From Coleofasciculus sp. LEGE 07092 (GTDB lineage: Bacteria > Cyanobacteriota > Cyanobacteriia > Cyanobacteriales > Coleofasciculaceae): a stretch of 50,452 bases of DNA. A program made the translations under genes and the position numbers. The stretch spans positions 1-50,452 of the forward strand of contig NZ_JADEWY010000033.1 in assembly GCF_015207375.1 (NCBI RefSeq), written 5' to 3'. The notes beneath the pieces are model-generated. The model searched no databases. It was not told where the DNA came from and saw nothing but the letters and a program-made list of their open reading frames with translations. Of the stretch, positions 1 to 50,452 are shown piece after piece. The stretch's first letter is position 1; each line of letters starts with the position of its first letter.

Positions 1-51
1 TTATCGCGAACAGGGATGAAACCAATTTATTCTCAACAAGACTGTCAATAA

Positions 52-1338
52 GCGCTCATCTTTTTTGACCTCAATTGCCTCAAAAGCAAGAACCATCAAA
101 CTTTTGAGCCGCTTGTCACCCCTTCAGCCGGACGCATCAACATCGCCAACCTGCTGACGCAAAACCTCAATGATGCCATCACAAGCATTGACGACTTATT
201 TGAAGAAGAATACGAAGACTACCTCGGTGAAGACATCGCCAACGAAGAAGCCAGCGTCGAAACCATTCGTAACACCCTAAACACCATCACCGCCGAAACT
301 GGCACTCACCCCGTTATCGTCTACGCCGTTTCCCTACCCGACCAACTGGAACTCATTATGGTAGTTCCCGACGGTCCCCCCATCCGCAAAACCGTTCCCG
401 CCGCCAATGCCCCTGTCCTCAAGAAAACTCTCGAAGCATTCTACGACTCCATTACCAATTCTGGTCGCCCCACCGCCTACCTGAAATCCGCAAAGCAACT
501 CTATACTTGGATGATTGCTCCCCTAGAATCCCACCTCGAAGCTCTCGGTATCGACACCCTCATCTTTTCCATGGACGGTGGGTTACGCACCATTCCCATG
601 GCAGCCTTACACGACGGAGAACAGTTTCTCATCGAAAAATACGCCCTCGGTTCCATCCCCAGCGTCAGCCTCACCAACACCCGCTACAGCCCCGTCAAAA
701 ATGTCCCAATCCTAGCCATGGGTGCGTCTCAATTCACCGACCAAAACCCCCTACCAGCCGTCCCCATCGAACTCGAAACCATTACCCAAAACGTCTGGTC
801 AGGAGAAGCCTTCCTCAACGACCAATTCACCCTCAAGAATCTCCAAACCCAGCGCCAGCAACAGCCCTGGCAAATTATCCACTTAGCCACCCATGCCAAC
901 TTTGAACCCGGAGATCTCAGCAAGTCCTACATTCAGCTTTGGGACACTCAACTCCAATTAGACCAAATTCGGCAACTTGGCTGGAACCAACCTCCCCAAG
1001 TCGAACTTTTAGTCCTCAGTGCCTGTCGCACAGCGTTGGGAGATTTAGACGCGGAGTTAGGCTTTGCGGGGTTAGCCGTGAAAGCGGGAGTTAAATCAGC
1101 CCTAGCCAGTCTCTGGTCTGTCAGTGATGGCGGCACATTAGCCTTAATGGTTGAATTTTACCATCAATTGAGTCAACCCGATGTCACAACTAAAGCCGAA
1201 GCCCTACGACGCGCCCAACTTGCCATGCTACGAGGAGAGGTGCGTGTAGAGTCGGGACAACTACGAGGAACTGTGGTGTTGCAACCTGCCACTGCTTCAT
1301 CGGAACTGCCAGAGAATCAAGGTTACAGCACTTTCTAA
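52..1338 (+). pseudogene. CHAT-domain (caspase-like) protease, 5'-truncated or decayed gene
   Basis: The C-terminal half is a typical cyanobacterial CHAT domain. It keeps the catalytic His in IIHLATHANFEPGD and the Cys in LLVLSACRTALGD, plus the usual GFAGLAVKAGVKSALASLW block. The frame is open from base 52, just after an in-frame TAA at 49-51. The translated 52-357 stretch (SIDDLFEEEYEDYLGED, TGTHPVIVYAV) is the normal upstream part of this family, yet it has no ATG, GTG or TTG. The first ATG, at 358, would cut into the conserved region. Family members usually carry N-terminal TPR repeats or a haemagglutinin-type region, none of which is visible here. I infer a gene broken by a stop or frameshift near base 50. 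A frameshift linking to coding sequence left of the window is possible. The protease part looks intact. Confidence 0.7.
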
Positions 1339-1553
1339 CACGGTGTAGTACAGTAGCCATGAGAAAGCCATGTTCTACTCTTGTTTGGGTGTATCACATC
1401 GAGTCTGAAACCGCTGTACTCCCATCCCTACTATTGGGCTGCTTTCACAATGATTGGTAGCCCGTGGTAAAAGACAGAAGGCAGAACTCTGCTGTCGAGT
1501 CTTCCTACTGGAAATACAGAGTGTTAGTCATGAACCCTACAATGCGATCGCAA

Positions 1554-3257
1554 CTATCGTAAAATTGCTGCAATCCCCTCTGTTGAAATTATATTCAACG
1601 AACTCAGTGCTACATTAAACAACCGCCCTGGCTTCAGGTCATCTTTAACCAAATTCCAAAGACGCTGCACCTCTTCTGTGTGCAGTCTGTCATCTTCCGT
1701 CAGCGCCAGTAGCAACCGATGCTGCATAAACTTTCCTTCATCCGAGAAAAGATACTGCAAGCCTAGTTGAGCAGTCGGGAACAAATCAAAATTCTCATCA
1801 GAGCGAGCGATAGAAATCATGTTCTCCAACCGCTGCCACTGGAACTTACCATCCTTGAACAAAACCTCTAACAACCGCCGCCGCATTTCTGGCGATTCAC
1901 CCGTCAAGAGACGCCTTGCCACGTAAGGATAAGAGACTTCCACAATTTTGAAGTTGGGATTTAGAGTTAGAGCCAATCCTTCCTGCGTCACTAACGAACG
2001 GATAATCAACGCGAACTTTGCTGGAACGCGGAAGGGATACTCGTACATCAACTCCGAGAAGTTATCGGTAATCGTCTTGAAGTTGAAGTCCCCAACACTT
2101 TGATCCATGGCTTCTCCCAGCACTCGTTCTATCGCTGGAATAATGGGTATTATATCTGTATCGGGTGTTAAAAATCCCAGTTTGACGAACTTTTTCGCTA
2201 ATTCTAAGTAATCTCCATTAATCAGGTCAACGACAGCACTGGTGATCGTTTCCTTTGTGTCTTCTTCTAGCTGATCCATCATCCCGAAGTCAATGTAAGC
2301 CATTCGACCATCGGGCATGGCAAACAAATTACCTGGATGGGGATCGGCGTGGAAGAAACCATGCTCTAGTAGCTGGCGCAATCCAGCAATAACACCAGTT
2401 TCAATGATTGTGTCAGCATCCAGTCCAGCCGTACACAAACTTTTAGTATCAGTCAGCTTACAGCCGTTAATCCATTCCAGCGTCAGAACACGGTTGCTAC
2501 TATAAGACCAGTAAATATGCGGTACTTTTACAGAGGAGTCGTTGCGAAAATTATAAGCAAATTTCTCCGCATTGCGACCTTCATTGATATAGTCAATTTC
2601 CTCAAATAGTTTCGTGCCAAATTCGTCAACAATTAACGTCAGGTCGTGTCCCAAATTCAGCGGCAGCCAGGGCGACAGCCAACTCGCTGCCCAGCGCATC
2701 AAATACAGGTCGAGGGTAATAACTGGGAGTAAGTTGGGGCGCTGCACCTTGACCGCCACTTCTTCGCCACTGTACAGATAGGCGTGATAGACTTGACCGA
2801 GGCTGGCAGCCGCAATTGGATTTGGAGAAATTTCGCGATAGATTTCTTTTACCTGACGCCCCAACTCGGCTTCAATCATCGATAACGCGATCTCGTTATC
2901 GAAGGGGGGTAGCTGATCTTGTAACTTAATCAGTTCCTCTAAAAAATCCTTGCGAATTAAGTCAGGGCGTGTCGATAAGGCTTGCCCTACTTTAATAAAG
3001 GTTGGACCGAGGCGAGTCAGGATTTGCCGCAACTGGGCGGCTCGCTTCAACTTGTTCGTCTCAATCTGGTTGAGCCACTCATCCAACTTGAGACTCAAGA
3101 CAAATCCCGCAAAAAACCAGATAACTGTAAAGGTACGCCAGATTGCTAACCAGGGTCGGAAGCGGTAATATCGGGCGATCGCTTTCTGGTCATAGCGCCG
3201 TCTCGGTGAGCTTGGCTGCCGCTCAGGATAATCCAATTCAAGTTGATAGTGAGTCAC
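1554..3257 (-). CDS. ABC1/AarF/UbiB-family atypical kinase
   Basis: A protein of 567 residues from the UbiB/ABC1K family of atypical kinases/ATPases, which in cyanobacteria are linked to prenylquinone and membrane-lipid metabolism. Visible family marks are the KxGQ motif (KVGQALSTRPDL, about residues 89-100), the A-rich loop replacing the usual glycine loop (AAASLGQVYHA, about 149-159), the ATP-anchoring Lys in VAVKVQRP, and the catalytic block FFHADPHPGN followed by AYIDFGMM near residue 320. A hydrophobic stretch around residues 40-57 may anchor the N-terminus to the membrane. Length is normal and no key motif is missing. It stands alone between genes of unrelated function, and the exact substrate cannot be read from sequence. 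Confidence 0.9.
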   Translation of the reverse strand: MTHYQLELDYPERQPSSPRRRYDQKAIARYYRFRPWLAIWRTFTVIWFFAGFVLSLKLDEWLNQIETNKLKRAAQLRQILTRLGPTFIKVGQALSTRPDLIRKDFLEELIKLQDQLPPFDNEIALSMIEAELGRQVKEIYREISPNPIAAASLGQVYHAYLYSGEEVAVKVQRPNLLPVITLDLYLMRWAASWLSPWLPLNLGHDLTLIVDEFGTKLFEEIDYINEGRNAEKFAYNFRNDSSVKVPHIYWSYSSNRVLTLEWINGCKLTDTKSLCTAGLDADTIIETGVIAGLRQLLEHGFFHADPHPGNLFAMPDGRMAYIDFGMMDQLEEDTKETITSAVVDLINGDYLELAKKFVKLGFLTPDTDIIPIIPAIERVLGEAMDQSVGDFNFKTITDNFSELMYEYPFRVPAKFALIIRSLVTQEGLALTLNPNFKIVEVSYPYVARRLLTGESPEMRRRLLEVLFKDGKFQWQRLENMISIARSDENFDLFPTAQLGLQYLFSDEGKFMQHRLLLALTEDDRLHTEEVQRLWNLVKDDLKPGRLFNVALSSLNIISTEGIAAILR

Positions 3258-3467
3258 GCCTAATGGTTGCCTCTTGATTAACTTTAGGTTTATTTATTTT
3301 TTTATCTTTTTATTAAGTATATTCCATAAAATATCCGAATAATCGTAAATTTTTGTAAAGACAGTGCCTGAATGGTGCCGCGAATTGGTAAAAAATGGGA
3401 GATTGGGGCAACGGAATCTTAACTTGTAAATCCCACGTCTCCACCCAATCCCCACCCTGGAAATACC

Positions 3468-6080
3468 CTACTTGGACTTCGCCTCTAGGTTTTCCATGCG
3501 GCTTTTTAGATCCTGATTTTCTTTCTTGAGCTGGTCGAGTTCTTCCCGTAACTGCTTAACCGCCCCATCAGAACCGATATTCTCCTGAACCGTCTGAACC
3601 GCTTCCTCAGCACGACGGCGCACTCTGCCATCGGGTGTTTGCTCGGCAAGAGATTGCAGCACCCCAATTGCTTTGGCTGTTTCCATGTGTTCGAGTGCCG
3701 AAACAACCGCCACCTGGGTCAAAAAGAACGATTCACCCGATAGTTCTTCCAACCGCTCCAAAATCCACTCTGTATTATTAGGTGTCTGCCCTGTGGATAT
3801 TGTTCCCAATGCCCGAATTGCACTGAGCCGCAGGGGTTGCGCAATAGTAGGATTTGTGTAGTCCATAATAACTTGCAACGCCACGGATGATGACTTCATC
3901 TGACTCAAGCCACCAATAGCACCGCTCCGCACCACTTCGTTCCAACCCGCCCGTTCTTTGAGAACAGCACTCAGCAACTGGAGGACATCTTCCTCCTTGT
4001 CTTTCAGAGTTCCCGATACCATTCCCCCAAGTGCCCTAGCCGCTGACGCTTCCACGTAGTAACTCGTATCCCCGCTTTCTATAAGCTGTTTGAGGGCTTC
4101 GTAACTTTCTACCGTTTTCAATTTACTCAACGCTTCCACTACGGAGCGCCGCACACGGGCATCATTATCTTGTAAACCCGCCACTAAAGCAACCGACGCC
4201 TGATCTAGTTTCACCTTTGCCAGTTGTCTGACCACTTCGACCCGGACGCCCCAGAACGAATCATCGGTCAGGGCGTCAGACAGAGCTTTCACAACCTCTA
4301 GCCCTCCCTTCTTTGCCAATGCCGTCGCTGCATAGATGCGGGAAACGGGATCAGGGTCGAATTTGAGCTGGGCTTTCAATTCGGGTATGGGGTATTCCAG
4401 AGAAACCGTTTTCAGGTTATTATTACCAACATCGAAGCTAATAAACTGGGGTTTTTTATCTAAGGGGAAATAGAAACTTTGTTCCCGTTGGTGGACTCTA
4501 ACGGTAAAGGTGCGTAGAGATGTTGCAGGCAACGCCTCTACAGAATCATTGGCATCCTGTTGGACATAACCGAAGGCGATCAGAATTTTCAGGTCAAATA
4601 ACTCGCTTTTACTGCCGTTTTCCCCTGGTTTAACCTGAGTTTGGGTAACACTCACTTTCGCCAACTGGCTATCAGCATCCCAGGAATAGGCAACCTTATA
4701 ATCGGGATGACCGCCTCGAAAAACATACTGGTCAAACAGGAATAGCAGGTTGCGACCTGTTGCCTTTTCAATAGCTCGCAGCAAATCAACGGTTTCGACC
4801 GTGTTGTGAGCGTTGTCTTGCACAAAGGTATGGATAGTCCCTTTGAATAACTCATCTCCCAGTTCAGACCGAATCATGTGGTAAACACAAGCCCCTTTTT
4901 CGTAGAGGTGTCGGTCGTACAGTTCGATTGCTTCCCGGTAGATGTGGGTGACGATAGGACGGCGGTAGCGGGAACGGTCTTCAGTTAAGTAGCTGCGGGC
5001 TTCGTTGAGCAGGTAGTAAGCGGCATCATCCTTGCCATACTGCTGTTCCGTCCACAACACCTCAGAATAGGATGCCATGCCTTCCTTAATCCAAGCGTGC
5101 GACCAATGCTTAATTACTACCAAGTCGCCAAACCACTGATGGGCGAGTTCGTGGGCTACCAAGCTTTCGGTACGCTGGTTATCAATCGCTGCCCGTTCGT
5201 CGAGCAAGCACCGCTCGGTTAGTAGGGTAGTGGAGGTATTTTCCATGCCCCCAAAGATAAAGTCATCGACGCAGACTTGAGCATATTTGGGATAGGGATA
5301 AGGATAGCCAAACTTTTCGCTAAAGAACTCGATCATCTGAGGTGTCTTGCCCATACTGCGACGGGCATCCTCTTCCCGACCTTTTTCCACGTAATAGGTA
5401 ACGGGTTTACCCTGCCATTCATCCCGAATTTCGGCAAAGTCTCCCACGGCTAAGGTCATCAGGTAGGTGGGATGAACCTGCTGTTGCAACCAGTGGTAAC
5501 TCTTGCTATCGCCGTCTTCTGCGGTGGCAATGAGTTCGCCGTTGGAAATAGCGATTAGGGGTTTGGGGACTTTGACCCGAATTTCTGAGGTTGCCAACTG
5601 ACCGGGATAATCGAAGCAAGGGAACCAGAAGCGAGAGTCTTCATCTTCCCCTTGTGTCCAGACTTGGGTGGGTTTGTTGGGGTAATGTTGGGTGGGTTTG
5701 ATGAAGTAAAGACCGCGTTGGGGGTTATCTACGCTATAAGCGATCGCTATTTTGATATCTTGTCCAGCTTGAGTCGGATTTAGTAGCTGGATGTGCAATT
5801 GTTCGCCGTCATAGTCAAAGGGTTGGGGAGTTTGGTCAACCTGCACGGATGCCATTGTTAGGTTAACGGCATCCAGTACTAGATGATCGATGCCGCTGCG
5901 GACGGGTGTCAGGGTAATAGTGCAGGTGCCTTGAAAGCTTGAGCGGGGAATATCAAGCACTAAATCTAGGAAGATATGATTAACTTGTCCGGGACGGTCG
6001 GGATTGTAGTGAGGTTTGGCTCCCGGTAGCTCAAAGGACTTGTGACCGTTATTGTCTGAATCAAAATAGAACTGTGACAT
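3468..6080 (-). CDS. M1-family zinc aminopeptidase with C-terminal HEAT repeats
   Basis: This gene encodes a gluzincin aminopeptidase that removes N-terminal residues from peptides. It has the exopeptidase motif GGMEN, the zinc site HELAHQWFGD with the third ligand Glu 18 residues later (WIKEGMASY), and the downstream catalytic Tyr region YEKGACVYHM. After the catalytic part come HEAT-like helical repeats (ALTDDSFWGVRVEVVRQLAK, then LQDNDARVRRSVVEAL). The last 40 residues are a charged coiled coil. I place the start at MSQFYFDSDNNG (6080), because related proteins begin there; an upstream ATG at 6119 adds 13 unconserved residues. Near 4514-4541 the gene carries an in-frame dispersed palindrome, described separately. 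Confidence 0.92.
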   Translation of the reverse strand: MSQFYFDSDNNGHKSFELPGAKPHYNPDRPGQVNHIFLDLVLDIPRSSFQGTCTITLTPVRSGIDHLVLDAVNLTMASVQVDQTPQPFDYDGEQLHIQLLNPTQAGQDIKIAIAYSVDNPQRGLYFIKPTQHYPNKPTQVWTQGEDEDSRFWFPCFDYPGQLATSEIRVKVPKPLIAISNGELIATAEDGDSKSYHWLQQQVHPTYLMTLAVGDFAEIRDEWQGKPVTYYVEKGREEDARRSMGKTPQMIEFFSEKFGYPYPYPKYAQVCVDDFIFGGMENTSTTLLTERCLLDERAAIDNQRTESLVAHELAHQWFGDLVVIKHWSHAWIKEGMASYSEVLWTEQQYGKDDAAYYLLNEARSYLTEDRSRYRRPIVTHIYREAIELYDRHLYEKGACVYHMIRSELGDELFKGTIHTFVQDNAHNTVETVDLLRAIEKATGRNLLFLFDQYVFRGGHPDYKVAYSWDADSQLAKVSVTQTQVKPGENGSKSELFDLKILIAFGYVQQDANDSVEALPATSLRTFTVRVHQREQSFYFPLDKKPQFISFDVGNNNLKTVSLEYPIPELKAQLKFDPDPVSRIYAATALAKKGGLEVVKALSDALTDDSFWGVRVEVVRQLAKVKLDQASVALVAGLQDNDARVRRSVVEALSKLKTVESYEALKQLIESGDTSYYVEASAARALGGMVSGTLKDKEEDVLQLLSAVLKERAGWNEVVRSGAIGGLSQMKSSSVALQVIMDYTNPTIAQPLRLSAIRALGTISTGQTPNNTEWILERLEELSGESFFLTQVAVVSALEHMETAKAIGVLQSLAEQTPDGRVRRRAEEAVQTVQENIGSDGAVKQLREELDQLKKENQDLKSRMENLEAKSK
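4514..4541. repeat. Dispersed palindrome inside the M1 aminopeptidase gene
   Basis: A 28-base imperfect palindrome begins GTAGAGATGTTGC and ends GCAACGCCTCTAC. It is close to a GTAGAG...CTCTAC repeat that is scattered through many cyanobacterial genomes. It lies in frame and encodes a short VEALPATSLRT stretch between two better-conserved segments, so it adds residues without breaking the reading frame. Confidence 0.6.
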
Positions 6081-6295
6081 TAGTGAATCTGTAAACGTTA
6101 ACAGAGTAAGGGCTGGCACCCAGCACGGCTATCTTGTGTCCCCAAGAATAGGGCATCATTTCTTCCAGATTAGCTTGTTGAAGAGGGCTTTCAGGGTGAA
6201 CGCAGCAGGTTGTAATGCTTTGGAGAGTGAGGGCTACTGCCAGAACCCACTATGGATAATGATTATATGATTCAAGTTGACTCAATCATCAACTC

Positions 6296-6493
6296 TTAGG
6301 CTACTCTTTCCAGCCAATCAAATATTAAATCTAACTGCTCTAGGGTTACTAGTCCGTAGTTCCATAGAACCATGGGCAGTAGATGTGGCGTATCGACAGG
6401 ATGATGACGCATAGCCAACTCGATGGAGTCAGCAGGAATGGCTAACTCATCCCGCAAAAAACCCACTAATTTTTGGAGGAAGGTAGTCATCAT
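6296..6493 (-). CDS. DUF2949 family small protein
   Basis: A protein of about 65 residues recognisable as the cyanobacterial DUF2949 family from FLQKLVGFLRDELAIPADSI, HHPVDTPHLLPMVLWNYGLVTLEQLDLIFDWLE. The molecular function is unknown. The start is set at the ATGATG at 6493, because AAGGA lies directly in front of it; an ATG four codons upstream (6505) overlaps that ribosome site and is less likely. It is predicted soluble and mostly helical. It lies upstream of the M1 aminopeptidase on the same strand, 215 bases from that gene's start, with no sign of a tight operon. Confidence 0.8.
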   Translation of the reverse strand: MMTTFLQKLVGFLRDELAIPADSIELAMRHHPVDTPHLLPMVLWNYGLVTLEQLDLIFDWLERVA

Positions 6494-6505
6494 AATCCTT
6501 GACAT

Positions 6506-6860
6506 CTAAGAGCCGTAAGGTTAAACAAATCTTAATCGTTGAGACAATTTATTCCAACAGCAAATTCTCTGAAATCACAGCTTATAGAAGGCTGACATCT
6601 AAGGGATTTCTCGGATTTGGCTTTACAAAATTACATCGAATAACAGAGCATTCCGGCAGCTTCACCAAATCTTCACTTAAGAACTTTCGGGAAGGTGCCG
6701 AAGGTGCCGAAGAGGAGGAATTAATGGCAGCAAAGCATATCCTTCCCTATCTCCCCAGCGTTCGACTGAGCGCTCACGCCGCAGTCTCCCCATCTCTCCT
6801 CCCGACCAAGGATGCATTTGAGTAACTCATTCAGGCATATTTGATTTTTTTTATAAAATT
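6506..6860. other. Intergenic stretch without a convincing gene
   Basis: A 355-base gap between the DUF2949 gene and the 3' end of the cyclase gene. The plus-strand open frame through it translates to low-complexity sequence (REGAEGAEEEE) with no family resemblance or good ribosome site. I see no clear terminator, RNA gene or repeat family here. Confidence 0.5.
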
Positions 6861-8855
6861 TCAATCAACTTTTTTGCCCAGCAAAAAATAAGTAGTCATT
6901 TGCCCTTTGCCTTTCACATCAATCACTCCCCGTTCCTGCAACTGATAGTTCTTCTTTAATCTCTCATAGGTTGCGGCTGTTACCTGAATGTGTGCGGGCA
7001 AGCCCTGTGATTCCATGCGGCTGGCGGTATTCACCGTATCTCCCCACAAATCGTAACTAAACTTTTTGATACCAATGACACCAGCAACAACCGGTCCGGT
7101 ATTAATGCCAATGCGCATACTGAATGTTTCTCCGGTCTGACTCTGAAACTGGGCAATTGTTGCTTGCATATCGAGTGCCATTGCAGCTATAGCTTCGGCG
7201 TGCTTGGGCTGTGCTCTCGGTAATCCCCCAACCACCATATAAGCATCACCAATTGTCTTGATTTTCTCTAAACTGTACTGTTCGCATAATCGATCGAAAG
7301 CTGAAAAGATTTGATTGAGCAAGCCTAGCAGGGCAATTGGATGAATGGATGAAGCCAGTTGAGTAAAACCAACGATATCTGCAAACAGAACAGTTACTTC
7401 TGGAAAGTCATCGGCGATAATGCATTGTTCCTGTTTCAGGCGCTCCGCAATCGGCTCTGGCAAAATATTGAGGAGAAGTTGTTCAGATTTTTCCTGTTCT
7501 TGACGCAGTGCTGTTTCGGTTTTTTTGCGCTTGATAAACTCTCCAAACTGACTGCCCATGGCTGCTAGTACCTGAAGCAAATCCAGATCAGGTCGCTGAA
7601 TATCATGGCTGTAAAATGTTATCACTCCCAAAATTTCTTCTTCGTCTCGGATGGGGAAGCCAAAGGCTCCGTGTAGCTGGGTAATGCCGGAAGCTGGTGA
7701 TAGTTCCCTGCCAGACTCCTGCATGATATCGCTAACCCATTGAGGAGAATTGGTTGCCCAAATCCGACTGGGGAAGCCAACATCAGCTTTCCGAGTCATC
7801 TCTAAAAACGCTGGATCAGTAACAGAAACTCTCACCCACGTTTCAATACACCAAACTTGGGGATTGGGGAGAGGGGATTGGGAACTCGGAATTCTCCGCG
7901 TCCAATTCGTCGCTTTATCGAGTATCCAAAATTCACCTAAATCCCATTCCAAGCTTTCACCAATAGCTTGCAAAATTTTAGGAATGGCATCACTCACAGT
8001 AGCGGATTCCGATATGATACGTGTTGCCGCATATTGCATCGCTATTCGCTTTTGATTCCGCTGGCGTTCGGTAATATCTCGACCAATGTAGATAAAGTTT
8101 TTGACACCCTCTATCTCTGTCTGAATAACCGAGCAAGAAAAAGCCACGATTATTTTTTCACCCGTTTTAGTCTGACAAACAACTTCTCGATTGGTGAAAG
8201 CTTTATCACCGATGGAATTCTGCTGACTAGTCGTCGGCAACAAATCACCTTTGTTAAGAATCAGGGAAATTGGCTTTCCGACTAACTCAGTTTCACTATA
8301 TCCAAATAAATCTTGAACTGAATAATTGACGGTTTTTATCTGTCCTGAAGATGTAGTGACCAACAAAGCATCAGCCATTGAAGAAATAATTTTATCAATG
8401 TAGGCTTTAGACGCTTCCAAGTTAATCAAAAGAAGATTGCTTTCATTCGTTGCCTGAACTAAACTTTGCTCTAAAACCATTTGCTCAGTGACATCTTCTA
8501 ATAAGATAATCAACTGGTTTGCTAAGGTTTGAGTACGGTCATAAAATGCTAAATTATTTTTGATAATGTAAAAATCGACATAGAGCGGCTTATTCGGCTC
8601 TGAACCCCGTCCAACTCCCTTCAATTCAAAACTTACTTCCCGCTCTTCAAGAATGTCGATGAGTATAGTTTCAAGACCTATCAATTCTGGTAAACTGACG
8701 CGGACATCCTTACCTTGAACAAGTTCATCAGGGCAATCGACAAATCGCTGCACTCCCAAGGATTTCTCTAGAATCTTGAACTCCCGATTCACGATCAGAT
8801 ATTCCCGACGGCGTGGAGCTAACAGAGATAGAAGTTTACTTAAAAGAGTACTCAT
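6861..8855 (-). CDS. PAS-PAS-GAF class III adenylate cyclase
   Basis: A 664-residue sensor cyclase. There is a divergent PAS-like segment at about 20-130, a clear PAS/PAC at about 150-265 (SMADALLVTTSSGQIKTVNY, ending FIYIGRDITERQ), a GAF domain at about 270-440, a short coiled linker, and a C-terminal class III catalytic domain from about 470. The catalytic residues are all present: metal-binding Asp in FADIVGF and in TIGDAYM, the substrate Lys in EKIKTIGD, the adenine-selecting Asp in LWGDTVN, and the Asn and Arg in NTASRM. I therefore predict ATP to cAMP activity. It follows the Ras-like GTPase gene by 39 bases on the same strand, so the two are probably co-transcribed. A heptamer-type low-complexity insert encodes SSQSPLPNPQ in the GAF domain. 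Confidence 0.92.
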   Translation of the reverse strand: MSTLLSKLLSLLAPRRREYLIVNREFKILEKSLGVQRFVDCPDELVQGKDVRVSLPELIGLETILIDILEEREVSFELKGVGRGSEPNKPLYVDFYIIKNNLAFYDRTQTLANQLIILLEDVTEQMVLEQSLVQATNESNLLLINLEASKAYIDKIISSMADALLVTTSSGQIKTVNYSVQDLFGYSETELVGKPISLILNKGDLLPTTSQQNSIGDKAFTNREVVCQTKTGEKIIVAFSCSVIQTEIEGVKNFIYIGRDITERQRNQKRIAMQYAATRIISESATVSDAIPKILQAIGESLEWDLGEFWILDKATNWTRRIPSSQSPLPNPQVWCIETWVRVSVTDPAFLEMTRKADVGFPSRIWATNSPQWVSDIMQESGRELSPASGITQLHGAFGFPIRDEEEILGVITFYSHDIQRPDLDLLQVLAAMGSQFGEFIKRKKTETALRQEQEKSEQLLLNILPEPIAERLKQEQCIIADDFPEVTVLFADIVGFTQLASSIHPIALLGLLNQIFSAFDRLCEQYSLEKIKTIGDAYMVVGGLPRAQPKHAEAIAAMALDMQATIAQFQSQTGETFSMRIGINTGPVVAGVIGIKKFSYDLWGDTVNTASRMESQGLPAHIQVTAATYERLKKNYQLQERGVIDVKGKGQMTTYFLLGKKVD

Positions 8856-8894
8856 GGGAGAGCATTGGTATGTATTTGGTTTATAGTTCGGGGT

Positions 8895-9464
8895 TCAGGG
8901 CGGAGTCTCACGCTTAGGGCTAGTCAAGCTTGTTGATTCAATCATTTTACAGGCAAGTTTATAAAACAGTTTATCAACATTCGTTCCGGTTTTAGCGGAT
9001 GTGGGATAAGTGGCAATGATTCTCCTTTGTTCGTCAAGTGAAAGACGCTTAAAGATGTCTCTTAGTTGTTCTTCAGTCAGCAGATCAGCTTTGTTGAAAG
9101 CCACGCTAGCAAAACCTTGAGGATTCACCGATAAAAAAGACTGAACGTGATCGAGAATATGATCGACTGTTACCTGACGGCTGACATCAGCAACAATCAC
9201 AGCACTACTAGCACCTCGCAAGTAGGTTGGGGTAACTGCCTTAAACTTAGTATTGCCTTCTAAGTCCCAAATCAGCATCTGTATACTGACGGCATTTTCC
9301 TTAGCCAAAGATTGAACTTGTACCGTTTTTTTTGATATTTTAACTCCAACTGTTGAAAGATAATTATCGCTAAACTGACGTTCAACAAATCGGCGAATTA
9401 GGCTGGTTTTACCAACACTGAAATCACCCAACATACATACTTTTTTTGATAGTATTTGTGTCAT
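8895..9464 (-). CDS. Ras/Rab-like small GTPase
   Basis: A bacterial member of the Ras superfamily, 189 residues. The P-loop is GDFSVGKT (residues 13-20). Switch II is WDLEGN, with Glu where eukaryotic Ras has the Gln-containing DTAGQ, so hydrolysis may differ. The guanine-specific motif is NKAD, and a TSAKTG motif closes the nucleotide pocket. It lacks a C-terminal lipidation signal. It lies within a minus-strand block of two pentapeptide-repeat genes upstream and a cyclase downstream, which suggests a signalling switch controlling or controlled by those proteins. That coupling is inference from position only. Confidence 0.88.
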   Translation of the reverse strand: MTQILSKKVCMLGDFSVGKTSLIRRFVERQFSDNYLSTVGVKISKKTVQVQSLAKENAVSIQMLIWDLEGNTKFKAVTPTYLRGASSAVIVADVSRQVTVDHILDHVQSFLSVNPQGFASVAFNKADLLTEEQLRDIFKRLSLDEQRRIIATYPTSAKTGTNVDKLFYKLACKMIESTSLTSPKRETPP

Positions 9465-9604
9465 TTTAATTGCTACCCTGACTTCAAATAGGGTCGAATT
9501 GCGGTAAACACTGAGATAGAATAGCTCCTATCCTCTTCGTCTTCTGAGAGTGCATATCTCAGAGATTAACCACATTCTGCTGTTCAGTTGTTCAGACTAG
9601 TCCC

Positions 9605-10585
9605 CTATTCAAAAATTGCCCCACTCCGGATCAGTTGAACCTTCATTTTCTCAGAAAGCCCCGTATTTGATCCGAGTAGCAACTTTTCCACCTTGGCATC
9701 TTTTAGTTCAGTACATCTGAGGTCGGCACCCCTCAAGTTAGCATGGCTAAGGTTTGTACTGTGGCAGTCTGCTGCATCTAGACAAGCTCCCTTCAGATTA
9801 GCACCGCTGAAATCAGCACCCTTTAGGGAACTACTACTCAGGTTGGCACCGATCAAGTTAGCACCAATTGAGTAAGCTTGTTTTAGGTAAGCGTTCTTAA
9901 GGTTCGCACGGTTAAGATTAGCACCAATTAGGTAGACATGGCTAAGATTAGCACTGATCAAGTGAGCACTTCGGAGATCGGCACCGCTGAAGTTTGCCGC
10001 GATTGCATAGCTACCGCTGAGATTAGCACCAATTAAACGGGCATTCCGGAAATCGGCACCACTAATATCTGCATTGATTAGATCAGCACCATTGAGATTC
10101 GCTCGTAGCAGGTAGACTCCGCTGAGATTAGCACCACTGAGATTGGCACCACTGAGATTAGCACCACTGAGATTAGCACCACTGAGGTTGGCACCAATCA
10201 AGTCAGCACGGCTGAGATTAGTTTTTCTCAACTGAGTGCCGATTAGGTTGGCATGACTGAGGTTAGCAAGGCTCAAGTCGGCTTTGTTTAACTTGGCAAG
10301 GCTGAGGTTGGCATCGCTGAGGTCAGCCAGACTCAGCAAGGCACTATTCAGTTTAGCGCTATTGAGATTGGCACCACTCAGGTCAGCTTCATTGAGATTG
10401 GCACCATTCAAGTTAGCATCGCTTAAGTTATTGCCACTGAGGTCTTCGCCACTCAGATCGACCCCAACAAAATCTTCAGCCAGACTTAAACCAGCCAGGT
10501 GTGCCAGTTTAGGAAAGTTCTCCGTTTTTGAGTTGATAATTTGCCGGATTAGGTCTTGAACGTTCAGGCTTAATTGTTTATTCAA
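9605..10585 (-). CDS. Pentapeptide-repeat protein
   Basis: A 326-residue protein whose residues 35-300 are almost entirely A(D/N)LXX pentapeptides, predicted to fold as a right-handed quadrilateral beta-helix. The N-terminal 35 residues (LSLNVQDLIRQIINSKTENF) are a helical cap matching that of the neighbouring pentapeptide gene, and the C-terminus ends with a shared LLLGSNTGLSEKMKVQLIRSGAIFE block. The two genes are therefore paralogues. A run of near-identical 15-base units (NLSGA repeated) around 10120-10195 indicates recent internal expansion. The plus-strand open frames opposite are repeat shadows. Molecular function is unknown. Confidence 0.9.
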   Translation of the reverse strand: MNKQLSLNVQDLIRQIINSKTENFPKLAHLAGLSLAEDFVGVDLSGEDLSGNNLSDANLNGANLNEADLSGANLNSAKLNSALLSLADLSDANLSLAKLNKADLSLANLSHANLIGTQLRKTNLSRADLIGANLSGANLSGANLSGANLSGANLSGVYLLRANLNGADLINADISGADFRNARLIGANLSGSYAIAANFSGADLRSAHLISANLSHVYLIGANLNRANLKNAYLKQAYSIGANLIGANLSSSSLKGADFSGANLKGACLDAADCHSTNLSHANLRGADLRCTELKDAKVEKLLLGSNTGLSEKMKVQLIRSGAIFE

Positions 10586-10680
10586 TTTCAGTCACAAATA
10601 CAATTGCTTTTTTTATTGCTAACTTAGCCTTAGTAATTTTGGCAATAGCGATAAAAGGGTAAGTTAAATGTAATTTGTGC

Positions 10681-11838
10681 TTAAACGTGATTGGCTTCAC
10701 TAGGGTTGGCGCTTATTTTTCCTTCAAACGTTGCCCCTCGTTGGATCAGCTTGAGCTTTCTTGCCGGAGACAGTCCTGGATTCTTTCTAAATAGCGTCTT
10801 CTCTGCTTTTACGCGGTTTAGATTAGCACCGCTGAGATTGGCTGCGCTGAAGTCGGCTCCCGTTAGGTTTGCACCCCTGAGGTTTGCATCTCTCAAGTTG
10901 GCTCCCATTAGGTTTGCACGTTTGAGATTGGCATCTGTCAGATCAGCACGGTTGAGATCAGCACGGCTGAGGTTTGCATCTTTCAAGTTAGCACGGTTTA
11001 AAATAGCGCGACTCAGGTTGGCTTCTCGCAAGTTAGCATCCCTGAGATTAGCCTCTTTGAGGTTGGTTTCTCGCAAGTTGGCACCAATCACAGTCCCATC
11101 CCGTAAAGATACCTCTCGCAGGTTAGCACCGCTCAGATTAGCGGCATTTAAGTTAGCATCTCTGAGATTGGCATCTTTCAGGTTGGCACCGATTAGGTCA
11201 GCACCAGTCAAGTTAGCGGCGATGGGGTCTGCTCCAGTCAGATTGGCATCAATCAGGCTCGCTCCTCTCAAATCCGCCGCGATTAAGTTAGCTTCGCTGA
11301 GATCGGCACCATTTAAGTTAGCTCCACTTAAGTTAGCTCCACTGAGATCGGCATGGCTTAAGTTGACGCTGCTGAGGTCGGCATTACTGAGGTCGGCACC
11401 ACTGAGATCAGCACGGTTTAGGTTGGCGCAGCTTAAATTAGTATTGCTCAGATCGGCACGAATCAGGTCAGCACGGCTGAGGTTAGCGCTGATGAGATTG
11501 GCTTCGCTCAAGCTTGCCAGACTCAAGTCGGCGGCATAGAGGTTAGCACCACTCAAGTTAGCTTCATTGAGATTGGCAAGACTCAGGCTAGCACCACTCA
11601 AGTTAGCTTCATAAAGATTGGCACTACTCAGGTCAGCTTCGTTCAAGTTAGCACCGCTGAAGTTGGCATTTCTGAGATTTTCCCCGCTGAGGTCTTCGCC
11701 GCTCAAATCAATCCCAACAAAATCTTTAGCTAGACTCAGATTAGCCATCTGTGCTAACCGGGAAAAAGTTTCAGTTTTTGCCTTGATAATGCTCTGAATT
11801 AAGGCTTTAATTTCTTGCTCGCGTTCTTCTTCAATCAT
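10681..11838 (-). CDS. Pentapeptide-repeat protein
   Basis: A 385-residue paralogue of the adjacent downstream pentapeptide gene. It has the same N-terminal cap (IKALIQSIIKAKTETFSRLA, then LSLAKDFVGIDLSGEDLSG), about 60 tandem A(D/N)LXX units, and the same tail pattern (LFRKNPGLSPARKLKLIQRG). Its start codon overlaps the stop of the gene upstream by four bases (ATGA type), so the two are translationally coupled. The beta-helix would be a long rod with mainly polar faces. No signal peptide or membrane segment is seen. The role is unknown; position suggests a scaffold for the GTPase/cyclase group. Confidence 0.9.
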   Translation of the reverse strand: MIEEEREQEIKALIQSIIKAKTETFSRLAQMANLSLAKDFVGIDLSGEDLSGENLRNANFSGANLNEADLSSANLYEANLSGASLSLANLNEANLSGANLYAADLSLASLSEANLISANLSRADLIRADLSNTNLSCANLNRADLSGADLSNADLSSVNLSHADLSGANLSGANLNGADLSEANLIAADLRGASLIDANLTGADPIAANLTGADLIGANLKDANLRDANLNAANLSGANLREVSLRDGTVIGANLRETNLKEANLRDANLREANLSRAILNRANLKDANLSRADLNRADLTDANLKRANLMGANLRDANLRGANLTGADFSAANLSGANLNRVKAEKTLFRKNPGLSPARKLKLIQRGATFEGKISANPSEANHV

Positions 11839-12566
11839 AAGTCATATTGCAGACTTTGCCGACTTAAATAGGGCGTTAATTTTTGCTGAAATAAGTGACG
11901 AACAATCGCCCGCTCGATTACGGCATTTCTTTTTTTAGTGAGTGTTTTTTGCCAAAAAAAATCGGTTTGCGTCAGGGATACATCGTGGGGTGATATTTCA
12001 AAGCTTGCCGTTATACAGCAGGGTTTAGCTATCACATTAATAGTGGCAAGTTTAACGTTTTTAATACAACCGTTGAGAACCTCTTTTCCTGGATCTATGG
12101 CAAACGCCCAAGTCCTGTTGTCTGCCACACCTTTAGTGGCTATTTTGCAAGTCGTGAATGAAACGCGATCGCTCGAGTCTGCTATTGGTAAATTGGCTAA
12201 AGTTCCGGTTTGTCCTTGCTCTGAAGAGGTTTCATTCTGAAGACGGATTTGTTCTTGATAAGTTTCGCTTTTCTGAATCGCTAGTTTAACGGAGCCAGTT
12301 AAAGGGCGTGACTCTGGAGAAATAATACCATTTTCTAGGGTTAACCTCAGTCGTCCACCTCTCAACCCAAACTTAATTTGACCCCCAACCCCTGCTTCCC
12401 ATTGTTCATTAAAGTTTAGGGTTAAATGCAGCTCAATTTGCGAACTCACCTCTGGCACGGTACTTGATTGGGATCGTACTGGAACCCCCTGCAATTTCAT
12501 GTAAACGCAGTTCGGATAGCGATTTTCTGGTGTGGGTTGAGGGACTAGGGGGAGAGGTGGTTGCAT
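11835..12566 (-). CDS. Hypothetical protein heading the pentapeptide-GTPase-cyclase block
   Basis: A 243-residue protein that I do not recognise. It has a Pro-rich N-terminus, then beta-rich segments (IELHLTLNFNEQWEAGVGGQ, KFGLRGGRLRLTLENG), a Gln/Ser-rich middle, and a C-terminal helical region (RNAVIERAIVRHLFQQKLTP). It has no signal peptide or membrane segment. It overlaps the next gene by four bases, so it is the first gene of a co-translated pair, and probably of the five-gene block ending in the cyclase. A role with the pentapeptide proteins is inferred only from this coupling. Confidence 0.75.
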   Translation of the reverse strand: MQPPLPLVPQPTPENRYPNCVYMKLQGVPVRSQSSTVPEVSSQIELHLTLNFNEQWEAGVGGQIKFGLRGGRLRLTLENGIISPESRPLTGSVKLAIQKSETYQEQIRLQNETSSEQGQTGTLANLPIADSSDRVSFTTCKIATKGVADNRTWAFAIDPGKEVLNGCIKNVKLATINVIAKPCCITASFEISPHDVSLTQTDFFWQKTLTKKRNAVIERAIVRHLFQQKLTPYLSRQSLQYDL

Positions 12567-12738
12567 ACCAAGTTGGACTGATGGGTTTGGGTTGAGAAAA
12601 TTACCCCGAATGAGTAGTGGGTATGATTGTCAACTACTTCCATAATGACGAAGGAAAAGGGTAAAGGTCGATTTGACGAACTTTTTCCCCTTTCCTTTTT
12701 TCTTCCTGCACCACCTACATTTCCTGCCTATTGTCAAG

Positions 12739-13437
12739 TTAAATACTCCCATAAACAGGAATAGCTGCTCCCCGCATATCCCGAGCTGCCTCAGATGCCA
12801 AAAAACAAATAACCTGCCCTAGGGATGTCGGCTTCACCCATTGGTCGGTATTTTCTGTACCCATCGCCTGTCGGTTAGCAGGGGTATCGATTATGCTAGG
12901 AAGTACCACATTCGCCGTGATATTTGTTCCTTTCGTTTCATCTGCGATCGCTTGAGTCAGCGCCACCACCCCAGCTTTTGAAGCACAGTAAGAGGCTAAC
13001 TGTCCTCCGGGTTGCACAGCACCCCGCGATCCGACCGTGACAATACGCCCATAGTCTTGTTGTAACATTTTCGACAGGCTGTGCTTGCAGGTTAAAAAGG
13101 TGGTATTCAGGTTGAGGTTAATGTCTTTTTTCCAAGCGTCATAACTGTACTCCTGGGTTTTTCCCATGGAGAACCCCCCCACCAAATGGATTAGCACATC
13201 GACTCGTTCCATGTCCCTAACAATCTTGGCAACCGAGGCTTCCTCGGTGAGGTTAGCTTCGACAAAACGAACTCGGGCAAAGTCGGCAGGTGGTAAAACT
13301 CCTTTGAGACGTTCTACTTCTTGGGGCTTGATATAGGGAATCGTCACCTGTTTTGCACCTTGAGCTAGCACTGTTGGCGTTACGCCCAACCCCAAGCCGC
13401 CAGTGCCACCCGTTAGTAAAACTTGCTGTCCTTTCAT
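12739..13437 (-). CDS. Short-chain dehydrogenase/reductase
   Basis: A Rossmann-fold NAD(P)-dependent oxidoreductase of the classical SDR family. It has the cofactor loop TGGTGGLG near the N-terminus, the HLVGG segment, the active-site Ser in VTVGSRGA, and the YCASK (YxxxK) catalytic pair. The C-terminal LASEAARDMRGAAIPVYG block is typical. The start is placed at MKGQQVLLTGG (13437), because SDRs begin just before the glycine loop; a longer frame to 13542 adds 35 residues with no family character. The substrate cannot be assigned. It is a single gene, with 172 bases to the next gene downstream. Confidence 0.88.
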   Translation of the reverse strand: MKGQQVLLTGGTGGLGLGVTPTVLAQGAKQVTIPYIKPQEVERLKGVLPPADFARVRFVEANLTEEASVAKIVRDMERVDVLIHLVGGFSMGKTQEYSYDAWKKDINLNLNTTFLTCKHSLSKMLQQDYGRIVTVGSRGAVQPGGQLASYCASKAGVVALTQAIADETKGTNITANVVLPSIIDTPANRQAMGTENTDQWVKPTSLGQVICFLASEAARDMRGAAIPVYGSI

Positions 13438-13800
13438 GGATGGTGAATCTTGAAAACTCCACTCCTCAACATACCCCGATACAAGGACTGGGAAAAGACT
13501 GCAAAAATGCCAGGGCTGAAATATTCCAAAAGTGGGAGGCAAGATCTATGAGAAACAAGGCAGGATGAGAAGTAACGAAGTCTCAAGTCTGTCCTGTGCT
13601 GGGTTTATTCAGATGACTGGGTTGAACCAAGTCTGACATTGACACCTCATGTTGCCTGTCCTACTCTCAGGGATGGATTAGGGCTGAGGTGCTGCCTGAG
13701 ATGAAGGCACGGGCATGGGATTGATGCTCAAAAGAAGAGTTGGGGGCGTTTTCTTCCCTACTCCCTGGTCTTTGAGATAACGTCTCTATCAAGAATAAAC

Positions 13801-14322
13801 TTAAACAATTACCCTATCAATAGTCTGACGTATAATCTCTCGTTGTTCAGCATCATATTGCCAGCGTTCTAGAAAGGTTTTGTAACTGCCTTCTCCCGTC
13901 ACCGCACTTTCCCGTAACTTCAGCGCTAGTTCTCGTACTTGAGGCAGTTCAACTCGTTCGATAAGATTAGCCGTTCGCATCCGCACTCGGTCAGATCCTT
14001 GCGCCATTTCTTCGTTATTATTGCGACGGTGGGTTATTGCCATGGCAGCAGACATCGCCAAGTTTTTTACCAGCAGTTCGGAGACGGTATCGGGTGATGA
14101 TTGGAGTGCTTGGATGATTTCGGGTGAAGGATTATCGGCTAGGGTTCCCTCAGGGGTGAGGTAGGTGACAAAGAAACCTCTAGCACCGTTTTGAGTTTTC
14201 ACCAGTTGTGCGATCGCATCGGCGGCTTCTGTCTGGGATAATTCACCCGTATCCATTTTAGTCATCAGGGACTCGGTAAGAGCGATCGCATCTTCAAAGG
14301 TTACGTTTTCTGGAATTTGCAC
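13801..14322 (-). CDS. Hypothetical cyanobacterial protein
   Basis: A 173-residue, largely helical and acidic protein with no signal peptide. It has an N-terminal pattern LTESLMTKMDTGELSQTEAADAIAQLV and a conserved-looking core QNGARGFFVTYLTPEGTLAD. I do not recognise the family. Real coding character is supported by balanced amino-acid use, by a HIP1 octamer in the frame and by the normal length. It diverges from the YkvA-like gene to its right. No function is proposed. Confidence 0.7.
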   Translation of the reverse strand: MQIPENVTFEDAIALTESLMTKMDTGELSQTEAADAIAQLVKTQNGARGFFVTYLTPEGTLADNPSPEIIQALQSSPDTVSELLVKNLAMSAAMAITHRRNNNEEMAQGSDRVRMRTANLIERVELPQVRELALKLRESAVTGEGSYKTFLERWQYDAEQREIIRQTIDRVIV

Positions 14323-14420
14323 GGGAGTTCTGAGAGGTTGTTTGGGCTGTTGGCTGATCTACTTGTGATGATAATCAATTGCAACAATAATACTTGGGGT
14401 CTGGAGAAAGAAAAAAGGTG

Positions 14421-14804
14421 ATGCAGTCATGGAAGCAACGAGTCAGGGAACTTAAGCAAGAAATCCATGCTCTCTACCTGGCTTGTCAAGATTCTAGAGT
14501 ACCGTGGTATGCCAAAGCTATAGCTGCTTGTGTTATTGCCTATTTTTTTAGCCCGATTGACTTAATTCCCGATGCAATTCCGATTATCGGTTATCTGGAT
14601 GATTTGGTACTGGTGCCTTTGGGAATCCTTTTGGTGCTGCGGTTGATTCCACCACAGGTTCTAACAGAGTGCCGCGAAAAGGCGAAAGAGGCGATGACTC
14701 AGCCCAAGCTTGTAAGCTGGATAGCCGCTGTTATCATTGTAACGATATGGCTACTGTTGGGGATTTTTGGCGTTATTGCGATCGCACATATCCTCAAGCG
14801 TTGA
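14421..14804 (+). CDS. YkvA/DUF1232 family membrane protein
   Basis: A protein of about 127 residues. The DUF1232 signature is clear: VPWYAKAIAACVIAYFFSPIDLIPD followed by IGYLDDLVLVPLGILLVLRLIP. A second hydrophobic segment near the C-terminus (LVSWIAAVIIVTIWLLLGIF) makes it an integral membrane protein. I place the start at MQSWKQRVREL (14421), which has AAGGTG just upstream, rather than nine codons earlier. A perfect nine-pair hairpin lies right after the stop. The family has no settled biochemical role. Confidence 0.85.
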   Translation: MQSWKQRVRELKQEIHALYLACQDSRVPWYAKAIAACVIAYFFSPIDLIPDAIPIIGYLDDLVLVPLGILLVLRLIPPQVLTECREKAKEAMTQPKLVSWIAAVIIVTIWLLLGIFGVIAIAHILKR

Positions 14805-14812
14805 TAGAATTT

Positions 14813-14835
14813 GTGCAGGTAGGCTGTACCTGCAC
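14813..14835 (+). terminator. Hairpin after the YkvA-like gene
   Basis: GTGCAGGTA and TACCTGCAC form a perfect nine-pair stem with a five-base loop, eight bases after the stop codon. A short T-run follows only about 20 bases later, so it may be a weak terminator or an mRNA-stabilising hairpin. Confidence 0.5.
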
Positions 14836-15061
14836 GTTGAGGGGCTTGAAACTTTTTACTATCTAGTATTTAACATTCGCAGTAGGGATGCGATCGCGCT
14901 TTTGGCAAGATGGGTAGATTCGCTTTCAGGAGAAGCGGGTTTCTCAGACGGGTCTAACTTTTGGTGTAGCATCACTGGACGTAAAACCCAGAGTAAGATG
15001 GCAATACTCAGGATAATGGCAGTTGGGTTGGCTTGGCTGGTGTAAGTTGATGAGAATCTAA

Positions 15062-15316
15062 GTCAACAAATGTTTTGGGAACTATAGGCAAGCGATTGCA
15101 TTTTATCAACAAAGTTTGGATATCGCACGAGTACTCGGTGATCCTTCCGGAGAAGGAGCGGCGCTGAACAATCTGGGAAATGCCCACTATTCATTAGGAG
15201 ATTACGACAAAGCGATTAATTACTATCAGCAAGATTTGGCTATATCAGAGGAACTCGAAGATGAGCTAGCGAAAGGAGAAACACTCGCCCAAAAAACTCA
15301 GATTAAAAACTCATGA
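15062..15316 (+). pseudogene. TPR-repeat gene remnant
   Basis: The translated sequence holds one and a half recognisable tetratricopeptide units (YRQAIAFYQQSLDIARVLGD, then ALNNLGNAHYSLGDYDKAIN and YYQQDLAISEELED). The frame opens directly after an in-frame TAA at 15059-15061 and has no ATG; TTG at 15116 is the only start-like codon. Complete TPR proteins of this type are several hundred residues long and often end in a CHAT domain. This is therefore debris of a larger gene rather than a working small protein. It sits just upstream of the toxin-antitoxin pair. Confidence 0.65.
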
Positions 15317-15389
15317 AAGATCTGTGGGTTGAGGTTGCATTGCTAATTTGATATCAAAGCGCGATCGCTATCCACTGAAACTCACCCAG

Positions 15390-15424
15390 CTTACTCTGAT
15401 AGCCGTAGGCTGTTAGAGTGTAAG
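15390..15424. promoter_or_regulatory. Dyad upstream of the VapBC-like pair, candidate operator
   Basis: An interrupted inverted repeat has outer arms CTTAC and GTAAG and inner arms AGCC and GGCT around GTA. It lies about 43 bases before the antitoxin start, where toxin-antitoxin operons are usually autoregulated. A dispersed hairpin is the alternative. Confidence 0.35.
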
Positions 15425-15466
15425 TATGCCGAACCATGTTTAACATAGAAAGCGAGGTGAGAAGGT

Positions 15467-15721
15467 ATGGAGAAAATTGAACTTGAACTAGACGAGGCGA
15501 TGATGACTCGTGTCCGTTGGTTAGCTAAAGCGCATAACTGTACTATCCCACAGTTAATTATTAAAGCGATCGAATATCTGTCAGTAGCAGAGGTAGAAAA
15601 GTATCCCTTGCTAGGTGGCTGGGAAGATGAACCCGAAGTAGTTGATGAGATAATGGCAGAAATTATGAACGATCGCGCAGCACACCCATTGAATCAAAAA
15701 CTTGGACAAAGCATTACTTGA
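15467..15721 (+). CDS. Antitoxin-like protein, partner of PIN toxin
   Basis: An 84-residue acidic protein. Its N-terminal half (KIELELDEAMMTRVRWLAKA, then TIPQLIIKAIEYLSVAE) fits a ribbon-helix-helix DNA-binding fold, and its C-terminal half is acidic (GGWEDEPEVVDEIMAEIMND), as expected for the toxin-wrapping tail. A GAGGTGA ribosome site precedes the ATG. Its 3' end overlaps the PIN toxin start by 20 bases. The VapB role is inferred mainly from this arrangement; I cannot place it in a named antitoxin family. Confidence 0.75.
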   Translation: MEKIELELDEAMMTRVRWLAKAHNCTIPQLIIKAIEYLSVAEVEKYPLLGGWEDEPEVVDEIMAEIMNDRAAHPLNQKLGQSIT

Positions 15722-16121
15722 CACAGACATTCTTTCCGAAAGTCGCAAGCAAATCAATCAGCGTGTTGTAGTCAGGGCTAGTGCCTATCTATCCACGTTT
15801 GGTAGATATACCATTTCCGTAATTACAGTCACAGAAATAGTCAAAGGCTGGCGTAAGCGAAACAGAGAAGATCGAGTTCAGGAGTTTCTTGCTGACATTG
15901 TTAGCGCAGAAGTGCTAATGGTTGACTCGAAAATCGCCGAACTTGCTGGACGTATTTGGGCAGATTTAGAACGCACGGGACAACCTATTGGTTTAGCTGA
16001 TGTAATTATTGCTGCCACTGCTCTACAGCACAATCTCACCTTAGTAACGGGTAATTTATCCCACTATCAGCGTATTCAGGATTTGGGCTACACCCTAAAA
16101 CTCGATAACTGGCGAATATAA
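15702..16121 (+). CDS. VapC-like PIN-domain RNase toxin
   Basis: A PIN-domain protein of 139 residues. The acidic metal-binding residues are visible as Asp in ALLDTDIL, Glu in VTVTEIVKGW and Asp in GLADVIIAATAL, with the C-terminal LVTGNLSHYQRI strand-loop typical of VapC. Proteins of this family cleave RNA, often initiator or elongator tRNAs. The frame starts at TTG (15702) inside the antitoxin gene; no ATG precedes the first catalytic Asp. The rare start and overlap would keep toxin synthesis below that of the antitoxin. Confidence 0.85.
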   Translation: MDKALLDTDILSESRKQINQRVVVRASAYLSTFGRYTISVITVTEIVKGWRKRNREDRVQEFLADIVSAEVLMVDSKIAELAGRIWADLERTGQPIGLADVIIAATALQHNLTLVTGNLSHYQRIQDLGYTLKLDNWRI

Positions 16122-16169
16122 CCCAAGCTACACTGCGTATTAACGCCGCCAGGATGCCCACCAGAACCC

Positions 16170-18011
16170 ATGCACCGACGCAAGAAACCTAAATCCCTAA
16201 GATTTCTGCCCCACAGTCTCCGTCAATCCTTTTCTGTATTCCGCTATAGCGGACGCGCCTTGGGGTTGGTTTGGACAACTAGCCACAAACTCACGATCGC
16301 ACTGGCAATTCTAACGGTAATCGCTGGGTTATTACCCGCCGCGATCGCTTATATCGGTAAATTAATTGTCGATAGCGTTGTGCTAGCGGCAAATTCAGAA
16401 CTGACAAGCCATCGGATGACTGCTTTCGGTTATGTGGGACTTGAAGCGATCGCAGTCATGTTACTTGCTGCTAGCCAACGGGGACAAACGGTTTGCCAGT
16501 CCCTATTACGGGTATTGTTAGGACAACGGGTAAATGTCCTGATTCTCGAAAAAGCCTTAACCTTAGACCTACCTCACTTTGAAGACTCCGAGTTGTATGA
16601 TAAAATGACTCAAGCGCGGCGAGAAGCATCGAGTCGTCCCCTATCTCTCGTAACGCGCACGTTTGGGTTAGTTCGGGATGGTTTGTCCCTAGTCACGTAT
16701 GGGGGACTGCTGCTAAACTTTTCAACTTGGGCGGTAGCAGTACTGGTTATTGCGGCAATTCCTCCCTTCATCGCCGAAACCCGCTTTGCTGGGGAAGCGT
16801 TTCGCTTGTTCAAATGGCGTTCCCCAGAAACCCGACAGCAGCATTATTTAGAAACTCTAATTGCTAGAGAAGACTACGCCAAGGAGGTTCAACTCTATCA
16901 ACTTGGCTCTACCATGCTGCAACGCTATCATGATACCTTCAATCGACTCTACCAAGAAGACCGCGACCTGACTATTCGCCGAGGATTTTGGGGTTATTTG
17001 TTAGGGTTGTTGAGTACCCTTACCTTCTATGCCGCTTACCTTTGGATTGTAGTAGAAACCATTGTTGGTCGTATTTCCTTAGGGGATATGACAATGTACT
17101 TAATAATATTTCGGCAGGGACAGTCTACTTTTGCCTCGGTTCTGACTTCCGTTGGTGGGATGTATGAAGATAACCTGTATCTGTCCAACCTCTATGAGTT
17201 TCTCGAACAGGATGTTTCTCTACCTCAAGGTAAAGCAACCAGGGGTATAATTCCAGGGGATGGGATTCGCTTCGATAACGTATTTTTCACCTATCCAGGC
17301 AGTCTAAAACCTGCACTCAACGGTGTATCGTTGCACCTGCAACCGGGAGAAAAATTAGCGATCGTGGGGGAAAATGGTTCGGGAAAAACCACCCTAATTA
17401 AGCTGTTAACGCGCTTGTATGTGCCAGATTCTGGACGCATCCTTTTAGATGGGCTGGAGTTGCGGGAGTGGGATATCGAGATATTGCGGCAGCGAATCGG
17501 AGTTATTTTCCAAGATTTTGTCCGCTATCAGTTTACGGTGGGTGAAAATGTTGGGGTGGGAGATGTAAATCACCTCAATGATCAACCAAGCTGGAAAAGT
17601 GCCGCCGAGAAAGGAATGGCACTACCGTTTATTGAATCGATGCCAGAGGGATTTAGCACTCAGTTAGGACGCTGGTTTAGAGGGGGACAAGAACTTTCTG
17701 GAGGGCAGTGGCAGAAAATTGCTCTTTCCCGTGCGTTTATGCGGACGGGTGCAGATATTTTAGTGTTGGATGAACCCACAGCCGCAATGGATGCAGAAGC
17801 AGAGGTGCAGGTATTTAACCACTTTCGCACCATTACCCAAAGTCAGATGGTGATTTTAATTTCTCACCGCTTTTCTACGGTGCGAATGGCAGATAAAATA
17901 GTGGTGATGGCAGGGGGAGAAATCACCGAACAGGGAACCCATGAGGAATTATTGCAGCTTGAGGGACGCTATGCGCGGCTTTTTTCGCTTCAAGCAGCAG
18001 GATATCAGTAG
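16170..18011 (+). CDS. ABC transporter, fused permease and ATPase (exporter type)
   Basis: A 613-residue half-transporter. Residues 1-330 hold six hydrophobic segments, and residues 350-600 hold the nucleotide-binding domain with Walker A GENGSGKTT, signature LSGGQWQK, Walker B ILVLDEPTAAMD and the H-loop ISHRFST. There is no N-terminal peptidase domain. It would act as a homodimer exporting lipid, peptide or drug-like substrates; the substrate is not readable. A strong hairpin lies just after the stop. There is no clear operon partner: the toxin gene ends 48 bases upstream on the same strand, but the two are unlikely to be related in function. Confidence 0.9.
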   Translation: MHRRKKPKSLRFLPHSLRQSFSVFRYSGRALGLVWTTSHKLTIALAILTVIAGLLPAAIAYIGKLIVDSVVLAANSELTSHRMTAFGYVGLEAIAVMLLAASQRGQTVCQSLLRVLLGQRVNVLILEKALTLDLPHFEDSELYDKMTQARREASSRPLSLVTRTFGLVRDGLSLVTYGGLLLNFSTWAVAVLVIAAIPPFIAETRFAGEAFRLFKWRSPETRQQHYLETLIAREDYAKEVQLYQLGSTMLQRYHDTFNRLYQEDRDLTIRRGFWGYLLGLLSTLTFYAAYLWIVVETIVGRISLGDMTMYLIIFRQGQSTFASVLTSVGGMYEDNLYLSNLYEFLEQDVSLPQGKATRGIIPGDGIRFDNVFFTYPGSLKPALNGVSLHLQPGEKLAIVGENGSGKTTLIKLLTRLYVPDSGRILLDGLELREWDIEILRQRIGVIFQDFVRYQFTVGENVGVGDVNHLNDQPSWKSAAEKGMALPFIESMPEGFSTQLGRWFRGGQELSGGQWQKIALSRAFMRTGADILVLDEPTAAMDAEAEVQVFNHFRTITQSQMVILISHRFSTVRMADKIVVMAGGEITEQGTHEELLQLEGRYARLFSLQAAGYQ

Positions 18012-18033
18012 GTGGGCTTGTGTAGATTTTGTA

Positions 18034-18064
18034 GGGTGGGTTACGGTTGCCGCCTAACCCACCC
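18034..18064. terminator. Hairpin between convergent genes (dispersed-repeat type)
   Basis: GGGTGGGTTA and TAACCCACCC form a perfect ten-pair stem with an 11-base loop. It lies between the convergent stops of the ABC exporter and the 117-residue secreted protein. The sequence resembles a hairpin repeat dispersed in cyanobacteria and probably acts as a bidirectional terminator. Confidence 0.6.
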
Positions 18065-18071
18065 AAGTCTC

Positions 18072-18425
18072 TTACTTACTGGTGATATCTTCAACCAATT
18101 CTTTAGTCTTTTCTACTAGTCCTTGCTTCGGTTGAGATTCTTTGTACTCCTTATACTCCTCTTCATAAAGTTTTTCCGTACCTTTCAGGGGGTCTTTATT
18201 CAGAGTTTCCGTGGCTTCTTTATACGCTTCTTGTTGCCCTTGTTCTGAGAGTCCTAGCTCAGTTTTATTACCTTGTGGTGGAGTTGTTAGGGGGTTGTCT
18301 GGTGCGGCTAAAGTGGGTTGACTGGTAAAAATAAATAAACCTGACAGGCTCAGTAGACTGATTAAACTCAACACCCAAATTGTTTGGCTAAAAAATTGTT
18401 GAATTGCTTTCAAGAACCGTTGCAT
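18072..18425 (-). CDS. Small exported hypothetical protein
   Basis: A 117-residue protein with an N-terminal signal peptide (hydrophobic core TIWVLSLISLLSLSGLFIF, likely cleavage after PTLAA). The mature part is low-complexity and charged, rich in Glu, Lys and Tyr (KLYEEEYKEYKESQPK), probably helical. I do not recognise a family. It is likely periplasmic. It is convergent with the ABC exporter and shares a hairpin terminator with it. Confidence 0.65.
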   Translation of the reverse strand: MQRFLKAIQQFFSQTIWVLSLISLLSLSGLFIFTSQPTLAAPDNPLTTPPQGNKTELGLSEQGQQEAYKEATETLNKDPLKGTEKLYEEEYKEYKESQPKQGLVEKTKELVEDITSK

Positions 18426-18573
18426 TTCAATTTCCTTCTTGTTTTGTGTTAAATTGGGTAATGGGCTGATTTACACCAACTTGGTGCGATCGCCATCCAT
18501 TCAGATCCAATGAATGAAATACTACGGGTTTACCTGTTACCACGACTTCTGCCGCGAGATAGAGAGCTATAGA

Positions 18574-18987
18574 TTAAGAAGACTGGATTTGCTTAAAATT
18601 CTCCAGAATTTCTTTGGGAATCCCCTTTGGGCGCATTGTCTGACTATCTACCCAAACCCAAAGAACTTCAGCCGTTACTAACAAATCCTCTTCCCCCAAG
18701 CACCGGATTTCGTAAAATCGGATAGCGCGGGTTCCTTTCATCTGTTGCAGCCACGTGGTAATGGCTAGGGTGTCACCCGCAACCGCCGGACGTAGGTAGT
18801 CGATGGCGATGCGACGCATTACAAATACGCCACCTAGTTTCCGGCATTGTTCGAGGGAAAAGCCAAGTTGCTCGGAGTGTTCAATGGCTGCTTGTTCTAA
18901 GTAATTTTGGTAGACGGCATTGTTGACGTGTCCCAACGCATCCATCTCGTAATGCCGTACCCGTAGCTGGGTAGTGTAAGTCTGCAT
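18574..18987 (-). CDS. Acyl-CoA thioesterase, 4HBT hot-dog fold
   Basis: A 137-residue hot-dog fold thioesterase of the YbgC/4HBT type. The catalytic segment RVRHYEMDALGHVNNAVY holds the usual Asp, and DYLRPAVAGDTLAITTWL forms the central strands. It would hydrolyse acyl-CoA or acyl-ACP thioesters. The start is chosen at MQTYTTQLRV (18987), as family members begin directly with this strand; nine extra codons upstream are unconserved. In cyanobacteria some members act on 1,4-dihydroxy-2-naphthoyl-CoA in phylloquinone synthesis, but I cannot decide the substrate here. Confidence 0.85.
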   Translation of the reverse strand: MQTYTTQLRVRHYEMDALGHVNNAVYQNYLEQAAIEHSEQLGFSLEQCRKLGGVFVMRRIAIDYLRPAVAGDTLAITTWLQQMKGTRAIRFYEIRCLGEEDLLVTAEVLWVWVDSQTMRPKGIPKEILENFKQIQSS

Positions 18988-19290
18988 AGGCTTGCTTCTG
19001 TTGGTGGATGTCACTCTTTAAGGGTAATGAGGACACACGGCTTAAAATAAAGAGATAAGCTCCCTAAAGACGTACTGCCAAAGTTAATCGTTAATATAGC
19101 TATATCCCAGCAATTGGGGTTAGACACTAAATGGTTTAAAGTTTACCCTATTTACAAATTTCCTGGAGTGGCTCCTATCGCCAAGGTTGCTGGGTTTACA
19201 GGGCATCTTCAGATAAAATTTACTGCATCTAGTTTTGTTTTACTTCAGCACTAATGAGCATGAAGTAGGAGCCGATTTTACCCCACTCGG

Positions 19291-22200
19291 TTGAGAGTGT
19301 TTATGTTGGAGCTATTGAAAAACCTGCTGCTTTCAGATCTGTCTATCCCTCAAGGATACTGCTACCTCTGCTCGTTTCCACAACTGGGACTGCACATTAT
19401 TTCAGATTCCCTAATTACCCTAGCTTATTTTTCCGCAGGAACAATCCTGGCATATTTGCTCTATAAACAAACCTATAATCACCCATGGCTGCTAACTCTG
19501 GGTGCAGTATTGCTGATGGCTAACGGTACAACTCACCTGTTAGAGGTTTGGACTCTCTGGCATCCAGCATACTGGCTATCGGGCACTGTAAAAGCGATCG
19601 CAGCTCTTCTATCCGTCTGGGGTGCCATCAAACTCATACCCTTATTGCTCAATACTTCCCGTGGGAGTGAACCTGAAACTGTAGCCGTGCAGACTGCCCA
19701 ACTCCCAGAAATCAACAAGCAACTCCAGCTCAAAATTACCGAAGCGCTGCAATTTGAAGCCCAACTCTACCAAAACACTGCCCAATTTGCCGCCATTTTC
19801 AATGCTATTCCCGATGCTGTCATTTTTGCAGATACAGACTGCCAGATGGTCAGCCTTAACCCAGCCTTTACCCAGCTATTTGGTTACAGCATAGAGGAAA
19901 TGCTGGGACAATCGACACAAGCCCTATACGCCAATCTAGAAGATTACCCTGAACAGGGTAGACAGCGATTTCACCCCAACCCTCAAGAGCAAACCAAGCC
20001 CTATGAAATGAAATACCGCCGCAAGACAGGGGAAATCTTCATTAGCGAAACAATTAGCACTATCGTCAAAGATGCAGACGGAAAAACCCTAGGATTTGTC
20101 GCAATCGTGCGCGATATCAGCGATGTCTACGACGAGCTTCACTTACGCAAACAAGCAGAATTCGCCCTGCAAGCGAGCGAGGAACGTTTGAGCATCCTCA
20201 TTGATGGCGTCAAAGATTATGCCATTTACTTGCTTAATCCCGACGGCACAATTGCAAGCTGGAATTCAGGAGCCGAGCGGATCAAGGGCTATCCAGCCGA
20301 TGAAGTGATTGGTGAATACTATCAGTGTTTTTTCACTCCTGACGATATCAAACAGGGCAAACCTGAGCAAGGATTGCAGGTAGCTGCGACAACGGGACGG
20401 TTTGAGGATGAAGGCTGGCGGGTGCGTCGGGATGGGACGTACTTCTGGTGCAGCACCATTATGACAGCCCTCAGCGATGAAACTGGACAATTGCGAGGTT
20501 TTGCGAAAATCACGCGAGATATTACCGAACAAAAACAGACAGAAACGCGCCTGCAACTTTTGGAACGCGCGATCGCTGCTAGTAGCAATGGTATTATCAT
20601 TAGCGACCCTACCCAGCCCCACAATCCGATTATTTTCATCAATCCGGGGTTTGAGCGCATCACCGGTTACTCAGCAGAGGAAGTCATCGGAAAAAACTGT
20701 CGCTTCTTACAAGGGCAGGAAACTCAACAATCAGCACTCGATGAAGTGCGCTGTGCCCTAGGCGAAAAGCGGGATTGTTTCGTCACCCTGCGCAACTATC
20801 GCAAAGACGGCACACTGTTTTGGAACGAACTCTCGATTTCTCCCCTGCGAGATGCAACGGGGAAATTAACCCATTATGTTGGCATTCAAACCGATATTAC
20901 CGAACGCAAGCAAGCCGAGGAAGAACGCGATCGCTTTTTTACCCTTTCCCTGGATATGCTCTGCATCGCCGGCTTTGATGGCTACTTCAAGCGCCTAAAT
21001 CCCGCTTGGGAAAAAACCCTAGGATTTACCACCGACGAACTCTTAGCTCAACCGTACATCGAATTCGTTCATCCCGAAGATCGCGCTGTTACAATTTCTG
21101 AATCCCAAAAGCTGATCACAGGCACCGATACCGTCGCCTTTGAGAATCGTTACCGCACAAAAGATGGCTCTTACCGATGGATTCTGTGGAATGCTACTCC
21201 CTTAGCAGAACAGGGCTTACTGTACTGTGTTGCCCACGATGTAACCAAACGCAAGCGAACAGAGGCGGCACTACGCGAGAGTGAAGAACGCTTCCGCGCC
21301 ATGGCGAATAGTGCGCCGGTGCTACTCTGGGTATCCAATAAAGAAAGACTCTGCACGTTTTTCAACCGCTTTTGGTTGGAGTTTACTGGACGTACCCTGG
21401 AACAGGAATGGGGTAATGGTTGGATAGAAGGGGTACATCCTGAGGATTTGCAATACTGTCTGGATACCTATAATTCCGCCTTCAGTGCTCGTCAAAGCTT
21501 CCGAATGGAGTACCGCCTACGAGGTGCTGATGGTGAGTATCGGTGGATATTAGATACAGGTATCCCCCACTTTGCCCCAGATAGCAGTTTTGCCGGTTAT
21601 ATCGGTTCCTGCCTAGATATCACCGACTTCAAAGAAAGCCAAAAAGCCCTGCAATATTCCCAATTTCTGTTAGCAGGTGTATTGAATAGCTCTCTAGATG
21701 GAGTAATGGCGTTTCAGTCAGTGAGAGACACTTCAAGCAGCATTGTCGATTTTAAGTGGCTTTTGGTGAATCCAGCCGCCGAAAAAATGGTGGGACGAAG
21801 GGCTGAAAACTTAATTGGCAAGCAGTTATTGCAAGAGATGCCCGGAAATCGTGAAAAACTGTTTCATCAGTATGTTGAGGTTGTTGAAACTGGGAAACCG
21901 ATGGAGTGGGAATTTTATTACGAACACGAACGAGTCAAAGCTTGGTTTCATAATGCTGCTGTCAAGTTGGATGACGGCTTTGCCGTGACATTCCGCAACA
22001 TCACCGAGAACAAACGAGTCGAGAAAGAACACCGCCGAGGGGAAGCGGCAATCCGAGCGTTATATAAGGTGGCATCCGCCCCACAACTCACCTTTAAGCA
22101 GCGCTTGCAAGGACTCTTGGCAATGGGTAGGCGAAATTTTGGACTTGACATCGGCATTCTTTCATGCATAGATGGAAATCGCTATGAAGTGATTGCTGCT

Positions 22201-25113
22201 CAAGTACCGCCGCGATTTCCTTTGCCAATTCGTGACGGAGAGGTGTTTGAGTTAGAGCAGACTCTTTGTGCTGAAACGATTCGAGCCAAAGAACCCATTA
22301 GTTTTGAGTCAGAGAAAGACTCCCAGGGGAAACGCCATCCTGCCTACGCTGGGTCAAACCTAGAATCCTACCGGGGTATGCGAGTTATAGTCGGGGGAGT
22401 GCCTTATGGAACTCTTAGCTTTTTGAGTCTCAAGCCCTGCTCCTCTTCCTTTAAAGCCAGCGATCGCCAACTGTTAAAGCTCATGGCTCAATGGGTAGGG
22501 CACGAGATAGAACGTACCGCTGCCAAAACAGCACTAGAGCGGCAATTGCAACGGGCGGTACTGCTGAAACAAATTACTCAAGAGATTCGCCAAAGCCTAG
22601 ATAGTGGGCAAATCTTCCAAATAGCAGCCACTCAGATCGGTCAAACCTTTGGGGTGAATCGCTGTCTCATTCACAGCTATATTGACCAACCCACTCCCCA
22701 AATTCCCTTAGTAGCCGAGTATTTAGAACCCGGTTACAACTCAATCATGGGCTTAGAAATTCCGATTATCGGCAATCCCCACGCCCAGCAAACCCTTGCT
22801 CAAGACACAGTGATTGTTTCTGCAGATGTCTATAATGAGCCCCTCTTAAAGATCGCTGCACCCATGTGCCGTCAAACTGGGTTGAAGTCGATGATGGCTG
22901 TGCGCACCTCCTACCAAGGCGATACCAACGGCATGATCGGCGTTCATCAATGCGATCGCTTTCGCCAGTGGACAGAGGATGAAATCGAACTCCTCGAAGC
23001 CGTAGCCGCTCAAGTGGGCATTGCCCTTGCCCAAGCGAATCTACTCGCTCAAGAGAAACAGCGGCGTGAAGAACTGACAGGAAAAAATTTAGCACTTTAC
23101 AAAGCCAAACGGGAAGCCGAAGTCGCAAATCGGGCAAAAAGCGAGTTTCTGGCAATGATGAGCCACGAAATCCGCACCCCCATGAATGCCGTGATTGGCA
23201 TGACTGGACTGCTGTTGGATACAGAACTGACTCCCCAACAACGGGACTTTGCCACCACCATCAGCAACAGTGGTGAAGCCTTGCTAACGATCATCAACGA
23301 TATCCTCGACTTTTCTAAAATCGAGTCCGGCAGGTTGGAGTTAGAGGAGCAACCCTTCAACCTACGCAGTTGTATAGAAGAAGCCTTGGATTTACTAGCG
23401 TCCCAAGCCGCAGTCAAAGGTCTGGAGCTAGCTTACCTGATTGAACCCCAAACTCCTACAGCAATTGTGGGGGATATTACCCGCCTGCGGCAAATTTTAG
23501 TGAATCTGCTCAGTAATGCGGTGAAGTTTACGGCAGCAGGGGAAGTCGTTGTCTCAGTAACGGTGGAAACGGCAACCTCTGATGGTGATATTCGTCTTTT
23601 GTTTGCCGTTCGTGATACCGGCATTGGCATTCCTTCAGAACGGATGAACCGCCTCTTTAAGCCCTTCAGTCAAGTTGATACTTCCATGACTCGCAATTAC
23701 GGCGGAACAGGACTGGGCTTGGTTATCAGTAAGCGCTTGAGTGAAATGATGGGGGGGCGAATGTGGGTTGAGAGCCAGGTGGGAGTTGGTTCTACTTTCT
23801 ATTTCACAGTCGTTGCCAAGCCTGCTCCTAATTCAGCGATCGCAGATTTGCCCATCCCCCAAGCCGAATTAACAGGAAAACGTCTTTTAGTCGTTGACGA
23901 CAACGGCACGAATCGCCAAATTCTGACGCTGCAAGCTCAGTCTTGGGGAATGGAGGTGCGAGCAGCAGAATCGGGCGTGCAGGCGTTGGAGTGGTTGATG
24001 AATGGAGAGGGCTTTGATATTGCAGTTCTGGATATGCAAATGCCCCAGATGGATGGTTTGAATCTGGCGCTGCACCTTCGCTCTTTACCAGATTGTGCAG
24101 AACTACCCCTCGTCATGTTGAGTTCTGTCAATCGGCAGATTGTGGAGCAATCCACACAGAACCCTGACTTCGCCGCCATACTCACGAAGCCGATCAAGCA
24201 GTCCCAGCTTTATAATGTGTTTATCGGCATTTTTTGCCGGCAGCGAATCTCTATTCGCCCCACTGGTGCATCCTTAGGGCAATTAACATCAGAGTTAGCC
24301 CAACAGTTGCCTCTACGGATTCTACTGGTGGAGGATGTGGCGGTTAACCAGAAAGTGGCACGCCAAATGCTACAGCGGTTAGGCTACCGGGCTGATGTGG
24401 CAAACAACGGGCAAGAAGCATTGGAGTCCCTGCGCCGCCAGTCCTATGATGTGGTTTTTATGGATGTGCAGATGCCGGAAATGGACGGACTTGATGCCAC
24501 CCGACACATCCGCCAGGAGTGGTCATCTCCCTCTCAGCCTTGGATTATTGCCATGACTGCTCATGCTATGCAGGGTGATAAAGAACAGTGCTTGCAAGCT
24601 GGAATGAACGACTACATCAGCAAACCTATTCGACCGGATGCCATTGTGCAAGCGTTGAAGAACTATTACCCAACACACAGCGAAACCCTCGTATTAGGGG
24701 TTGATATGAACGAGGAATCCTTTGAACCTACAGCCGCATCGGATTTAATCTTGGCACCTACACTTGATAACGAGGTACTAGAAAGTTTCAGAGAAATTGC
24801 TGGAGATGATTTTGAGGAGTTGTTAGCGGAGGTGATTGACAGCTATTTAGAAGATTCACCGCCACGGTTGAATGCCATTCGCAACGCTGTCACCCAAAAT
24901 GATGCGGCTGACTTGCAGCAATCAGCACACGCTCTGAAATCATCCAGTCTGACTGTTGGCGCAACCTTGTTGGCTCAATTGTGTGCCGACTTAGAAGCAC
25001 TCGGTTACGCAGGCACTATCGGCGACGCATCAACACAGCTTTCACCCCTTGATGCTGAGTATGAGCGTGTCAAGGCGGCTTTGCAACAAAAGCATCCCAG
25101 GAGAGAGCAATGA
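19291..25113 (+). CDS. Giant hybrid histidine kinase: ethylene-receptor-like membrane sensor, LOV, PAS, GAF, two REC, Hpt
   Basis: A 1940-residue sensor (numbered from TTG at 19291; ATG at 19303 is a likely alternative). Residues about 25-120 form a three-helix membrane domain resembling plant ETR1, with D39, Y46 and H82 kept but Asn78 where ETR1 has its copper-binding Cys. Then follow PAS (about 165-275), PAS (295-410), a canonical LOV domain (415-540; GKNCRFLQ with photoactive Cys470, flavin-binding NYRKDG and FWNEL, Gln533), three more PAS (545-920), two GAF (920-1255), HisKA with SHEIRTPMN (His1292), HATPase with DTGIGIP and GGTGLGL, REC1 (Asp1581), REC2 (Asp1725) and Hpt (His1880 in HALKS). 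All phosphorelay residues are present. Its stop overlaps the start of the REC-GGDEF gene, so light or ligand sensing probably feeds c-di-GMP synthesis. Confidence 0.93.
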
Positions 25114-26105
25114 GTGAGCCTGACGTTGACAGCAAAATCCCTCAGGTTCTAATTGTTGATGATGAAAAAACCCTGCGATTGATTCTGCATCGGGCGATGG
25201 AGCAGGATGGGTATCAGGTGATGGAGGTCAGTGATGGAGACCAGTGTCTAGCCGTTTGTCAGCAGCAACTCCCAGATATTATTTTACTGGATGCCATGAT
25301 GCCTGGGACAGATGGTTTTACCTGCTGTGCTCAGTTAAAAGCGACCTTTGGAGAGGATTGCCCACCGATCTTAATGATTACAGGACTCAATAACCAGGAA
25401 TCAGTAGATCGGGCGTTCGAGTCAGGCGCGACTGATTACATCACCAAACCCATTCACTGGGCAGTACTGCGGCAGCGCGTGCGCCGTCTCCTCGAAACCC
25501 ATTGGGCAATGGTGGAGTTACGACGCAAAATCGAGAAAGAGCGCTTACTCATGACTGAGTTAGAAGCGGCTAATCGGGAGTTACAGCGCCTCGCTTGTCT
25601 GGATGGCTTGACTCAAATTGCTAACCGCCGTGCTTTTGACGAAGCTTTGCAGCAGGAGTGGCGGCGACTGGCACGGGAGCGAGCACCGCTGTCCTTGATT
25701 TTGTGCGATATCGATTTTTTCAAAGCTTACAATGATACTTACGGGCATCAAGCTGGGGATGAATGTCTCAAACAGGTGGCTAACAGCCTACGTCAAGCGG
25801 TCAAGCGTCCCGCCGATTTGGTTGCACGGTATGGGGGGGAGGAGTTTGCAATTGTTTTACCCAATACTCAGCTCAAGGGAGCTGTTAAGGTAGCAGAGAT
25901 TGTGAGGTCTGAGTTGAATGCCAAAGCAATTGCCCATAGTGGTTCTCAGATCAGCGACTGTGTCACCCTCAGCTTTGGTGTTGCTGGAGTTATTCCCTGT
26001 CCTGGAACCTCTCCTGAACAATTGATTGCTGAAGCAGACCAAGCGCTTTATCAGGCAAAGGTAGAAGGACGCGATCGCGTTGTCTGTAATTTGGTAAGTT
26101 GTTGA
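25110..26105 (+). CDS. Response regulator with GGDEF diguanylate cyclase domain
   Basis: A 331-residue protein with an N-terminal receiver ([11 protein letters not shown], phospho-acceptor Asp in [13 protein letters not shown], Lys in DYITKPIHW), a short coiled linker ([20 protein letters not shown]) and a GGDEF domain. The active site GGEEF is intact, and an RxxD inhibitory site (RPAD) lies five residues before it, so product feedback by c-di-GMP is expected. It overlaps the giant hybrid kinase by four bases (ATGA), which gives translational coupling and makes this the obvious output partner of that kinase. Confidence 0.93.
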
Positions 26106-26177
26106 ATGTCAAGTCATTGACAGCTCATGTTGAGGAGTCCTACGGGATAATTGATTTTTGGGAGTTCCCCTCGACGG

Positions 26178-26495
26178 TTAATCATTCGATGGGGTGGGAA
26201 AGTCGCCTGGTTTTATCTGCTCTTGCTGAATGTCAACCTCAGGGTTTACATTAATCGTGAGAAGATTTTCGGTCAAGGCATCTTGCCCTCGATAGAGACG
26301 TTGAATTTCTCTTTCAAACTGCTCTCGCCCTCGCTGGAAAAATTCTTGACTGCTTGAGGGAATTAAATCGCGGGATATCTGTGCTGCCGATTCTGGCGTC
26401 AGCGATTCTTGATTTGCCAGCACCGATTCCTGTTGACCCAATAGCCCCACTGATAACAACAACACCGTTGCACTAGTTACACGAGTAGGTTTCAT
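26178..26495 (-). CDS. Small exported hypothetical protein
   Basis: A 105-residue protein with a signal peptide (VTSATVLLLSVGLLG, likely cleavage after SVLA). The mature part is helical and charged (ISRDLIPSSSQEFFQRGREQ). No family is recognised. It probably resides in the periplasm. It lies convergent to the REC-GGDEF gene, 72 bases away. Confidence 0.6.
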   Translation of the reverse strand: MKPTRVTSATVLLLSVGLLGQQESVLANQESLTPESAAQISRDLIPSSSQEFFQRGREQFEREIQRLYRGQDALTENLLTINVNPEVDIQQEQIKPGDFPTPSND

Positions 26496-26700
26496 TGTAG
26501 TATCTCTGAGTGAGGATGCTACTTCTATTTTGTGATAGGAGAATTTTTGTGAAATCCCTCAATCGGGTAGATTGGCTTCACCCAAGTGAGTGAACCTGCT
26601 CCATTGCATTGGGAGTGGTCTTGAGCGAAGGAAAATGTTACGCTTGCTCAAGAGCAACGCTTCACGGCATTAGGCAAAGTTATAGACCCCATCGATAATT

Positions 26701-27390
26701 TCAAGGCAGCGGTTGCAATGTCGCCAGAATTTGCTCGAACACCTGTTGGTATGCCGACTCATTGCCACTTCCCCGCGCTAAATTAATAACGATTATATCT
26801 TTACCATCAAGACTGGGAAGTAAAACATTCTCAAACTCGTACAACCCTGTAGACTGAAAAGCGATCGCATCTTGATCGGCAACTTTCTGGCGAGTGTAGT
26901 TCTGTGGGGAAACGAAATAATCCGAGCGACTTTCTACCCATTCTTGCAGCGAGAGGCGATTGGGGTTGCGATAAACTGAAATGCTCACATTTGCAGGCAA
27001 TTCTGTACCTTCAAATTCAGTTGTCTGAATTGCCTGATAGTCTGCCTGCGTCCACACTTCTAAGGTTCCTCGCCCTCCTGCCATCCCAGTCTCTGGCTCC
27101 TCGTTGGTATCATCAACAATAAAGCCCTTCGGATACTCGAAACTGACACCCAAAGGCTGGCTCTGATAAGTATTTTGGCTATCCCTGGAGGATGGCTGAA
27201 TTTGAGCTACCTGAATTGTGGCAATGGAACGAGAAGAAGCGACAGCAGGTTTCTCCAACGAATTAACCCCAGATGGAGGCTCTGCTTGACAGGCGACGGT
27301 TAGTCCTAAACTCAGACAGAACAACACTCGACTTAAAAGCCAGGGGATGTAATGGCGGGTTCTCCGTTCATGCTGAGATTGTGCAGACAT
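26701..27390 (-). CDS. Probable lipoprotein
   Basis: A 229-residue protein with a long basic N-terminus, a hydrophobic segment and a lipobox LTVAC (Cys34), so it is probably lipid-anchored. A Ser/Gln-rich linker follows, then a compact beta-rich domain (QPLGVSFEYPKGFIVDDTNE, ANVSISVYRNPNRLSLQEWV, DAIAFQSTGLYEFENVLLPS) resembling the PsbP-like/DUF1795-type fold that starts from a YPxGF motif. The assignment to that fold is by eye and tentative. It is upstream of the small exported protein on the same strand, with 205 bases between. Confidence 0.7.
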   Translation of the reverse strand: MSAQSQHERRTRHYIPWLLSRVLFCLSLGLTVACQAEPPSGVNSLEKPAVASSRSIATIQVAQIQPSSRDSQNTYQSQPLGVSFEYPKGFIVDDTNEEPETGMAGGRGTLEVWTQADYQAIQTTEFEGTELPANVSISVYRNPNRLSLQEWVESRSDYFVSPQNYTRQKVADQDAIAFQSTGLYEFENVLLPSLDGKDIIVINLARGSGNESAYQQVFEQILATLQPLP

Positions 27391-27469
27391 CTGTCGCTCC
27401 TTTAAAAAACCTATGCCCTATAGAGTCAATACAGGTTGCAGTTGTTCCACAAGCAGAGTAGGGTATCTG

Positions 27470-28825
27470 TTATAGCAATCCTGCCGACTCGTAAAGACGC
27501 CTCAAAATTGCCATAATGCGATCGCCATAATTCAAATCTGCTGACCAGCGTCCACTCAACTGATGTATCAAAGGAGCAATGCCGCGAGTCACGAAGCGAA
27601 ATCGGGGACTCACCACTTCTAGCACTAAAGGCTCCACGCTAGCGTAGGCTTTCAGTTGCTGGATTTGAGCGCGAACGCCAAGTCGGGCACTGGGAAACGT
27701 TGCTCCCTCCGAATCACCGCCTACGGTTCCCAAACCGCCAAAGTTATTTTGACTCGGTTTAAGCTCGCCGCCAAAGCGCAGGTAATCTGTTTCAACCATT
27801 CCCTGACAAAAGGCAATATCATAATCGACTCCCTCAATGGATGCCTCTTCTCGATAAAGTCTGGGTAAGTCGGGAAACTGGATTAGAGCGTTCTCATTAT
27901 TGGCTTTCAGGAACATCATAAGCTGCACTTCTGATGTATTACCATGTCCCATAATCCGGTCAATCTGACCTGGACAAATCTGCAAGTTAGAGCGCAAAAG
28001 CACGGTACGAGTAGCACTATCCCAACCGACAGAGATGTTATAGTCTCGCAGTTCAATCGCTTTGACATAAACAACTCCCCGATGCTGCACTCGACGAATA
28101 CTCGGAACAGCGGTTAGATCAACTCCTAGTCGATCCGCCAAGTCGATGGGAATGTAAGCATTACTGTTAATAATGATGCCCTGCTCGTCATAGGTCTGAC
28201 CGTTAATTTTGATATCGATACGGGGATAAGTGGTATCTGTACCATTTCCCGGTTCGGTGCCAGAGACTGCGCGACTCCAAGCCGCCAACCCATCGGCAAT
28301 GCCCAATGCCATCTCGCGCCGTCGGTTCTGAATGATAAATCGATCCTCTGGATTCGTCAGATAACCCACTTCCATTAATAAAGAGGGAAGGGTTGTATCG
28401 CGGCAAAAAGCAAGATTGCCCACACCCGTAGCCGTATCAGGTTTAGCGCCTCGATTGGGGAGTTGGGGCAGCCGTCGCACCAATGCTAATAGCATCAATT
28501 CAGCATGGTTTTTGCGTTCGGTGTTGTTGGCAATATAGTAGACACTCGCTCCCCGGACGCTGGGATTGGAGGACGCACCGGTATGGATTTCTAGTGCCAC
28601 ATCATTGGGACGACTGCGGGCATTAATCCACTGGATGGAGCCGCTCGAACTCAAGTCATCGGGAACTGAAAGCACTTCAAAGCCCCGCGATCGCAATTCT
28701 GGCACGACTTGGTCGCGCAGCAAGATCATTTCTTGAGCTTCAGTTGTACTCCCTGCAATCGCCCCTAAGTCGCGACCGCCTTGTTCTATACCACCATGAC
28801 CCGCAGAAATAAAGATTCGTCCCAT
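27470..28825 (-). CDS. N-acetylmuramoyl-L-alanine amidase fused to a glucosaminidase-like domain
   Basis: A 451-residue peptidoglycan hydrolase. The N-terminal Amidase_3 domain (1-190) has zinc ligands His in ISAGHGG, Glu in TTEAQE and His in LEIHTGA, and the catalytic Glu in LLMEVGYL. The middle (200-290) is a beta-rich domain containing YDEQGIIINSNAYIPI that resembles copper-amine-oxidase-type stalk domains. The C-terminal part (295-451; MGHGNTSEVQLMMFLKANN, GMVETDYLRFGGELKPSQNN FGGLG) resembles LytD-type endo-N-acetylglucosaminidase. It would cut both the amide and the glycan bond. No signal peptide is visible, so export, if any, is by another route or after a missed upstream start. Confidence 0.88.
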   Translation of the reverse strand: MGRIFISAGHGGIEQGGRDLGAIAGSTTEAQEMILLRDQVVPELRSRGFEVLSVPDDLSSSGSIQWINARSRPNDVALEIHTGASSNPSVRGASVYYIANNTERKNHAELMLLALVRRLPQLPNRGAKPDTATGVGNLAFCRDTTLPSLLMEVGYLTNPEDRFIIQNRRREMALGIADGLAAWSRAVSGTEPGNGTDTTYPRIDIKINGQTYDEQGIIINSNAYIPIDLADRLGVDLTAVPSIRRVQHRGVVYVKAIELRDYNISVGWDSATRTVLLRSNLQICPGQIDRIMGHGNTSEVQLMMFLKANNENALIQFPDLPRLYREEASIEGVDYDIAFCQGMVETDYLRFGGELKPSQNNFGGLGTVGGDSEGATFPSARLGVRAQIQQLKAYASVEPLVLEVVSPRFRFVTRGIAPLIHQLSGRWSADLNYGDRIMAILRRLYESAGLL

Positions 28826-29041
28826 CTGTTGCTCTTTTCCTCAGCGCTAGCGATCAGTACTCGCTGTTACTCATCTAGAATAAGGATTTCAGGATGCTCC
28901 GGCTAGTCCCCTGTTATTGTCATCTTTATTTGTCCCGTTGCGCGAATAGAACTTGATGCTCATTAAAATCTACCCCACAGGGGAGGCGATCGCATCTGAA
29001 TTGCTGTATCGTAAAAGCTGCTAAACCATTGGACAATATTT

Positions 29042-30367
29042 GTGGATGCCAAACTGGAGCAAGCTAGAACACTTAAGCAAGCTTTAACAGAATTTGTGCT
29101 AGAGGCAGAGGGGGAGTTAGCAGTAGCCCTAGAAGAGTATGCTGCTCAACAGTTGCATCGAGAGCCTTACGATATCAACCACCGTAACTTAACAATCGAT
29201 ACGTTTATCACCGAAGGTCGAGTTGGAGCGCAAACGCCTTTAGAGCTGTTTCTAGAGAGCCATCCAGATTTGACAAAGAGCGATCGCGCATTGGTAAGCA
29301 GTTGGCAGCAAAACTTCATCGGTTTGTTTGAAGTGACTCAAATCCTGCCTGATGGTTTGGAACTGATGAACTGGCTAACTGCCAAGCATTACACGATTAA
29401 ACCCAGTCATCCCACAACCGTTGCAGACAAGAAAGGGTTTAAACCGGGGGAAATTTTACTCACTCGCATTGCCCCCGTCACCGATACCTACTGGATGTTC
29501 TCAGCTCCTGCCATTTCTAAGGGAAAATTGGGCAAGCCGAAGCTGGCAGTTGCGATTGGGGAATTTAAGAAAAACTACAAACACGCCCTTTACAGCGATG
29601 CTCCAGAATTGCTCCAGGAAGCCTGGGACTCTGTTGCCCGCTATCATGAGGAGTTTGTTGACTTTTTTGGCAGCGATCGCGTCACCCTGCCAGGATACCA
29701 GCTCAACAAAAAACTCGCCGAACTACGCGAGAAAATGACTAAGGAGCGCCTTGCCGCCGCAGGCATTGATGAGTCTAAGTCACTTCAGGACGTTATCCGA
29801 GAATCTGGCACAGATGAAGAAGAGGTGAAAGCGGCTGTCTTAGAAGCGGGTGGCGACGCCAAAGACATTGATAAGATTTTGAACACTTCGGGAAAATCAC
29901 CCATGATGATGCCCAAGGTTGATTTACCCGACGAGATCACAAAAGCTGAACAGGTGACAGTATTGACTCATCCCCGGTGGGGTCAAATGTTTATTCCCAC
30001 CTACTCTAAATTTCGAGCTATGCTGGAAGCCGAAGACTGGCAGAGCCAGCCCAATGCCGAAGCCCTAGTACGCAAGTATTTAGAAGACTCCCAAATTAAC
30101 GCCTTCATCTGGCAGCAGTTGGCTCAGGAGTATCCCACTCAACTGGAGACGGTACTACAAACGGTGCTGGAGCGCCCAGATTTTAGCGTGCAGCGAGATT
30201 TAGATGCCACACTCCAAGAGTTTAACAAACCCCTAGAGCCAGAGTTGCCAGAAGTAGCCAGCGTTCCCATACACCTGCACAATCTCTTTGAGGTGGCTGT
30301 CGCTGAAGTTCATAAAACCAAATCGAAGGGCAAGGGGAAAAAGAAAGGAACCAAAGGTTTTCAATAA
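29042..30367 (+). CDS. Conserved hypothetical protein
   Basis: A 441-residue soluble protein starting at GTG. It is acidic and mostly helical: an N-terminal helix bundle (KLEQARTLKQALTEFVLEAE), a mixed core with GFKPGEILLTRIAPVTDTYW and HPRWGQMFIPTYSKFRAMLE, and a C-terminal Lys/Gly-rich tail (KTKSKGKGKKKGTKGF) that could bind nucleic acid. I recognise the general type as a conserved cyanobacterial hypothetical but know no function. The 48-base gap to the following small membrane gene suggests co-transcription. Confidence 0.75.
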   Translation: MDAKLEQARTLKQALTEFVLEAEGELAVALEEYAAQQLHREPYDINHRNLTIDTFITEGRVGAQTPLELFLESHPDLTKSDRALVSSWQQNFIGLFEVTQILPDGLELMNWLTAKHYTIKPSHPTTVADKKGFKPGEILLTRIAPVTDTYWMFSAPAISKGKLGKPKLAVAIGEFKKNYKHALYSDAPELLQEAWDSVARYHEEFVDFFGSDRVTLPGYQLNKKLAELREKMTKERLAAAGIDESKSLQDVIRESGTDEEEVKAAVLEAGGDAKDIDKILNTSGKSPMMMPKVDLPDEITKAEQVTVLTHPRWGQMFIPTYSKFRAMLEAEDWQSQPNAEALVRKYLEDSQINAFIWQQLAQEYPTQLETVLQTVLERPDFSVQRDLDATLQEFNKPLEPELPEVASVPIHLHNLFEVAVAEVHKTKSKGKGKKKGTKGFQ

Positions 30368-30414
30368 CTAACCCAATAGGATAGCATTGGGCTAACCACC
30401 AAACGTATCTATCT

Positions 30415-30657
30415 ATGGGTAGAAAAATTAATCGCCTATTAATTTTTGTAGTAAGTTGTAGCGTTGTAGGTCTTGCCGTGGGCGCTACCGCTAGCCAAGC
30501 TGAACTTGAGCGCTGTTTGGATTCCCCAACACCTACAAGCCATTGCTTAACTGAAGATCCTTTATTGAAGAAAGTTGAAGGGATGGGAATTGGGCTACTA
30601 GCCGGTGCAGGTGCTGCCTTTGGTGCTACGTGGCAACTCTGGCAAAATCAAAAATAA
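30415..30657 (+). CDS. Small exported or membrane hypothetical protein
   Basis: An 80-residue protein with a signal peptide (LLIFVVSCSVVGLAVGATAS, likely cleavage after SQA), two Cys in the short mature part (ERCLDSPTPTSHCLTED) that could form a disulfide, and a C-terminal glycine-rich hydrophobic helix (GMGIGLLAGAGAAFGATW). It is probably membrane-associated. No family is recognised. A clear intrinsic terminator follows its stop. Confidence 0.65.
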   Translation: MGRKINRLLIFVVSCSVVGLAVGATASQAELERCLDSPTPTSHCLTEDPLLKKVEGMGIGLLAGAGAAFGATWQLWQNQK

Positions 30658-30680
30658 TAGTCTTGCCGTTAAAATTTATG

Positions 30681-30708
30681 AGTTGCTGAACCTCTGACTT
30701 CAGCAACT
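30681..30708 (+). terminator. Intrinsic terminator
   Basis: AGTTGCTGAA and TTCAGCAACT pair perfectly over ten bases with an eight-base loop, followed by a T-rich run. It closes the plus-strand gene pair and may also serve the convergent M16 peptidase gene. Confidence 0.75.
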
Positions 30709-30748
30709 TATTTGATTTTTCTCTCAACGCTACACCCCCCTTGGATTT

Positions 30749-32023
30749 CTAAGCTGGTTTAATGCTAACGATACCGTAAGCATTCGTAGCCAGATAGTGC
30801 TGGGCAGCTTGCTGAATATCCACCGCCTCCACAGCCTGAATGCAAGCTGGATAATTCAGGGCTGGAGCTAAGTCTCCGAGTTGGGAATAATAATAACCAT
30901 ACAAACCCGTGCGATCGCTCGGTTTTTCATTGCCGAAAATAAATCGATTGGCGACTTGGGTGCGAATGCGAGCAATATCAGCTTCTGCAACTAACTCGGT
31001 TTGCAACTTGCCAATATGTTCGACGAGGGCAGCTTCCACGGTTGCTAAATTTTCTGTCGGTAACTGAGCAGAAAGGTAAAACAGTCCCTGAATCTGCTGC
31101 GTCATGTTACTAGCTCCAATGTGAGTAACCAGTTGCCGCTCTTCTCGCAAATCTCTCACGAGTCGTGATAGGCGACCATGCCCTAAAATAGCTGCTAGAA
31201 CGTCCAGCGCATAGGTATGCTGTAACTGCTTCATCCCTGGTACTCGCCACACCATCACCAGCCGTGCCTGCTGCAAGGTTTCGTCTACATACTCCTGACG
31301 AACAATTTCTGTAAACAGGGGTTCAGGTTCATAGATAGGCGGTTCTACTTCCTGACTCCTGACTCTCGTTTCTTCAAATCCCTCAGCGACGATTTCAATC
31401 AAATTCTCAACGGGCAAATTTCCCACCGCTACCGCTGTCATTGAGTTGGGTTGATACCATTTGTCATGAAAGTCCCGCATTTGCTGGGGTTGAAGTTGTT
31501 CGATTACCAATGCAAGACCTAAGACTTGTCGCCGATAGGGTAGATAATCAAACGCCATTTCGATTGCTCGCCGAAAGGTGCGGCGACGGGGATTATCCAA
31601 AGAACGGCGAATTTCTTCCAAAATGACAAAACGCTCTCGCTCAAAGGCATCATCTGGAATCAGGGAATTGAGTATTACCTCAAGTTGCAAGGGTGCCAGT
31701 TGCGAAAAATCTTTGGGAGCCGTAGTGATGTAGTAATGGGTATAATCGTGGCTGGTAGCAGCATTCGTCACCGCACCCCGTTCTTCAATGAGCTGCTCAA
31801 ACTCACCACTTTTAATGCGGGGCGTTCCTTTAAAAACCATATGCTCCAGAAAGTGAGCCATACCGTTGATGTCATCAGGTTCCACAGCCGAACCCACGTT
31901 AATCCAGACATTCAGGTTAACGGCATCGACAGGCATCTGCTCTGCCACAATGGTGAGTCCATTAGGTAACTTCTGGATGGTTGGAGCGTTAAGTGGGGGA
32001 GTTTTGAGCAGAGTTGAAGTCAT
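30749..32023 (-). CDS. M16-family zinc peptidase (processing-protease type)
   Basis: A 424-residue pitrilysin-family peptidase. The inverted zinc motif HFLEH is at MAHFLEHMVFKGT, and the third ligand is the Glu in VILEEIRRSLDNPR. The order QxxNG-LTIVAEQMPVDAVNLNVWINVGS is typical of the mitochondrial-processing-peptidase-like subgroup. Length fits a single M16 subunit that dimerises. Unlike many loci, there is no adjacent second M16 gene in the window, so it probably acts as a homodimer. All catalytic residues are present. Confidence 0.92.
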   Translation of the reverse strand: MTSTLLKTPPLNAPTIQKLPNGLTIVAEQMPVDAVNLNVWINVGSAVEPDDINGMAHFLEHMVFKGTPRIKSGEFEQLIEERGAVTNAATSHDYTHYYITTAPKDFSQLAPLQLEVILNSLIPDDAFERERFVILEEIRRSLDNPRRRTFRRAIEMAFDYLPYRRQVLGLALVIEQLQPQQMRDFHDKWYQPNSMTAVAVGNLPVENLIEIVAEGFEETRVRSQEVEPPIYEPEPLFTEIVRQEYVDETLQQARLVMVWRVPGMKQLQHTYALDVLAAILGHGRLSRLVRDLREERQLVTHIGASNMTQQIQGLFYLSAQLPTENLATVEAALVEHIGKLQTELVAEADIARIRTQVANRFIFGNEKPSDRTGLYGYYYSQLGDLAPALNYPACIQAVEAVDIQQAAQHYLATNAYGIVSIKPA

Positions 32024-32314
32024 TAGTTATTCGATTTTTACCGTTTCTTTCCCCTCTATCTTAATGCGAGATTAACTCCATTCAATTCCCGAATGAATTG
32101 CTCAGGTCTACTGCAACTTAACTGGGGGATGCTTTATTGAGCGTATCGTTAATTGGAGTGCGAGCGCCCATGCTCAATCTATCTTGCTACTATTGGTGAG
32201 GGGTGTAGGGAGATGAGTGAGAGTGCCGAGGCGAAGGTTTATCTACAGGCGCACATACTTTTCCATGATAAAACTCTACCAGAACAATCAAAAAATAGCA
32301 ACTTAATCGGTACA

Positions 32315-32542
32315 CTAGCATCTAGGAAGCGCCGATAGTTCCTCTACTACCTGCATACGTCCTCGATACAAAGCATACAGCATCCTATCAATTGAATCTC
32401 TCTCTTCTTCTGTGAGTGAATCTTCTTCTAGCAATGCCGCTAGGAGTCCGTATCTATCAGCCAGGGTGATTTTTCCAGAGCAGCTCACTTGAGCGAATAG
32501 CTCGGCGATCGCACCGGGTATTAGTCGAAGTGGAATGTTCAT
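32315..32542 (-). CDS. Small paralogous protein A
   Basis: A 75-residue acidic helical protein. Core features are RLIPGAIAELFAQVSCSGKI, LADRYGLLAALLEE and the SLTEEERDSIDRMLYA helix. A second copy lies about 880 bases away, with around 50 of 72 positions identical by hand alignment, so both are real genes and share a recent duplication. I know the pattern as a small conserved cyanobacterial protein without function. A CRP-like dyad lies about 190 bases upstream of the start. Confidence 0.75.
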   Translation of the reverse strand: MNIPLRLIPGAIAELFAQVSCSGKITLADRYGLLAALLEEDSLTEEERDSIDRMLYALYRGRMQVVEELSALPRC

Positions 32543-32962
32543 TAGACTGTAATAAACTCGACACTATTAACTATGGGATTTTGACTGAATTAAAGATGTG
32601 ATTTGAATGTAAAATAGTTGGTGACGATTGTCATTTTTTAGCCTTATGAATATCACCATTTTTTGGTGTTGTAAATCTGATTTTAGGGTGAGTTAAACTA
32701 ATTATAATAGGTGAAAATTTAGAAAGATTTTGGTGATATAGGTCACAATTTATATTATAAAAACCTGAAACCCTTTCCATTCAATTATTCGGTGAGTATT
32801 CTATCCTTAGTTATTAGTTATTAGTGCAGCCGAGCAACACTAATTCAGGAGTGGTCATTTTTTCGTTTCCCCATCCTATTTGGGAACTGCCTAAAACCTG
32901 CTGCGACGCTGCAATGAGTGCAGTTACGTCAAACCGACGCAGGTTTACGGACAGAGGTGAAT
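32543..32962. other. AT-rich intergenic region upstream of small protein A
   Basis: About 420 bases rich in A and T without a convincing gene. The part next to the gene start resembles the matching flank of small protein B (CTCGAC..CTAT, then GGATTTTG), so the duplication includes upstream DNA. It also holds a CRP-like dyad at 32733-32746 and a short TTATTAG direct repeat near 32812. Confidence 0.5.
32733..32746. promoter_or_regulatory. CRP-like site GTGA-N6-TCAC, copy 1
   Basis: GTGATATAGGTCAC matches the GTGA-N6-TCAC core of the cyanobacterial cAMP receptor protein SyCRP1 consensus (TGTGA-N6-TCACA), with the right-hand A also present. A similar dyad stands before the paralogous small gene. 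Confidence 0.45.
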
Positions 32963-33070
32963 GTGAGCGATCGCAACTTATCTCAAGAACAGCGAGTAGA
33001 AAACTTGGCATCATTGCGCCAAGATATAGCCGAACTGAAATCGGTTGTAATTGGAATTCTTAGAACCTGA
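32963..33070 (+). CDS. Possible 35-residue small protein
   Basis: A GTG-started frame with AGAGGTGA directly upstream encodes a short charged amphipathic helix (SDRNLSQEQRVENLASLRQD, then IAELKSVVIGILRT). It could be a genuine small protein or a remnant of a longer gene. It lies between the two paralogous small genes on the opposite strand. The support is only the ribosome site and the helical pattern. Confidence 0.3.
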   Translation: MSDRNLSQEQRVENLASLRQDIAELKSVVIGILRT

Positions 33071-33206
33071 GAGTCTTAATTAATATCAAACAGAAGGGAA
33101 AAGGAAGAAGTCTACCTGCCTTTCCCCCTCTAAATGCACTGTGTGCATTGCATCCGACTGAACATTGCTCGGGTCGTCATATTGATGCTATAGTGTTCCG
33201 AAAGAG

Positions 33207-33425
33207 TTACGAAAGTACTGAAAGTTCATCCACTATCCTCATCTTTCGCCGACGACAAGCATACAGCAATCGGTCAATGGAGGCTCTCTCTTCTTCGGTT
33301 AGTGAATCCTCTAACAAGGCTGCCATCAATCCATATTGATCAGCCAGAGTCACTCTACCAGAGTGACTGACTTGAGCAAATAGATCAGCGATCGCACCCG
33401 GCAAGAGTCGAATTGGGGCTTTCAT
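33207..33425 (-). CDS. Small paralogous protein B
   Basis: A 72-residue paralogue of small protein A, with the same RLLPGAIADLFAQVSHSGRV, LADQYGLMAALLE and SLTEEERASIDRLLYA segments but a more basic C-terminal helix (RRRKMRIVDELS). It lies 60 bases short of being back-to-back with nothing coding; its upstream region carries a perfect seven-base-arm dyad with a CRP-like core. Function is unknown. It is the last gene before the CRISPR array on the trailer side. Confidence 0.75.
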   Translation of the reverse strand: MKAPIRLLPGAIADLFAQVSHSGRVTLADQYGLMAALLEDSLTEEERASIDRLLYACRRRKMRIVDELSVLS

Positions 33426-33568
33426 AGAATAAAGCAGAACTCGACTCTATCTAGTGTGAAGGATTTTGTCGAGGAAGAACGTGATTCAAGGTGGACGTAT
33501 TGGTGAGAATTTCCTATTTTTAAGGTGATTTTAGTCTCTTTTGGCAGTGATGGCGATCAACTTTTATA

Positions 33569-33582
33569 GTGATTTGTGTCAC
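33569..33582. promoter_or_regulatory. CRP-like site GTGA-N6-TCAC, copy 2
   Basis: GTGATTTGTGTCAC, extended to ATAGTGA...TCACTAT at 33566-33585, is a perfect dyad with the cAMP-receptor-protein spacing. It lies about 144 bases upstream of small protein B, mirroring copy 1. Confidence 0.45.
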
Positions 33583-33661
33583 TATTGCTAGATCAAACTT
33601 TGAAACCATTACAGATAAAGATTTTCAGGTTTTAGGCTAAAGATATCAGTTTCTATCACTA

Positions 33662-33755
33662 TCAGGACTTACGCACAGACGCTACATCTAGTAGGGACAT
33701 GATATATCGTTTCCCTACTATTAGTGGTTTACAGGGAAATTTGCGTAAGTCCTGA
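33662..33755. mobile_element. MITE-like element with 14-bp terminal inverted repeats
   Basis: The ends TCAGGACTTACGCA and TGCGTAAGTCCTGA are perfect inverted repeats of 14 bases bounding a 94-base element. Both sides are flanked by CTA, a possible 3-base target duplication. A second inverted repeat (TAGTAGGGA / TCCCTACTA) lies inside. It is too short to encode a transposase, so it would be moved in trans. It lies 60 bases from the last CRISPR repeat, in the trailer. The GGACTTACGCA end is familiar from cyanobacterial insertion sequences. Confidence 0.65.
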
Positions 33756-33815
33756 CTATGCGATCGCGATGTTGTCGATGAGGTTCAACGCTGATCAATC
33801 TGGTTCTTTGAGCTT

Positions 33816-34305
33816 GTTTCAATCCCTGATAGGGATTATAGAGGATTTCGACTTTTTGCAGGAGAGAGCCGAGCTGCCCAAGAAGGCTCAAGTTTCAATC
33901 CCTGATAGGGATTATAGAGGATTTCGACCACTCACCATCGCGGTTATGGGAGTCCTGTAGGGCATCAGGTGGTTTCAATCCCTGATAGGGATTATAGAGG
34001 ATTTCGACCTGGAATAAAGCACAGCGCTGGTGCATCTACTACGCAAGAATAGTGTTTCAATCCCTGATAGGGATTATAGAGGATTTCGACACACAAGCAA
34101 TGGAAAAATTGATAAAGATAGCGGAAGAGTTTCAATCCCTGATAGGGATTATAGAGGATTTCGACTCATATCCATTCTGGGGAAAAATAGGTTTTGCGTT
34201 TCAATCCCTGATAGGGATTATAGAGGATTTCGACCCACTTGAGGCTGTCGAGTCGGCTTGAGCTTGAAGTTTCAATCCCTGATAGGGATTATAGAGGATT
34301 TCGAC
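33816..34305 (-). CRISPR. Type I-D CRISPR array, 7 repeats and 6 spacers
   Basis: Seven identical 37-base repeats start at 33816, 33892, 33972, 34054, 34129, 34198 and 34269. On the transcribed minus strand each repeat ends in AGGGATTGAAAC, giving the 8-base handle ATTGAAAC, and contains the seven-pair stem AATCCCT/AGGGATT. Read from the plus strand, spacers are 39, 43, 45, 38, 32 and 34 bases long, an unusually wide range. Orientation is set by the handle, by the leader lying between array and cas2 at higher coordinates, and by the cas genes reading the same way. Even the trailer-end repeat is perfect. Confidence 0.97.
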
Positions 34306-34555
34306 AGCAGGCACCCAGAACCCTTACCGTATTTAGTTTTCAAGGTGCGTTGGTGACAGTCTCCTCTTATAATAGCATTCCAGAGCCAAAGGTTGACAAG
34401 ACGAAATTTTAAAATTCGCTGAAATCCATTTATAGCAAGGCTTTCAGAAGCGGTGACACCCTCCTTTACAAGGCAAAGGCTGCAAACCCTTGTCCAATAA
34501 GGAATGCAGCCCCAAAATCCAAACAACCTCAGAAAACACCTACAGGTTGTCACCA
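34306..34555 (-). promoter_or_regulatory. CRISPR leader between cas2 and the array
   Basis: A 250-base non-coding region, reading from cas2 into the first repeat. It contains three copies of one heptamer: GGTGACA at 34352-34358 and 34452-34458, and its inverse TGTCACC at 34548-34554 next to the cas2 stop. A promoter-like TTGTCA...TATTAT (spacing 19) lies about 60-90 bases before the first repeat on the minus strand. The heptamers could mark integrase or host-factor binding. Confidence 0.7.
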
Positions 34556-34828
34556 TCAAGCGAAAAAAATCGAATTATCTCGCAATTGCTCACCGCCGAT
34601 TCGCTCCACCTTACCCTGGCAACAACGACAAAGAGAGTAAAAGCGGATGCTATCCTGGTCAGGCTTGATAATTTTACCCAGACGCGATCGCAACTTAGCA
34701 TACTGCGTATCAGTTACATCACACTCAAACACACTGTACTGCATCCACTGCCCATAGGACTTAAGGATTTTGTGGATTTTCGTCCGGCGCTTGTCTTCTG
34801 GAATATCATAAGAAACAACTACATACAT
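34556..34828 (-). CDS. cas2: CRISPR-associated endonuclease Cas2
   Basis: A 90-residue ferredoxin-fold Cas2. The first strand MYVVVSYDIPEDKRRTKI holds the conserved Asp8, followed by KSYGQWMQYSVFECDV and the C-terminal RIGGEQ segment. It joins Cas1 in the spacer-integration complex. It starts two bases after the cas1 stop and is the last gene before the leader, the normal place for I-D adaptation genes. Confidence 0.95.
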   Translation of the reverse strand: MYVVVSYDIPEDKRRTKIHKILKSYGQWMQYSVFECDVTDTQYAKLRSRLGKIIKPDQDSIRFYSLCRCCQGKVERIGGEQLRDNSIFFA

Positions 34829-34830
34829 GG

Positions 34831-35835
34831 TTATCGCAGAAATAAGGGTGGATACTTATCAATTTCGCCCATCAAATACTTCGCCAACAGACGCGCCTGA
34901 ATCTCAAACGCCTCCTGATACTTACACTTGCGCCCCAACACGGGATGCTTAAACTCCGACTGCTTCTTCAACTCATACTGCTTCAAAAACTCACGCCGCC
35001 CCTCCACCGAGAGCAACACCGCATTACTCAACGGCTCACTCGTAAAATCAGTAGGCTGGATAATACGCTGATTAATCGCACTAAGTACCATCGAATCTAC
35101 CACTAACGGGCGAAACTCCTCCATCAAATCCAACGCCAAACCCGGACGCCCGTAATGTTGAAAGTGGAGATATCCTAAATAAGGGTCAAATCCGACAATA
35201 TTCACCGCACTTTGCACATCGTGACGCAATAAGGAATAGCCAAAACTCAGCAACGCATTCACCGGATCAGTAGGCGGGCGGCGGCGTCTGGCGGCAAAAC
35301 TAAACCCCTCAACCCGAATCAACTGATTAAACGCCCCAAAATACGCGGCACTTCCCGCCCCTTCTAAACCCCGTAGAGAATTAATCGAATCTGTAGTATC
35401 AATGGGTGCAAGAGCATTTTGCAAACGATTAATCGGTGTTTGCCAATCCAACTCCGGATACTTGCGCTGATTGCGATTCAAAATTGAGCGATAATTCTTC
35501 AACTTCCCCCGCACAAACCCCCGCACCACATGAACGGCTTGCTCCGTTTCTCCAGCCGCTTGCCATTGCGCCTTTCTCACAAAAATATTCTTCGTCATCT
35601 CCGGTTCCAATCGTCCCAAATATTTCCCCGTTCCCTGCATAAAACTTAAGGGAACATGACGTTCCATCAACTCCAACACCACAGCCGGAGAAACCGTAGC
35701 CCGTCCCAAAACCACAATGCCATCCACCTTAATCAAGGGCACATCTAAAATGGTCTTTTTGTCGGCTTTGACATTAATTCGTTCATCGGTTTTCCCGATA
35801 AATGCATCCTCTTGAGTGACATAAACTGTACCCAT
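34831..35835 (-). CDS. cas1: CRISPR integrase Cas1
   Basis: A 334-residue Cas1 of the I-D/cyanobacterial type. Metal-binding residues are visible as Glu in GLEGAGSAAYFG, His in LHFQHYGRPGLALDLM and the acidic residue in MEEFRPLVVD. The N-terminal beta domain starts MGTVYVTQEDAFIGKTDERI. Cas1 with Cas2 inserts new spacers at the leader end. It is separated from cas4 by a gap with a C/G-run palindrome and overlaps no neighbour. Confidence 0.96.
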   Translation of the reverse strand: MGTVYVTQEDAFIGKTDERINVKADKKTILDVPLIKVDGIVVLGRATVSPAVVLELMERHVPLSFMQGTGKYLGRLEPEMTKNIFVRKAQWQAAGETEQAVHVVRGFVRGKLKNYRSILNRNQRKYPELDWQTPINRLQNALAPIDTTDSINSLRGLEGAGSAAYFGAFNQLIRVEGFSFAARRRRPPTDPVNALLSFGYSLLRHDVQSAVNIVGFDPYLGYLHFQHYGRPGLALDLMEEFRPLVVDSMVLSAINQRIIQPTDFTSEPLSNAVLLSVEGRREFLKQYELKKQSEFKHPVLGRKCKYQEAFEIQARLLAKYLMGEIDKYPPLFLR

Positions 35836-35877
35836 AATTCCTCCTGATTTTGTGAAAAACTTTAATTACCCCCCTAA

Positions 35878-35896
35878 CCCCCCTTGGTAAGGGGGG
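35878..35896. repeat. Palindromic repeat between cas4 and cas1
   Basis: CCCCCCTT and AAGGGGGG form a perfect eight-pair stem with loop GGT in the 137-base cas4-cas1 gap. It belongs to a C-run/G-run family dispersed in many cyanobacterial genomes; related partial copies (CTTGGTAATGAGGGG) follow within the same gap. Confidence 0.6.
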
Positions 35897-35972
35897 AATA
35901 AGAGAAACTTTCTTCTATCACTCCTGCCTTGGTAATGAGGGGAATAAAGATGAATGTGAATCAATACAAAAT

Positions 35973-36566
35973 CTAATCCGCTTCCTGATAGCGTCCTACC
36001 TTATCCACCAATCGGGGCAAACATTGCGAATAAAGACTACATCCTTTACAACGCTTCGTGTAAATAGCCTTGGGAATTTGTCCAGTTTGCAGTAACGTAG
36101 TAATCGCTTCTAGAGTTGCGATCGCCTCCTTTCGTAATGTTTCCGAAATTTCCACAGGTTGCCGTTGATGGGAATGGGCGTAATAGATATAACCCCTGTT
36201 TACAGGCTTCTCGCTCATCTCCTCAAGACACAACGCCTGAGCACAAACTTGCAACTCATCATTATCCCATTCCCCTTTACGCCCCCGCTTATATTCCACG
36301 GGATACAATTGACCCGATTCTGATTCAATTAAGTCTGATTTTCCAATCAGTTTATACCGTTCAGATTTCAGCCAAATGGCTCGAATTTGCCAGGTTTCTT
36401 CCCGGTGATTCTCACCTAAGGTGTGGACGCGATCATGTAAACTTGTCCCTTCAATGGTGTATTGATTGTCCGTAAACTCTCCCGCACAAAACATCCGCCA
36501 CCATCGATGGGAACAGTAGGAATATTGGTTCAGTGCAGCGATAGGAATGTAGTTGGTTTCTTGCAT
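35973..36566 (-). CDS. cas4: CRISPR-associated exonuclease Cas4
   Basis: A 197-residue RecB-like exonuclease. The first iron-sulfur Cys is in YSYCSHRWW and the other three in RCKGCSLYSQCLP, so the 4Fe-4S cluster is complete. The nuclease core shows the Asp in GKSDLIE and the ExK motif in YPVEYKRG, with a QVCAQALCLEE helix after it. Cas4 trims prespacers and selects those with a correct PAM. It lies in the adaptation part of the locus between cas6 and cas1. Confidence 0.95.
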   Translation of the reverse strand: MQETNYIPIAALNQYSYCSHRWWRMFCAGEFTDNQYTIEGTSLHDRVHTLGENHREETWQIRAIWLKSERYKLIGKSDLIESESGQLYPVEYKRGRKGEWDNDELQVCAQALCLEEMSEKPVNRGYIYYAHSHQRQPVEISETLRKEAIATLEAITTLLQTGQIPKAIYTKRCKGCSLYSQCLPRLVDKVGRYQEAD

Positions 36567-36612
36567 AGGTTTAAGGAGTTAGCTTGATATCTTGTCCATA
36601 ACGCACTCACCC

Positions 36613-36662
36613 GCAAGGGAATTAATTCCCTTGCTGATAGCTCAAGTCCATTAAAATGGACT
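36613..36662. repeat. Pair of perfect palindromes between cas6 and cas4
   Basis: A 22-base perfect palindrome (36613-36634, arms GCAAGGGAATT) is followed by an 18-base one (36645-36662, AGTCCATT-AA-AATGGACT). The composite is familiar as a dispersed cyanobacterial repeat. It fills part of the 198-base cas6-cas4 gap and could terminate, attenuate or split the operon between effector and adaptation genes. Confidence 0.6.
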
Positions 36663-36764
36663 GAAATCTATATAGAGTATGCGTTTAGTCCTCTTCAGAT
36701 GACTTTAGCTATGAGACAGAGACTTGAATCCCTGGCGGGTAAGGGGGCAGGTGCAGAATGTCAG

Positions 36765-37610
36765 TTATTGATGATTCAACCGCCTTACCATTCCCATCCC
36801 CATTGTCGTCTTGCGTCCGACGCCACTATAAAGGGCAAAGTTGGCTAAGGCATTAATTTGCTTAATAACGAGAGGTTCAACATTTCCCAACAGGCGAAAG
36901 CTCATCGCGCCAACACAGCCGATAAATTTGCTGCGAGAATCAGTAACGAGTTCTGTATGGATGTTGAAAAAACTGGGAAAGATTGAATCTAGAATAGTTT
37001 TGGGTAGTTCAATGCCACTGTACTGATTCCAGCGCTTAATTAAACTGTTAAAGACTAAATCTCGTGTCGGTAAAGCACAGTCATGTTGCTTTTGACGAAA
37101 AGCAGTAGGGGTGCAGAAGCAAAAATCGAGTTGGCGATCGCTATCTGACGATTGCTCATAAAGTTGAGCATAACTGATGGCATTTGCCCAAGGTTGAGGG
37201 GATTGAGGAGTCCCTAAAATGCTGGTAATAAGCAAATCAGCAGGTCCTAGATGCCAAGGGCGATTGGGGTTGAGGTTGAGCCATAGTTGGGTGAGTTGGC
37301 TAAATAGGGTGTCATCCAGGAGGGAAATACGCCACCAGCAAGGAGTTCCCGCAGCGATGGGCTTGGTGTGCTCTGCTTGCAGAATGTGATTGTGATTTGT
37401 AGGGGCGCACGGCGGTGCGCCCCTACGGACAATTTGCAAAGGGCTGAGGGTAAAGGGTTTGTCTGCTTTGGCTTCATGGAGATAGTCTCCTAATTCGCGA
37501 TCGACGGAACTAACGAGGTTAAGGAATAGGGCGTGGAAATGCCGCCCCGTCAAGAATTGCAGGGGGATGGGGGATTGGGGGAGGAGGTTGAGGATTAGGC
37601 TGTGGGGCAT
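36765..37610 (-). CDS. cas6: CRISPR RNA endonuclease Cas6
   Basis: A 281-residue RAMP-type Cas6, which cuts the repeat 3' of its hairpin and leaves the ATTGAAAC handle. Family marks are an early LTGRHFHALFLNLV with candidate catalytic His, the FCFCTPTAFR segment and the C-terminal glycine-rich loop GVGRKTTMGMGMVR. Residues about 61-72 (IVRRGAPPCAPT) come from an in-frame palindromic repeat inserted at 37399-37426. It lies eight bases downstream of csc1 in the effector operon. Confidence 0.94.
   Translation of the reverse strand: MPHSLILNLLPQSPIPLQFLTGRHFHALFLNLVSSVDRELGDYLHEAKADKPFTLSPLQIVRRGAPPCAPTNHNHILQAEHTKPIAAGTPCWWRISLLDDTLFSQLTQLWLNLNPNRPWHLGPADLLITSILGTPQSPQPWANAISYAQLYEQSSDSDRQLDFCFCTPTAFRQKQHDCALPTRDLVFNSLIKRWNQYSGIELPKTILDSIFPSFFNIHTELVTDSRSKFIGCVGAMSFRLLGNVEPLVIKQINALANFALYSGVGRKTTMGMGMVRRLNHQ
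37399..37426. repeat. Palindromic repeat inserted in frame in cas6
   Basis: GTAGGGGCGCAC and GTGCGCCCCTAC form a perfect twelve-pair stem with loop GGCG. This hairpin is a common dispersed repeat in cyanobacterial genomes. In cas6 it is read through in frame and adds a short Arg/Ala/Pro-rich loop. Confidence 0.75.
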
Positions 37611-37618
37611 TTTTTGAA

Positions 37619-38317
37619 TTAACTGCTAAATCGGTATTGCATTTGAGCGGGAATTTTCAGATTGTCAAATTCGTAATATTGCCCTCGAATTTTGATGTTT
37701 TGAATCAAGCTAACCGGGGGCATATTAATCACGTCGTAACTGATGACTTGATGGGAGAACATCACATCTAGAGGATTGAGGGGATAAGGGAAGGTAAATT
37801 CACCTTCTGATTGCTTGAATTTGGTAATTTCTCCAACCGTCACCTCAGCCTTACTCATCCATTTACCCAAGCGAATCCATTTTGGTAACTTCAGAGGCTT
37901 TTGAGCGATTGCAAAGAACTCAAATCTACTTTCAGGTGCAATTTCCTTTGCTCTGCCAAAACTAGGAATGTTCTTCTGGGTTTTCTGCATCTCAACATGG
38001 TAGCGGTTATCCGCATATTTCCAGGTATTGAGAACCGAGGTATGATTCACTGCCCGTGCTGGAGTAACATAAATTCCTTGCTGGTTAAGGGGTGTTAAAT
38101 GTTCCTCATACTTGGGAATTTGTTCAGGGCAGAAGTAGCGATAGGAGTGTTCTTCAGAAACACGGGTAGAGTAAGCTTCACTATCGACTAATCCCAATGC
38201 ATAACAAAGAGCATAATTGTGCAGCATGGGTTCGGTTTCGTACAATCGCCCTATCTCACGAGTCGCAAAGTAAAGGCTGTCATGAAGTTCTAGCTGACAA
38301 CGGTAAATAATTGTCAT
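37619..38317 (-). CDS. csc1: Type I-D Cascade subunit Csc1 (Cas5d)
   Basis: A 232-residue RAMP protein with the Csc1 pattern: N-terminal YRCQLELHDSLYFATREIGR, then EPMLHNYALCYALGL, and the late MFSHQVISYDVINMPPVSLI. In type I-D Cascade it caps the handle end of the crRNA. The gene starts five bases after the csc2 stop. Length is normal for the family and no motif is missing. Confidence 0.94.
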   Translation of the reverse strand: MTIIYRCQLELHDSLYFATREIGRLYETEPMLHNYALCYALGLVDSEAYSTRVSEEHSYRYFCPEQIPKYEEHLTPLNQQGIYVTPARAVNHTSVLNTWKYADNRYHVEMQKTQKNIPSFGRAKEIAPESRFEFFAIAQKPLKLPKWIRLGKWMSKAEVTVGEITKFKQSEGEFTFPYPLNPLDVMFSHQVISYDVINMPPVSLIQNIKIRGQYYEFDNLKIPAQMQYRFSS

Positions 38318-38322
38318 TTTTT

Positions 38323-39363
38323 TTATCCTGCCTTACCAGACTTTCCTGCTTTAGCTTTTTCCCCTTCAGGTTTTTGCTTGATATGCTTTTGATTGTAAGC
38401 TTTGGCTTCTTCATCAGCTTTTTGCAAAACCTGCTTAATACCTTCTTCACTTCCTGTTAAAGTCTTTACTTCATTTAACAGAGCAGTGAACTGAGTACCA
38501 ATAAAATCGGTATGCACAATAAACTCCTCAGACATTAATGTTTCAATCGCACTTGTAGCAGCAGCAATTACATCATCTTCATTGAGTGGATCGCGGGAAT
38601 TTATCTTGTTGTAAGCTTGTAGTTTGTCGTAGATAGCTTGTGTCCACAGTAGGTTACTCGTAATCTCACCATCGGCAAATACCACACCAATTAATTGATT
38701 ACGAACTCGACCTGTACGAGTTGTTTGAGCACCATAATGACGTGTCCGTAAAATGTTATTGAGAACATATAAAAAACCAGCTTCTGTCGGGTCTTTTAGC
38801 GTTACAATGCTAGGGAAGAAAACCTGAGGCTTAATATGATCTTGCTGATTAATTCGGCTAGTCACTTCACCGGGTTTAGAACCTGCCTCACCTTTAGAAG
38901 CCATTGTGCCATTTTCAAAAGGAGCATTTAGGGTAAACGTTTCGTGAGATTCATCAAAAGCAGTGATAGAAAATGCTGTATCAACTACTACTTTTGACTT
39001 CTCTGAACCAGAGTCACCGATCGCAAATCCATAGATAATACAATCAGGATTATTCATCGCAAACTTGACGTTATATTCACAATCTTCAGCCGTCATCAAT
39101 CCATAGTTTCGCAGTAACTCCCGTCCTACTAGACGTTCTGGAGTAGATTGCTTGCGCTTAAACATCGTTATACGGCTGATAGGGGCTTGATTTTCGGCTT
39201 TTATTCCGGCTCTCACCCGTGCTTTATTTAACTCTCCATCTGTTTGAAATAAGGGGTAAGATTCGGTGATACGAACCGTTAAAAAATGAACATATTTTCC
39301 CATTGGTTTGTAGGGAATTTCGGCGTGGAATAATTTAGAGTCAAGGGTTTTGAGTAAAGACAT
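38323..39363 (-). CDS. csc2: Type I-D Cascade backbone subunit Csc2 (Cas7d)
   Basis: A 346-residue Cas7-family RAMP that polymerises along the crRNA spacer. Family segments are VHFLTVRITESYPLFQTDGE, RITMFKRKQSTPERLVGREL and TRHYGAQTTRTGRVRNQLIG. The backbone thumb of Cas7 proteins flips out every sixth guide base, which matters for the pseudo-spacer described at 44764. The C-terminal Lys/Gly-rich tail (KPEGEKAKAGKSGKAG) is unusual and may be a species extension. Confidence 0.95.
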   Translation of the reverse strand: MSLLKTLDSKLFHAEIPYKPMGKYVHFLTVRITESYPLFQTDGELNKARVRAGIKAENQAPISRITMFKRKQSTPERLVGRELLRNYGLMTAEDCEYNVKFAMNNPDCIIYGFAIGDSGSEKSKVVVDTAFSITAFDESHETFTLNAPFENGTMASKGEAGSKPGEVTSRINQQDHIKPQVFFPSIVTLKDPTEAGFLYVLNNILRTRHYGAQTTRTGRVRNQLIGVVFADGEITSNLLWTQAIYDKLQAYNKINSRDPLNEDDVIAAATSAIETLMSEEFIVHTDFIGTQFTALLNEVKTLTGSEEGIKQVLQKADEEAKAYNQKHIKQKPEGEKAKAGKSGKAG

Positions 39364-39399
39364 GATTGATTCTCCTAAAGATAAATATTTGAAAAAAAA

Positions 39400-39750
39400 C
39401 TAGGCAACAAGAACTTGAACAATAATTCGCATGAGTGGCTCTAAATCGTCTGGAACTCGATAGCTATCCAAGCCTTGTTCAATGTGTTTTGTGGCGCGAT
39501 TGAGACGCCCAAATTGCCATATCTTGCCAGTTGTGACAGCACCGATTAGAGTAGATTGTTCAGGAGTTCTATCCCACTGATCGAGGGCGAGCATTTCTGC
39601 AACAAGTTGTGTAAAACCGTAGTCTAAATCTTCGCGCTTTGCTTCAATGACTAGTAACTCTGTTTCACTTCTCAAAAGGTAATATAAGTAACCTTGCAGT
39701 TGTTCCGTTTGTTTCCTTAATTGCAAAACTGGGAAGCGTAGATAAATCAC
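39400..39750 (-). CDS. Small PD-(D/E)XK nuclease-like protein within the I-D operon
   Basis: A 116-residue protein whose core ELLVIEAKREDLDYGFTQLV (about residues 31-50) looks like the strand-ExK-helix-Q element of restriction-endonuclease-like folds (Glu36, Lys38, Gln48). The usual upstream acidic ligand is not obvious, so it may be a shortened or non-catalytic version. Its start overlaps the cas10d stop by four bases, and csc2 starts 36 bases downstream, so it is made with Cascade. It is not one of the named I-D subunits. A role in adaptation, interference support or cleavage of other DNA is only inference. Confidence 0.75.
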   Translation of the reverse strand: MIYLRFPVLQLRKQTEQLQGYLYYLLRSETELLVIEAKREDLDYGFTQLVAEMLALDQWDRTPEQSTLIGAVTTGKIWQFGRLNRATKHIEQGLDSYRVPDDLEPLMRIIVQVLVA

Positions 39751-40238
39751 GACTTATCCTCCTCACTTGTTAAGCTATCGTCTTCAGAATTTTCTTGCTC
39801 TTGTTCTTTCCTTGCACGATTTTCTTTGTCATCTTCTAAGCGATACAAGAACTCACAAGTATCTCGAATCAGGTTGATTTGACGCCCTGCTAAACGGGCG
39901 CGATCGCCTGCAAAAGATTTCTCAAATACCTCTACAACAAAGTACTGAGCAAACTCTAAAATTGCCTGTCGTTCCTCTTCTCGATTTTTGAACATCCAAC
40001 GCCCTTCGGCTGTGGACGCATGAACCCGATCCATGAGCTTGAACACTTCAGCAGCTACCATATAAACCATTACTTCACCTTGAAAACTTAAATCAGCTTC
40101 AAGAATAGTTTTTGAGGCAATGTCAATGGGTTTTAATACTGCATTCGCTTTGGGATTGTATCGCTTATTGGCTCGGTAAAATTTACGATAAAGTTCAGTC
40201 AAGTTCTTGGGATGATTCAACTGTGATTCTTCTCCCAC
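39747..40238 (-). CDS. cas11d: Cas11d small subunit from an internal start within cas10d
   Basis: Within cas10d and in the same frame, GGAGG (40247-40251) stands eight bases before GTG (40236-40238). The product would be the last 163 residues, beginning GEESQLNHPKNLTELYRKF. Type I-D systems are known to make their Cas11d small subunit by internal initiation in this part of cas10d, and no separate small-subunit gene exists here. The near-perfect ribosome site at the expected place makes this call strong, though start choice by proteomics is not shown here. Confidence 0.75.
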   Translation of the reverse strand: MGEESQLNHPKNLTELYRKFYRANKRYNPKANAVLKPIDIASKTILEADLSFQGEVMVYMVAAEVFKLMDRVHASTAEGRWMFKNREEERQAILEFAQYFVVEVFEKSFAGDRARLAGRQINLIRDTCEFLYRLEDDKENRARKEQEQENSEDDSLTSEEDKS

Positions 40239-43200
40239 AATCAGTTCCTCCAATTCAGAGTTAAATTTTGCATAAGGGTCAAAGCATGGGTAAAAATGGT
40301 AAGCATAAAGCTTAATTTTGCTAATGCTTGGCGCGTCAATTTTTTGGTTCCGAACCCACTTATTGAGGTAGCTAAACACATAGAGTGGACTGGTTTCAAA
40401 ATCTTTTGCCAGTTCAGTAAATCTTCCCCAATTAGAGTCATAACCAGATTTTCCCTGTCGTGCATTTACATCTAAATGAATGGCATAAGCAGCAGTTAAT
40501 ACATTAAGAGGCGCTGGATATTCCTTACCGTCTTCTGTCCAACCTTCAAGGATGTAGTCAAGACGGAAGCGATCGCGTTTTGTCAGTACCCTAAACGCTT
40601 GTGGCGCACTATCGAGAAATACGCTTTCCTCAAACTCCGCACCATCATTAAATGGCGGGATAGGGGACTCTGAGACTACAGTTTTGACATCCAAAATCAT
40701 TGGGAAAGCAAAGGCTAACCAGCTAGGCATTACCCAAGATTCCGTATCAGTGCCATCCCGTCCAGGAGGTAATGCCATGAAGTAGAATGTTAAGGGCTGG
40801 TCTTCTGGGTAAGATAGTTTAAAAGTTCTGTCTTTTCCTGGCTCGATGTTTTCATCAATAAGGAAAGCATCTACGCTTTGGTAGCGATCGCGTTCTAAGT
40901 TCGCTTGCAAATCCTTACTAATAAAGTGGTTACGGATGCTGGTATCAAAACGAGTTTGAGCAATACCACTATATGCCTTCTGCAGAAACTTATTTGTCTC
41001 TGGCGTGAAGTAATAAGTTGGATAGAAATAGAGATAACGATACTTCCCATCCTCAAACTTCTTACCCACAGCTTGAGTTTGATTCATCAAGATTTGCCTG
41101 AGCATCATTTCAATTCCAGCAATGCTAGAAATATTTCGTTTAGCGTTAGAACCTCCTAACATTTGCTTATTGGTATAAACCTGAGGGGTGAATAAAACCG
41201 CTGACTCCATCTGCTCCGTTACAGTGTAAGGAGAATGAGAAATAGAGCAAATCAGTTGTCGTCCTCTCCCCTGTTTTTTCGCTAACTGATAGCCTGACAA
41301 CTCCTGGAGAAATACTTCAGCCGACGCTGTTGTAGAAATCACTTTTCCTGGTAGCATGACAACTCGCGTCACCCAAAGCCGCAAATCCTCCCAACCATCC
41401 GGTAACTGGTACTGTGACACAATGGGTTTAATGAGTTGAGAAATATGCGCGATCGCATCTTCACAAATTTGCTGAATGTCTCTAGTCTCAATTCCAGGAT
41501 GACACTCTAGATATTTAGCGGCTAAGTAGTACCATTCATAGGGGACACCGCCAGTATTTCCTTTGAGTTTGTGTTCCTTCAGACTTTCATTAATTCTCTG
41601 GATTTCTCGAATCGGAGGTAGGTACTGCGAGAGATTCCAAAACTTGGCAATTTCTTCAACAATATCTAGATGGGGTATTTTAGTAAGTTTCTTATCTTTC
41701 TTCCGTTCTGCTTCGATTTGATTAACTCGTTCGCCCCAAATTTTACGACTGATTAAGTCTCCAAATTCAGCAATCTGATCAATCCGAATATCGTCAGTAA
41801 ACTTCAAGTTATAATCAGCCGACAAAACATCCTGCTGCTGAAACTTAATCAGATTTTCACTACGGCTTTTGGCAACAGAGTTTTTGCTGGGATTGAGAAT
41901 CTTTAGTGTGGCACTAAGGGCGACTTGCATTAAACCTGTATCATCAAAAAACAAGTTGTAATAGTCTGCATATTTCATCCCCTTGCCATCTCTGCCAAAG
42001 CCTGTTTGTCGCAAGCGTAACTGACTGGCACAGAAGTATTTAATCTTGTTAACCACCCGTTCTGGTAAATCTTCTACTTGAACAGAAGGCGCGTCTCGTC
42101 GTGCTAAATAAATTACGCCAGTTGGCAGGTAGAGGAGTGGTTCATAGTAAGTGCAATCCTCATTATTAAGGCTGACGTGAGCTTCCATCAAGGCGTTATT
42201 CACTACATTAGTTAGTACGCCTCGGTTTTCAGCAATGCTGTGGTAAGTAAATTTCAGTTGTCCATTACTTAGGCTATGAATTAACTCGTTGAGCCTGGTA
42301 TTTTCAGCATCTTGGGGATGTTTGATTATGGAAGCTAGGGAGTCGGCTAAACAGGTTAAGTCTGAGAGGGTGCGGAGAGTGCGATCGCGCAATACTGGGT
42401 TTAGTCCAAACTCCGAGAAATTCCAGTTAGTATCCCAACGTCGTTGAGCGTTATAAGCGACACAGAGTAAATCATCCAGATACTCTCGATAACCTTCTGG
42501 ATTATCAGGGTTGAGAAAGCGATCAATTCCTAGCTCAACAGCCATAATATCAATAATTTCTCTGTGTTCTAGCAAAGATAAGCTCCGAATTTTGCTATCT
42601 TCGTCTTTTCGTAGGTCTTTGTATTTTTGTGGTAATGCGCCAAAGCTACTGTAGTTAAACTTTTCAAAGTCATGAAGAATAAACCCAGCTATTACAATTC
42701 TCCGTTCTCGTTCTCTCACCACCCGTTGCACAGTGGTATTCAGTTTTTCCAACCGTTGCTCAATTAAATTAGCTGGAAATAGCCCATTCAGTAAATGGGT
42801 ATTGAGCGATTGATCGCCTGCATTATCCCGCCGAACCCTATCTTTTCCTTCTGCTTCATTTTTGCGATCGAGTTCATCAAAAAACTTACCGCCTTTTGCA
42901 GTAACACCAATTGCAACCCGCAGCAGATTCGGTAATACATATTCGGCGAAGTCACTCATTACCTTGTCGCCAGGATTTTGAGATTGCATTGCCTCTCGTA
43001 GTAACTTGAGAGTTAGTAACTCACGAGACTGGGGTTCAATAGTGCGATCGCTAGGTTCAAATTCCGAGTCTGCATCATCATCTTGCAACCAATCCTCATT
43101 CTGTTCGGTTAACCTCTTCCCCAACCCCTCTCCTGCAAGGAGAGGGGAGTCCGGCTCCCCCATTCCCTTGTAGGGAAGGGGGGTTAGGTCTGATTCATCT

Positions 43201-43262
43201 TGATGATCAAATAGCGATAACTGTTTCTCTTCTTGTTCAGAACCTTTACGTTTCTTAGCCAT
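39747..43262 (-). CDS. cas10d: Type I-D large subunit Cas10d (Csc3) with HD nuclease domain
   Basis: A 1171-residue Cas10d. In type I-D the HD nuclease sits here rather than in Cas3; its HD pair is visible in GFILHDFEKFNY (about residues 190-200). Residues about 26-51 come from an in-frame dispersed repeat (YKGMGEPDSPLLAGEGLGKR), making the protein a little long. The last 163 residues form the small-subunit-like helical domain that is probably also translated alone. It starts two bases after the hepT stop and overlaps the small nuclease-like gene by four bases, so the toxin-antitoxin pair and Cascade genes are one transcript. Confidence 0.95.
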   Translation of the reverse strand: MAKKRKGSEQEEKQLSLFDHQDESDLTPLPYKGMGEPDSPLLAGEGLGKRLTEQNEDWLQDDDADSEFEPSDRTIEPQSRELLTLKLLREAMQSQNPGDKVMSDFAEYVLPNLLRVAIGVTAKGGKFFDELDRKNEAEGKDRVRRDNAGDQSLNTHLLNGLFPANLIEQRLEKLNTTVQRVVRERERRIVIAGFILHDFEKFNYSSFGALPQKYKDLRKDEDSKIRSLSLLEHREIIDIMAVELGIDRFLNPDNPEGYREYLDDLLCVAYNAQRRWDTNWNFSEFGLNPVLRDRTLRTLSDLTCLADSLASIIKHPQDAENTRLNELIHSLSNGQLKFTYHSIAENRGVLTNVVNNALMEAHVSLNNEDCTYYEPLLYLPTGVIYLARRDAPSVQVEDLPERVVNKIKYFCASQLRLRQTGFGRDGKGMKYADYYNLFFDDTGLMQVALSATLKILNPSKNSVAKSRSENLIKFQQQDVLSADYNLKFTDDIRIDQIAEFGDLISRKIWGERVNQIEAERKKDKKLTKIPHLDIVEEIAKFWNLSQYLPPIREIQRINESLKEHKLKGNTGGVPYEWYYLAAKYLECHPGIETRDIQQICEDAIAHISQLIKPIVSQYQLPDGWEDLRLWVTRVVMLPGKVISTTASAEVFLQELSGYQLAKKQGRGRQLICSISHSPYTVTEQMESAVLFTPQVYTNKQMLGGSNAKRNISSIAGIEMMLRQILMNQTQAVGKKFEDGKYRYLYFYPTYYFTPETNKFLQKAYSGIAQTRFDTSIRNHFISKDLQANLERDRYQSVDAFLIDENIEPGKDRTFKLSYPEDQPLTFYFMALPPGRDGTDTESWVMPSWLAFAFPMILDVKTVVSESPIPPFNDGAEFEESVFLDSAPQAFRVLTKRDRFRLDYILEGWTEDGKEYPAPLNVLTAAYAIHLDVNARQGKSGYDSNWGRFTELAKDFETSPLYVFSYLNKWVRNQKIDAPSISKIKLYAYHFYPCFDPYAKFNSELEELIVGEESQLNHPKNLTELYRKFYRANKRYNPKANAVLKPIDIASKTILEADLSFQGEVMVYMVAAEVFKLMDRVHASTAEGRWMFKNREEERQAILEFAQYFVVEVFEKSFAGDRARLAGRQINLIRDTCEFLYRLEDDKENRARKEQEQENSEDDSLTSEEDKS
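43111..43187. repeat. Dispersed double-hairpin repeat inserted in frame in cas10d
   Basis: About 77 bases containing two perfect hairpins, CCCCTCTCCT/AGGAGAGGGG (43125-43147) and TTCCCT/AGGGAA (43163-43177). It is a familiar cyanobacterial interspersed repeat, usually intergenic. Here it is translated as a Pro/Gly-rich linker near the Cas10d N-terminus. Confidence 0.75.
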
Positions 43263-43264
43263 TC

Positions 43265-43696
43265 TTACTCTCCTAATCGATTAATATATTCAGAAATTTG
43301 CCGGATATAGATTGGATAGTAAATTAAAGCAGATTTAATAGCATCAAATAACTTGACATAATCTATCTCAAGATACCGATGAGCCAATATGTTACGCAAT
43401 CCTGCTGACTTTGATAGCTCTTCTGCCACTTCATGGGTAATAATTCCATATTGTTCAGCTTGCAGAAAAGAGCTTCGATTAGTTACTGATTCAATCTCTT
43501 GGATTCGAGTGAGAATATGCTCATTTATATCAACGGCGGCTTGGACTATCACTTCTATAATTCTTTCAGAAATTATTCGGTGGTCAAAACTATTCAAATA
43601 ATCTTCCAAACTCATTGATTCAAACCGCCTAAGTTCCCGAAAATTGTCTGCAATAAACTTAAGCCTTGCCAAAACTACAATCCGCTCAATACTCAT
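43265..43696 (-). CDS. hepT: HepT-family HEPN RNase toxin
   Basis: A 143-residue four-helix HEPN protein (DUF86/HepT). The catalytic RX4HXY motif is intact as RNILAHRY: Arg101, His106, Tyr108. HepT toxins cut RNA; their MntA partner silences them by transferring AMP to the motif Tyr. Its start overlaps the mntA stop by four bases (ATGA), and cas10d starts two bases after its stop. It is therefore embedded between cas3' and cas10d, in the effector operon, an unusual place for a toxin gene. Confidence 0.92.
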   Translation of the reverse strand: MSIERIVVLARLKFIADNFRELRRFESMSLEDYLNSFDHRIISERIIEVIVQAAVDINEHILTRIQEIESVTNRSSFLQAEQYGIITHEVAEELSKSAGLRNILAHRYLEIDYVKLFDAIKSALIYYPIYIRQISEYINRLGE

Positions 43697-44142
43697 ACCA
43701 AACCCCTCTCTTTGAGGAATTCATCAATACCTTGGCAAAGGTTATGACTTAGCTCTTGCATTTTTACATCACTCATGAGAGCTTTCTGTTTAAATTCATC
43801 AAACTCCCCTGGTTCTTTTTCGTAGAGGAGCTTGCCATCACGCGCAACAAAATGTGCAATAAGAGGCGAAGCTCGATGTAACTCTACAACATCAATTTCG
43901 TCGCTGTTGAGGCTAAAAACTTGACCAATAACTCCAGGAACTTCAAACCACGCAAAACCTCTATCTTTACAAAATTCTTCTCTGAGTTCTTCATCGTAGA
44001 GAGCGGCAAAATCCCAATCACTATTTGCATGGGTATCGCCTCGGGCACGAGAACCAAATAGAACTAGCATTTTGAGATAAGGTATTTTCTCTGGAAGTTG
44101 TAGAGAAACTACCTTGAGTTCTTCCAGGGTTGGTGTTTTCAT
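43693..44142 (-). CDS. mntA: MntA-family nucleotidyltransferase antitoxin
   Basis: A 149-residue minimal nucleotidyltransferase. The GSX10DXD motif is exact: Gly30-Ser31, then Asp42 and Asp44 in SDWDFA, with a third acidic residue in DEIDVVEL. MntA antitoxins AMPylate the HepT motif Tyr. It precedes hepT with a four-base overlap, the standard order of this toxin-antitoxin type. The start ATG at 44142 lies 79 bases after the 63-residue gene stop. Confidence 0.92.
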   Translation of the reverse strand: MKTPTLEELKVVSLQLPEKIPYLKMLVLFGSRARGDTHANSDWDFAALYDEELREEFCKDRGFAWFEVPGVIGQVFSLNSDEIDVVELHRASPLIAHFVARDGKLLYEKEPGEFDEFKQKALMSDVKMQELSHNLCQGIDEFLKERGLV

Positions 44143-44221
44143 AGCTGTTTATGCTCTTATTATTTGAATTTTGAGAAGAAGGGGGCTTGTGAACTGATTG
44201 ATTCTAAGCCCCCATTAATAG

Positions 44222-44413
44222 TTATGCTGCCAACCTCACCTGCTCTTTAAGAGTTTTGTAAGATTGCTGTGGAAACAGATCGAGTTCCAGTTGTTTGTAC
44301 TGGACGCATTGCCGAACTTCCTCGAACTGCTTTTCCTCACGATCAATTGCAGCAGACTGCTTAGATGTGTAAGTACGCAGATCGAAGAGTTCTAGCTGCT
44401 TATGGTTTCCCAT
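44222..44413 (-). CDS. Small protein with duplicated KQLEL motif, between cas3' and mntA
   Basis: A 63-residue protein preceded by a GGAGG ribosome site (44423-44427). It has two similar motifs, KQLELFDL (residues 5-12) and KQLELDLF (40-47), separated by a charged helix. I have the impression that small cyanobacterial proteins with such motifs recur, but no function is known to me. A hairpin (CCATTCA/TGAATGG, 44426-44446) partly overlaps the ribosome site, so translation may be regulated. It lies in the cas operon between cas3' and the toxin-antitoxin pair, on the far side of the mini-CRISPR region. Confidence 0.7.
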   Translation of the reverse strand: MGNHKQLELFDLRTYTSKQSAAIDREEKQFEEVRQCVQYKQLELDLFPQQSYKTLKEQVRLAA

Positions 44414-44583
44414 ATAGCTGAACCTCCATTCAGATTTTGTGAATGGTGACTTTTATCCTCAAAGAGGCGTGTTAACGTTAGACGGATGCTTGTGTTAGTC
44501 GCAACAGTAGGGTGGAGGTAGGAAATAAATCCTGCCCTCAATCCTAGGAACATTGGACAAGTGTAGGCATCGGAACAACGAAG

Positions 44584-44613
44584 CTCGGTCTCTGTACTTG
44601 AAGGCTGACGCCA
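44584..44613 (+). promoter_or_regulatory. Candidate target site of the degenerate mini-CRISPR guide
   Basis: This stretch lies exactly 180 bases upstream of the pseudo-spacer and matches it in blocks: CTG, ACTTG, AGGCT and ACGCC, broken at guide positions 12, 18, 24 and also 6 and 30. Positions 1, 5 and 8 also differ. Upstream of it there is no repeat-like sequence, so it is not simply another repeat-spacer unit. The three bases before it are AAG, not the GTN reported as the PAM for characterised I-D systems, which is a weakness. A TTTAAT promoter-like box lies at 44636-44641, just downstream. Confidence 0.55.
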
Positions 44614-44687
44614 CCATCTAGAAGTTAGCACAGTTTTTAATAGTTCAGTGTGTGAAGACAAGGGGAATATTTGAGGCACTTGCTCTG

Positions 44688-44693
44688 TATAAT
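44688..44693 (+). promoter_or_regulatory. Perfect -10 box (TATAAT) ahead of the tiny ORF and mini-CRISPR
   Basis: TATAAT is the exact sigma-70 -10 consensus; transcription would begin near 44700 and run into the six-residue ORF and the pseudo-repeats. No good -35 box is seen at the right distance (GAATAT at spacing 17), so activation or weak expression is likely. Confidence 0.5.
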
Positions 44694-44711
44694 TAAAGTT
44701 GGAGGGTAAAA

Positions 44712-44732
44712 ATGTCGTTTTCAAACTATTGA
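44712..44732 (+). CDS. Tiny six-residue ORF (MSFSNY), CreT-like candidate
   Basis: ATG at 44712 has GGAGG (44701-44705) six bases upstream, an ideal ribosome site, and a stop after six codons. It follows the perfect TATAAT by only 18 bases and directly precedes the first pseudo-repeat. CreT toxins known beside CreA RNAs are similarly tiny, with a strong ribosome site. Chance ribosome sites do occur, so the call rests on the combination with the mini-CRISPR and its target. Confidence 0.35.
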   Translation: MSFSNY

Positions 44733-44838
44733 TCGACCTGTAATCCCTATCAGGGATTGAAATTTCGCCCACTGAACTTGTAGGCTTACGCCCTCCCACT
44801 GAATGACAGTGACCCAAATCCCTATCAGGGATTGAAAC
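44727..44838 (+). CRISPR. Degenerate mini-CRISPR (two pseudo-repeats, one 38-base pseudo-spacer), CreA/CreR-like RNA
   Basis: Two pseudo-repeats occupy 44727-44763 and 44802-44838 if given the array's 37-base length. Only their 3' parts are conserved: AATCCCTATCAGGGATTGAA, with the seven-pair hairpin, then AT in the first copy and AC in the second. The 5' halves have drifted completely. The space between them is exactly 38 bases (44764-44801), a normal spacer size. Cas6 could therefore release an RNA with handle ATTGAAAT. It reads on the plus strand, opposite to the true array, and the second pseudo-repeat ends on the first base of the cas3' stop codon. Such half-decayed units beside cas genes are the hallmark of CreA and CreR RNAs. 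Confidence 0.75.
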
Positions 44839-47024
44839 TATCCAGCAATCCATATTTCACCTCCTTGACTTTTAAACGAGTAAGCAAGCGTATCCAGCAA
44901 CAAAGCCGACTGACTGAACGCAATAGAATAAGGTGCAACTGCATCGTGAAAACTGTACCGATCGCTAATTGGGTAAATCGCAAAGTGCATGGGAAGCCGC
45001 AAACGCGATCGCACTTCCGCAACCGGACGCCGTAGCACATAACAAACTAACGCTTCCTTCCTCAACCGCTTATTGATTTCACCAATCCAATAGTTCTCAG
45101 GTTGCCAAACCTCGATACCCGTCAAAACCTGAACCTTCCAAGCATCTGCGATCGCATCCAACTTGCCGGAATAGGTAAATCGCCAGTTCAGCCGTTCCTC
45201 CCGATAAGCGCGTAACTTCAGGAATGCGAGACAGTGTGCAAATCGTCCTTTGGCAATAGGTTGTCCGAGGCGTTGAGAGGTTTCGAGAAGCGATCGCATA
45301 AACTCCTCTTTCGTCATCACCTCAATTTCTAGATTACTCAAAATCCCTGGTAAATCATAAGTTTTAAATCTATCTACCTCACTCGATTCAGTTAAATCAT
45401 AGATGCCACACTGGAGAGAACTAAACCCTCGAAAACTAGCAGCATCTTCAGCAATCGGATTTCCCTTATCCCTACCTGAAAGTTCCTGCCACTCTTTTTC
45501 CCATGCCTTAGTACGACCAAAAACCTTTTTCAGGCTAGTATTAAAGACTTCTTCGCAAGCTGCCTGAAATGCCTTCTGACTACCTTCATACTGCTGCTTG
45601 ATAGTCTTATGTCCTAGTTGTCGGCAAATCCTCAGCGATTGTACAGTACCCCAGCGAGAGTAATAACCTTCAAAATCATTGATTCTGCGGTAATTTTCCC
45701 GAATTTGGTTGTGGAAGAAACAACGATCATAGATACCAGTTTCTTCTAAAGGTGGAGAGTCACCTTGAAACAGCCGTTCTACTAAAAAATTAGGTATCAA
45801 TGCATAAGCAGTAAACGTTTCAAACTTAATCTTTTCTCCCTTGCGTTCATAGCCATCATGTCGTCCCAAGCGCCCCAAACGCTGAACAAAGCTACCTGCA
45901 TCTGCTGATTCAAAGATTAGAAAGTTAATCTTGAAGTCAACCCCAACATCAATTGTGCTAGTACCGAGAACCAAATCGGCTAAAAGCGATCGCTCTTTTT
46001 CCTCCTTCCCAGATAACCCCGTATTCTCCCCAACCACCAACCCATGAGGCTGCAACAGTTCCCGAAAAAACGATGTCAGACGCTTCACTGCTGCAATTGA
46101 GTTGAGAATGATTGCCCCTTTACTCCCTGGATACTGCTGAAAGTGAGCAAGGATTAAGTCGCTATTGTCTTTCAACCAAGTTTCAGAAGCCTTATTACTG
46201 GATTCAAGAGAGATAAACTGAAGAGAAATTTCGCGTGATACCTGCCGCCATCCTTGTGCTTGCAGTTGCTGACACTGAGAGTGTGTATCTGGAAACTGAT
46301 ACTTATTCTCATCAATTGGGTTAATCTCCTTACACCGAAATCCAGCTATTTTCAATCGCTCTAATAGTTGTTTATTCGGAGTGGCTGACAAAAAGAGAAA
46401 TTGCTTGTGACGATTAGTGTTTTTGATTAACAGCATTGTGTTAATCACGCTGGCGATTTGCGGAGCCTGGAAAACATGGAATTCATCAAAAATGAATAGA
46501 TTAAAATCTTTGTCAATCCGGTTCCACAGCTTGTCAGGACTATCATCACGAGTTAAATATTTACCTTGATGTAAATAGTGAAAAATATCAGGATTGCTTA
46601 GGAGAATTTCTGAATTACCAGCACGAGACTCAATCGCTGCGGCTTTCTTTAATCCCTGATTTTCAGCATAAATCTCTAACTCTTGCCCACTGAGTCGCAC
46701 CACACGCGGCTTAATATCAGGCTTAAATTTTTCAACATACTCCTGAATTTGCATTTCTTGGTCACGGGCAAGCTCATTCGTTGGATACAGTCCGATCGCA
46801 CAAAAATAGGTCAGTAATGTCTCTAAATAAGCCGCCAAACTTTTGCCATCACCCGTCATTGCAGTGTTAAAAATAACGTCAATATTTGGGTCGCGTATTG
46901 CCTCCAACGTTGCCGCTTGATGCCAAGAAAGTGACCAACCCTCGGGTAATTTCACATCCTTTGGTATCTCGGATGCAGGGCAAGAGTAAACAGGCTTGAG
47001 AGTTATGGAATATACGGATGTCAT
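44838..47024 (-). CDS. cas3: Type I-D Cas3' helicase
   Basis: A 728-residue superfamily 2 helicase without an HD domain, as expected for I-D, where the nuclease part is in Cas10d. Motifs are TGDGKS (57-62), DEFH (180-183), LFLSATP, and QRLGRLGR as motif VI. It unwinds target DNA after Cascade recruitment. It is the first gene of the minus-strand operon and diverges from the WYL regulator. The start ATG lacks a good ribosome site. Its stop codon abuts the second pseudo-repeat of the plus-strand mini-CRISPR, so a transcript from there would be antisense to the 3' end of cas3'. Confidence 0.95.
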   Translation of the reverse strand: MTSVYSITLKPVYSCPASEIPKDVKLPEGWSLSWHQAATLEAIRDPNIDVIFNTAMTGDGKSLAAYLETLLTYFCAIGLYPTNELARDQEMQIQEYVEKFKPDIKPRVVRLSGQELEIYAENQGLKKAAAIESRAGNSEILLSNPDIFHYLHQGKYLTRDDSPDKLWNRIDKDFNLFIFDEFHVFQAPQIASVINTMLLIKNTNRHKQFLFLSATPNKQLLERLKIAGFRCKEINPIDENKYQFPDTHSQCQQLQAQGWRQVSREISLQFISLESSNKASETWLKDNSDLILAHFQQYPGSKGAIILNSIAAVKRLTSFFRELLQPHGLVVGENTGLSGKEEKERSLLADLVLGTSTIDVGVDFKINFLIFESADAGSFVQRLGRLGRHDGYERKGEKIKFETFTAYALIPNFLVERLFQGDSPPLEETGIYDRCFFHNQIRENYRRINDFEGYYSRWGTVQSLRICRQLGHKTIKQQYEGSQKAFQAACEEVFNTSLKKVFGRTKAWEKEWQELSGRDKGNPIAEDAASFRGFSSLQCGIYDLTESSEVDRFKTYDLPGILSNLEIEVMTKEEFMRSLLETSQRLGQPIAKGRFAHCLAFLKLRAYREERLNWRFTYSGKLDAIADAWKVQVLTGIEVWQPENYWIGEINKRLRKEALVCYVLRRPVAEVRSRLRLPMHFAIYPISDRYSFHDAVAPYSIAFSQSALLLDTLAYSFKSQGGEIWIAG

Positions 47025-47128
47025 ATTTTTGTCCGTATCTAAAATTTATTTGTCCGTATTTGTGGACTTTTCCACTATGCCAGACAAAATAGAAATTAGC
47101 AAGGACAAAATAGAAATTTGTCCGTATC
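47012..47128. promoter_or_regulatory. Divergent cas3'/WYL promoter with repeated TTTGTCC half-sites
   Basis: Three copies of TTTGTCCGTAT(C/T) lie at 47028-47039, 47049-47060 and 47117-47128; the first two are 21 bases apart. ATACGGA at 47012-47018 makes an inverted pair with the first copy. The direct repeat GACAAAATAGAAATT occurs at 47083 and 47104, again 21 bases apart, and its GACAAAA is the inverse of the TTTGTC core. The 21-base spacing equals two helical turns, so a dimeric regulator, most likely the adjacent WYL protein, could bind cooperatively. A small hairpin GTGGA/TCCAC is at 47062-47075. Confidence 0.65.
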
Positions 47129-47148
47129 AACTTAAAACAGGAGCGCTA

Positions 47149-48024
47149 GTGAGCCGAAAAGGTCAGTCAATTACTTTGTCCATCTCCGACGAAGATAAAG
47201 CCCAGCTTGAAGCGATCGCTCGTGAATTGGGCATGATGCGGGGCGATCGCCCGAATATCTCAGGATTAGTAGAAGCGATCGCTCGCCAGCAATTCTTAGT
47301 TGCGCCAAACAACGACTGGTCAGAAACTCGTATTCAATCACTTGTGCAGGCTGTCCATACCTTGACGGATGCTGGGCAGATTGAAGAAGCTACAGAAATT
47401 GCGAGTCTGCTACTCGAACGTAGTGAACTATCTATGCCTCTACGAGAACAAATAGAAGACTCCCTCAAGACCCCTCCCCCACCTTGGCGATTAGAAATCG
47501 AACGCTACATCCGCCGCCAGCAACCTTTTCAAATTGCCTACCGCGATGCCGCCGACCGCCCTTGGAGTTTCACCATTCGCCACGCACAGATTACCTTGCA
47601 CGAAAAACGGGAATATCTGGACTGTTGGTGCGACGAAACAGAAGGAAATCAAGACTTACCAGAACTGCATCACAACTGGTGTCTGCGCCTAGATCGCATT
47701 CCGATAGGGACTGCAATTGTGCCTGTGGAGGGACAGTGGTGTTCTGATCTAAGTCAGATAGAAGTTGAAATGCATCTTTTTGGTGGCTTAGCCTTTGCTT
47801 ACAAAGCTAAACCTACAGATATCAGTAATGACTGGTTATCAGAAAAACCACCAGTTCGACAAGTAGTTCGGCGAATCTCAAGTACCTTCTGGTTTATACG
47901 AGAGGTTTTACCATACGGTTCCGATTGCGAAATAGTGTCACCAGAAACTGTGCGAGCGCGCGTGATCGAAAAACTAATCACGATGTGCCAAAACTACAAA
48001 CTGGATTTCACAGAATCGTCCTAA
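47149..48024 (+). CDS. WYL-domain transcriptional regulator of the I-D locus
   Basis: A 291-residue protein. The N-terminal part (SRKGQSITLSISDEDKAQLE) suits a ribbon-helix-helix or short helical DNA-binding region. The C-terminal half has the WYL pattern: PFQIAYRDAADRPWSFTIRH, the CWCDETEG strand, and VRRISSTFWFIREVLPYGSD. The GTG at 47149 is chosen because AGGAG stands five bases upstream; the frame stays open to 46996, but that stretch is the promoter. In Synechocystis 6803 a WYL protein (Sll7009) next to the I-D locus is reported to repress it, and this gene has the same divergent position. WYL domains often sense nucleic acid or nucleotide ligands. Confidence 0.85.
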   Translation: MSRKGQSITLSISDEDKAQLEAIARELGMMRGDRPNISGLVEAIARQQFLVAPNNDWSETRIQSLVQAVHTLTDAGQIEEATEIASLLLERSELSMPLREQIEDSLKTPPPPWRLEIERYIRRQQPFQIAYRDAADRPWSFTIRHAQITLHEKREYLDCWCDETEGNQDLPELHHNWCLRLDRIPIGTAIVPVEGQWCSDLSQIEVEMHLFGGLAFAYKAKPTDISNDWLSEKPPVRQVVRRISSTFWFIREVLPYGSDCEIVSPETVRARVIEKLITMCQNYKLDFTESS

Positions 48025-48030
48025 CCTCAA

Positions 48031-48840
48031 CTACTGACCCAAATACGCCTCCAGCACCTCCGGATTGCTCTGAATTTCCGCCGGCGTTCCATCAGCAAGA
48101 TTGCGTCCTTCTGCCAACACCCAAACGCGATCGCACAATGACATGATCACATCCATATTGTGTTCGATAATCAGAAAAGTCATCCCCTCTCGCCGCCATT
48201 CGAGAATATGCTCGCAAATTTTATCAATCAACGCCGGATTCACCCCGGCTGCTGGTTCATCCAATAAAATCAGCTTCGGTTGACTCATCAGCGCCCTAGC
48301 AATTTCTAACAGCTTGCGCTGTCCTCCCGATAGCGAACCCGCATAGTCTTGTGCTTTGGCAGCCAAGCCCACCGATTCTAAAATTTCCATCGCCCTACGG
48401 TGCAGCAGGCGTTCTTCCCGTACCACCCGCCGAGGTTGAAACCAAACCTGCCAAAAGTTTTCCCCCGTTTGGTGTTGGGCAGCTAGGAGCATATTTTCCA
48501 TCACCGACAGCCGGGAGAGTACCCGTGCGACTTGAAAGGTACGCACCATCCCCTGCTGGGCAATTTCATGAGGCGGCAAATCCTGAATGGGTTTGCCATC
48601 AAAAATAACCCGACCTGAATCTGGCTGAATGAAGTTTGATAATAAGTTGAATAAGGTAGTTTTTCCGGCTCCATTCGGACCAATTAACCCCGTGATACTA
48701 CTCGGTTTTACTAAAATTTCGGCATTATCAACGGCTCTAATACCACCAAAGCCCTTACACAATGCACTCGCTGCGAGTAAGGGAACGGGTGGGTTATTCG
48801 TTATTTGTTCCTTCGTGTTTATTGTTTGCGGTTTTTCCAT
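48031..48840 (-). CDS. Branched-chain/neutral amino-acid ABC transporter ATPase (LivG type)
   Basis: An ATP-binding subunit of about 269 residues. Walker A is GPNGAGKTT, the signature LSGGQRK, Walker B LILLDEPAAGVNP, and the H-loop LIIEHNMD. The QGMVRTFQVARVLSRLSVMEN segment and FGGIRAVDN are typical of the LivG/NatA group in hydrophobic amino-acid uptake. The start is set at MEKPQTINTKEQ (48840); 18 further codons upstream run into a heptamer repeat. It follows the LivM-type permease gene. Its stop lies six bases from that of the convergent WYL gene. Confidence 0.9.
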   Translation of the reverse strand: MEKPQTINTKEQITNNPPVPLLAASALCKGFGGIRAVDNAEILVKPSSITGLIGPNGAGKTTLFNLLSNFIQPDSGRVIFDGKPIQDLPPHEIAQQGMVRTFQVARVLSRLSVMENMLLAAQHQTGENFWQVWFQPRRVVREERLLHRRAMEILESVGLAAKAQDYAGSLSGGQRKLLEIARALMSQPKLILLDEPAAGVNPALIDKICEHILEWRREGMTFLIIEHNMDVIMSLCDRVWVLAEGRNLADGTPAEIQSNPEVLEAYLGQ

Positions 48841-48875
48841 TAGTGATGAATAGACTCTGGCAAAGCTTCTGTTTT

Positions 48876-48910
48876 CCCAACTCCCAACTCCCAACTCCCA
48901 ACTCCCAACT
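48876..48910. repeat. Heptanucleotide tandem repeat, CCCAACT x5
   Basis: Five exact copies of CCCAACT (AGTTGGG on the minus strand) lie in the gap between the livM-type and livG-type genes. Short tandem heptamers of this type are common in filamentous cyanobacteria and vary in copy number by slippage. Confidence 0.85.
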
Positions 48911-48914
48911 GAAA

Positions 48915-50036
48915 TTATCGACCAAGAGTGAGTTCTTCCTTTTTACCCAAAATCCCTTGAGGTCGCCAAATCATCAGCACCATTAAGATCAGACCGATTA
49001 TCATAATCCGAAACGCACCCAAACGGGAACCGTCGATAAAGCCGAGTTGAGGCAGAACGAAGCGAGTGATGGAATCGTAAGCCCAAAAAATCACAGCACC
49101 CAAAATTGTACCTACATTGTTACCTGCACCACCCAGTACGACAATAGTCCAGGCATTGAAGGTGACAATTGGCTCGAAATTACTGGGGTAAACCGTTGTA
49201 AGCTGCCACGCATAGAAAGCACCCGCAATTCCTGCGATCGCTCCCCCTAGCATAAACGCCTGCATCTTGTACCAAAAAACATTCTTTCCCAAGGCTTTAG
49301 GCACTTGTTCATCTTCACGAATAGCTTTGAGAATCCGACCCCAAGGCGATCGCACTAACCGTTCCAACAGCCAATAAACGACACTCAGCACCATCAAGGA
49401 TAACAGCATCAACCCGGCTCTGTAGTCATAGTCGTACAGAGCCACAGCCCCAACTCCGTAAAAGGTTAAAATCAACGCTCCCGCGATTAACCCAGATATC
49501 GCAACACCAATCGGTTTACGCCCCTTAGTATCTTTATCCCCCCCTCGATTTTGCCGCCACCGTTTGCGAATCGATTGCCATAACTGCCACAACACTAACC
49601 CTGCAATTAGCGTTAACACTCCGATCATCACCAACTTACTCAGCAGACTGGGGTTAAAATTTGCTAAGGGCAGATCACTTTGCTCAATTTGCACCCCAAA
49701 CGAGCCACGAGTGAGCCACTCCTCATTGAGTGCTACCAGCCGCACCACTTCGGAAACACCGATTGTGACGATTGCTAGGTAATCCTCTCGTAGGCGCAAG
49801 GTAGAGATGCCGATTAACAGTCCCAGCATTGCGGCTAAACAGGCTCCAATCAGGACTGCGATCGCTAAAGGTACGCCTTGGGCGCTCAATAACACGGTGG
49901 TATAGGCTCCAACGGTCATAAAAGCAATATGCCCAAAGTTGATCAAACCCGTAAACCCCCACTGTAAATTTAATCCCAGACTAAATAATGCATATGTTGC
50001 TGCCGAAATCGCTAGAAAAACTAAATAATTAACCAT
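48915..50036 (-). CDS. Branched-chain/neutral amino-acid ABC transporter permease (LivM type)
   Basis: A 373-residue inner-membrane permease with eight to nine hydrophobic segments. The LivM/NatC pattern is clear: GLNLQWGFTGLINFGHIAFM near the start, REDYLAIVTIGVSEVVRLVA, then the cytosolic EDEQVPKALGKNVFWYKMQA coupling segment and WTIVVLGGAGNNVGTILGA. A charged loop (IRKRWRQNRGGDKDTKGRKP) in the middle is longer than usual. It sits upstream of the livG-type ATPase, so the two are probably co-transcribed; the livH, livF and binding-protein partners are not in this window. Confidence 0.92.
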   Translation of the reverse strand: MVNYLVFLAISAATYALFSLGLNLQWGFTGLINFGHIAFMTVGAYTTVLLSAQGVPLAIAVLIGACLAAMLGLLIGISTLRLREDYLAIVTIGVSEVVRLVALNEEWLTRGSFGVQIEQSDLPLANFNPSLLSKLVMIGVLTLIAGLVLWQLWQSIRKRWRQNRGGDKDTKGRKPIGVAISGLIAGALILTFYGVGAVALYDYDYRAGLMLLSLMVLSVVYWLLERLVRSPWGRILKAIREDEQVPKALGKNVFWYKMQAFMLGGAIAGIAGAFYAWQLTTVYPSNFEPIVTFNAWTIVVLGGAGNNVGTILGAVIFWAYDSITRFVLPQLGFIDGSRLGAFRIMIIGLILMVLMIWRPQGILGKKEELTLGR

Positions 50037-50199
50037 TCCCTATGCTAGATGATGACGATCAGTGGCAATCGGATTGTACCTTGACTGTACAAAAAGAAGG
50101 TATCAGTCATAGTTCTTTCCGAGACTCTAACTCTCTAGTATTCACCCTATTTTCTAAAAAACTTGGTTCGTAACGTTACTCGTTCAAGAGTGAGTCCCT

Positions 50200-50418
50200 A
50201 TGAATTTGCTTAGAGGTCGATTGCAGCGTTTAACCCAACAGCTTCCTAGCTTAATCGATCAACTCCCTGATGAAAGCCTTACAGACGCTTGGAAAATTCT
50301 CGAACCCCTTTACTATGACCTCTATATGCTTGCAGCCATGCAAGAGTCGATGCGCAGGATCGGACCTGGAGATGCCCTAACCCGCGAGGAAGCCATACGG
50401 CTTCTGAACCTCCCCTAA
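50200..50418 (+). CDS. Small hypothetical protein
   Basis: A 72-residue, helical, acidic protein (LQRLTQQLPSLIDQLPDESL, then DAWKILEPLYYDLYMLAAMQ and LTREEAIRLLNLP). The LPxESL and TREEAIRLL pieces resemble those of small cyanobacterial antitoxin-like proteins, but no partner gene is visible before the window ends, so no function is assigned. G-rich low-complexity sequence follows its stop to the end of the window. Confidence 0.55.
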   Translation: MNLLRGRLQRLTQQLPSLIDQLPDESLTDAWKILEPLYYDLYMLAAMQESMRRIGPGDALTREEAIRLLNLP

Positions 50419-50452
50419 CTTCTGGGGGGGCAGGGGGGCAGAGGAGCAGAGG

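Follow-up and report, generated by a model that had tools for sequence, protein, structure and literature searches.

A putative CreR-like guide beside cas3' of a cyanobacterial type I-D locus and its two predicted targets before the effector operon

The type I-D CRISPR-Cas locus of Coleofasciculus sp. LEGE 07092 carries, next to its cas3' gene, a mini-CRISPR that probably encodes a CreR-like guide and would bring I-D Cascade to two sites before the effector operon, namely a predicted DNA operator (site A) and a site best explained as leader RNA (site B). The guide matches these nearby sites in the six-base rhythm of Cascade and thus likely steers the complex to turn down its own operon. The sequences of guide and sites, their conservation, their register and their covariation are documented below, and together they provide a sequence-level record, across 50 loci, of the way Cascade would pair with natural regulatory targets, in which the paired positions are kept and every sixth is ignored.

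The type I-D locus and the mini-CRISPR beside cas3'

A profile search places the locus on the minus strand of the window, which is the whole 50,452-nucleotide stretch of DNA analysed (W among the numbered loci). The genes cas10d/csc3, csc2, csc1, cas3' and cas6 are all found, which assigns the locus to type I-D, described as the most prevalent type I system among surveyed cyanobacterial genomes (PMC11903412). The order is cas3', a gap, a small ORF, MntA, HepT, cas10d/csc3, csc2, csc1, cas6, cas4, cas1, cas2 and the array. The features discussed here are as follows.

44838..47024, minus strand: cas3' helicase (TIGR03158), with the mini-CRISPR adjoining its stop codon
44801..44838, plus strand: psi-repeat 2 (repeat-like core at 44817-44838), which reaches the final base of cas3'
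44764..44800, plus strand: psi-spacer, the guide TTCGCCCACTGAACTTGTAGGCTTACGCCCTC, positions 1 to about 36
44727..44763, plus strand: psi-repeat 1, compared with the array repeat GTCGAAATCCTCTATAATCCCTATCAGGGATTGAAAC
44688..44693, plus strand: TATAAT, candidate -10 element of the mini-CRISPR promoter, a sequence match only
44621..44659, minus strand: site A, PAM GTC (44659-44657) and protospacer (44656-44621), predicted Cascade operator
44584..44619, plus strand: site B, predicted RNA target, which lacks a GTN PAM and agrees with the guide at 23 of the 27 positions that are not multiples of six
44222..44413, minus strand: small ORF of 63 aa, the first gene past sites A and B
43693..44142, minus strand: MntA antitoxin, cargo (NCBIfam NF047752, above cut-off)
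43265..43696, minus strand: HepT toxin, cargo (NCBIfam NF047751, above cut-off)
39747..43262, minus strand: cas10d/csc3 (TIGR03174), the effector gene that comes first in the operon presumed to be regulated
38323..39363, minus strand: cas7d/csc2 (TIGR03157)
37619..38317, minus strand: cas5d/csc1 (TIGR03159)
36765..37610, minus strand: cas6 (TIGR01877)
33816..34305, minus strand: ordinary I-D CRISPR array of 7 repeats, repeat GTCGAAATCCTCTATAATCCCTATCAGGGATTGAAAC

The mini-CRISPR consists of two repeats on the plus strand, set directly at the cas3' stop (44727-44838) and outside the main array. Psi-repeat 1 is identical to the array repeat over bases 16-36, is mostly unlike it over the first 15 and ends in T where the array repeat has C. 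Its last eight bases, ATTGAAAT, are what we take, from general knowledge of type I and I-D crRNAs, to be the crRNA 5' handle, and the letters of this predicted handle and of a putative repeat hairpin are both present in the mini-CRISPR. Elsewhere in the same genome (L101, contig C293, about 2340-2560) lies another mini-array of two repeats, which has the same repeat but a different spacer; neither a class A nor a class B site for it was found in the 5 kb scanned there or in the window.

The cargo genes belong to a type VII toxin-antitoxin system, the HepT and MntA models scoring 90.5 and 84.4 bits against curated cut-offs of 60 each, and a Pfam scan of the window cargo ORFs likewise gave HepT-like and nucleotidyltransferase matches. 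The HepT ORF overlaps MntA and ends two bases before cas10d. The small ORF had no match in the Pfam scan and has homologues in L029, L054 and L056. Rfam at its gathering threshold reported only the array repeats in the window. A WCX-domain (WYL-like) regulator lies at 46996-48024, divergent from cas3', and an annotated WYL protein occupies the same position in relatives L030 (Stanieria PCC 7437) and L031 (Picosynechococcus sp. PCC 7117); the window regulator is therefore probably the counterpart of Sll7009, described as a repressor in Synechocystis (PMC10212523), and probably constitutes a second layer of cas control.

For comparison, 82 loci were oriented: the window, 19 of 20 from a related-locus search, five of 23 plasmid matches and 57 further genome stretches. 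In the search of 75 genomes, matches that were partial or below about 29% identity were mostly left out, and G058 was skipped because its match coordinates were the same as those of L031. Of the 66 loci with cas3' at 45-100% identity, 50 (the window included) have a mini-CRISPR immediately 3' of that gene. The same search found none in the 16 loci at 30-42% identity (L085-L100), where handle-like strings in L086, L092, L094 and L095 were discarded manually because they did not look like repeats. The scan misses repeats without A[T/C]TGAAA, and L027 was left out of it. No guide was used from 32 of the 82 loci; besides the low-identity group, these are L017-L020, L024, L025, L032, L059, L068, L070, L072-L074, L077, L083 and L084, in which the repeat is lost, single or degenerate or the contig ends (L017, L018, L019, L020, L024 and L074 being manual exclusions). 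L013 and L048 are the same sequence and several guides are near-identical, so the 50 loci are not independent, and 26 non-redundant guides (75% identity) were used where independence matters. The gene cas10d follows on the same strand in 50/50 loci. Between array and cas10d, tblastn recovered HepT and/or MntA in 28/50, PDDEXK in 23/50 and neither in 11/50; thus, the cargo varies while the cas operon is constant.

Two sites matched in a six-base register

The match that a sequence-only reading of this DNA had singled out lies at 44584, where alignment with the guide from 44764 gives exactly the letters and register described, with mismatches at guide positions 1, 5, 6, 8, 12, 18, 24, 30, 31 and 33-36. 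Scored over positions 1-32 minus the multiples of six, site B reaches 23/27. The probability of such a score at 0.25 per base is 8e-11 for a single position and 7.5e-8 over 900 positions. When shuffled guides were scanned against the upstream regions of the 50 loci, a score of 19 was reached by 9/5000 and exceeded by none. A pattern of guide positions 9-29, with the sixth bases free and up to three mismatches, finds only site B and the guide itself in the 6.7-Mb genome. At a threshold of at least 19/27, a site B is present in 27/50 loci, as against 15/1948 swapped guides (scores 19-22) and the 9/5000 shuffles; that of L080 (19/27), with its GTT, belongs more properly among the A sites, which leaves PAM-less B sites in 26/50.

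The earlier reading took the 44584 site for the DNA site to which Cascade is guided. The predicted PAM-dependent operator is instead site A at 44621-44659, absent from that reading, which in the window matches guide positions 1-3, 5 and 7-15, including nine of ten seed positions. GTN is given as the I-D PAM in Synechocystis (PMC10212523). With GTN, a seed of 9-10/10 and a distance of at most 400 nt, site A is found for 41/50 own guides as against 2/1948 swapped and 7/5000 shuffled ones. Even where the PAM is not required, GT still precedes 22 of 24 sites with a seed of at least nine among the 26 non-redundant loci. Lowering the seed to at least eight gives 43 loci with a site A, the best sites being preceded by GTT in 23 and GTC in 20, on the minus strand in 35/43, and 13 loci have two. 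Site A thus shows the partial spacer complementarity with PAM and seed, before the cas operon, that is found in CreR systems. One other site in the Coleofasciculus genome fits the site A pattern when a single mismatch is allowed; taken by itself, A is therefore not rare across the genome, and its weight comes from place and conservation.

A forty-fourth locus, L014, is added if the target base opposite guide base 6 is taken as missing (15/15, 0/300 shuffles), and in L021 and L023 a target base is missing at 11/12. These single-base deletions, together with an insertion in L060, are all located at guide base 6 or near 11/12, beside displaced bases, with the rest of the match intact. In L033 and L058, site A lies on the plus strand, 222-225 nt upstream of psi-repeat 1, and has a long match, unbroken in L033 over 16 bases with the sixth positions included, which suggests a recently renewed guide.

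At these cut-offs, 23 of the 50 loci have both sites, 20 only A, four only B (L009, L015, L049 and L061) and three neither by the ungapped test (L014, L022 and L030). By eye, a B-like element persists in L030 (Stanieria) and L074 beside a mini-CRISPR that is decayed or fused, a picture that would fit loss of the circuit by deletion. The sites abut tail to tail, 72-74 bases from start to start, in W, L029, L054 and L056, and the distance is 116-529 bases in 18 further loci having both. Among 18 non-redundant loci with a minus-strand A, a minus-strand TATAAT falls 26-29 bases into the protospacer in L016, L071 and L079, and TTGACA falls at 26 in L011 and L075, all of these promoter positions being consensus matches only; no sharp common promoter spacing was found across loci.

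The Cas7 backbone of type I effectors displaces every sixth guide base, and both sites follow this rhythm. In 21 non-redundant loci, site A matches the guide at 20/63 of positions 6, 12 and 18 versus 264/315 elsewhere in 1-17, and in 15 non-redundant loci, site B matches at 17/75 of positions 6-30 that are multiples of six versus 277/330 elsewhere in 4-29. Site A is kept at positions 1-5, 7-11 and 13-16 and not beyond, site B at 4-5, 7-11, 13-17, 19-23 and 25-29, and within the matched stretch the sixth positions are near chance at both. As the B sites had first been picked on non-sixth positions, the choice was repeated on all 32; this register-blind picking yields 24 sites, which match at a frequency of 0.30 at sixth positions versus 0.76-0.96 at the other phases. 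Leaving out another phase in place of the sixth finds 9-15 loci versus 27.

Both sites also covary with the guide outside the multiples of six. In the HTH group, 16 loci with related small HTH-like ORFs, the own pairs of guide and site scored better, for A as well as B, than every one of 2000 partner permutations; at the sixth positions, the observed value was reached by 1215 (A) and 625 (B) of 2000. In the window-type group, the observed value was reached by 29/2000 for B (n=5) and 169/2000 for A (n=4), and in the cc group by 82/2000 for B (n=4), although these groups are small, so that few distinct permutations exist and the test is weak. Between W and L029, on a plasmid of Anabaena sp. 90, 11 paired guide positions differ, of which B follows at eight, and three sixth positions differ, of which B follows at none; between W and L054, four guide positions differ and B follows at only one. 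Site B lags behind its guide: at the 451 pair-positions where the guides of two HTH-group loci differ, both B sites match at 197, one at 240 and none at 14. The same pair count for A gives 203, 61 and 7. The proposal of the sequence-only reading, that Cascade-type pairing has been selected while every sixth base drifts, is thus supported by the shuffles and by the register and covariation among relatives.

Site B as a predicted RNA target and the competing explanations

Site B differs from A at its start. The flank in the window is AAG, as had been pointed out, and not GTN, which is absent in 26/27 loci; at least one of positions 1-3 is mismatched in 25/27, each of the three matching in 33-41%. 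The base at -3 is A in 25/27 loci, and -4 and -3 are mostly GA (12 and 13 of 15 non-redundant). With no GTN and mismatches at 1-3, PAM-dependent binding of double-stranded DNA is unlikely. The site lies between array and cas10d, and a minus-strand transcript, from the strand of the cas genes, would be complementary to the guide. I-D Cascade is described as binding single-stranded RNA at about 11 nM whichever of the two tested flanks is present, and double-stranded DNA with GTT, with none or minimal binding for AAC or CGT (Schwartz et al. 2022, PMC9123187). Because Cascade of this type binds RNA without a PAM, site B is best explained as a single-stranded and most likely RNA target, and we infer that the DNA copy escapes attack through its missing PAM and weak start. 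A review lists the physiological role of I-D single-strand targeting as an open matter (PMC10212523).

The sequence next to B may form a structured element. A closing stem is jointly supported in 21 relatives, in which the own arms amount to -484.6 kcal/mol versus -435.2 for the best permutation, none of 20000 being as good; this swap test was run on the B loci other than W, L009, L029, L054, L056 and L080, thus on 21 of 27, and taken singly, 8/21 prefer their own arm over every other. In the shuffle test of single elements (without L080), 13/26 pass at p 0.025, and the stem of the window is not significant (p 0.11). The closing stem covaries, and in many relatives adjoins B on the strand of the would-be cas operon leader. 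G-U versus A-C counts are 36:28 in B elements, by which the strand of the element is not fixed, and no consensus structure emerged when 19 B elements were aligned with MAFFT and folded with RNAalifold. In HTH-type loci (e.g. L010, L076 and L078), a conserved stretch follows B on the minus strand, UCUCNACCCCC ... GGCUGGUUNAGUC, which is perhaps an inner stem (40/20000 permutations as good), and whose plus strand is faintly like the end of a CRISPR repeat. Two other roles for the B region were rejected: its flank is not a crRNA handle (1-3/8 identity in 27 loci), nor is B a second guide for A, which it matches at 6.2/10 seed positions versus 9.3 for the guide, with a distal match no better than the guide's (5.2 versus 5.3 of 15).

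The probability that site B resembles the guide by chance is negligible: a single case with an unusual PAM might be put down to accident, but no shuffled guide came above 19 where the window has 23, scores of 19-23 return in 26 further loci (L080 among them being really a site A), and shuffles and swaps together led us to reject it. It is also highly improbable that B is a decayed mini-CRISPR copy or an old spacer source with no present role. The flank before B in HTH-type loci (GGGGGTTGAGANT) does faintly resemble the repeat end AGGGATTGAAAC, but those of W-type and cc-type loci are not repeat-like by eye, and neutral decay would neither single out multiples of six (17/75 versus 277/330) nor make B track guide changes; on register and covariation, a plain decaying duplication was rejected.

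The remaining alternatives accept that B functions and differ in what it does. We think it unlikely that only A represses while B acts as a sponge that titrates guide-loaded Cascade, the leader keeping a switched-on operon on as in a bistable switch; complementarity of the B minus-strand transcript to the guide at 4-29 would suit tight single-strand binding, but the four B loci without detectable A would have nothing to relieve. Less probable again is that B is a second DNA site, at which a second Cascade, end to end with that on A, is held by the first despite the missing PAM. The 72-74-base distance in W, L029, L054 and L056 does equal two 36-base footprints, but the wider spacing in the 18 further loci, the absence of GTN and the poor match at positions 1-3 of B sites oppose it, as does the report of undetectable or minimal double-stranded DNA binding with the two non-GTT PAMs tested (PMC9123187). 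We also doubt a CreTA-like addiction, in which a toxin (HepT, PDDEXK or an unseen RNA) would be kept off while Cascade is intact, so that loss of CRISPR would be harmful. The frequency of HepT and/or MntA and of PDDEXK between array and cas10d fits this idea, but the 11/50 loci without either cargo match keep the mini-CRISPR, in the window MntA immediately precedes HepT and shares its strand, so that both would rise together, and no RNA toxin came to notice.

The reading preferred here, a CreR-like guide with a DNA operator and an RNA leader, would work as follows, its steps (guide transcription, repression, RNA binding and the effect on HepT/MntA) being predictions from sequence. The mini-CRISPR would produce a crRNA-like guide, the CreR of type I-D, to be loaded into Cascade. 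The complex would bind site A at the presumed promoter without full R-loop cutting and would there repress transcription of the small ORF, HepT/MntA and cas10d-csc2-csc1-cas6. Site B would be bound solely in single-stranded form, such as in the minus-strand transcript of the cas genes; this binding would add mRNA-level control or titrate the guide. With Cascade repressing its own operon, the free complex would keep its own production low, and both Cascade and the HepT/MntA cargo would go up once Cascade is lost or inhibited. A fuller version, to which we give slightly less than an even chance, is that one guide serves two kinds of target, a PAM-and-seed DNA operator read at positions 1-16 and a PAM-less, seed-avoiding, structured cas mRNA leader read at 4-29. 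The loci with B and no detectable A suggest that B can act alone. If the two-target version is true, I-D Cascade is a physiological RNA-binding regulator and the B elements form a novel type of leader RNA that senses Cascade and is conserved across cyanobacteria.

Relation to known systems

The sequence-only reading had called the arrangement a CreTA/CreR-like circuit in type I-D. At the level of sequence its CreR part is supported and the CreTA part is not, as no toxin RNA was recognised and 11/50 loci have no cargo match. CreR, a cas-regulating RNA, is named for types I-B, I-E and V-A (Liu et al., Cell Host Microbe, 2023, as given in PMC13131331) and is also described in PMC12737573. The likeness to these accounts lies in a mini-CRISPR beside cas, a spacer with PAM and seed match before the cas operon and a predicted autorepression by the system's effector; the differences are that the system here belongs to type I-D and frequently carries toxin-antitoxin cargo, and that it has a second long PAM-less site in six-base register, undescribed in the CreR accounts consulted. 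CreTA, as presented in PMC9458426 and PMC12948488 (Li et al. 2021), similarly has degenerate repeats, a promoter-matching spacer and toxin genes nearby, as in the window, but here no toxin RNA is recognised and the cargo is the protein pair HepT/MntA, absent in part of the loci. CrePA is portrayed as a Cascade-repressed toxin that senses anti-CRISPRs, to which the predicted release of cargo bears some likeness; its toxin typically has a KilA-N domain (PMC12737573). Pfam gave no KilA-N match in the three window cargo ORFs.

Mini-arrays with spacers partly complementary to the promoters of cas or cargo genes, mostly of type I, were reportedly collected by Shmakov et al. (NAR, 2023), and this collection may already list the site A half, possibly for I-D; we know of no PAM-less second site with a six-base register among those mini-arrays. 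Among the titles and abstracts listed in the searches, none describes an I-D CreR case. As far as this check extends, the site A half is thus new for I-D, CreR itself being known, and the site B half, a second PAM-less and register-true target, has no counterpart in the literature examined. CRISPR autoregulation would thereby be brought to type I-D and tied to toxin-antitoxin cargo.

The closest biochemical parallel to site B is the binding of single-stranded RNA by I-D Cascade as described by Schwartz et al. (2022, PMC9123187), which offers a basis for a PAM-free single-stranded target and differs in having been observed in vitro. Site B makes the question of I-D single-strand binding, listed as open in the review cited above (PMC10212523), directly testable at named sites.
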